From: a virus
Reading direction: 5' to 3' (one strand)
IMG/VR virus record: IMGVR_UViG_3300025151_000144
Coordinates: 1 to 34,447 of that record
DNA: 34,447 bases
The notes under the pieces were generated by a model. That model worked only from the letters and a program-made list of their open reading frames with translations, made no database searches and was not told the DNA's origin. Shown piece after piece: positions 1 through 34,447 of the stretch (position 1 is its first letter; every line of letters starts with the position of its first letter). The translations under genes were made by a program, and so were the position numbers.

Positions 1-83
1 CATAAAGAACGATAAATTACGTTCGTTGGGTCACCTTTGTATTTTTTAGGATATGAAGGTTTATATTTTCCCTTATATGACAT
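1..83 (-). CDS. gp4: Head completion protein gp4, N-terminal part only (cut by window edge)
   Basis: Reading the minus strand from the ATG at 83-81 gives an open frame to the window edge: it starts MSYKGKYKPS, continues with KKYKGDPTN and ends VIYRSL. This Lys/Tyr-rich opening followed by 'GDPTxxIYRS' is how I recall T4-like cyanophage gp4 head completion proteins beginning. In T4, gp4 acts with gp50 and gp64/65 to finish the DNA-filled head before tail joining. Only 27 codons are visible, so the endonuclease-like core of the family lies outside the window. The gene diverges from the tail operon on the plus strand and shares a 39-bp intergenic region with it. The call rests on the N-terminal motif and on the phage context. 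Confidence 0.72.
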   Translation of the reverse strand, partial: MSYKGKYKPSYPKKYKGDPTNVIYRSL

Positions 84-90
84 CTAAATA
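84..90 (+). promoter_or_regulatory. T4-type late promoter word for the tail operon
   Basis: CTAAATA lies directly against the start codon of the minus-strand gp4 gene and 32 bases before the ATG at 123. It resembles the T4 late -10 element TATAAATA that is read by the gp55 sigma factor. The same word recurs before other transcription-unit starts in this window. The call is by motif and position only. Confidence 0.55.
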
Positions 91-115
91 CTTAATAATG
101 TAAAGCCTTATAATT

Positions 116-122
116 TATTTAG
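116..122 (-). promoter_or_regulatory. T4-type late promoter word for gp4 (minus strand)
   Basis: On the minus strand, bases 122 to 116 read CTAAATA, followed by AATTATAAGG. The word touches the start codon of the plus-strand gene at 123 and lies 32 bases upstream of the gp4 ATG at 83. It mirrors the word at 84-90. Confidence 0.5.
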
Positions 123-773
123 ATGGCAATCACAAGAAAGAAAATAACAGACTTTGTATCCATTATTGGTAATGTTGCCAAAACATCTCATTACCAAGTA
201 AATTTTGGTGGACTTAATGCTTCCCTAACAGATTTTTTGGTAAGCAAGGGAGTCGATAAAGATTTTATTTTTAGAGAATCTGGTTTGAGATGTAATAGTG
301 CCGTTATTCCCGGAAGTAGTCTGGCAACGGCAAGTATCAATGGAAATTTTATGGGTGTCCAAGAAAAAATGGCACACTCTAGAATTTTTACCGAAATGAG
401 TTTACAATTTTATGTTGACACGGATTATAGAATGATTAAATTTTTTGAATATTGGATTGATCATATTTCTAATGCTTCAGAAACAGAAGGAAATGCTAGA
501 AAAAGTGATGACAATTATTTTTACAGGATGAGATATCCAAGAGAATATAAATGTGATAAAACTAATATTGTAAAATTTGATGAGGGTGATGGTGGGCAGA
601 TAGAATATACTTTTTATGGTATGTTTCCCATAAACTTATCATCAACACAAGTTCAATACGGATCATCGGATGTCTTAAATGTAAATGTTACATTTAACTA
701 TGAAAGGTACATATGTGGTAAAGATGATAGCAAATCAAGAGCAATAGGAACTGCCGAAAATAATAAACCATAG
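123..773 (+). CDS. Tail tube-like protein (gp19/gp54 family), probable baseplate-tube component
   Basis: The 216-aa product has the look of the T4 gp19 tube fold. It has an N-terminal 'FxVNFGG' strand, a middle part with alternating polar and hydrophobic residues, and the signature 'MSLQFYVDTDYRMIKFFEYWI' region around residues 97-117. That region resembles the gp19-family stretch where tube subunits pack. T4 gp19 is 163 aa; this protein is longer, with an added C-terminal tail rich in Ser, Asn and Lys. Because it directly precedes hub genes rather than the sheath gene, it is more likely the tube initiator or cap at the baseplate (gp54 or gp48 role) than the main tube protein. The ATG at 123 has no clear Shine-Dalgarno sequence but follows a late promoter word. 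The family is fairly sure; the exact gp number is not. Confidence 0.68.
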   Translation: MAITRKKITDFVSIIGNVAKTSHYQVNFGGLNASLTDFLVSKGVDKDFIFRESGLRCNSAVIPGSSLATASINGNFMGVQEKMAHSRIFTEMSLQFYVDTDYRMIKFFEYWIDHISNASETEGNARKSDDNYFYRMRYPREYKCDKTNIVKFDEGDGGQIEYTFYGMFPINLSSTQVQYGSSDVLNVNVTFNYERYICGKDDSKSRAIGTAENNKP

Positions 774-787
774 GTTTTGAATATTAT

Positions 788-795
788 AATAAATA
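788..795 (+). promoter_or_regulatory. Late promoter word before the gp26-like gene
   Basis: AATAAATA occurs in the 48-bp gap between the tube-like gene and the next gene, 27 bases before the ATG at 822. It is close to the T4 late element TATAAATA. The unusual length of this gap in an otherwise tightly packed operon supports a regulatory role. Confidence 0.45.
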
Positions 796-821
796 ACCAT
801 AACTGAATTATTTGGGTTGTT

Positions 822-1544
822 ATGCCTTTACCAAAGATTGCGACACCGACGTATGAGTTGGAATTACCTTCTACAGGCAAGAAAATTAAATATAGACCTT
901 TTCTTGTAAAAGAAGAAAAAATTCTTATCATTGCGATGGAATCTGAAGATCAAAAAGAAATTACTAATGCCTTGAAGACGGTTATTGGTAATTGTATTTT
1001 GACTAGAGGAGTAAAAGTTGATACTCTATCAACATTTGATATCGAGTATCTGTTCTTAAATATTCGTGGCAAGTCTGTTGGTGAAACAGTTGAGGTTTTG
1101 ATTACATGTCCCGATGATGGTGAAACTCAAGTTCCTGTTGTAATTCCTCTTGATGAAATCAAAGTAAAGAAAGATAAGAAACACAGTCGAGATATTAAAC
1201 TTGATGATAATTTGACAATGAGATTGAGGTATCCATCTTTATCAGAATTTATCAAATCTAATTTTGTTTCTGATAGTGGTAATGCCGGTGTAAATGAATC
1301 ATTTGATTTGATATCTTCTTGTATTGATCAGGTTTATAATGAAGAAGAATCATGGAGTGGAACTGATTGTAGTAAAAAAGAATTATTAGATTTTATTGAG
1401 CAACTTACATCACAACAATTCAAAGAAATTGAAACATTCTTTGAGACCATGCCAAAACTTTCTCATGATGTTAAAGTAATGAATCCAAATACAAAAGTTG
1501 AGAGTGATGTTGTCCTAGAAGGGTTATCATCTTTTTTCTCATAG
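822..1544 (+). CDS. gp26: Baseplate hub / tail assembly chaperone, gp26-like
   Basis: The 240-aa product begins MPLPKIATPTYELELPSTGK, followed by 'YRPFLVKEEKILIIAMES'. This opening matches my memory of the T4 baseplate family that contains gp26, which helps assemble the central hub. The middle has a four-residue CPDD turn inside 'VLITCPDDGETQVPVVIPL', where the T4-like family often has a Cys-containing hairpin. Length fits the family (roughly 200-250 aa). Its position just before a small 60-aa frame and a probable tape-measure gene is the classic place for a G-type tail assembly chaperone. Its last codons contain the heptamer T TTT TTC, and slippage there would extend it into the next frame. 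The family call is fairly sure; the chaperone role is inferred from context. Confidence 0.66.
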   Translation: MPLPKIATPTYELELPSTGKKIKYRPFLVKEEKILIIAMESEDQKEITNALKTVIGNCILTRGVKVDTLSTFDIEYLFLNIRGKSVGETVEVLITCPDDGETQVPVVIPLDEIKVKKDKKHSRDIKLDDNLTMRLRYPSLSEFIKSNFVSDSGNAGVNESFDLISSCIDQVYNEEESWSGTDCSKKELLDFIEQLTSQQFKEIETFFETMPKLSHDVKVMNPNTKVESDVVLEGLSSFFS

Positions 1545-1558
1545 GTATGGCTCATACT
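1532..1558 (+). promoter_or_regulatory. Candidate programmed -1 frameshift signal
   Basis: Bases 1532-1538 are T TTT TTC, read in the gp26-like frame as the end of TCT then TTT and TTC. This fits the X XXY YYZ slippery heptamer. The in-frame stop TAG follows at 1542-1544. Slipping back one base gives CTC ATA GGT ATG and runs directly into the 60-aa frame at 1547. Six bases after the heptamer is a small hairpin, GTATG (1545-1549) with CATAC (1553-1557), extendable by a G-U pair. The signal is seen in the sequence; its use is inferred. Confidence 0.55.
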
Positions 1559-1729
1559 AATCTTGAGTCATACTATAAGACTAACTTTTCTTTGATGCAG
1601 CATCATAAATACTCTTTGACGGAACTAGAAAATATGATTCCGTGGGAAAGAGAAGTTTACATAGCATTATTACAACAATATATTGAAGAAGAAAATTTAA
1701 AAGCACAGCAGCAAAGAAGTGGTAACTAG
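1547..1729 (+). CDS. Small T-like tail assembly protein, probably made as a frameshift extension of the gp26-like protein
   Basis: The 60-aa frame contains 'YSLTELENMIPWEREVYIAL' followed by 'LQQYIEEEN'. The pattern Pro-Trp-Glu-Arg, then a hydrophobic helix and an acidic Ile-Glu-Glu-Glu end, resembles the short T domains of phage tail assembly chaperones that recruit the tape-measure protein. It lies in the -1 frame relative to the gp26-like gene, begins two bases after that gene's stop, and has no Shine-Dalgarno sequence before its ATG. A slippery heptamer upstream would fuse the two, giving a product of about 300 aa. It may also be translated alone by coupling. Its end overlaps the GTG start of the tape-measure candidate by 11 bases. 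T4 has a comparably placed gene, 51, but I cannot show homology from here. Confidence 0.6.
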   Translation: MAHTNLESYYKTNFSLMQHHKYSLTELENMIPWEREVYIALLQQYIEEENLKAQQQRSGN

Positions 1730-3479
1730 TCAATCTTTCAAGGCACCAAAAATACCAAAACTCAACAAGAAGATTGTATCATCTTCTGTGCTTTCAAGTG
1801 CTCCAAAACTTAAAGTAACAAAGATCAACGCTCCAATATCAACATTATCAAGACCAGTTAGTCAGGGGATTGGTAAAGTAGAAGGTGATGATGCAAAAGA
1901 AAGTATTGTTGCTCAGGAATCATTAATTAGAGTTGTTAATTCTCTCAATAAGACTAGTGCTGTCTTAAATCAACTTACTGATTATCTTATAACTGAAACT
2001 CAGTTAGAGCAAGAATTATTACGAGAAAAAATAAGAGGTGAAAAATTAGAAGATGAGAGAGAACGAAAAAAGATAAAAGAATCTAAGTTAGAGGGAGTTG
2101 GTAAAAAAGCAAGAGATGCATTTTTAAAACCAGTCAAGGCAATAGGTAACAAGGCAAAAGGTATATTTGATACACTTAAAAATGTATTGGGATTATTATT
2201 TGTTGGATGGTTAGGTAATAAAGGATTTGATGCGATTCAACTGAGTGCCGAAGGAAATATAAAAGCACTCGAAAATTTAAGAGATGAAGTAATTGGTGGA
2301 TTGACATTTGCTCTTGGGACATTTGCGTTATTAAATGCTGGAATACTTGGATTAGTTCCAACAATACTTGGATTATCATTGTCTATATTAGCATTACCTT
2401 TTAAGGCACTTTTTGATGCTGGGAGAGGAATTCTTAATAAAATAAGAGGTGGTGGTGGAAAACCTGGTGGTGGAAAACTTGGATCTGGAGGTGCTGTTGG
2501 AAAACCTGATACTGGAAAACCTGGTGGTGGAAAACCTGGCGGTAAACTGTCACCATTTCAGTTGGAGCAGCAAAGAAAAGCAGGTACTCGGGATAATATG
2601 ATGAAACAAAATAAAACAAATCCAATAATAAAAAAATTTAGATCACTATTAGCAAAATTTGAAACAAGCAAATCTGGTAGAGCAGTTGGTAAAGTTCTTA
2701 GTGCTTTTAAATCCAATCCAGTTTTTGCACCATTTCGATGGATGTTCGGAAAAACTTTGAAGGCATTTGAATGGTCTAAAAAGTTTTTCACTCCAAAGGG
2801 ATTAAAAGATATTGGGAATAAAATTGGTAAAGTGAAAATCTTAGGGCGTTTAATTGGACCTTTACTTAGTTTAATTGATATTGGAAGAAGGGCGAACGCG
2901 GGAATGTCTCCGGCACAGGCAATTATTCCTGCATTATTTAAGGGTTTATTAATTTCTGGTGGGGCTGCTCTTGGTGGTTTAGTTCCTATTCCTGGAGTTA
3001 ATATTTTAACATCTATTGCCGGTGGTCTTGGAGCTGGTTGGTTGGGTGATCAAATGGTAAATTATGCTGATAATAATTGGAATAAATCTTGGGATAATAA
3101 TTTCTTTTCTGGATTTAATAACGCTGTGATGGAAATTGGAAAATCGGATCCAACTGGAATGATATCCAAAATATTCCCATATGAAGGTACTGATAAAAAA
3201 TATGGAGATGGTAGTGCTGTTGCAAAAGGAAAAGATAATTCAGACTCTGCCGTATCTTCTATGAGTTCTTCGTCTATTTCTGCTCCTTCTATGCCAACAA
3301 TGGCACCACCATCTGCGGCACCTTCTCCTCAACCAATAATTATTCGTAGAAGATCTGGTGGACAACAACAAGTACCATTAAAAGTTGGACCCGCAACAAA
3401 AGTTCCTAATATTTCCTCTTCAAATCCCGATAATTTTCTTACATTATATTCACAAGCACAGTATAATGTGGTAGGATAA
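1719..3479 (+). CDS. Probable tail tape-measure / hub protein (gp29 position)
   Basis: This 586-aa protein has a GTG start overlapping the preceding frame. Residues 1-60 are Lys/Ser/Pro-rich, and 65-135 form a highly charged helical or coiled-coil stretch ('REKIRGEKLEDERERKKIKE'). Hydrophobic segments lie near residues 153-170 ('VLGLLFVGWLGN'), 190-235 and 380-448, the last rich in Gly and Ala. A Gly-Lys-Pro repeat linker spans about 243-278, and the C-terminus is Ser/Pro/Ala-rich. Membrane-type segments in a non-membrane virion protein are a hallmark of tape-measure proteins, which extend through the tube and help DNA cross the inner membrane. Its length is close to T4 gp29 (590 aa), and it follows a G/T-like chaperone pair, the usual gene order. 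I see no direct sequence match to gp29, so the role is inferred from position, size and composition. Confidence 0.55.
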   Translation: MVTSQSFKAPKIPKLNKKIVSSSVLSSAPKLKVTKINAPISTLSRPVSQGIGKVEGDDAKESIVAQESLIRVVNSLNKTSAVLNQLTDYLITETQLEQELLREKIRGEKLEDERERKKIKESKLEGVGKKARDAFLKPVKAIGNKAKGIFDTLKNVLGLLFVGWLGNKGFDAIQLSAEGNIKALENLRDEVIGGLTFALGTFALLNAGILGLVPTILGLSLSILALPFKALFDAGRGILNKIRGGGGKPGGGKLGSGGAVGKPDTGKPGGGKPGGKLSPFQLEQQRKAGTRDNMMKQNKTNPIIKKFRSLLAKFETSKSGRAVGKVLSAFKSNPVFAPFRWMFGKTLKAFEWSKKFFTPKGLKDIGNKIGKVKILGRLIGPLLSLIDIGRRANAGMSPAQAIIPALFKGLLISGGAALGGLVPIPGVNILTSIAGGLGAGWLGDQMVNYADNNWNKSWDNNFFSGFNNAVMEIGKSDPTGMISKIFPYEGTDKKYGDGSAVAKGKDNSDSAVSSMSSSSISAPSMPTMAPPSAAPSPQPIIIRRRSGGQQQVPLKVGPATKVPNISSSNPDNFLTLYSQAQYNVVG

Positions 3480-3480
3480 G

Positions 3481-5211
3481 ATGAATTTTGTAACAGGAAT
3501 ACAAATAAAATATTCAAACTTTTCCAAGACTCTGGAAAAGGCAAAGGACAGTGCTTCCTCCATTTCAAAATCAACAGAAACCTTAAAAAAAGTTTTCATT
3601 AAAAGAATTGATATAAAAAAGAAATCATTTACCAGAGAAAAATTATTTAAAAGGAGAAAACTAGAACTATCCAGAAGGAGAGAAAAGGAGCAAAAATTAG
3701 AAACTGTACCAATAACAGGAAAGATTGGAAAGTCTTTTTCTAGTGTTCTTCAAAAAGCATCCAGTCCTTTTAGTGCCATAATGAATACTCTTGGACTATT
3801 GGCACTGGGATGGTTGATTAATAATCTCCCAAGTATTATAAAATTTGTTAAGGATTTATATAATAGAGTTGTAAAAATTGTTGATACAATAAAAAGTTTT
3901 ATTAGTAATCTTGGTAATTGGTTTAAGAATATTGGTGGTGTAATAACTGCCGTAAAAGATAATATAACCAATCTAGATTTTACCGACAGTGAAGGTAAAT
4001 TAAAAAATGCCTTAGAACAACTTGATAAGTCTTTTGAATCAATGAAAAATGATATTGAAGAAGGTAAAAGATTGTTAACCACACCATTGGGACAGGGAGT
4101 TTCTGGTGGATCAACAGGAGGTGGTGGAGATTTAAATGCTGCAGATATTGAAGCAGATACACCAGAGGAAAAGGCATTTATTGCCACAGTTAGAGAACTA
4201 GAAGGAACATCTCACGCAGAAGGTTACAACACTTGGTTTGGTGGTAGATCGGATATGGATCTCTCACAAATGACTGTTAGTGAAGTTGTTGCCGAACAAA
4301 AAAGAAGATTATCTGCAGGTGAAGCTACTTATAGAAGATTAACATCGGCCGCAGTTGGTGCCGGACAATTTATGAAACCTGAGCAAACTGTTATGGCAAT
4401 GGGATTGGATCCAAATACTGTGAAATATACTCCAGAACTGCAGAATAAAATGATATTATTCCAGGCACAATGGGCAAGAGGCATTAACCCATCAAAAAAA
4501 CTTGATGAAAATGATATGAGAATTCTTGGTGGTGAATGGGCAAGTTTTACACCACAATATGGACAAACAACAAGAACAGCATCTCAATCTTTGTCTGTAT
4601 ATCAAAAAAATTTGAAGGAAGCTGGTGGAGGTGGAAGTGGTGGAAAATATTCTTACGGTTCGGGAAGTGTTGTTGAATATCTAACAGGAGATAGAAGTCA
4701 TCCAAACTTTGAATATAATGGTCATGGAAGAGAATCAAATTATCATGAACATATTGCTTTCAGAACATTACAAGATAAAGAAAGAGCAAAAGCAGCACTA
4801 AGAGCAGCAGGTATACAAATAGGTAGTGAATATAGACCAGGAGACCCTGGATGGCACGGTGCAAATTTGGCAATTGATGTTCCTGGAGCACAATGGGGTG
4901 GCAGTGGTGCCATTGGACAACGAGAATATAATGGTTCGGCAAAAGTTAGAAGTGTTTTGGCAGAGGCAGGATTTTCTGGTTCTGGTATAGGTCAAATGAC
5001 AACTAGAGGATCTGTTTCAAGTCTTCCTATGGTATCACCAGATTTGGGTTATCCTCAAGGTTCTGAACAAGCTCCAATCATCATAATAGATGAAGAGGCA
5101 CCACAACCTGCCCAAAGTGCTCGAATGCAACAAACACCACAAATGATTGTTACAAATCCATTAAATAGATTTATGAAAAACAAAATGTTATTGGACTTAG
5201 CATATACCTAA
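3481..5211 (+). CDS. Virion hub protein with lambda-R-like muramidase domain and M15-like zinc peptidase domain
   Basis: The 576-aa product resembles its upstream neighbour at the N-terminus: a basic helical stretch (about residues 40-80) followed by 'LGLLALGWL' and more hydrophobic helix to about 145. After a Gly-rich linker near 205-222 comes a domain of about 228-385 that matches lambda endolysin R (GH104 type). It has 'ELEGTSH' with candidate catalytic Glu241, 'VGAGQF' at 292-297 and 'WASFTPQYG' from Trp353. A second Gly-rich linker leads to a domain of about 400-500 with 'YHEHIAF' (His422, His424), 'GSEYRP' and 'WHGANLAID' (His459, Asp466), the H-x6-D spacing of M15 peptidases. It likely cuts peptidoglycan glycan and peptide during injection, replacing the lysozyme missing from the gp5-like protein. 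The N-terminal and GH104-like readings are visible in the sequence; enzyme activity is inferred. Confidence 0.66.
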   Translation: MNFVTGIQIKYSNFSKTLEKAKDSASSISKSTETLKKVFIKRIDIKKKSFTREKLFKRRKLELSRRREKEQKLETVPITGKIGKSFSSVLQKASSPFSAIMNTLGLLALGWLINNLPSIIKFVKDLYNRVVKIVDTIKSFISNLGNWFKNIGGVITAVKDNITNLDFTDSEGKLKNALEQLDKSFESMKNDIEEGKRLLTTPLGQGVSGGSTGGGGDLNAADIEADTPEEKAFIATVRELEGTSHAEGYNTWFGGRSDMDLSQMTVSEVVAEQKRRLSAGEATYRRLTSAAVGAGQFMKPEQTVMAMGLDPNTVKYTPELQNKMILFQAQWARGINPSKKLDENDMRILGGEWASFTPQYGQTTRTASQSLSVYQKNLKEAGGGGSGGKYSYGSGSVVEYLTGDRSHPNFEYNGHGRESNYHEHIAFRTLQDKERAKAALRAAGIQIGSEYRPGDPGWHGANLAIDVPGAQWGGSGAIGQREYNGSAKVRSVLAEAGFSGSGIGQMTTRGSVSSLPMVSPDLGYPQGSEQAPIIIIDEEAPQPAQSARMQQTPQMIVTNPLNRFMKNKMLLDLAYT

Positions 5212-6543
5212 ATGTCAGCATCAAAATCTTCTTCCTACGAAATATTAACACTAGAGTCTAATGATCAACAAAGAACTGTTGATATTAGAACTGGTACAGT
5301 TTCTGTGGATTATTACGAAGATATATTTTCCCCAACAATAACTGCCAAAATAAAAGTTGCCAACACTGGAACATCAATTGCCCCAAAAGATAATCCTGAT
5401 GGTCCTAAACAATCAATTTATCATGGATTGCCTTTAAGAGGTGGTGAAAGATTGCGAATGAAAATACTTGATAGAGGTGAGGGTAAATTGGGACTTGATT
5501 TTGCCACTGATCCATCAAAATATCTTTTTGTTTCTAGTATCACTGATGTAATATCAGAGACTCAAAGAGAAAGTTTTACCCTGAACTTAGTTTCAAGAGA
5601 GGCAATCACCAATGAAACAACAAGGGTTATTAAAAAATACAATACCGGCTCTACGATAGATAATTCTGTTAAAAGTATTTTAAAGGATATATTAAAAACA
5701 GACAAGTTTTCTGATCAATCAATAGAAAAAGCACAAAATAAGTATGGATTTGTTGGAAATCTAAGAAAACCATTTTCGGTATTGGTGTGGTTGGCATCAA
5801 AATCCGTACCAGTAAGTTCTGGTGATGCCACTGCCGGGTTCTTTTTCTATCAAACACAAGATGGATTTAATTTCAAATCAATTGATGGATTGATTTCACA
5901 AGAACCTAAGGCAACGTATATTGAATCGCAGGTCAATAAAGGTGATACTGAAAGAAATAATGATTTTATAATCAGTGATTATTATACGGATAAAAATCAA
6001 AACCTCATAGAAAAGTTGAGATTGGGAACATATTGTAGTCAGAGAATGTTTTTTAATCCACTGGATTTTAGTTTCACGAATCCATCAGAAGGAAAATTTC
6101 AACTTGATTCTTATAAAGAAAAAATTAAGAACCTTGGTAAAAAACTAGAACTGCCATTAATAGCAGATGACTCTAATAAGCAATTAGGAGAGATTCCCAC
6201 AAGAATATTATCTGCCGTTGTAGATATTGGAACAATGGAGAAAGATGTTTCTACAGATGAAAATGCCGATCCTGGAGAATATCAAGCTCAGGCAATCATG
6301 CGATATAATGTTTTGTTTACTCAAACGATTAGTATGACTGTTCCATGTAATACCAATCTTCGTGCCGGTGATACCATAAACTGTTTATTCCCTAAAATTT
6401 CCAAGGATAGTGGTGATGAATTTGACCTAGATCAAAGTGGTCTATATATGATAAAAGAATTGTGCCATCATTTTGAACCAGAAAGGTCTTTTACATCTAT
6501 GTTATTGATAAGAGATACATTTGGGTTGTTTAAAGAAGAATGA
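5212..6543 (+). CDS. gp27: Baseplate hub protein, gp27-like
   Basis: The 443-aa protein starts immediately after the previous stop (TAAATG). It begins with 'YEILTLESNDQQRTVDIRTG' and 'VDYYEDIFSPTITAKIKVAN', the beta-rich opening I associate with cyanophage gp27-like hub proteins. Later parts hold 'KPFSVLVWLASKSV', 'SGLYMIKELCHHFEPERSF' and a final 'LIRDTFGLF', as in the second tube-like domain of this fold (also found in VgrG/gpD). In T4, a gp27 trimer joins the tail tube to the gp5 needle. T4 gp27 is 391 aa, so the size is compatible. It overlaps the next gene by four bases (ATGA), and that gene is the gp5-like partner, which supports the call. Confidence 0.72.
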   Translation: MSASKSSSYEILTLESNDQQRTVDIRTGTVSVDYYEDIFSPTITAKIKVANTGTSIAPKDNPDGPKQSIYHGLPLRGGERLRMKILDRGEGKLGLDFATDPSKYLFVSSITDVISETQRESFTLNLVSREAITNETTRVIKKYNTGSTIDNSVKSILKDILKTDKFSDQSIEKAQNKYGFVGNLRKPFSVLVWLASKSVPVSSGDATAGFFFYQTQDGFNFKSIDGLISQEPKATYIESQVNKGDTERNNDFIISDYYTDKNQNLIEKLRLGTYCSQRMFFNPLDFSFTNPSEGKFQLDSYKEKIKNLGKKLELPLIADDSNKQLGEIPTRILSAVVDIGTMEKDVSTDENADPGEYQAQAIMRYNVLFTQTISMTVPCNTNLRAGDTINCLFPKISKDSGDEFDLDQSGLYMIKELCHHFEPERSFTSMLLIRDTFGLFKEE

Positions 6544-8561
6544 TAGAAGAATCACTATTACAAAGTAATTTTTTAGGTAGAGACGGATTTCGTTGGTGGA
6601 TAGGACAAATTCCACCAGGAGAATCTTTAGGTTCTCAAAATAAAGGTGGTGGATGGGGAAATAGATTTAAAGTAAGAATTATGGGTTATCACCCATATAA
6701 TAAGGCAGATTTGCCAGATGAGGATTTACCTTGGGCAGGTTGTTTATTACCTGCCACATCAGGTACAGGTGCATCTAATATGGGGCAGAGTGTAAAATAT
6801 CGTCCCGGTGATGTTGTCGTTGGATTTTTCATGGATGGTGATAACGCTCAAATACCCATGATTATGGGAGCATTTGGTAGAACCAGTCAAGTTCCACAAG
6901 ATCAATCTTCTAGTGACTATGGTTTTATTCCTTTTACCGGATATACTTCAAATATTGATGTTCCTGATGGAACACTCGCTCCCGATGAAAGTCTTGAGCA
7001 GAATGCAAATAGTCAAAAATCTCCAAGAACAGTCAGTAAAAAACAGGTAGATAATTTAAATTCTGATGTAACTGCCGATAAAACAGAAATACCCGCATCA
7101 AAGGCACAGGGATTGTCTGAAGTATTTGCGGATAGTTGTGATGATAATTTTATTTCTAATGTATCTTCACATATAGATAATCTTCTGTTATTGGCGAATG
7201 CTGGTGGTGATATACTAGCAGATATTGCCGCAGTTACAAAAAGTATTCAAAGGTTATCGAATAATTTAGTTTCCACGATGATAAAGGGAATCTATGATTT
7301 CTTTGTTCCTTTGTTGGGACAGGCACTGAATGGTGCATGGGAGTCTTTTAAGAAAGCTCTTCCTATTTCTGATGCCGTGCTGGCATTACAGGGACTGATA
7401 CAATCTCTCGGTGCATTTGAAGACACTCTTAAGTGTATTCTTCCAAAGATTATTAATGGATTAGAAACAACGATTAGAAATTTACTGGAAGATACTTTAA
7501 TCAATGTTATCAATGGTGGAATATGTATCGTTGAACAAGCTGCGGGTTCTCTTGTAAATGATATTGCCGATAAAATAGAATCTTTACTTGCCGGTCCTCT
7601 TGATACTATTTCTGATCTTATTAATGTTTTAAGTGTTCCATTTGATGGTATCAAAAACCTTCTTTTATCATCACAAGATGTTCTTGCGGCAATTGGTGGA
7701 TTTTTTGTTTGTGAAAGTGAAGATAAAGGTAAGTGTGTAGGAACCGTCAAGAAATGGACGATAGGATATGGTGGAGATGGTGAATTCGATTTATTAAAAT
7801 CTTATCAAAACATCACGGCAAATGCTAATGCCTCTTCACTCTTGGCAGCAATAGGAGTAGAAGGAACAAATTCTCCATATACAAAACCAGAATGTTCTAC
7901 TCCATCTTTCTGTGGAGGACCAACTGTTGAAATATTTGGTGGAGATGGTGTTGGTGGTGCGGCTAAGGCAATTCTTGGTGGAGTTGTTAGTAATACTTCG
8001 GGTCTTAGTGACATTACCAGAGGTGTTGCAAAAACTGGTAGTATTATTGGAGTACAGATAACAGATCCAGGATCTAGATATTTTTATAAACCTCCATTTA
8101 TTAGATTTAAGGATTCTTGTGGATTAGGATATGGTGCCGTGGGACAGGCAAAAGTTGATTTTAATCCAAAATCACCAACATATGGACAAATTGTAAATGT
8201 GACTATGTTGTCTGAGGGAGAAAACTACCCAATCCCAGAAAATAATGATAATGGTACTATAAATTCTGAAGAAGTAACTGTTGGTATCGTTGATATTGAT
8301 GTTATTATTCCTGGAAGTGGATATGAACCAGAAACTACCAAGATTACTGATAATTTGGGTACAGAATATACTCCTAATATTGTTGATGGTAGAATTATTT
8401 CAATTAATCCTTCAGATTCTGTGAGATCTATTGTTAAATCAACACCTAAAATTACAATTACATCCACAACAGGAACTGGTGCATTTGCAAAACCAATTAT
8501 TAGAGAACTTGTTGATGATGATCTTCAGGGTGATGTTATACAGGTTATTGATTGTGTATAG
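6540..8561 (+). CDS. gp5: gp5-like hub protein: OB fold, no lysozyme domain
   Basis: Residues 1-120 of this 673-aa protein carry the gp5/VgrG-type OB fold: 'RWWIGQIPP', then 'NRFKVRIMGYHPYNKADLPD', 'DLPWAGCLLPATSGTGAS', 'YRPGDVVVGFFMDGDNAQIP' and 'MIMGAFGR'. That segment in T4 gp5 binds gp27. T4 gp5 then has a lysozyme and a triple beta-helix; here neither follows. Instead residues about 190-390 are helical and hydrophobic, with several Cys. Residues about 500-660 contain repeated 'GSRYFYKPP' and 'GSGYEPETT' type turns, as seen in other cyanophage structural proteins. The spike beta-helix appears to be encoded by the next gene. It overlaps the gp27-like gene by four bases. The OB-fold call is firm; the function of the long helical part is unknown. 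Confidence 0.75.
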   Translation: MIEESLLQSNFLGRDGFRWWIGQIPPGESLGSQNKGGGWGNRFKVRIMGYHPYNKADLPDEDLPWAGCLLPATSGTGASNMGQSVKYRPGDVVVGFFMDGDNAQIPMIMGAFGRTSQVPQDQSSSDYGFIPFTGYTSNIDVPDGTLAPDESLEQNANSQKSPRTVSKKQVDNLNSDVTADKTEIPASKAQGLSEVFADSCDDNFISNVSSHIDNLLLLANAGGDILADIAAVTKSIQRLSNNLVSTMIKGIYDFFVPLLGQALNGAWESFKKALPISDAVLALQGLIQSLGAFEDTLKCILPKIINGLETTIRNLLEDTLINVINGGICIVEQAAGSLVNDIADKIESLLAGPLDTISDLINVLSVPFDGIKNLLLSSQDVLAAIGGFFVCESEDKGKCVGTVKKWTIGYGGDGEFDLLKSYQNITANANASSLLAAIGVEGTNSPYTKPECSTPSFCGGPTVEIFGGDGVGGAAKAILGGVVSNTSGLSDITRGVAKTGSIIGVQITDPGSRYFYKPPFIRFKDSCGLGYGAVGQAKVDFNPKSPTYGQIVNVTMLSEGENYPIPENNDNGTINSEEVTVGIVDIDVIIPGSGYEPETTKITDNLGTEYTPNIVDGRIISINPSDSVRSIVKSTPKITITSTTGTGAFAKPIIRELVDDDLQGDVIQVIDCV

Positions 8562-8567
8562 TCACTC

Positions 8568-8574
8568 ATAAATA
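8568..8574 (+). promoter_or_regulatory. Late promoter word before the spike gene
   Basis: ATAAATA sits in the 34-bp gap after the gp5-like gene, 22 bases upstream of the ATG at 8596, and matches seven of eight positions of the T4 late element. It would start a unit running into the spike and fibre genes. Confidence 0.5.
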
Positions 8575-8595
8575 TCTATTAAGCAGTAATATAAT

Positions 8596-9231
8596 ATGGC
8601 AGAAAGACAGAATCAAAATTGGGAAGGCAGAACTATAGACTCACGGGGTCCTAGTTTTAGGATTGATGTTGCCAACCCACAAATGGGTTCTGACGGATCT
8701 AACGTCTATATGATGTATTCCGTAACGGACAATAAAGATGTAAATTTGTGTGCATTAACACAAGGTGGTACATATCAAATTCATAATGATAAGACTTTGG
8801 ATATCACTGCCGGAATGACTAATAATGAAGGTGCTGTTGATATAAAAATTAGTTCAGTAAAAGGTGATATTTGTATAACTGCCAATAGAAATGGTCAGGT
8901 GAAAATAAAAGGCAGTAGTATTGTTATTCAGGCTGATGAAGATCTTGATTTAATTGCCGGAAGAAACATCAATATCAATGGAAAGAATAGAGTATTGACA
9001 AAAGCGAATGATATTAGTATTGATGGTATAGTTGGAAATTTGATAGAAAATACCACAGGTAGTTTTCTTCAAAAAGCAGTCATGGGATTTGAAGAAATAG
9101 CAGGAGACTCGGATGCAGTATTTGATTCTAAAGTTGGATTAGATTGGTTAGTATCAAAAGGATTAACTACAGGTCTTGCCGTGGGAAGTCCAGTCGGAAT
9201 TGCCGGTAATGTAATCGGAGCACTATTATAA
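8596..9231 (+). CDS. Beta-helical baseplate spike protein (gp5 C-terminal / VgrG-spike-like)
   Basis: The 211-aa product has a polar N-terminus 'GRTIDSRGPSFRIDVANPQM', then a block of short beta repeats from about residue 55 to 140: 'KTLDITAG', 'GAVDIKISSVKGDICITA', 'GQVKIKGSSIVIQADEDLDL' and 'GRNININGK'. This alternating hydrophobic pattern with Gly/Asp/Asn turns is typical of the triple-stranded beta-helix of T4 gp5 and VgrG needles. The C-terminus is Gly/Ala/Val-rich ('GLAVGSPVGIAGNVIGAL'). T4 fuses this needle to gp5; here it is a separate gene right after the OB-fold protein. I see no PAAR motif or metal-binding His tip in it. The fold call is good; that it sits on the gp5-like trimer is inferred. 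Confidence 0.7.
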   Translation: MAERQNQNWEGRTIDSRGPSFRIDVANPQMGSDGSNVYMMYSVTDNKDVNLCALTQGGTYQIHNDKTLDITAGMTNNEGAVDIKISSVKGDICITANRNGQVKIKGSSIVIQADEDLDLIAGRNININGKNRVLTKANDISIDGIVGNLIENTTGSFLQKAVMGFEEIAGDSDAVFDSKVGLDWLVSKGLTTGLAVGSPVGIAGNVIGALL

Positions 9232-9234
9232 AAA

Positions 9235-12200
9235 ATGGCAGTACAAGTATTTGGTAACGAATCTAGGTTTAATGAAAAGGCAACTTTTCTAAAAAATGTT
9301 GATGTAGATGGAAATTTAATATTAGGTGGGAATCTTGTATTAGAGAGTGATATCTCTTTCGGTCAGGCAGTTTCTTTTAAAGAAGATGTTACATTTCAAA
9401 AAGATGTAAATGTTCTTGGTAATTTAAGTGTAACTGGAGATACAACGTTAACAGGAAAAACTACTCTAAAAGATCAATTAACTGCAGAAACAAATGTAGA
9501 TGTTGTTGGTATTCTTACGGTAAGAGAACAACTTGATGTTGGTGTTGGTGGAACATTTTTAAGAGTAGATTATAATGATAATGGAATTCAAGTTTCTATA
9601 GCAACAACTGAACCAGAGTATGATGCTCTATTTCAGGTTAATGATGGGGATACAAATACATTCATCATTCAAGATAATGGAATAGTTGGGATTGGAACCA
9701 CAAATCCAGCAGCATATAGTAATGACGGAACTATTAAACTTGATGTTGATGGTAGTGTTTCAATTCAAGATGAAATTTATGATTCTAGAAATGTAAAAGG
9801 ACTATCAGGACAATTCTTAAGTAAAGATGAGAATGGCATAACGTGGGTTTCCATTCAACCTCAGGCAACTGATGGTATTCAATTAATGGACGAGGGAGTT
9901 TTTGTCCCTGGTCCAGGAGCAGCACAAACATTTTCTATTCTTAATTTTGTCCAGACTAATAGTTTAGGTATTGGAACTGATACATTAATACCAACGGCAC
10001 GAGACAATAGTAATCCAACTGGACTTGCCACAATATTCACTCAAGATTTATGGGGATTTGTAGGATCTGGTAGTTCTGACATTTATAGAATGACCAGAGT
10101 TGGTATTAATATCGATGCCCCAGATAGACAATTAGATATTGATGGAACAGTTAGGGCTACTGGTGTAGTTGAATTTACTAGTACTCAGGGTTCTACTGAT
10201 AATAATAATGGAGCATTGGTTGTTACTGGTGGTTTAGGTGTCGGTGAAAACCTTAATATGGGTGGTAATATTGATGTTGACGGCACAGGAAAAATAGGGT
10301 CTAGTCAAGGTTCTAGTGCTAATGACGAAGGAGCACTAGTTGTTACTGGTGGTTTAGGTCTTGGTGAAAACCTTAATATGGGTGGTAATATTGATGTTGA
10401 CGGCACAGGAAAAATAGGATCTAATGATGGTTCTACCTCTAACACTTCAGGAGCACTGATTGTTACTGGTGGTTTAGGTGTCGGTGAAAACCTTAATATG
10501 GGTGGTAATCTTGATGTTGATGGTAGTGCCGCAGTAGGATCTGATACAGAATCAGATGCCAACAACACAGGAGCACTAACTGTTGATGGTGGTTTAGGTC
10601 TTGGTAAAAATCTCAACATGGGAGGTGCTCTTGATGTTGATCTTGGTGCAAGGATTGGTTCAACATTAGAATTAGATGGCGCACTAAAAGATATTAATAA
10701 TACTACCGGCACTGGTAAAACAGATTATCGTCTGGCAACAGTTGGAACCGGAGTATCATGGAGACCACCGGGTGTAGAAACCAAAAGAACCATTTGGGTT
10801 ACAAAGAACGGTCAAGATAGTAATAGTGGATTACTTGAGGGTGATGCCAAAGCAACACTTGGTGGTGCTGCCGCAGTGGCACAAGAGGGTGATACAATTA
10901 AAATAAGACCAGGTAAGTATCTTGAGAACAATCCCGTTGGATTGAGAACTGATGTATCAATTACTGGTGAAGATCTGAGACTTGTAACCATCGTTCCACA
11001 AAATAAAAATGATGATGTCATTCATGTTCGTCGTGGTTGTTTGGTCGAGAACCTAAGTTTTGCTGGTGATGTTATTGGTGCCGGAACAAGTGTTGATTGT
11101 ATTGGTGCCGGTGCCGTGGCATTTCCACCAACACAAACAGACATCACTGCAGGAATATCTACTGGTGCAAGAACTGGTTTTACTGGTTTAGGACCTGCCG
11201 ATGAGGGTTCTTCCGGCAGATGGAGATCCCCATATATTCGTAATTGCACCAACTTCATGACTAGAAGTATTGGTATGAAAATCAATGGTGATCATGCCGT
11301 TGCGACTGATGTTGGTTCTGGTGCAGATCTTAAATCAATGGTTTGTGACTCATTTACTCAGTATAATGAGGCAGGTATTGGTGTATCACTGACAAATAAT
11401 GCCTATGCCCAGTTAGTCTCTATATTCACAATTAACTGTGATATTGGTATTTTTGCCGGATCTGGAGCACAGTGTGATTTAACAAATTCAAATAGTTCTT
11501 TTGGTAATTTTGGATTAGTTGCGACAGGATTAGGAAAAACTGAATTTACCGGTATCGCTTCAAATACAAATATAGAAGGAAATATAATTACATCTAATAA
11601 TCCAGAAATTGATAGAATTGTTCTTGCTAATGTAAGAAATGTTATTGATAATGAAGTTGGTAGACCCTTTGATGGTCAGGCACTATATTTCAAAATTGAT
11701 TTAGGCAATTATCCGGATGCACCTGGTACGGGAAGAATTACCGCACCAATGAGGCAGTTAACTCAGGTTAATATAATTCCTGGTGCCGATTTAACCGGAT
11801 TTAGTGCTCTTAATCCACCAACCGTAACCATTTTAGATGGAGACACTGCCGGTAATCCTGGTGGAGGACCATTGGGTCCTCAGGGTATTATTGCAGAAGC
11901 ATCGGCAACAGTTAGTGCCGGTGGATCAATTACAGAATTTAATGTTATTAACAGTGGAAGAAATTATCTTTCAACACAAAATTTAATTGTTGATGTTGAG
12001 GGAAATACAGGAATTGCAACTGCCGTTACCGAACCAATCTATTTCACAGTTCTAGAGGCAACAGAACCCACACAATTTGGAGTTGTTGGTGGATCTGGTA
12101 TTACTCAAGTAATATTCAATGAATTTATACCCTATGAAGTATTCCCTGATGATCCAATAACCCTCCAAAGAATTAGTCGTATTTTAACCAGCTCTCACTC

Positions 12201-12450
12201 ATTTGAATATGTCGGTACGGGTACGGACATAAATAGAGCAACACCCCTTGTTGGTGGTGTAACCATCAAGGCGAATGAAATTGTTGCCACTGATGGGGCA
12301 CAAATTCCCTTCACATCTACCGACCAAAAAGGTAACTTTGATATTGGTGAAGGAATACAAATTGATCAGACCACATCCACAATTAGAGGTCGAGATTTTA
12401 ACAGAGCAGTTCAGGCAAACGTAACACCACTTATATTAGCACTGAGATAA
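9235..12450 (+). CDS. Large tail fibre / baseplate fibre protein with right-handed beta-helix
   Basis: The 1071-aa protein begins with short fibre repeats ('VDVDGNLILGGNLVLESD' type). Residues about 323-482 are four copies of a 40-residue unit with 'GALVVTGGLGVGENLNMGG'. From about 518 a pectin-lyase-like beta-helix starts ('IWVTKNGQDSNSG', 'GDTIKIRPGKYLENNPVGL') and runs to about 775, including 'LTNSNSSFGNFGLVATG'. Near 988 is 'SHSFEYVGTGTDINRATP', shared in pattern with the 1901-aa fibre at the other end of the window. The product lacks an obvious C-terminal chaperone. It follows the spike gene by three bases. Fibres of this type attach to the baseplate and bind host polysaccharide; the binding partner is unknown. 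Confidence 0.66.
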   Translation: MAVQVFGNESRFNEKATFLKNVDVDGNLILGGNLVLESDISFGQAVSFKEDVTFQKDVNVLGNLSVTGDTTLTGKTTLKDQLTAETNVDVVGILTVREQLDVGVGGTFLRVDYNDNGIQVSIATTEPEYDALFQVNDGDTNTFIIQDNGIVGIGTTNPAAYSNDGTIKLDVDGSVSIQDEIYDSRNVKGLSGQFLSKDENGITWVSIQPQATDGIQLMDEGVFVPGPGAAQTFSILNFVQTNSLGIGTDTLIPTARDNSNPTGLATIFTQDLWGFVGSGSSDIYRMTRVGINIDAPDRQLDIDGTVRATGVVEFTSTQGSTDNNNGALVVTGGLGVGENLNMGGNIDVDGTGKIGSSQGSSANDEGALVVTGGLGLGENLNMGGNIDVDGTGKIGSNDGSTSNTSGALIVTGGLGVGENLNMGGNLDVDGSAAVGSDTESDANNTGALTVDGGLGLGKNLNMGGALDVDLGARIGSTLELDGALKDINNTTGTGKTDYRLATVGTGVSWRPPGVETKRTIWVTKNGQDSNSGLLEGDAKATLGGAAAVAQEGDTIKIRPGKYLENNPVGLRTDVSITGEDLRLVTIVPQNKNDDVIHVRRGCLVENLSFAGDVIGAGTSVDCIGAGAVAFPPTQTDITAGISTGARTGFTGLGPADEGSSGRWRSPYIRNCTNFMTRSIGMKINGDHAVATDVGSGADLKSMVCDSFTQYNEAGIGVSLTNNAYAQLVSIFTINCDIGIFAGSGAQCDLTNSNSSFGNFGLVATGLGKTEFTGIASNTNIEGNIITSNNPEIDRIVLANVRNVIDNEVGRPFDGQALYFKIDLGNYPDAPGTGRITAPMRQLTQVNIIPGADLTGFSALNPPTVTILDGDTAGNPGGGPLGPQGIIAEASATVSAGGSITEFNVINSGRNYLSTQNLIVDVEGNTGIATAVTEPIYFTVLEATEPTQFGVVGGSGITQVIFNEFIPYEVFPDDPITLQRISRILTSSHSFEYVGTGTDINRATPLVGGVTIKANEIVATDGAQIPFTSTDQKGNFDIGEGIQIDQTTSTIRGRDFNRAVQANVTPLILALR
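10201..10680 (+). repeat. Four tandem 120-bp coding repeats
   Basis: Exactly 120-bp units start at 10201, 10321, 10441 and 10561. The first three share a long near-identical core (ggtttaggt...ggtgaaaacc and onwards); the fourth is more diverged. Each encodes a 40-residue fibre unit. The strong DNA identity suggests recent duplication or gene conversion. Confidence 0.85.
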
Positions 12451-12451
12451 A

Positions 12452-13459
12452 ATGGCAGTCGCACCTCTTAATAAATTTCTTACAAAAGCAGTTCCAGTAG
12501 CACCAGGACAGCAGTTAGTTTATGAAGCTCCTGCAGGGACATCTGCCATTGTTCTTTATGCATCCATAGCAAATGTTGGAATAGGAACAACATATCCCAA
12601 AGCTACCTTTACCCATAGAAGAACAAGTACGGCAACTAGAACTGCCGGTAATGTAAGAGAAACAGACCTTATCAAAGAAGTAGAAATACCACCAAATGAT
12701 TCTTTGATTGTTATTGATGGAAGATTAGTACTGGAAAGAACATCAAGTATAAAAGATTCAGTTTTAGTGAATGGAATACAGAGTGGAATAACCACTGTAT
12801 ATGATGCTCAATATAATAATACCACTGGATTAACAACGATTACAACATACGGTGCTCATGGACTTAGTGTTGGTGATGATATTACATTAGCAGGATTGGC
12901 ATTTACTTGTCCGTCTACTGCCGGTATAACTAGTTCTATTTTCCCAGAACCACAAGCATCATTTACAGTGGAGACCGTAGGAACCTCTACAGTATTCACA
13001 ACAAATACAGGTATTGTTAATACACTACCTCATACGTTTAGACCATCATTACATGAATTTGTTCGTGCTAATCCGGATCCTATTACTATTTTCAGTGCGC
13101 CAGGGAATACTTCTTTGCAGGGAAATAAAATACAAGTAATTAAAGGAACCACATATGATTCTGTAACCGGAATACTTTCAGTTACGGCATCTGCACCACA
13201 TAATCTAACAACAAATGATACTATTAAATTTACTAATGAGTCTTTAGTTTTCAAGTGTTCTCAAGATAATTACTTTAAAGAAAAAAAATATCCGCGTTCA
13301 TCCGATCCTGCTAATAATTCCAATGCACTTGGTGTTACAACTTTTGTGGGAATCGCAAATACCTTTACTGTTGATGTTGGAATTCAAACTGGTGGAGGAC
13401 TTGTCGGTCCACTACAAATGGAACTCATTATGAGTATTTTGGAAAATAGCACTGTATAA
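12452..13459 (+). CDS. Virion structural protein with paired beta modules, probably fibre-associated
   Basis: The 335-aa product starts MAVAPLNKFLTKAVPVAPGQ and, in its first 110 residues, resembles small cyanophage structural proteins with 'IVLYASIANVG' and 'RLVLERTSS'. Two related beta modules follow: around residue 135 'GAHGLSVGDDITLAG', ending in 'FTC', and around 248 'APHNLTTNDTIKFTN', ending in 'FKC'. The 'H-x-L-x-x-x-D' pattern also occurs several times in the 1901-aa fibre, so this is a shared cyanophage virion module. A segment 'KKYPRSSDPA' links to the last domain. It lies between two fibre genes, spaced by one and five bases, and may be a connector or fibre-anchoring protein. No precise function can be given. 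Confidence 0.55.
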   Translation: MAVAPLNKFLTKAVPVAPGQQLVYEAPAGTSAIVLYASIANVGIGTTYPKATFTHRRTSTATRTAGNVRETDLIKEVEIPPNDSLIVIDGRLVLERTSSIKDSVLVNGIQSGITTVYDAQYNNTTGLTTITTYGAHGLSVGDDITLAGLAFTCPSTAGITSSIFPEPQASFTVETVGTSTVFTTNTGIVNTLPHTFRPSLHEFVRANPDPITIFSAPGNTSLQGNKIQVIKGTTYDSVTGILSVTASAPHNLTTNDTIKFTNESLVFKCSQDNYFKEKKYPRSSDPANNSNALGVTTFVGIANTFTVDVGIQTGGGLVGPLQMELIMSILENSTV

Positions 13460-13464
13460 GTAAT

Positions 13465-16400
13465 ATGCCCAAGTATCTTTCAGGAAAAGCAAAAAGAGTA
13501 CCTGTTGATAAATTAACGGAGGAAAGGTATAAGTATTTTACACTTGGAGAATCCGAACCAAGTTTAGGTGATCCTATAGTTGGTACTTCTGCTGCACTAA
13601 CCAAAACAGTTCCTTCAGGGGAGCAATATATTCTTGTTTCTGTAGAAGGTCGTCCGGGTGAAAGATTTTGGATTCCAAATCAAGGTGGTATTATTCCCGG
13701 ATCAATTAGTGTTTTTGATGAAGGAAATCTTGTTGGAACACTAAGTAGCATCACTCAATTAGATTTCATTGGTGCCGCTGTGACGGCAGTTCTTGATAAT
13801 CCTTCTGATGTCACTAGTCCTTTAGCAAATATTAAAATAACACCTGAGTTTGTCTCTAGTGATAGACAATTTATATTTAATGATAATAATGAATTCAAAG
13901 GAGCACTAAATTTAAATTATAATCCAACTAATAATTATGTTGGAGTCGGCACCACAAATGCGACAAGAATGTTGCACGTAGATGGTGATTTACGATTGAC
14001 AGGAACTGTTTATGATAGTAATAATTCAGATGCTGTAACAAAAGATGATAACACTGGTGATCTTTTAATTCGTGGAGAAAATGGATTAATATGGAAGGAT
14101 CAGGCAGGTTTGAATGTTTCTGCCGGTGGAACTACTCTTGGTCAAATTCAATTTAGAGGACCAACAGGTCTTCTTGATGGTGCCACAAACTTTTTCTTTG
14201 ATGATGCTAATGATCGTGTTGGTATTGGAACATCTCTTCCAAATTTTACCTTTGAAGTTATTGGTGATGTTGGATTTGCTAATACTGTTTCAATTGCCTC
14301 AACGGCAGAAAATATTCCCGGTAATGAAACAACTGGTGCCCTAATTGTTGTAGGTGGAGTTGGAATTGGAGGATCCGTATCCGTTGGAGGATCAATAACA
14401 GCTCAGGGTGGATTTACTGCTGTAGGTGGATTGGAAGTTACGGATGCAACTAATTCTACTAGTGTAACAACAGGTGCTCTTATCGTTGAGGGTGGTGTTG
14501 CTATTGGTAAAGATCTTAATGTTGGTGGTGATATCAGACCCGACGAGATTTTTATAAAAGATAACAAGAAGATTTATTTTGGTGATGATAATGACTTACA
14601 GATTTATCATGCTTCTTCTGGAATAGGATCAACATCATTTATTGATAATAATGCGGGACATTTATATATTCGTAATAATGTTGGATCTGGTAGTTCTAAC
14701 ATTTATATTCAGGCAAAGGCAGGAGAAGATGGAATTGTTGTTGATGCTGATGGTGCTGTTGAACTGTATCATGATAATTCTAAAAAATTAAACACCTATA
14801 GTCAAGGTGTTCAAATCAACAACACATTATCGGCAGGAGTTGTCAATCCCGGTAGTGGAACCGTAACCAATGATTGGACCGTAAATGGAACACTGAAAGG
14901 AGTGGGATTAACAACCACTAAAGATCTGACTGTCACCGGTATTGCGACTATTAATGAAATTGATGCCACACATTCAGACACTGATACATTAAATGTAGGA
15001 ACTGCAGCTACAACAGCAAAACTTGTTGTTGATAATGTTACTATTGATAATAATATTATATCTAGCACTGGAGATTTAGTTTTAGATACTCCCAGTGGAA
15101 AGGTAGATATCAATCACAAATTAAGTATTGATTCCACCGATCCATCTACCAGTGCAATAACTGGTGCCCTAATAGTTGCCGGTGGTGTTGGTATTGGTTC
15201 AAGTGTTTTTTCTGATGGATCAATAAGCATCGGCAACACAACTAATGTTGGATTTGGAACCGATGACTTTGCCGGTAGTGCTTTGGCAATCGATGGTGGA
15301 GTTGGTATTGCCAAGAGCCTTGCAGTTCTGGGTGACACAAATATTGCATCAACCACTGCTTCTACAAGCACGACAACTGGTGCTCTGGTTGTTGGTGGTG
15401 GTGTTGGAATTGGTGAAAGTGTTTATGTTGCCGGGACAGTTTATGCCGATAAGTTTAATTTACTCGGTGCAAATGCACAATTAGATATCACCAATGAAAC
15501 TGGTAATAATGATCGTTTTATTGTCTTTACTGATACCAACGTAACAGGAGCAGCAGGTAATGCTCTTGTGGATACGGATATAATCTATAATCCATCCACA
15601 AATACTCTTGGTATTGGAACTGATAATATTATTAATGCCGTATCGGCAGGTAATACTGCCAAACTTCATGTTGGTGTCGTGACGGCACATGTTGCCTATG
15701 CCACATCATTCTTTGGCAATTTAGTTGGACTTGCCGATCGTGCCACAAAATTAGAAAATGCAAGAAAAATTGGTATTAATACAACATCAACAGGCACTAA
15801 TGCCGGTAAAGTAAAAGGTGTCGGAGTAGACTTTGATGGAACATCTGATATTAGTATTGATGCAAATTTGATGGACTCCATTGACAATCCAGGAGAATAC
15901 GGTAGCACCACTGACTTTCCTGTTGTATCTGTCAATGCACAAGGAATTGTTACATCGGTATCAACAATAAACTTTACCGATATTATTGCCGGAGAGGGAA
16001 ATAAGGTTGCCATTTCAAATACGCCAGATTCCACCGATACATTCTTTGTCGGATTCGTAACGGCAAGTTCTGGGTATGGAGATGTTAAGGTAGATAATGG
16101 AGAGTTTGTTTATATTCCAGATACCGGTGTTGGTATTGGAAGCACACAACCAACGGCAAAACTTGATGTTGACGGAACATTAAATGTTTCTGGAGTTTCT
16201 ACTTTAAGAGGACAAGTCACCGTCAATACTGGAATTATTCCTGATGCTGATGAGGGTGCCTATCTTGGATCTAGTTCTAAACCATTCTCTGAGGCACACA
16301 TTGGTGAAATTAGAATTGCTAACGGTGGTAATGATAATGAGATTGATACGGCATCAGGAAACTTAACTCTTGATTCTTCTGGTGGAACAACAATTATTGA

Positions 16401-19400
16401 TGACAACCTAACAGTATCAAATAATGTTGGAATCAAAACTACAAGCACCACATATCCCCTACAGATTGGATCTGTTGAGGATGGTATTGTAGTTGTAACT
16501 TCTAGTGGTGATGTTGGTATTGGAACCACAAATGTTAATGATCAAGTTACTGATGCTAATACTGCCAAATTAGCAGTTGGTATTGTTACGGCAGCTAAAA
16601 TTTTTGGTGCTACATTCTCAGGAACTTCTAATCAGGCAGATACAGTTGAAATTGATGATGTTGACTCAACAAATACATTAAAATATCTTCACTTTGGTGA
16701 TTCAACCGATGGTTATGATGAAGTTGAAGTTGATAGTTCAACATTAGTATTCAAGAACAGAAATCTTGGTATTGGACTGAATGATCCAACATCAAAACTA
16801 CATGTTGATGGAACTTCTAAGATTACTGGTGTTCTAACCTTAACATCCGATACAGATTCTACAAGTAAAACAACAGGTGCCTTAGTCGTCGAGCACGGTG
16901 TTGGTATTGGAAGCAATCTGACAGTTGGTGAAACTCTGACTGTTGATGATAAATTAAATGTTACCGGTGTTGTATCATTTGCCGGACCATCTAGTGGGCA
17001 GGCAGTAAAACTGGCAACTAATGGTGGAATCACCACAACTGGTGGAGACTTTTATGTTGGTGGTGACTTATATGTTCTTGATGATATCTTCTATGACGAG
17101 ATTAGTGGTACAAATATGAGAATAAGTGGCATTGCCACTATAAATGAACTCAAACTTGGTTCTGATTCGACAGTTTCTGTCGGAGTCACCGGCATATCAA
17201 CTGATTTGTCGATTACTGATGATGTTAATGAACATGATCTTCTTGTTACTGCCAAGGCAGCTCAAAGTTTTATTGCAGGTCAGTTTGATAGTGTAACTTT
17301 AAAATTTACTGGTGATTCTTCAAATGATGGAACTGTTCTCCTTGGTGGTGACAATCCAGAAACATTTACACTTTCGGGTACATCAAATGAAATTGAAACT
17401 TCGGCAGAAAATCAAACAATTACTATTGGTCTTCCTACTGATGTAACTATTGGTAATAACTTAACAGTTACTAATAATTTAACTGTCAGTGGAAATACTA
17501 CACTTGGAGATACTGATGCAACTACTGATACTGTAACCTTTAATTCAAAAATTGATAGCAATTTTCTTCCAAACGGAGATCAAGATATTGGTGCTTCTGA
17601 CAATAAATGGAAAAATGTCTTTGCGGAAACAGTAACTGCCGATGTCACTGGTAATTGCGGAACCGCAACATCACTAGAAAATGCTCAAGATTTTAGTATT
17701 GATGGTAATACTGGCACTAATGATGCAGGAGATGTTACTGCCACTGCTGTTTCCTTTGATGGAACTGATGGTGTAATTCTCAGAGGAAAACTTAAAAACA
17801 TATCATCAGGACTAACTGCAGATACTTATGGGGATGCAAGTACAATACCGCAAATAAGCGTCAATTCTCAGGGTCTTATAACAAGTGTAACTAATCAAAC
17901 AGTCATTAATGTCACCGGTAATGCGGCAACCGCATCCAAACTTAATCCTGGAAGTAAAATTGGCATTAATGTAGACTCAACAGGTAATAATGCCGGTAAA
18001 GTAAAAGGTGCCGGAGTAAACTTTACCGGTGAAGCAGACATAAGTATTGATGCAAACCTGATGGATTCAGGTGTTACTGCAGATACTTATGGTAGTGCAA
18101 CCACGATACCACAAATAATTGTTAATGCACAAGGTCTTATAACGAGTGTTACGGATCAAACTATTATTTCATCCAGTTTCCAAGTAAAAGAGTCTGATGA
18201 AATTCAAGTCAATGTTACTGACACAACTAGTGATGATAATGATGATACTCTATATTATATTGGATTTACTGATGAGACAACTAATGCCTCATATGGTAAG
18301 TTTAGAATAGATACAGAAAATTCTCTAGTTTATAAGAATGGAAAACTTGGTGTAAACAATAGTGCTCCAAATCAAACACTAGATGTCAATGGTAATATTG
18401 GTATAGATGATTATATTGTACATAATAGTGATACTAACACAAAATTTGGATTTCCACAGAACGATACCTTTGTAGTACAAACTGACAGCACAGAAAAACT
18501 TCGTGTAACATCTACTGGGGACGTTGGTATAGGAACAACCATACCAACTAATGCCGTAACTAGTTCAAATACTGCCAAATTAGCAGTTGGTATTGTTACG
18601 GCAAATGAATATTATGGAACATTCAAAGGCACTCTTCAAAATGAAGTCGTAGCAACTTTAGCAGATAAAGTTCAGGTAGATACATTCGTTAATACTGGAA
18701 ATGATAATTCTGGTCAGACAAGAAATATATTATTTTCAAACGGCACTGGTGAGCATAAAACACCACAAGGTGCCACAGGAATAATACTTGAAACCCCAAC
18801 TTCCATTGATGCTGATGCACCTGGTTATTTTCAATATAAATTGACAGTTGATGCAATTAATCAGAGCACTTCTGGTAGAAGATCAAGAAATTTAAATATT
18901 TTTGGAGCGGGAAATTCTTCTGGTATTTCACTATGGAATTATAATGGAACTAGTCTCCAGGCAAATTCGATAAGAACTGCTGATAATGGAAATTTCCATA
19001 TTGAACTTAACGATGATCCAGACGACATAGGATTAGTTATTTCTGATAGTCCACAAGAAACTATTAATACTTACAATTATTATAATGTTGGAATAGGAAC
19101 TACTAATCCCGATGCAGATGCAGTACATCCGAACAATACTGCCAGGTTTATGGCTGGTATTGTCACGGCACGAGAATATTATGGAACATTCAAAGGCACT
19201 CTTGAAAATAGTGTTGTCTCATCTTTAGTTACTATAAATGATGCTGGTGGAAATAATGAGACTCATTACATCCACATGGGTGATCGGGCATCTGGTAGTG
19301 ACGGTGTTGAAGTTGATTCGACTGGATTAGTTTATAAAAATGGACAATTAGGTATTGGAACATCTAATCCACAAGGAGGATTAGATGTTTATGCTGATGT

Positions 19401-20148
19401 AGATCCGACAATAAGCATTAGATCTCGTAGTGCTAGGTTACCATCAATAGCACTTTTTGAGCAAAATACAGGAATATCTGATAGTTTCGGTAATGATGGA
19501 ACTTTTGGATTTAGAATAGGATATGATGGTAGGAATAGCATTGATAGTGGTTCTGGCAATAGATTTAGAATTGATAGTTGTTTAGGTACAGGGATCAACA
19601 CTCGTTTAGCAATTCAAAGAGATAGTGGTAATGTTAGTATAGGAGATTCTGATCCTGATGCAGATACCGTATCATCAAATAATACTGCCAGACTCATGGT
19701 CGGTATTGTTACGGCAAATGAATATTATGGAGAATTTAAAGGAACAACATCCTCACAAGTAATTACTGGTACTGGTAATGCCACATCAAACGTAATTGTC
19801 AAATCTGGTAGTTTTACTGGCAATTCTGCTCAAATTGATTTTTTTGCCAGAGGAACCTCCACCAGTCCTCAAAATACGCTAGTGGAATATTTGATACAAA
19901 TATATCAACAAAATTCTAATGGAAGTTGGACAGATGATTATCAATCACAAAAACTATTGTTTGCCAACAGAGGGACTGGCGACTCTAATGATATGCTTAT
20001 TCAAGAATATGCCATTATGTTGAGAAATAATAAAGTTGTTGATTTCTCCGTAGCTGTTAACAATGATAATTATTTTATTCAAGCTGTAAAAGCATCCGGT
20101 ATATCAGGAACAGTTTACTATAAATTTACCAGAACTATTTTAGCATGA
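13465..20148 (+). CDS. Giant modular tail fibre protein
   Basis: The 2227-aa product opens with 'MPKYLSGKAKRVPVDKLTEE' and 'RYKYFTLGESEPSLGDP', a short globular start probably used for attachment. It then runs through many fibre modules: 'NRVGIGTSLP'-type strands, several 'TTGALIVxGGVGIG' units, two copies of a unit with 'NAGKVKGxGV' and 'DISIDANLMDS', and four or five units with 'NTAKLAVGIVTA' and 'EYYGTFKGT'. Such repeats make long trimeric beta-structured shafts. The last 130 residues ('GNATSNVIVKSGSF' to 'YYKFTRTILA') look like a compact beta-sandwich tip, and there is no S74 chaperone. At about 6.7 kb it is the largest gene here. It is probably a long tail fibre or side fibre; the receptor is unknown. 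Confidence 0.68.
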   Translation: MPKYLSGKAKRVPVDKLTEERYKYFTLGESEPSLGDPIVGTSAALTKTVPSGEQYILVSVEGRPGERFWIPNQGGIIPGSISVFDEGNLVGTLSSITQLDFIGAAVTAVLDNPSDVTSPLANIKITPEFVSSDRQFIFNDNNEFKGALNLNYNPTNNYVGVGTTNATRMLHVDGDLRLTGTVYDSNNSDAVTKDDNTGDLLIRGENGLIWKDQAGLNVSAGGTTLGQIQFRGPTGLLDGATNFFFDDANDRVGIGTSLPNFTFEVIGDVGFANTVSIASTAENIPGNETTGALIVVGGVGIGGSVSVGGSITAQGGFTAVGGLEVTDATNSTSVTTGALIVEGGVAIGKDLNVGGDIRPDEIFIKDNKKIYFGDDNDLQIYHASSGIGSTSFIDNNAGHLYIRNNVGSGSSNIYIQAKAGEDGIVVDADGAVELYHDNSKKLNTYSQGVQINNTLSAGVVNPGSGTVTNDWTVNGTLKGVGLTTTKDLTVTGIATINEIDATHSDTDTLNVGTAATTAKLVVDNVTIDNNIISSTGDLVLDTPSGKVDINHKLSIDSTDPSTSAITGALIVAGGVGIGSSVFSDGSISIGNTTNVGFGTDDFAGSALAIDGGVGIAKSLAVLGDTNIASTTASTSTTTGALVVGGGVGIGESVYVAGTVYADKFNLLGANAQLDITNETGNNDRFIVFTDTNVTGAAGNALVDTDIIYNPSTNTLGIGTDNIINAVSAGNTAKLHVGVVTAHVAYATSFFGNLVGLADRATKLENARKIGINTTSTGTNAGKVKGVGVDFDGTSDISIDANLMDSIDNPGEYGSTTDFPVVSVNAQGIVTSVSTINFTDIIAGEGNKVAISNTPDSTDTFFVGFVTASSGYGDVKVDNGEFVYIPDTGVGIGSTQPTAKLDVDGTLNVSGVSTLRGQVTVNTGIIPDADEGAYLGSSSKPFSEAHIGEIRIANGGNDNEIDTASGNLTLDSSGGTTIIDDNLTVSNNVGIKTTSTTYPLQIGSVEDGIVVVTSSGDVGIGTTNVNDQVTDANTAKLAVGIVTAAKIFGATFSGTSNQADTVEIDDVDSTNTLKYLHFGDSTDGYDEVEVDSSTLVFKNRNLGIGLNDPTSKLHVDGTSKITGVLTLTSDTDSTSKTTGALVVEHGVGIGSNLTVGETLTVDDKLNVTGVVSFAGPSSGQAVKLATNGGITTTGGDFYVGGDLYVLDDIFYDEISGTNMRISGIATINELKLGSDSTVSVGVTGISTDLSITDDVNEHDLLVTAKAAQSFIAGQFDSVTLKFTGDSSNDGTVLLGGDNPETFTLSGTSNEIETSAENQTITIGLPTDVTIGNNLTVTNNLTVSGNTTLGDTDATTDTVTFNSKIDSNFLPNGDQDIGASDNKWKNVFAETVTADVTGNCGTATSLENAQDFSIDGNTGTNDAGDVTATAVSFDGTDGVILRGKLKNISSGLTADTYGDASTIPQISVNSQGLITSVTNQTVINVTGNAATASKLNPGSKIGINVDSTGNNAGKVKGAGVNFTGEADISIDANLMDSGVTADTYGSATTIPQIIVNAQGLITSVTDQTIISSSFQVKESDEIQVNVTDTTSDDNDDTLYYIGFTDETTNASYGKFRIDTENSLVYKNGKLGVNNSAPNQTLDVNGNIGIDDYIVHNSDTNTKFGFPQNDTFVVQTDSTEKLRVTSTGDVGIGTTIPTNAVTSSNTAKLAVGIVTANEYYGTFKGTLQNEVVATLADKVQVDTFVNTGNDNSGQTRNILFSNGTGEHKTPQGATGIILETPTSIDADAPGYFQYKLTVDAINQSTSGRRSRNLNIFGAGNSSGISLWNYNGTSLQANSIRTADNGNFHIELNDDPDDIGLVISDSPQETINTYNYYNVGIGTTNPDADAVHPNNTARFMAGIVTAREYYGTFKGTLENSVVSSLVTINDAGGNNETHYIHMGDRASGSDGVEVDSTGLVYKNGQLGIGTSNPQGGLDVYADVDPTISIRSRSARLPSIALFEQNTGISDSFGNDGTFGFRIGYDGRNSIDSGSGNRFRIDSCLGTGINTRLAIQRDSGNVSIGDSDPDADTVSSNNTARLMVGIVTANEYYGEFKGTTSSQVITGTGNATSNVIVKSGSFTGNSAQIDFFARGTSTSPQNTLVEYLIQIYQQNSNGSWTDDYQSQKLLFANRGTGDSNDMLIQEYAIMLRNNKVVDFSVAVNNDNYFIQAVKASGISGTVYYKFTRTILA
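16558..16593 (+). repeat. 36-bp coding repeat shared with 18568-18603
   Basis: Bases 16558-16593 and 18568-18603 are identical over 36 bases (beginning aatactgccaaattagcag), about 2 kb apart in the giant fibre gene. They encode NTAKLAVGIVTA. Exact identity at wobble positions suggests copying within the gene. Confidence 0.8.
18568..19203 (+). repeat. Duplicated fibre module with exact 30-bp words
   Basis: The word gaatattatggaacattcaa and its continuation are identical for 30 bases at 18607-18636 and 19174-19203, encoding EYYGTFKGTL. A third, diverged copy begins at 19727. Units are about 560 bp apart. Confidence 0.75.
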
Positions 20149-20149
20149 C

Positions 20150-22612
20150 ATGATCGAATATACTCAACAACAGGCAGAAGAATTTCAAAGATATAAAGAT
20201 ACTTTACCCAAAGAACCAACAGAACCTGGTGTTAAAAAACAATATGTTATTGGATGTCATAGTGCCGAAGATTGGAAATATATTCATGAAGTTTTAATGC
20301 AAGATGGAACATTGGAAGATAATATTCCAAATCGTTCCTGTGAGTGTGTTAATGATGTAAGACATAGTCCTATTAGAGGAGTTTACTTATTATCAGAAGA
20401 TGAATATGAACAATTAAAAAATCATCCTAAAGTTTATTATATTACCATTAACACATCTGCTTATCCCGGAACTTATGCCGAAGATCCACTGTTATCTTTA
20501 GATTCAAAAACTGATCGTTATAATTCAACAGTGAAGCATCAAAGAGGAATGAGTCTTTCTTCTGGCATTATAATAGACGATCCGGGTTCTGATTTATTGA
20601 ATCGTGGTGGAATGCAGTTAAAAAGACACTTACAACAAGATGATCCTTGGTTTACAGGAACCAGTGACAATTCAAGTCAAATACTTGAAGATAAAATACC
20701 ACAGTACGGAACCGGTAAAGATGTAGATGTCATTGTACATGATTGGGAATGTTGGTTTGGTCATATCGAGTTTCAAAATCCCAGTAGAATATCAAACATT
20801 AAACAATCAGATAATTCTACATCTGCCTCTACTTCTGGACCACAAAATTATATTGGAGGTAATGTTCTTCCTGGTAATGGATCATGTGATTTATTAGATC
20901 TTTTTTTAGAAGCACCTTATTATATTGATCCTGACTTTTTTAATACTAATTGGGATAATGATGATTTTAGTACATTAAAACCACCAACGACGACTATTCT
21001 AGGTAACACTACCACTGATGATCAATTTACTGCCATCCTAAATGCAGAGGTTAGTTCATCGGACAATACAAAATTATTTCCTGAAGGTTCAAGAACAGAA
21101 ACACGATGGGATGGAACAACAGTTCCTAAAGAAAGTTGGGCTAGAGCCTGGTGGAGATATGATAATAAACTTTTTAGATCATCCAAATTTGTATCCAGTT
21201 CTAATGGAGGAACTGCCACAGGTAATTATGATTTTGGAGAGATTACAGATATGTATTTTATCGATTTTCCAGATTTAGAAATTGTAAATAATTCATTAAT
21301 TTATAATACTGGCATCCTCAATACAAATGCATATAAAAGATCTGAATATAATGGAAGTAGTACTGTATATACAGATGATATCCATGGAACTCCGGTGGCA
21401 TCATTAGCATATGGAAGACAATACGGGTGGGCATATAATGCAAATAAATGGTTTATAAACTATAGTGGTGTTAAAGATTCAATTGAACCTGAACATGACA
21501 TAATAAAAATATTTCATCAACTAAAACCTAATAGAGCATCTGATGATACAAAAAATCCAACCATAGTTAATGCTAGTTATGGTTTTCGTAGTTCTCAACC
21601 GATACCTAGTTCTGGATACTATTACTTTCGTAGTGGAACCAGTGGTAGTGGAGGAGTATCCTACACCAGTCGTCCAGAATTTCTTGATAACTTTAATCAA
21701 ACCGGTATTCGATATGATCCAGGTAATAGTGGATCTCTCATAACTGCCGGAAATGAATTAATTGCTGCCGGTGTTATATTTGTTTGTAGTGCGGGAAACA
21801 CTAATCAAAAAATAGTTTTACCTGATCATACAGATTATAATAATTATACTGCCAGTGCTGATAATTCTGAACTAGGTGCATCAAGCGCAACAAAAGTAAG
21901 TAGTGTATATTTTACTAACGCCCTCAGAACTACAAATAGACCAGGATTTCCACAATCCATAGGTAGTTATAATTCCGATAACACCAGAAATTATAAAACT
22001 ATAACAGTTGGTTGTATTGATAATGGATATCTTTCTGCTAATCTTTATAAAGAAGCTAAAGCACTATACTCAAATATGGGTAATGCCGTTGATGTTTTTA
22101 CCCTAGGAGATTTTGCATTAGCGGCAAAAACAGGTAGTGGAAATATTGATAGATATGATGCTTATTATACTTCTAATAGTACGGCATCGAGTGAATCTAA
22201 AGATGGATTATTTAATGGTACTAGTGCCGCATCTCCAATTGCAACAGGTTTTATAGCAACAAAACTTGAAAAGAATAGAAATTGGACTTATTCCAATGTT
22301 AAATCTTATCTAAGTGGTCTTGGTCAAATTAGTAGTGACAAATTTTATTATGGAGTAGAATCTACCACAGCAAATGATAGTAATTGGAGTGATAAATCTA
22401 GTCTACAAGGTGCGAACGGATATATATTATATGATGTTGAAACTGTCGGTGATGTTATTCCGGAACCTGAACCAACACCAGAACCTACTCCAGAACCCAC
22501 ACCGGATCCTACTCCAGAACCAGAACCCACGGAACCCACTGGAGGAGTTGTGGCATTGATAACAGGTTCTTCTACAATAATAGGTAACGGAACCATTACA
22601 ACGACGACATAA
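20150..22612 (+). CDS. Subtilisin-like serine protease (S8) in the virion cluster
   Basis: The 820-aa product has a complete S8 catalytic set. Asp198 lies in 'VIVHDWECWFGHIEF', with the D-x6-H-x-E spacing of the subtilase Asp motif. His412 is in 'HGTPVAS', the oxyanion Asn550 in 'CSAGN' and Ser692 in 'NGTSAASPIATG'. Residues about 30-101 look like an I9-type propeptide ('YVIGCHSAEDWKYIHEVLM', ending 'EQLKNHPKVYYITIN'). The gap between Asp and His is about 214 residues, far longer than in subtilisin, so a large insert is present. No signal peptide is seen. A Pro-Glu-Thr repeat linker (771-797) leads to a short Thr/Gly-rich end, which could anchor it to a fibre. It may mature virion proteins or degrade host surface protein. 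The catalytic fold is clear; target and location are inferred. Confidence 0.88.
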   Translation: MIEYTQQQAEEFQRYKDTLPKEPTEPGVKKQYVIGCHSAEDWKYIHEVLMQDGTLEDNIPNRSCECVNDVRHSPIRGVYLLSEDEYEQLKNHPKVYYITINTSAYPGTYAEDPLLSLDSKTDRYNSTVKHQRGMSLSSGIIIDDPGSDLLNRGGMQLKRHLQQDDPWFTGTSDNSSQILEDKIPQYGTGKDVDVIVHDWECWFGHIEFQNPSRISNIKQSDNSTSASTSGPQNYIGGNVLPGNGSCDLLDLFLEAPYYIDPDFFNTNWDNDDFSTLKPPTTTILGNTTTDDQFTAILNAEVSSSDNTKLFPEGSRTETRWDGTTVPKESWARAWWRYDNKLFRSSKFVSSSNGGTATGNYDFGEITDMYFIDFPDLEIVNNSLIYNTGILNTNAYKRSEYNGSSTVYTDDIHGTPVASLAYGRQYGWAYNANKWFINYSGVKDSIEPEHDIIKIFHQLKPNRASDDTKNPTIVNASYGFRSSQPIPSSGYYYFRSGTSGSGGVSYTSRPEFLDNFNQTGIRYDPGNSGSLITAGNELIAAGVIFVCSAGNTNQKIVLPDHTDYNNYTASADNSELGASSATKVSSVYFTNALRTTNRPGFPQSIGSYNSDNTRNYKTITVGCIDNGYLSANLYKEAKALYSNMGNAVDVFTLGDFALAAKTGSGNIDRYDAYYTSNSTASSESKDGLFNGTSAASPIATGFIATKLEKNRNWTYSNVKSYLSGLGQISSDKFYYGVESTTANDSNWSDKSSLQGANGYILYDVETVGDVIPEPEPTPEPTPEPTPDPTPEPEPTEPTGGVVALITGSSTIIGNGTITTTT
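22460..22540 (+). repeat. Pro-Glu-Pro-Thr coding repeat linker
   Basis: Short repeats of the type ccagaacctact encode PEPTPEPTPEPTPDPTPEPEP in the protease C-terminus. This is a stiff, extended linker of about 27 residues between the catalytic domain and the last 23 residues. Confidence 0.8.
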
Positions 22613-22623
22613 GGAATTAACAA

Positions 22624-23508
22624 ATGGCAGCAAAAGGATTTGGCGCAAAAAGTATAGAATTATTGGGATCTGGAAATGCCACAATTAATAGTGGAAATGA
22701 TATTGTATTAAATCCAAATTCAAAAGTTTCTGTTGCTGGTACTTTTCATACTATTGGGCAAATATTAGGTTATAATGGAACTGCAGGAACTACTGATCAA
22801 GTATTAATTTCTAACAATCTCGGACAAGCTAATTGGTCAAGTATAACTGATACTAATAATCCCATACCTTCATCATTTCTTCAACTTACTGATACACCCA
22901 CCAGAGTAAATGATCAGTATACATCAAATGATGCCAATAAAGTAGTTACTGTAAATACCACAAACACGGCACTCGAATTTCGCACAAATAGTTTTCTTAA
23001 TCTGAGTGATGTTGATCCTAATTCTTATACTAGTGGTGGTAAATTAGTTGCCGTAAATTCTGGTGCCACTGGACTTGAATTTATCGATAGTATAACTCTT
23101 ACTAAAGTTATTGTTCAGGGAGCTCTTGTTGAAAATTATATAAAAATAAGCAATACTAGAAATTGTGAATTGGATTTAAGTCAAGGAAATGTTTTTCAAA
23201 TCGTACTAAAGAATACAACGAATAATCATACTATCTCTTATATAAACTGTCCGGCATCCAGCAGTGTTAGTAGTACTGGAAGAGAAGCATATTCATTTAC
23301 ATTGATTATAACCAATACGGCTTCTAATACAGGAATTACATGGCCCACGTCAATTAAATGGGGAGCAACAGGGGGGAGTGGAAATAGTGATGTTCCGGCA
23401 AGAACAACAGAAGCAGGTAAATCAGATGTATGGGTATTTACTACATATGATGGAGGAACTACTTGGTTAGGAGTACTCGCAAGTTTTGGTTATACTGGTT
23501 TACCGTAA
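22624..23508 (+). CDS. Fibre or tip structural protein
   Basis: The 294-aa product begins 'MAAKGFGAKSIELLGSGNAT' and has fibre-like strands such as 'LNPNSKVSVAG' and 'TDQVLISNNLGQANW', then 'FLNLSDVDPNSYTSGG'. The C-terminal third ('SFTLIITNTASNTGITWPTS', then 'KWGATGG', 'AGKSDVWVFTTYDGGTTWLG') matches a beta-sandwich that I recognise at the ends of many phage tail proteins, with the pattern W-P-x-x-[IV]-K-W then D-V-W-x-F-x-T-x-D-G-G-x-x-W. A good Shine-Dalgarno sequence, AAGGA at 22611-22615, stands eight bases before the ATG, stronger than for most neighbours. It lies between the protease and the Gly-rich adhesin, so a tip or adaptor role is plausible. Exact function is not known. Confidence 0.6.
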   Translation: MAAKGFGAKSIELLGSGNATINSGNDIVLNPNSKVSVAGTFHTIGQILGYNGTAGTTDQVLISNNLGQANWSSITDTNNPIPSSFLQLTDTPTRVNDQYTSNDANKVVTVNTTNTALEFRTNSFLNLSDVDPNSYTSGGKLVAVNSGATGLEFIDSITLTKVIVQGALVENYIKISNTRNCELDLSQGNVFQIVLKNTTNNHTISYINCPASSSVSSTGREAYSFTLIITNTASNTGITWPTSIKWGATGGSGNSDVPARTTEAGKSDVWVFTTYDGGTTWLGVLASFGYTGLP

Positions 23509-23514
23509 TTAATT

Positions 23515-24735
23515 ATGTCAGGAATTTCTAGAAAAAATCATCTTTCAATGGTTAGAGGTGATAGTATTACCTTTAATGCTCCAGGAACATGGACAAGTCC
23601 ACATAGAACAATTTCTGTGAATTTGGTAGGAAGAGGTGGTACAGGAGAACCTGGACAAGATGGAACTGCCGGAAATCCTGGAGCTAATGGTAATGGCGGA
23701 GAAGGTGGAAATATTATTCAAAGTGCCAACCCAGGAAGAGGTGGCGGCGGCGGAGGCGGCGGAGGCGGCGGAGGCGGCGGTGCTCCTCCAGGTCCTGAAT
23801 TTGGAAATCAAGAAGGTAATCCTGGTAGTCCTGGTAATCCTGGTGGTGCTGGATCGCCAGCAGGTTCTGGTGGATTTGGTGCAGGTGGTGCGGGAGCTGA
23901 AGGTAGTATAGATGATCCAGGTACTAACAATGGAGAGGGAGGTGCTGCAGGTGTACGAGGTAATCATGGTAATGCTGCTTCAGCTAATAATGCAGGAAAT
24001 GGAAATCCTGGAAATAGTGGAAATACTAATAGTAATGGATCCGATGGTGATCCTGGTGCAGCATCAAGTGCATTAGGATTTAATTTTCCCGGTGGTGCTG
24101 GCGGTGAAGGTGGAACTAGTATTGCCGGATCTGCCGGAAATCCTGGACAACCTGGGCAATCTGCAACATTAGGTAATGGTGGAAATGGTGGAAATGGTGG
24201 CGGAGGCGGCGGTGGTGTTGACGGTCATCCAGGATTTAACAATCAAGGTCCTAACGGAAATCCTCAAGCAGGATTTCACGAAAGTAATGGTGGTCTGAAA
24301 GGAACCGGCGGTAATCCTGGTGGAAATGATGGAAATCCTGGAAGTAAAGGAAATTCTTCAAATCAAAATCAAAAAGGTAATAGAGGTGATGGTGGACAAG
24401 GTGGTGGTGGTGCGAGCAATGGTGGTAATGGCGGTGAAGGTGGTGGAGCAGGTAGAAAGAAAATTATTAGACCTAACGAAAAATTTGGTTCCGGTGCCGG
24501 AGGCGGAGGTGGCGGAGGTGGCGGTGGAGGATTTGCGGGAAATTCTTCTAATGGAAACGATGGTGGTGGTGGAAATGCACCAGGACCTTCCATGGCCGGA
24601 TCTTTTAATACTGGAAAAGAGGGAGGTGATGCCGATCCAAATTCAGTAAATAATGTAACAGTAACACCTGGTCTTAATTATTCAATTACCGTTCCATCAG
24701 GTGGATTTGTAACAATTTCTTGGGGTGATCGATAA
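23515..24735 (+). CDS. Glycine-rich, collagen-like phage adhesin candidate
   Basis: The 406-aa product has a short N-terminal beta part ('DSITFNAPGTWTSPHRTISV'), a Gly/Asn/Ser-rich core of about residues 40-370, and a closing beta part ('GLNYSITVPSGGFVTISWGD'). This frame of 'W-T-x-P ... V-x-V-x-G-x-G-G' and 'V-P-S-G-G-F-V-T-I-S-W' is typical of phage Gly-rich tail proteins. The core includes runs of 14 and 11 Gly and about 19 Pro-Gly dipeptides. Gly-rich motif cores in T-even gp38 adhesins form polyglycine-II helices that carry variable receptor-binding loops, and a similar layout is possible here, although I see no direct gp38 match. It overlaps the next gene by one base. The location after fibre genes fits a receptor-binding tip. 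Confidence 0.62.
   Translation: MSGISRKNHLSMVRGDSITFNAPGTWTSPHRTISVNLVGRGGTGEPGQDGTAGNPGANGNGGEGGNIIQSANPGRGGGGGGGGGGGGGGAPPGPEFGNQEGNPGSPGNPGGAGSPAGSGGFGAGGAGAEGSIDDPGTNNGEGGAAGVRGNHGNAASANNAGNGNPGNSGNTNSNGSDGDPGAASSALGFNFPGGAGGEGGTSIAGSAGNPGQPGQSATLGNGGNGGNGGGGGGGVDGHPGFNNQGPNGNPQAGFHESNGGLKGTGGNPGGNDGNPGSKGNSSNQNQKGNRGDGGQGGGGASNGGNGGEGGGAGRKKIIRPNEKFGSGAGGGGGGGGGGGFAGNSSNGNDGGGGNAPGPSMAGSFNTGKEGGDADPNSVNNVTVTPGLNYSITVPSGGFVTISWGDR
23743..23778 (+). repeat. GC-rich 9-bp tandem repeat encoding poly-Gly
   Basis: After three GGC codons, the unit GGAGGCGGC repeats three times, giving 14 consecutive Gly codons with the flanking GGT codons. The tract is far richer in G+C than the surrounding sequence and is prone to slippage in 9-bp, frame-keeping steps. 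Confidence 0.8.
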
Positions 24736-25100
24736 TGGAAGAAAATCAAAAGTATTTGGCACTGCTAGACGAAGAAAATAAAGTTTTAAATATTACATTA
24801 TTATCTCGATTGGATATAGATTCATTTTCTGACGGACCAAATTCTTTAGAAAAAGAACCATTTTATTGTGTTATGTTATGTAATTGTTCATACTCTCTTG
24901 CCGAAAATGATGCAGTAATAGGATGGTATTTAAATGAGGATATAAAAAAGTTTGTTCCTCCTCAACCGGATCCAACTTATATTTTTGATAATGAAGAATG
25001 GGATTGGAAACCAAATGAAAATTTATTATATAGTCCTTTCGGTGATGGATTTAATTATCGACCAGGACCGCAAGGTGTAGGTTGGATAAAAGAAACATAA
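24735..25100 (+). CDS. Small conserved-looking cyanophage protein of unknown function
   Basis: The 121-aa product is acidic, with 'YLALLDEENKVLNITLLS' at the start, two Cys in 'VMLCNCSYS', and a C-terminal part 'FVPPQPDPTYIFDNEEWDW' that resembles the Pro/Trp motif ('PPxPxPxWxxxxxxWxWxxP') of small accessory proteins found next to cyanophage fibre genes. The start overlaps the stop of the adhesin gene (TAATG), which implies translational coupling. A role in fibre assembly or as a minor virion component is possible, but nothing in the sequence settles it. Confidence 0.5.
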   Translation: MEENQKYLALLDEENKVLNITLLSRLDIDSFSDGPNSLEKEPFYCVMLCNCSYSLAENDAVIGWYLNEDIKKFVPPQPDPTYIFDNEEWDWKPNENLLYSPFGDGFNYRPGPQGVGWIKET

Positions 25101-25128
25101 TATATACATTACATTATATTTGATTCTC

Positions 25129-25575
25129 ATGACAAGAAAACTTGATAAAGAACATAATGAAAAATTAAAATCTATAGCAATGCAAAATGAAATTGCAAAT
25201 AGAGATCACATGAATCGAAGAGCACGATCTTGTACCATAGGAACCGCAGGTGGCGGTATACTAGAATTGTGTCTTCGCACAGAACATTACGGAACTATTT
25301 GGTATCAATTCAATCCTGTAGAAGCTGTTGAAATAATGGGACAACTTGCCGCTGCAAGTGGGATAGAAATGGCAGTTCGTCCTAGAAAAGATTTTGCATC
25401 ATGGAGATCATGGGACACCAATCTTCCCGGAAGTGTTCATTGGATGGGCACGGCTCCATGGCAATTGAATGATGATGATAGGCAAGAATTAATCGAATCA
25501 AAGATAAGAGAAATTGAAAATTATAAGAGTAGTTTACCTCAATCCAAAGATAGTTTACCTCAATCTAAAGAATGA
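25129..25575 (+). CDS. Protein of unknown function with duplicated C-terminal tail
   Basis: I chose the ATG at 25129 over an upstream TTG at 25120, giving 148 aa. The product has a charged N-terminal helix ('MTRKLDKEHNEKLKSIAM'), a central part 'CTIGTAGGGILELCLRTEHY' with the look of a small beta domain, and 'GQLAAASGIEMAVRPRKDFA'. The last 14 residues are a tandem copy, SLPQSKD then SLPQSKE, with matching DNA duplication. I do not recognise the family. A 28-bp AT-rich gap separates it from the previous gene, and the next gene overlaps by four bases. Confidence 0.5.
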   Translation: MTRKLDKEHNEKLKSIAMQNEIANRDHMNRRARSCTIGTAGGGILELCLRTEHYGTIWYQFNPVEAVEIMGQLAAASGIEMAVRPRKDFASWRSWDTNLPGSVHWMGTAPWQLNDDDRQELIESKIREIENYKSSLPQSKDSLPQSKE

Positions 25576-26129
25576 TTTTTGATAAACATTATATTCAAGT
25601 AGATTTAGATAAAAAAATTTTTTCTGGATCATTTCAATTATTACCAGAAAATTGGCGCAATATTTCATGTTTTAATTCTTTGTCTGATGAAGAACTAGAA
25701 GATTTAACTTGGTCTGGAAATAAAAATATTGGATGGATAAGATTTACATCACCTAAAATTAAAGAGTTCAATGTAATGAGAGATACATTTCTCTTGGTAA
25801 AAGATAATTTAAAAAGAGATATTTCTGCTGCCATTGATGACTCTGTGGATCCAAAAATAACTTATAAAAATAATTTAATAGTTTTGAATGAAGAAACTAA
25901 AAATATTTTAGTATCTAGATATTTGTATTCTCTATCAGACGAATCTGTTACTTTAAAAATTGATTGTATGGGAAATTATCGTGTATTTAATTCCGAAGAA
26001 ATAAAAGAATTAATATTCATGATTGACAGAAAAAATTTATCCATTTATAATAAAAGAATAAAACTGAATGAAATTATTGATATGTCCAATTCAATCACTG
26101 ATCTGACATCAAAATCTTATGACATCTAA
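25572..26129 (+). CDS. Possible tail-fibre accessory protein (weak DUF4376-like pattern)
   Basis: The 185-aa product starts within the previous stop (ATGA). Its second half, 'VLNEETKNILVSRYLYSL', then 'VTLKIDCMGNYRVFNSEEIK' and 'LIFMIDRKNLSIYNKRIKLN', follows the layout of DUF4376-type phage proteins: an 'R-L' helix, a short beta stretch with a G-x-[YF] turn, then a helical end starting with 'eei'. Those proteins occur next to tail-fibre genes. The first half has 'LSDEELEDLTWSGNKNIGWI'. The similarity is by pattern only, so function remains open. The next gene overlaps by 11 bases. Confidence 0.42.
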   Translation: MIFDKHYIQVDLDKKIFSGSFQLLPENWRNISCFNSLSDEELEDLTWSGNKNIGWIRFTSPKIKEFNVMRDTFLLVKDNLKRDISAAIDDSVDPKITYKNNLIVLNEETKNILVSRYLYSLSDESVTLKIDCMGNYRVFNSEEIKELIFMIDRKNLSIYNKRIKLNEIIDMSNSITDLTSKSYDI

Positions 26130-26766
26130 TTATTTTTCATATCATAACAATTTTAGTGATTTGGTAGATCCAATCCATGAGAGTTGGGGAGATATTTGGC
26201 AATTAAAAAATTATAATAGAGAAACGTGGTGTTGGAATGATAATATATTCACACATGATGAATTGAAAAAAATCATTAAGATTGGAAATAGATTTGGATT
26301 ATCAAAATCTACAATACAAAGTAATGAGGATCCTGGAGAATATAGAAAATCAAAAGTTTCTTGGTTGACACCAAATAGTCTCACATCATGGATATATGAA
26401 AGATTGACTAAATGTATCATAGAAAATAATGATAAGTTTTTTCAGTATGACATTTCTCATATTGAAAGAATTCAATTTACATATTACAATTCTAATGATG
26501 AGGGGTGTTATAAAAAACATATTGATCCTTTGAACAATAATAGTTTTTTCAATAGAAAACTATCAATGGTACTACAATTATCCAATCCAGATGAATATGA
26601 AGGTGGTGAATTAAGGTTACACACTTCAGAAGATCCGGTATTAATTAAGAAACAAAAAGGTTATCTAGTCACATTTCCATCTCATACATTACATGAGGTT
26701 ACTCCTGTGACTAAGGGAGAAAGATATTCACTTGTTGCATGGGTTCATGGAAAATTACTTAGATAA
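26119..26766 (+). CDS. 2OG-Fe(II) dioxygenase, prolyl 4-hydroxylase (PKHD) type
   Basis: The 215-aa product has the double-stranded beta-helix signature. The iron ligands are His134 and Asp136 in 'YKKHIDPL', and His192 in 'FPSHTLHEVTPV'. The 2-oxoglutarate ligand is Arg202 in 'KGERYSLVAWVHG'. Between them lies 'LSMVLQLSNPDEYEGGELRL', the usual core strand pair of PKHD-type hydroxylases. Such enzymes couple oxidation of 2-oxoglutarate to hydroxylation of a substrate, often a prolyl residue. No substrate-binding extension is visible. The first 60 residues are Trp/Asn-rich. It is the first of three consecutive enzymes of this superfamily. Enzyme class is sure; substrate is unknown. Confidence 0.88.
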   Translation: MTSNYFSYHNNFSDLVDPIHESWGDIWQLKNYNRETWCWNDNIFTHDELKKIIKIGNRFGLSKSTIQSNEDPGEYRKSKVSWLTPNSLTSWIYERLTKCIIENNDKFFQYDISHIERIQFTYYNSNDEGCYKKHIDPLNNNSFFNRKLSMVLQLSNPDEYEGGELRLHTSEDPVLIKKQKGYLVTFPSHTLHEVTPVTKGERYSLVAWVHGKLLR

Positions 26767-27334
26767 TGATTTCAAAGATAAAAAATTTAAGATTATTAAA
26801 AACTTTTTAGATGAAGATTTTGTTAAATTTATTCAACAATATTTTTTCATTCGTTTTAGATCTGGAGATGCTAATGAATCTTTCTTACAAGATAATCAAA
26901 CGGATTTTGGTTATTCTTTTTATGGAGACTCTCTGTGTGAAACAATACTAGATAATTCTGTAGATCATTTAAGCAAAATCACCGGCATTAAATTACTGCC
27001 AACTTATTCATTTGTAAGACTTTATCAACATGGAGATGAACTAAAACTCCACAGAGATAGACCAGAATGTGAAGTATCTGCAACTTTAGCTCTCGGATTT
27101 TGTGATGAAGTTCAACCGATTTATTTTTCTGATAAAGAAGATGGGTCATCTCCTCACAAAATAATATTAAATCCTGGCGATCTTTGTCTTTATCGGGGAT
27201 GTGATTTGTACCATTGGCGTGAAAAATTAACTCAAAGATGGTATTTACAGTGCTTCTTACATTATGTGGATTCTGAAGGTCCATATAGATACAACATTTA
27301 TGACGGTAGAAAATTTTTAGGAACTAAAAGATGA
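26747..27334 (+). CDS. 2OG-Fe(II) dioxygenase, second copy of the cassette
   Basis: I prefer the ATG at 26747 (195 aa) over a TTG at 26732. The start overlaps the previous gene by 20 bases. Iron ligands are His102 and Asp104 in 'ELKLHRDRPECEVSATLAL', and His156 in 'CDLYHWREKL'. Arg164 in 'TQRWYLQCFLHYVD' is the likely 2-oxoglutarate ligand. The core 'IILNPGDLCLYRGCDLYHW' is the usual beta-hairpin before the distal His. It is diverged from the first enzyme, so the pair is not a recent duplication. It resembles phage and bacterial 2OG-Fe(II) proteins of unknown substrate. Confidence 0.82.
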   Translation: MENYLDNDFKDKKFKIIKNFLDEDFVKFIQQYFFIRFRSGDANESFLQDNQTDFGYSFYGDSLCETILDNSVDHLSKITGIKLLPTYSFVRLYQHGDELKLHRDRPECEVSATLALGFCDEVQPIYFSDKEDGSSPHKIILNPGDLCLYRGCDLYHWREKLTQRWYLQCFLHYVDSEGPYRYNIYDGRKFLGTKR

Positions 27335-27933
27335 ACATTCAAGAAAAATACCATGAAAATATTGGATTTTATAAAGACATTTTACCTGATGGATTTTGCA
27401 CTCATGTTATAAAAGAATTTGATATACTTGAAAAAAATGGTATCACTAGAAGTAGACAACAATCAGATGATGCCACAAAAACCACAAAAGAAGATCAACA
27501 CGTCTTCTTAAATTACTATAATTATCAAGGTCTCCTTAGAGATTTTAACGATCATAATTGTTTTAAAATAATAAAGAATGGTATTCAAAATTGTTTTGAT
27601 TTATATTGTGATGAATATGATATATTGAAAGGCATGAATCTAACTTGTTTGGATTTTAAATTTCAAAAATCTAAACCAGGTGCTGGATATCATGTCTGGC
27701 ACTGTGAACAAGGAGATGTTTCTACCGCATCAAGAGTTATGACTTATATTTTATATTTGAATGATATAAAAGATGCCGGAGAAACAGAGTTTTTATATCA
27801 AAAAATTAGAGTTCCTCCTGAAGAAAATACTGCCGTATTTTTTCCTGCTGCATATACTCATGTTCACAGAGGTAATGTTGTTCATGGAGAGAAGGCAAAG
27901 TATGTGATCACTGGTTGGTTCTACCTCGATTGA
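27331..27933 (+). CDS. 2OG-Fe(II) dioxygenase, third copy, with His-x-Glu iron motif
   Basis: The 200-aa product starts inside the previous stop (ATGA). Its motif is 'YHVWHCEQGD', so the first iron ligands are probably His124 and Glu126, with Glu in place of the more common Asp. The distal His is His177 or His179 in 'PAAYTHVHRGN'. Lys190 in 'AKYVITGWFYLD' may take the place of the 2-oxoglutarate Arg. The core 'RVMTYILYLNDIKDAGETEF' is typical. I recognise this variant from many cyanophage genomes, where its substrate is not known. It ends the hydroxylase cassette; a new sigma70 promoter begins directly after the stop. Confidence 0.84.
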   Translation: MNIQEKYHENIGFYKDILPDGFCTHVIKEFDILEKNGITRSRQQSDDATKTTKEDQHVFLNYYNYQGLLRDFNDHNCFKIIKNGIQNCFDLYCDEYDILKGMNLTCLDFKFQKSKPGAGYHVWHCEQGDVSTASRVMTYILYLNDIKDAGETEFLYQKIRVPPEENTAVFFPAAYTHVHRGNVVHGEKAKYVITGWFYLD

Positions 27934-27993
27934 GGGGTTGACACCCCTGCCCAGATGCGCTATAATACGGGGGTAATCAAGGGAACACACCCC
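27933..27993 (+). promoter_or_regulatory. Consensus sigma70 promoter with overlapping inverted repeats
   Basis: TTGACA (27938-27943), a 17-bp spacer and TATAAT (27961-27966) make a perfect bacterial vegetative promoter. The -35 lies inside an inverted repeat AGGGGT-TGAC-ACCCCT (27933-27948), which begins in the stop codon of the previous gene. A second pair, GGGGT (27970-27974) and ACCCC (27989-27993), brackets the likely start site and an AAGGGA Shine-Dalgarno-like word in its loop. The first repeat could be an operator or a weak terminator; no T-run follows it. The promoter implies early expression by host RNA polymerase. Confidence 0.85.
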
Positions 27994-27995
27994 AC

Positions 27996-28196
27996 ATGAA
28001 CAGCACCGAAGAGTACCTGGAAAAAGTTGTCGTTGACATCTGTACCAAGTCCTTCACTCTTTACAGCGATGAAGGTAGCACTCGTACTATTGATTGCGAA
28101 ACTTCTGATCAGTTTATGAGTGTTTTTCTTCTCATTCGTGATCGACTTGAAGAAGAGCAAATCAAATATGCCGGAGTTTCAATTTGTCAGGACTAA
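27996..28196 (+). CDS. Small acidic protein of unknown function under an early promoter
   Basis: The 66-aa product reads MNSTEEYLEKVVVDICTKSF, then 'LYSDEGSTRTIDCETSDQFM' and a final helix 'LIRDRLEEEQIKYAGVSI'. The layout is helix, short beta hairpin, helix, with two Cys in the middle and one near the end. The first half is clearly richer in G+C than the phage average. It starts about 22 bases after the predicted transcription start, with AAGGGA 11 bases upstream. I believe similar small proteins occur in other cyanophages, but I know no function. The early-type promoter points to a host-directed or regulatory role rather than a virion part. Confidence 0.55.
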   Translation: MNSTEEYLEKVVVDICTKSFTLYSDEGSTRTIDCETSDQFMSVFLLIRDRLEEEQIKYAGVSICQD

Positions 28197-28199
28197 TTT

Positions 28200-28397
28200 A
28201 TGGAACAACTAAATAATCCAACTATTGAATTTTACTCCGTGGAATACTGGGAAAAAAACTGGGATGAACTAGTGGAAAGAGTTGAAAATGGAGAGCACAT
28301 AGGAATAGAAAACGAGAACGGAAATAAGGCAGTTATGATACCGGCAGATGATGAACTCATACGAATACACACTGAGTTAAACAACGACGCTCAGTAG
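28200..28397 (+). CDS. Phd/YefM-like antitoxin without a neighbouring toxin
   Basis: The 65-aa product contains 'YSVEYWEKNWDELVERVENG' followed by 'EHIGIENENGNKAVMIPADD'. This matches the Phd/YefM pattern: a short strand, a helix with '[LE]-x-x-L-x-x-R-V-E-x-G-E', then 'x-I-x-I-x-x-x-x-G-x-x-x-A-V-[ML]-[IV]-P'. In Phd antitoxins this N-terminal part dimerises and binds the operator, and a C-terminal tail binds the toxin. Here the tail after 'DDELIRIHTEL' is short. No toxin-like gene adjoins it. It could block a host toxin-based defence, or act only as a DNA-binding regulator. It is three bases downstream of the previous gene, in the same early unit. Confidence 0.68.
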   Translation: MEQLNNPTIEFYSVEYWEKNWDELVERVENGEHIGIENENGNKAVMIPADDELIRIHTELNNDAQ

Positions 28398-28407
28398 TTC
28401 ATCATCC

Positions 28408-28479
28408 GGGAATGTCGCCTAAAGGTAAAGGCCCTCTGCTTATAACGGAGTGATTTGGGTTCAAGTCCCAACATTCCTA
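28408..28479 (+). tRNA. tRNA-Ile (anticodon UAU)
   Basis: A cloverleaf can be drawn: acceptor 28408-28414 with 28472-28478 (first pair G-U), D stem GCCT/AGGC, anticodon stem CTCTG/CGGAG with loop CTTATAA, T stem TTGGG/CCCAA with loop TTCAAGT, discriminator A. The anticodon at 28441-28443 is TAT, which reads AUA. CCA is not encoded. Bacteria normally read AUA with a lysidine-modified CAU tRNA, so a UAU tRNA is unusual. Confidence 0.82.
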
Positions 28480-28482
28480 TTT

Positions 28483-28555
28483 GCTTCCTTAGCAATCTGG
28501 TGAATGCAGCAAACTCATAATTTGCCTAAGGAGAGTTCGATCCTCTCAGGAAGCA
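28483..28555 (+). tRNA. tRNA-Met (anticodon CAU); Ile-CAU not excluded
   Basis: Acceptor GCTTCCT/AGGAAGC (28483-28489 with 28548-28554), anticodon stem GCAAA/TTTGC with loop CTCATAA (anticodon 28516-28518), T stem GAGAG/CTCTC with loop TTCGATC, discriminator A followed by CC. It lacks the three G-C pairs in the anticodon stem of initiator tRNA, so it is elongator Met or lysidine-type Ile; sequence alone does not separate these. Confidence 0.8.
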
Positions 28556-28561
28556 CCTAAC

Positions 28562-28646
28562 GGGACGGTGGCGGAATTGGTAGACGCACCAGACTTAAAA
28601 TCTGTTGATCATTAAGATCGTGAGGGTTCAAGTCCCTCTCGTCCTA
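28562..28646 (+). tRNA. tRNA-Leu (anticodon UAA)
   Basis: Acceptor GGGACGG (28562-28568) pairs with TCGTCCT (28639-28645) using two G-U pairs. The anticodon arm CAGA-CTTAAAA-TCTG gives anticodon TAA. A long variable arm around GATCATTAAGATC marks a class II tRNA. The T arm is GAGGG/CCCTC with loop TTCAAGT. It reads UUA, a frequent codon in AT-rich phage genes. Confidence 0.9.
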
Positions 28647-28658
28647 CTTTTAACCTAA

Positions 28659-28665
28659 CTAAATA
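28659..28665 (+). promoter_or_regulatory. Late promoter word before the 1901-aa fibre gene
   Basis: CTAAATA, followed by AATCA, lies after the tRNA cluster and 33 bases before the ATG at 28699. It is the same word and spacing as at the tail operon start, and it returns transcription to the late programme after the early-type island. Confidence 0.5.
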
Positions 28666-28698
28666 AATCATAGCAAATAATATAGAAGCGGTAATACA

Positions 28699-31600
28699 AT
28701 GCCTCTGAATAAGTTAGAGAACTTTCTGAAGAATGTAGAAGGTCGTATACTATATGTTAGTCCGGCAGATTTAGACTCGACCGATGCGATTACTAATGAA
28801 GGTAATTCATTAACAAAACCATTTAAGACTGTCCAGAGGGCACTTTTACAGGCTGCGAGATTTTCTTATATTGTAGGTAATGATAATGATGCAACAGAGA
28901 AGACAACCATTCTTCTCATGCCTGGCGAGCATGAAATAGATAATAGACCCGGTTTTAGTATTGAGAATAATAGTGGTACTGCGGTAGTAAAAAAACCTGA
29001 TGAAACTACATTTTCACTTGCTGATTTGAGTTTAGATGTAAGTACTAATTTTGATTTAACTCAAGAAGATAATGATTTATATAAGTTCAATAGCACTGAA
29101 GGTGGTGTAATTGTTCCTAGAGGAACTTCTATTGTTGGACTGGACTTAAGAAAGACAAAAATAAGACCAAAATATGTTCCGAACCCAACTGATATTGGTG
29201 TAAAATCTTCTGCCATCTTTAGAGTAACTGGTGCATGTTATTTTTGGCAATTTAGTATTTTTGATGGTTTAGATAGTGGTGAAGTTTATACCGATAGTAA
29301 AAACTTTGGAGCAACAAACAGATCAAAACCAACTTTTTCACACCATAAACTAACCGTATTTGAATATGCAGATGGTGTTAATAATGTAAAACTTCCTGTT
29401 AGTGGCACTGATACGGGACTGACAGATCTTGATATGTATTATGCCAAAGTGTCTAATGCATTTAATGCCGCATCAAATAGACCCATTAATGAAAATTTTC
29501 CAGCCTCTACTGATGGATTTGCGAAACAAAGACCAGAATGGGAAATTGTTGGTGCATTTGCAGAGAACGATATAAAAATTTCCAACATCAAAGCGGGTGA
29601 TATTCCTGGTGTTGCAACATCAAAAGTTACGGTAACAACCCAATCTGCTCATGGATTAAGTGTTGGAACTCCAATCAATATCAAAGGTGTTAAACCAGAA
29701 GATTATAATGTATCTGCAATTGTTGCGAGTATTGATAGTAATGATAATAAGAAATTTACATATTTTTTACCGTTTTTTAGACAAAATTTACCAACACCGG
29801 CAACAGATGTTTCTGGTGCCGTTGTAACTATTGAAACTGATACAGTATCCGGTGCATCTCCTTATATCTTCAATGTTTCCTTACGTTCCGTATTTGGAAT
29901 GAACGGAATGCACGCCGATGGTAATAAGGCAGATGGTTTCCGTTCCATGGTTGTGGCACAATTTACGGGTGTCTCACTACAGAAAGATGATAGGGCATTT
30001 ACAAAATATAGTAAGACAAATAGATCATATGATAGTGCTGTCATTGAAAAGGTTACTGGTGGACAACTTGCCGTTGAGTCATCTGCAACAACCACTGATA
30101 CGAAGTATCATTTAGATTCGGGGGCAATTTACAGAGAGGGTTGGCAATCTACTCATGTCAAGATTAGTAATAACGCCATTCTTCAAATTGTTTCTGTATT
30201 TGCCATTGGTTTTGCCAAACACTTCCAGGCAACAAGTGGTGGTGATGCTTCTATTACTAACTCCAACTCAAACTTTGGTCAGTTAGCCTTAGTATCTGAT
30301 GGATTTAGAAAAGATGCATTCCAGAAAGATGATACTGGATTTATTACACATATCATTTCACCACAACATATTGATACCACAGAAGAAAATATAGAATGGC
30401 TCCAGTTAGAAACTGGTACGGATGTTAAAGTCTCTACGGCATCAACAGTTTATCTGCAGGGATATAACTCTTTTGATGTAAAACCGCCAGGAATAAATCA
30501 AGGATTTAGAATTGGTGCGAGACAAGGAGATGTACTATACTTTGAAACTGGTGGTTTCACATATTCTGCAAATATTGTAATGACAGATGGTGCCGCAGGA
30601 TCACTTACTGTAGGTCCACCTACTGCAACAACCATCAGTAGTGTCAAGGAATATGCGGCAACTGTCCGAACTCCTAGTGATGGAAATACTTTCCATTTTA
30701 GTGCAAGTCATGAATTAACTACTGGTGAAAAAATTATTATCAATACAACTGATGGAGATTTTCCAGAAAATATAGAAGTCGATAAAGTATATTATGCAAT
30801 ATATGTCAATGGTACTACAATTAGAATTGCGGTGTCAGAGTCTGATGCCATTAACAATATACCACTCAAATGGTATGCCGCAGCTGGAACAAATAATATT
30901 AAGATTTTAAGTAGAGTAAGTGATAAAAAAGTAGGAGAAATTGGTCATCCTATTCAGTGGAATAAAGATACAGGCAACTGGTATATTGCCATTAGTAATC
31001 CCGTTGGTATTGTAACTGCTATCAATAATTTAACTGAACCTGAAATTGAACCCTCATATTATAAGAGAATTACTGATTCTAGAAGTCTTGATGATAAGAT
31101 TTACAAATTAAGAACGGTTATTCCCAAAGAAATATCCGGATCAAAAAATCCAGAAAATGGATTTACCTTACAGGAGTCATCTTCTACAGGTGTTAGAGTT
31201 GATGGAGACTATGCAAAGGTAGATAATCTGACGACAAGTGATTATGCCTTCCAAAGAAATCCAAGATTTATTTCTAGTTGCACATATTCTGGTGGTAGTG
31301 CAGTTGTTATTGCCGAGAAACCACATAACTTAAAGGTTAATGATCTTGTCAGAGTTCTTGATGTAAGAGATAGTGGAAATACCACCGGAGATAAAGATAA
31401 AGGATTCAATGGTGATTATCTCGTAACAGAAGTAACAGATGATCTAACATTTAAATATCAACCGGTATCGGCTCCTGGATCAGATGCCACAAATGTATTT
31501 GCCAAATCTTCAGGTTCTGTAAGAATTACTCCATCTTCGGATGGACAAATTCCAAGATTTGAACGAAAAAATTTACAATCCAATGTCTATATCTTTAGAA

Positions 31601-34404
31601 ATGAAACTATCTCTTTCTATGATGATGGTAATGATGATGGAATTTATCATTTCTATCCGGCATCGGCAAATTATAAATCACCCATTGAATTTAGTGATGA
31701 ATATAGTCAAAATATAGTCAATCTTTATCCTCAACTTGATAGAGATAACATTGATGATAATCCAAAACCATCAAGAAGTTATGCCAATAGATTCCCTGTT
31801 GGTAACGTAACCACAAATGAACTAAAGAAGAGTCTTACAAAAGAAAGTACGGATAAATTTATAAAATCAATTGGTCTAGGAAATACTGTTACAAATGTCG
31901 GATCTATTGTCAATAGTGGATGTACGATTACTTTAGGGAATAATCACAATCTTGGCGGTATTACAACTTTAAGTGTTAGTAGTTCTGGTAATTTTAATAG
32001 TGCAGATGTCGGAACTCATTATAACGTCAAGATTATTCCCGATAGTTCCAATCTCAATGACTGGACAGGTGCTCTTGCTACAGTAGTAATTAGTGGCACT
32101 AGTGTTAGTAGTATCACAGTAACAAATCCTGGTTCTGGTTTTGCTAGTGGTGATACTCCCACCGTTGATTTAACTAGATTTATTGGTACACCAACTTTAG
32201 TTCTGAACAATTTAAATGCCAATGAATTAACAGGTGCCGAAAATCTGGTGGTTCAATTTACCGGTTCTGGAACTACACCAGATTCATATCACATTATAAA
32301 ATCTGTTCCTAGTGCTAATCAAATCACGATTCATGCATCAAGTGTGAATATTGACACGGATCAATATGCATTTATTGTCGGTCCTGCTGTTTCTGCCACT
32401 GTTAGTGGATCAGGAACAGAAAAAACATTTACTTGTGATCAAGCTCATGGACTGGCAGTTGGTAGTAAATTTGAGCATAAAAATGGTGTGAGCGGTCAAG
32501 CTGATGCCTCAGTCGGACCATTTGTTGTAAATACTGTTACTAGTCCTACAATATTTACTGCCGATGTTGGAACGGTATCGGTGAGCACTGGTTGGGTACT
32601 CAAACACGGATTGTCGGCACATAATGCCACAACAGGAAAAGGTGGAGAGAATATTAATGTAAGAGGTGTTCAATTATTTGATAGAGAAATTGCCAAAGTT
32701 AATACGGCAATAGATTCCACAGGAACTTCTTTGATATTCACTCCTCTTAACAGTCAAACAAATGTCAATAAAAGATTTGGATATGGTGATTATATTCAAA
32801 TAGAAGATGAAATCCTTAGAATTGCATCCAAGACTGCAACTGGTAGTGATAATACATATGTGGTTATTCGTGGTGCTCTTGGAACAAGGGCTTCGGCACA
32901 TGCTGCCAATAGTTTAATTACAAAGATTAAACCAATCCCCATTGAATTTCACAGACCTTCTATTCTTCGTGCATCAGGTCATACATTTGAATATCTTGGA
33001 TATGGTCCTGGAAACTATTCTACGGCACTTCCACAAGTTCAGGTCAAAACCCTCACAGAAAGAGAAGAATTCCTCTCACAATCGCAGGAATCTGCCGCTG
33101 GTGCGGTTGTATATACCGGTATGAATGATAAGGGTGATTTCTATATCGGTAATCAAAAGAAATCTGCCCTGACTGGTGAAGAGACTACATTTGATACTCC
33201 AATTCCAACAGTTACAGGTGAAGATCCTTCTAGATTGAGTGTTGTATTTGATGAAGTAACAGTAAAAGATAGAATAGTTGTTGAGGGTGGAGAAGGTAAA
33301 AATGCATTATCACAATTTGATGGTCCCGTTACATTCTCACAGAACGTTAGATTCAAAGAAGATGTAACATTTACGGATCAGGTAAAAATCAAACCCGGAG
33401 ATACTGTAAAAGATTCAACATCCACGGCAAATGGTGCATTAGTTGTAGATGGTGGTGTCGGTGTTGCCGGAACCATGAACATTGGTGGTGGTATTGATGT
33501 TGATGGTCATACCGAATTAGATAACTTAAATGTATCTGGTATTTCTACATTTACTGGTGCTATTGATGCCAATGGCAATTTAGATGTGTCTGGTCATACC
33601 GAGTTAGATAATGTCAATGTTTCGGCAGCTTCAACTTTTGGTGGATTAGTTGATGCCAATGATGGTTTAGATGTTACTGGTCATACCGAGTTAGATAATG
33701 TCAATGTTTCGGCAGCTTCAACTTTTGGTGGATTAGTTGAAGTCAATGCTGGATTAAAGGTTGTTGGCTTAACTTCTGGTCGTGTTGTTCTTGCCGGAAC
33801 TGATGGTAAACTAGAGGACAGTGGAGATCTAACTTATAATGGTTCTACACTGTCAATAAGTAATACTACAGTTTCTGCAGATACAACATCTGGTGCTTTG
33901 GTTGTTGGTGGTGGTATTGGTGTTGGAAACAGAATTTTTGCACAAAACGGATTTGTTAATGCTAGTTCAAATTCAGAGAATATATTTGCAAGTACAGTCA
34001 AAATAACAAATTCTACAAATTCTAATAATAAAACATCAGGTGCATTAATTGTAAGTGGTGGTGTTGGAATTAGTAAAGATCTTAATGTTGGTGGTGATAT
34101 TACTGCATATGCAGAATCTGATTTACGTTTAAAAACCGATATCAATCCGATTGCCGATGCCGTCAATAAAGTTAAATCTTTGAGAGGTGTCACTTATGAA
34201 TGGAATGAGAATTCAACCCGTGAAGGACAGGATACAGGTGTAATTGCTCAAGAAGTTGATGCTCTTGGACTTCCAGGACTTATTCAAGAAAGAGATAATG
34301 GTTATCTTGCTGTTCGTTATGAGAGACTTGTTCCTCTCTTAATTGAGGCAATCAAGGAACTCAGTGATAAGGTTGACTCTTTAGAAGAAAGACTAAATAA
34401 CTAA
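28699..34404 (+). CDS. 1901-aa tail fibre with beta-helix and C-terminal S74 self-cleaving chaperone
   Basis: The protein opens with 'MPLNKLENFLKNVEGRILYV' and 'KPFKTVQRALLQAAR', then a pectin-lyase-like region with 'TTILLMPGEHEIDNRPG'. 'ITNSNSNFGQLALVSDG' lies near residue 520 and 'GHTFEYLGYGPGNYSTALP' near 1427; both have counterparts in the 1071-aa fibre. 'H-x-L-x-V' modules lie near 317, 874 and 1248. Three 29-residue repeats lie near 1603-1689, followed by 'SGALIVSGGVGISKDLNVGG'. The last 95 residues are a peptidase S74 chaperone: 'ESDLRLKTDINPI' with the catalytic Ser1807 and Lys1812, then 'VIAQEVDALGLPGLI' and a coiled-coil end 'LSDKVDSLEERLNN'. The chaperone should trimerise, help folding and cleave itself off before Ser1807. 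Fibre role is clear; receptor is unknown. Confidence 0.85.
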   Translation: MPLNKLENFLKNVEGRILYVSPADLDSTDAITNEGNSLTKPFKTVQRALLQAARFSYIVGNDNDATEKTTILLMPGEHEIDNRPGFSIENNSGTAVVKKPDETTFSLADLSLDVSTNFDLTQEDNDLYKFNSTEGGVIVPRGTSIVGLDLRKTKIRPKYVPNPTDIGVKSSAIFRVTGACYFWQFSIFDGLDSGEVYTDSKNFGATNRSKPTFSHHKLTVFEYADGVNNVKLPVSGTDTGLTDLDMYYAKVSNAFNAASNRPINENFPASTDGFAKQRPEWEIVGAFAENDIKISNIKAGDIPGVATSKVTVTTQSAHGLSVGTPINIKGVKPEDYNVSAIVASIDSNDNKKFTYFLPFFRQNLPTPATDVSGAVVTIETDTVSGASPYIFNVSLRSVFGMNGMHADGNKADGFRSMVVAQFTGVSLQKDDRAFTKYSKTNRSYDSAVIEKVTGGQLAVESSATTTDTKYHLDSGAIYREGWQSTHVKISNNAILQIVSVFAIGFAKHFQATSGGDASITNSNSNFGQLALVSDGFRKDAFQKDDTGFITHIISPQHIDTTEENIEWLQLETGTDVKVSTASTVYLQGYNSFDVKPPGINQGFRIGARQGDVLYFETGGFTYSANIVMTDGAAGSLTVGPPTATTISSVKEYAATVRTPSDGNTFHFSASHELTTGEKIIINTTDGDFPENIEVDKVYYAIYVNGTTIRIAVSESDAINNIPLKWYAAAGTNNIKILSRVSDKKVGEIGHPIQWNKDTGNWYIAISNPVGIVTAINNLTEPEIEPSYYKRITDSRSLDDKIYKLRTVIPKEISGSKNPENGFTLQESSSTGVRVDGDYAKVDNLTTSDYAFQRNPRFISSCTYSGGSAVVIAEKPHNLKVNDLVRVLDVRDSGNTTGDKDKGFNGDYLVTEVTDDLTFKYQPVSAPGSDATNVFAKSSGSVRITPSSDGQIPRFERKNLQSNVYIFRNETISFYDDGNDDGIYHFYPASANYKSPIEFSDEYSQNIVNLYPQLDRDNIDDNPKPSRSYANRFPVGNVTTNELKKSLTKESTDKFIKSIGLGNTVTNVGSIVNSGCTITLGNNHNLGGITTLSVSSSGNFNSADVGTHYNVKIIPDSSNLNDWTGALATVVISGTSVSSITVTNPGSGFASGDTPTVDLTRFIGTPTLVLNNLNANELTGAENLVVQFTGSGTTPDSYHIIKSVPSANQITIHASSVNIDTDQYAFIVGPAVSATVSGSGTEKTFTCDQAHGLAVGSKFEHKNGVSGQADASVGPFVVNTVTSPTIFTADVGTVSVSTGWVLKHGLSAHNATTGKGGENINVRGVQLFDREIAKVNTAIDSTGTSLIFTPLNSQTNVNKRFGYGDYIQIEDEILRIASKTATGSDNTYVVIRGALGTRASAHAANSLITKIKPIPIEFHRPSILRASGHTFEYLGYGPGNYSTALPQVQVKTLTEREEFLSQSQESAAGAVVYTGMNDKGDFYIGNQKKSALTGEETTFDTPIPTVTGEDPSRLSVVFDEVTVKDRIVVEGGEGKNALSQFDGPVTFSQNVRFKEDVTFTDQVKIKPGDTVKDSTSTANGALVVDGGVGVAGTMNIGGGIDVDGHTELDNLNVSGISTFTGAIDANGNLDVSGHTELDNVNVSAASTFGGLVDANDGLDVTGHTELDNVNVSAASTFGGLVEVNAGLKVVGLTSGRVVLAGTDGKLEDSGDLTYNGSTLSISNTTVSADTTSGALVVGGGIGVGNRIFAQNGFVNASSNSENIFASTVKITNSTNSNNKTSGALIVSGGVGISKDLNVGGDITAYAESDLRLKTDINPIADAVNKVKSLRGVTYEWNENSTREGQDTGVIAQEVDALGLPGLIQERDNGYLAVRYERLVPLLIEAIKELSDKVDSLEERLNN
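33505..33765 (+). repeat. Three tandem 87-bp coding repeats
   Basis: Units begin at 33505, 33592 and 33679 with ggtcatacc. The second and third agree almost base for base over about the first 60 positions. Each encodes a 29-residue shaft unit 'GHTELDNxNVS...'. The close match points to recent duplication. Confidence 0.85.
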
Positions 34405-34413
34405 AAAAGTATA

Positions 34414-34447
34414 ATGGCAAATTATATTAAGTCATTTAATTTTAGAA
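34414..34447 (+). CDS. Start of a further structural gene (cut by window edge)
   Basis: The ATG at 34414 opens a frame reading MANYIKSFNFR up to the window edge. I recall cyanophage fibre-like proteins beginning 'MANYIKSFNFRNGVQVDxDNF', so this is probably another fibre or baseplate protein. A CTAAATA word at 34393-34399, overlapping the end of the previous gene, might serve as its late promoter. Only 11 codons are visible. Confidence 0.5.
   Translation, partial: MANYIKSFNFR

Follow-up and report, generated by a model that had tools for sequence, protein, structure and literature searches.

Tail chaperones made by frameshifting have long been known, as from the G/GT locus of phage lambda. 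The proteins gpG and gpGT of lambda, and those of its relatives, were reportedly treated by Xu, Hendrix and Duda in 2004. The locus analyzed here resembles lambda G/GT in that a single locus, lying ahead of the tape measure (here a candidate), would yield a short and a long chaperone through a -1 shift late in the first frame. Unlike lambda G/GT, it uses the heptamer T TTT TTC together with a hairpin and a Shine-Dalgarno-like element; the two are likened by layout, not by sequence homology, and by this analogy the system described here may work like that of lambda.

Two further systems are similar in their signals. The tail-assembly-chaperone (TAC) locus of Vandenendeviridae and Andersonviridae carries a conserved poly-T -1 site, GTTTTT, at the end of TAC-N (PMC12846349), and shares with our locus both the poly-T site and a -1 frame that is open through TAC-C, although these are different phage families and the likeness is one of description. 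In E. coli dnaX, an internal Shine-Dalgarno sequence upstream, a heptamer of the X XXY YYZ type and a hairpin downstream are combined (PMC6321510), as they appear to be here. Unlike our locus, dnaX is a cellular gene and its heptamer is A AAA AAG. The shifted product of dnaX is the shorter one.

For T4-like phages, the relevant study is that of Vladimirov, Gautam and Davidson 2022 (Virology 566:9-15), whose content we take from the papers that cite it (PMC10885494, PMC10274946, PMC12846349). According to these, some T4-like phages do without a frameshift and have a short chaperone gene and a long, fused one instead (PMC10885494, PMC10274946), and poly-T slippery sites in the TAC-N genes of T4-like phages are credited to the same authors (PMC12846349). 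A first reading of our DNA from sequence alone (the sequence-only reading) had remarked that it knew of no demonstration of such a shift in the T4-like gp26 region; judging from the citing papers, this is outdated at the level of prediction, and our literature search found no experimental demonstration of a shift in that region. Since lambda G/GT has long been known and T4-like sites have, by those accounts, already been reported, the locus is not new in kind. It is a strongly supported further case of a known strategy, one that the citing papers convey in outline for T4-like phages, and what we add is the scale of its conservation, loci that lack a second start codon, and two likely stimulators.

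The window, by which we mean the whole stretch of DNA analyzed, is a linear virus record of 34,447 bases, from a marine virus, whose genes match those of T4-like cyanophages (Kyanoviridae). We conclude that its genes 26 and 51 very probably constitute one tail-assembly-chaperone cistron, joined by a -1 frameshift with likely stimulators around it and giving a short and a long chaperone. The features on which this reading draws are the following:

822–1544, plus strand: gp26-like protein of 240 aa, proposed short tail-assembly chaperone (TAC-N; PF12322, phrog_150, homology to T4 gp26)
1508–1729, plus strand: -1 reading frame, open from upstream of the heptamer, 73 codons
1518–1523, plus strand: likely internal Shine-Dalgarno-like stimulator, GAAGGG in the window, with an AAGG core at 1519–1522, 9 nt before the heptamer
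1532–1538, plus strand: slippery site T TTT TTC within gp26 (zero frame), shared in phase by 268 of the 271 loci compared
1544–1574, plus strand: downstream hairpin with an 11-bp stem (1544–1554/1564–1574) and a 9-nt loop, 5 nt past the heptamer and holding the gp51 AUG
1547–1729, plus strand: gp51 domain, proposed C-terminal portion of the long form (TAC-NC), 60 aa (phrog_634, E 2e-28)
1719–3479, plus strand: downstream gene, tape-measure candidate, with a GTG start that overlaps gp51 and a weak phrog_794 match

The first of these frames matches PF12322 (E 1e-76) and phrog_150 (E 2.5e-83), and its product is homologous to T4 gp26 (hhalign E 1e-17). The sequence-only reading had called the second part a T-like domain; a second domain is indeed reached through the -1 frame, but it belongs to a known family, gp51/PHROG 634, which is labeled “baseplate hub assembly catalyst” and which relatives annotate as a separate gene. 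The window gp51 aligns with the C-terminus of T4 gp51 (hhalign E 2e-5), and phrog_634 matches both, so that the first protein corresponds to T4 gp26 and the second domain to the end of T4 gp51. At its N-terminus, T4 gp51 is in turn homologous to the window gp26 (hhalign E 2e-6), and T4 gp51 as a whole spans positions 13–280 of the 282 positions of phrog_150 as well as phrog_634; the fusion that we propose for the window thus exists in T4 as a single, contiguous gene. When the gp51 domain was sought in T4 gp26 with hhalign, no match was obtained; it is the C-terminus of T4 gp51 that has it.

The fold likeness to the HK97 chaperone is only suggestive. The AlphaFold model of gp26 has a pLDDT of 87.5 and agrees well with the structures predicted for gp26-type proteins from other phages, and a Foldseek search of the PDB placed the HK97 chaperone 2OB9 at ranks 3 and 13, with non-significant E values of 1.3 and 2.3 (probability 0.25 for the former). 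Sequence searches of the PDB with gp26 and gp51 profiles returned nothing useful.

A tape-measure candidate had been expected to follow the pair. The downstream gene at 1719–3479 is present, giving the short/long layout upstream of it, but its match to phrog_794 (tail length tape measure) is weak (E 9e-4). Its 586-aa product contains a Gly-Lys-Pro-rich stretch (GGGGKPGGGKLGSGG...KPGGGKPGGK). The next frame, at 3481–5211, encodes a 576-aa protein with a mid-protein match to PHROG 90 “endolysin” (E 2e-21) and a weaker tape-measure match, possibly a tape-measure/lysozyme combination.

At the junction the sequence reads ...TCA TCT TTT TTC TCA TAG GT ATG GCT..., with a single sense codon (TCA) between the heptamer and the gp26 stop TAG at 1542–1544. 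The sequence-only reading was correct in placing T TTT TTC in phase at the end of gp26 (1532–1538 within ORF 822–1544) and in describing a -1 frame open from the heptamer into the 60-aa frame, as 1508–1729 encloses 1547–1729. The arrangement is thus that of a programmed -1 frameshift, an in-phase heptamer ahead of the zero-frame stop with the -1 frame open. A slip from 1538 would add 63 residues, giving a 302-aa fusion, ...GLSSFF-LIGMAHTNLE.... Within the window, the 11,239 codons of the genes checked contain 78 in-phase XXXYYYZ heptamers, four of them of the TTTTTT(C/T) kind, and among these four only the one at 1532–1538 lies close to a gene end. The -1 frame open behind it, at 63 codons, is by far the longest among the 78, the next being 38.

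To follow this site across phages, we assembled 271 distinct loci from the window, its closest IMG/VR relatives, matches to distant queries and annotated phages. The heptamer is in phase in 268 of them (TTTTTTC in 257, TTTTTTT in 11), counts that are not those of independent events because many of the loci compared are close relatives. The sampled phages that carry it include Kyanoviridae, Emdodecavirus, Menderavirus, Pootjesviridae and, among Straboviridae, Aeromonas 65, VH7D and Citrobacter Ci1. The sequence-only reading had named as evidence against a shift any close relatives that keep both frames but have lost the heptamer or its -1 phase. Such relatives were looked for and not seen; all 80 of the closest IMG/VR relatives have the heptamer in phase. 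The conservation extends to codon choice. At the two phenylalanine columns of the slip site, TTT is used in 100% of cases at the first and TTC in 96% at the second, compared with 37–91% TTT at ten other conserved Phe columns, and the codon preceding Phe-Phe ends in T in every locus. Both the heptamer and its phase are therefore kept beyond what the amino acids require, as is to be expected of a programmed -1 site. Where gp26 stops 21 nt later, as it does in 13 loci, the position of the heptamer relative to the gp51 domain is unchanged.

A second line of evidence comes from the start of gp51. Within eight codons after the slip site, 137 of 259 complete loci have an ATG, 26 have only GTG or TTG, and 96 have none of the three; the gp51 domain nevertheless stays intact in the -1 frame in loci with no start codon nearby, so that in those 96 the whole domain would be accessible only by a shift. 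Named phages with no ATG near the junction are S-CAM1, P-RSM1, DSL-LC03 and Aeromonas 65, and the position of the window ATG is occupied by Leu in most such loci. On a quick tree, presence and absence of the ATG switch at least 13 times, eight of these switches being forced by well-supported branches. Furthermore, the first -1 codon after the heptamer, ahead of any ATG, is an Arg codon of the form CGN in 191 of 217 loci with the third base free, which is the pattern of a translated -1 frame. The Ile, Val or Leu at the following -1 codon was excluded as evidence, because the zero-frame stop forces one of these residues. Together with the conservation of the heptamer, the relatives without a start codon support the proposal, already made in the sequence-only reading, that a -1 frameshift would join the gp26-like protein to a second domain.

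The strongest competing explanation is translational coupling, in which ribosomes stopping at 1544 would open the hairpin and reinitiate on the ATG at 1547, yielding a free 60-aa gp51 with no need of a fusion. In the window the gp51 ATG indeed lies 2 nt past the gp26 stop, the hairpin would conceal this AUG until a ribosome comes, an ATG within eight codons is found in the 137 loci counted above, and many records annotate gp51 separately. We nonetheless regard coupling as improbable, since such an ATG is missing from 122 of the 259 loci (GTG and TTG as well from the 96), the heptamer is kept beyond amino-acid need, the -1 codon ahead of the ATG is constrained to Arg, and T4 gp51 has its own gp26-like N-terminal part. 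Coupling would also lack a well-placed Shine-Dalgarno sequence: the sequence-only reading had seen none before the 60-aa frame, and our inspection of the upstream sequence, TTTTTTCTCATAGGT, agrees. As the window's clade retains the ATG, a separate gp51 is possible in that clade.

Under the frameshift reading, two elements around the heptamer are likely stimulators that the sequence-only reading did not contain. The upstream one resembles a Shine-Dalgarno sequence. Internal Shine-Dalgarno sequences 8–11 nt upstream boost -1 shifting (PMC6321510), and most relatives have GAGGG at this site, with GAGG 10 nt ahead of the heptamer. For the Glu of the EGL motif encoded here, 77% of loci use GAG, more than at any other of 15 conserved Glu columns and against a background of about a third. 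The window itself carries the less common GAA, which counts against the proposal.

The downstream element is an 11-bp stem, 1544–1554/1564–1574. It replaces the 5-bp GTATG/CATAC hairpin of the sequence-only reading, which we dropped because the larger stem covaries and folds far better than shuffled sequences (-14.7 kcal/mol versus -4.4, z = -5.3). It begins 5 nt after the heptamer, and a spacer of this length is typical of -1 sites. In 40 relatives, pairing is kept in 90.5% of cells, compared with 27–46% for slid controls, and four pairs show two-sided changes. At columns 21/35 (window 1552/1566), 11 of the 40 sequences carry G-C in place of U-A; on the 5' side the substitution is synonymous for gp51 and on the 3' side it replaces Glu with Ala, which suggests selection on the RNA. 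RNAalifold applied to the 40-sequence alignment recovered four inner pairs only, the full 11-bp stem being based on single-sequence folds and the pair count, and Rfam gave no match at the junction. At least nine of the 11 pairs can form in 82 of 217 loci, all 82 of which have the gp51 ATG inside the stem. Outside those loci the stem is different or missing, which makes the hairpin clade-specific. A universal downstream hairpin was also considered and is ruled out, as relatives beyond the clade of the window either fold into different stems or show no stem of significant energy. As sequence features, the covarying hairpin and the enrichment of GAG at the Shine-Dalgarno-like site are what stimulators would be expected to leave, and both elements may thus promote the -1 shift.

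These flanking elements also bear on transcriptional slippage, by which mRNAs with an extra base would arise at the T6 run and ordinary ribosomes would then enter the gp51 frame. Transcriptional slippage usually requires longer runs. Although the T run sits exactly at the junction, it is only six T long, ends in C in 257 of 268 loci at the classic position for ribosomal slippage, keeps a fixed phase to the codons and is flanked by two elements typical of ribosomal shifting, so that we consider this explanation very improbable, more so than coupling. That there is no frameshift and the heptamer merely reflects a conserved Phe-Phe C-terminus of gp26 agrees with the invariance of Phe-Phe in the protein alignment but is scarcely credible, given that T6 would be expected in about 43% of loci at average codon usage and is present in all but three (a contrast that is not a formal probability, because the loci are related), and that loci without a start codon would leave gp51 untranslated despite its conservation at the protein level.

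Taking the sequence elements and their conservation as observed, we propose the following frameshift mechanism, in which genes 26 and 51 would act as a single tail-assembly-chaperone cistron. Most ribosomes would terminate at 1542 and release the 240-aa gp26 (TAC-N). At T TTT TTC a minority would slip into the -1 frame as tRNA-Phe re-pairs in both the P and the A site, probably aided by the Shine-Dalgarno-like element 9–10 nt upstream and the hairpin 5 nt downstream; both the shift at this junction and its rate are inferred. Shifted ribosomes would continue through the gp51 domain to make the 302-aa gp26-51 fusion (TAC-NC). If lambda G/GT is a guide, gp26 and the gp26-51 fusion would be chaperones, the short and long forms attending the tape measure or the hub in tail assembly. 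With the gp51 AUG buried in the hairpin in the window's clade, free gp51 would be a side product at most.

T4 appears to reach the same two proteins by another route. In its genome, as in that of Aeromonas phage 31, gene 26 is on one strand and gene 51 on the other, and a frameshift from one into the other is therefore impossible. We take the TAC-N and TAC-NC genes of Vladimirov et al. to be 26 and 51, in line with the homology found here. In T4 and Aeromonas phage 31, gene 51 encodes a complete N+C protein, whereas in the window's cyanophage-like lineage one overlapping locus with a -1 shift would serve. A tblastn search of the phage collection found gp26 at 682 places in 682 records and gp51 at 679 places in 677 records; with a single place for each in nearly every record, complete cyanophage genomes such as P-SSM2 included, no second long copy is apparent.

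More tentatively, with doubt slightly outweighing belief, we suggest that in the window's clade the junction forms a three-part cassette like that of dnaX, whose hairpin both promotes the shift and hides the gp51 AUG so that gp51 is made essentially as a fusion only, and that the frameshifted locus is the older state, which T4 and its near relatives would have given up for a gene 51 that is duplicated, fused and encoded on the opposite strand. Frameshifting and gene duplication as routes to the same two proteins would make a testable evolutionary switch. Our reading also gives the old “hub assembly catalyst” gp51 a concrete sense, as a stand-alone long chaperone in T4 and a frameshift product in cyanophage-like relatives. 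The locus is found in hundreds of sequenced T4-like phages, and the annotation would be corrected accordingly, with gp51 becoming the C-terminal portion of a long chaperone made by frameshifting. At present, the records of P-SSM2 and S-H34 give gp51 a gene of its own. In P-RSM1, S-CAM1 and DSL-LC03, the gp51 domain lies in the -1 frame directly after gp26 and is unannotated in the public record.

The three loci outside the 268 deserve mention. Vibrio phages D503 and 1.244.A have no in-phase heptamer, with gp51 still in the -1 phase, and in both an ATG overlaps the gp26 stop (TAATG), which counts against the frameshift reading; stop-start coupling may have replaced frameshifting there. In IMGVR_UViG_2974778117, at about 1385–1420, the T run is one T shorter than in a near-identical locus and no heptamer results; the missing T is either a sequencing error within the run or a true loss, and this locus was not counted as support. 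Elsewhere in the window, three consecutive tRNA genes (Rfam RF00005) occupy 28408–28646 and are followed by a 1901-aa frame.
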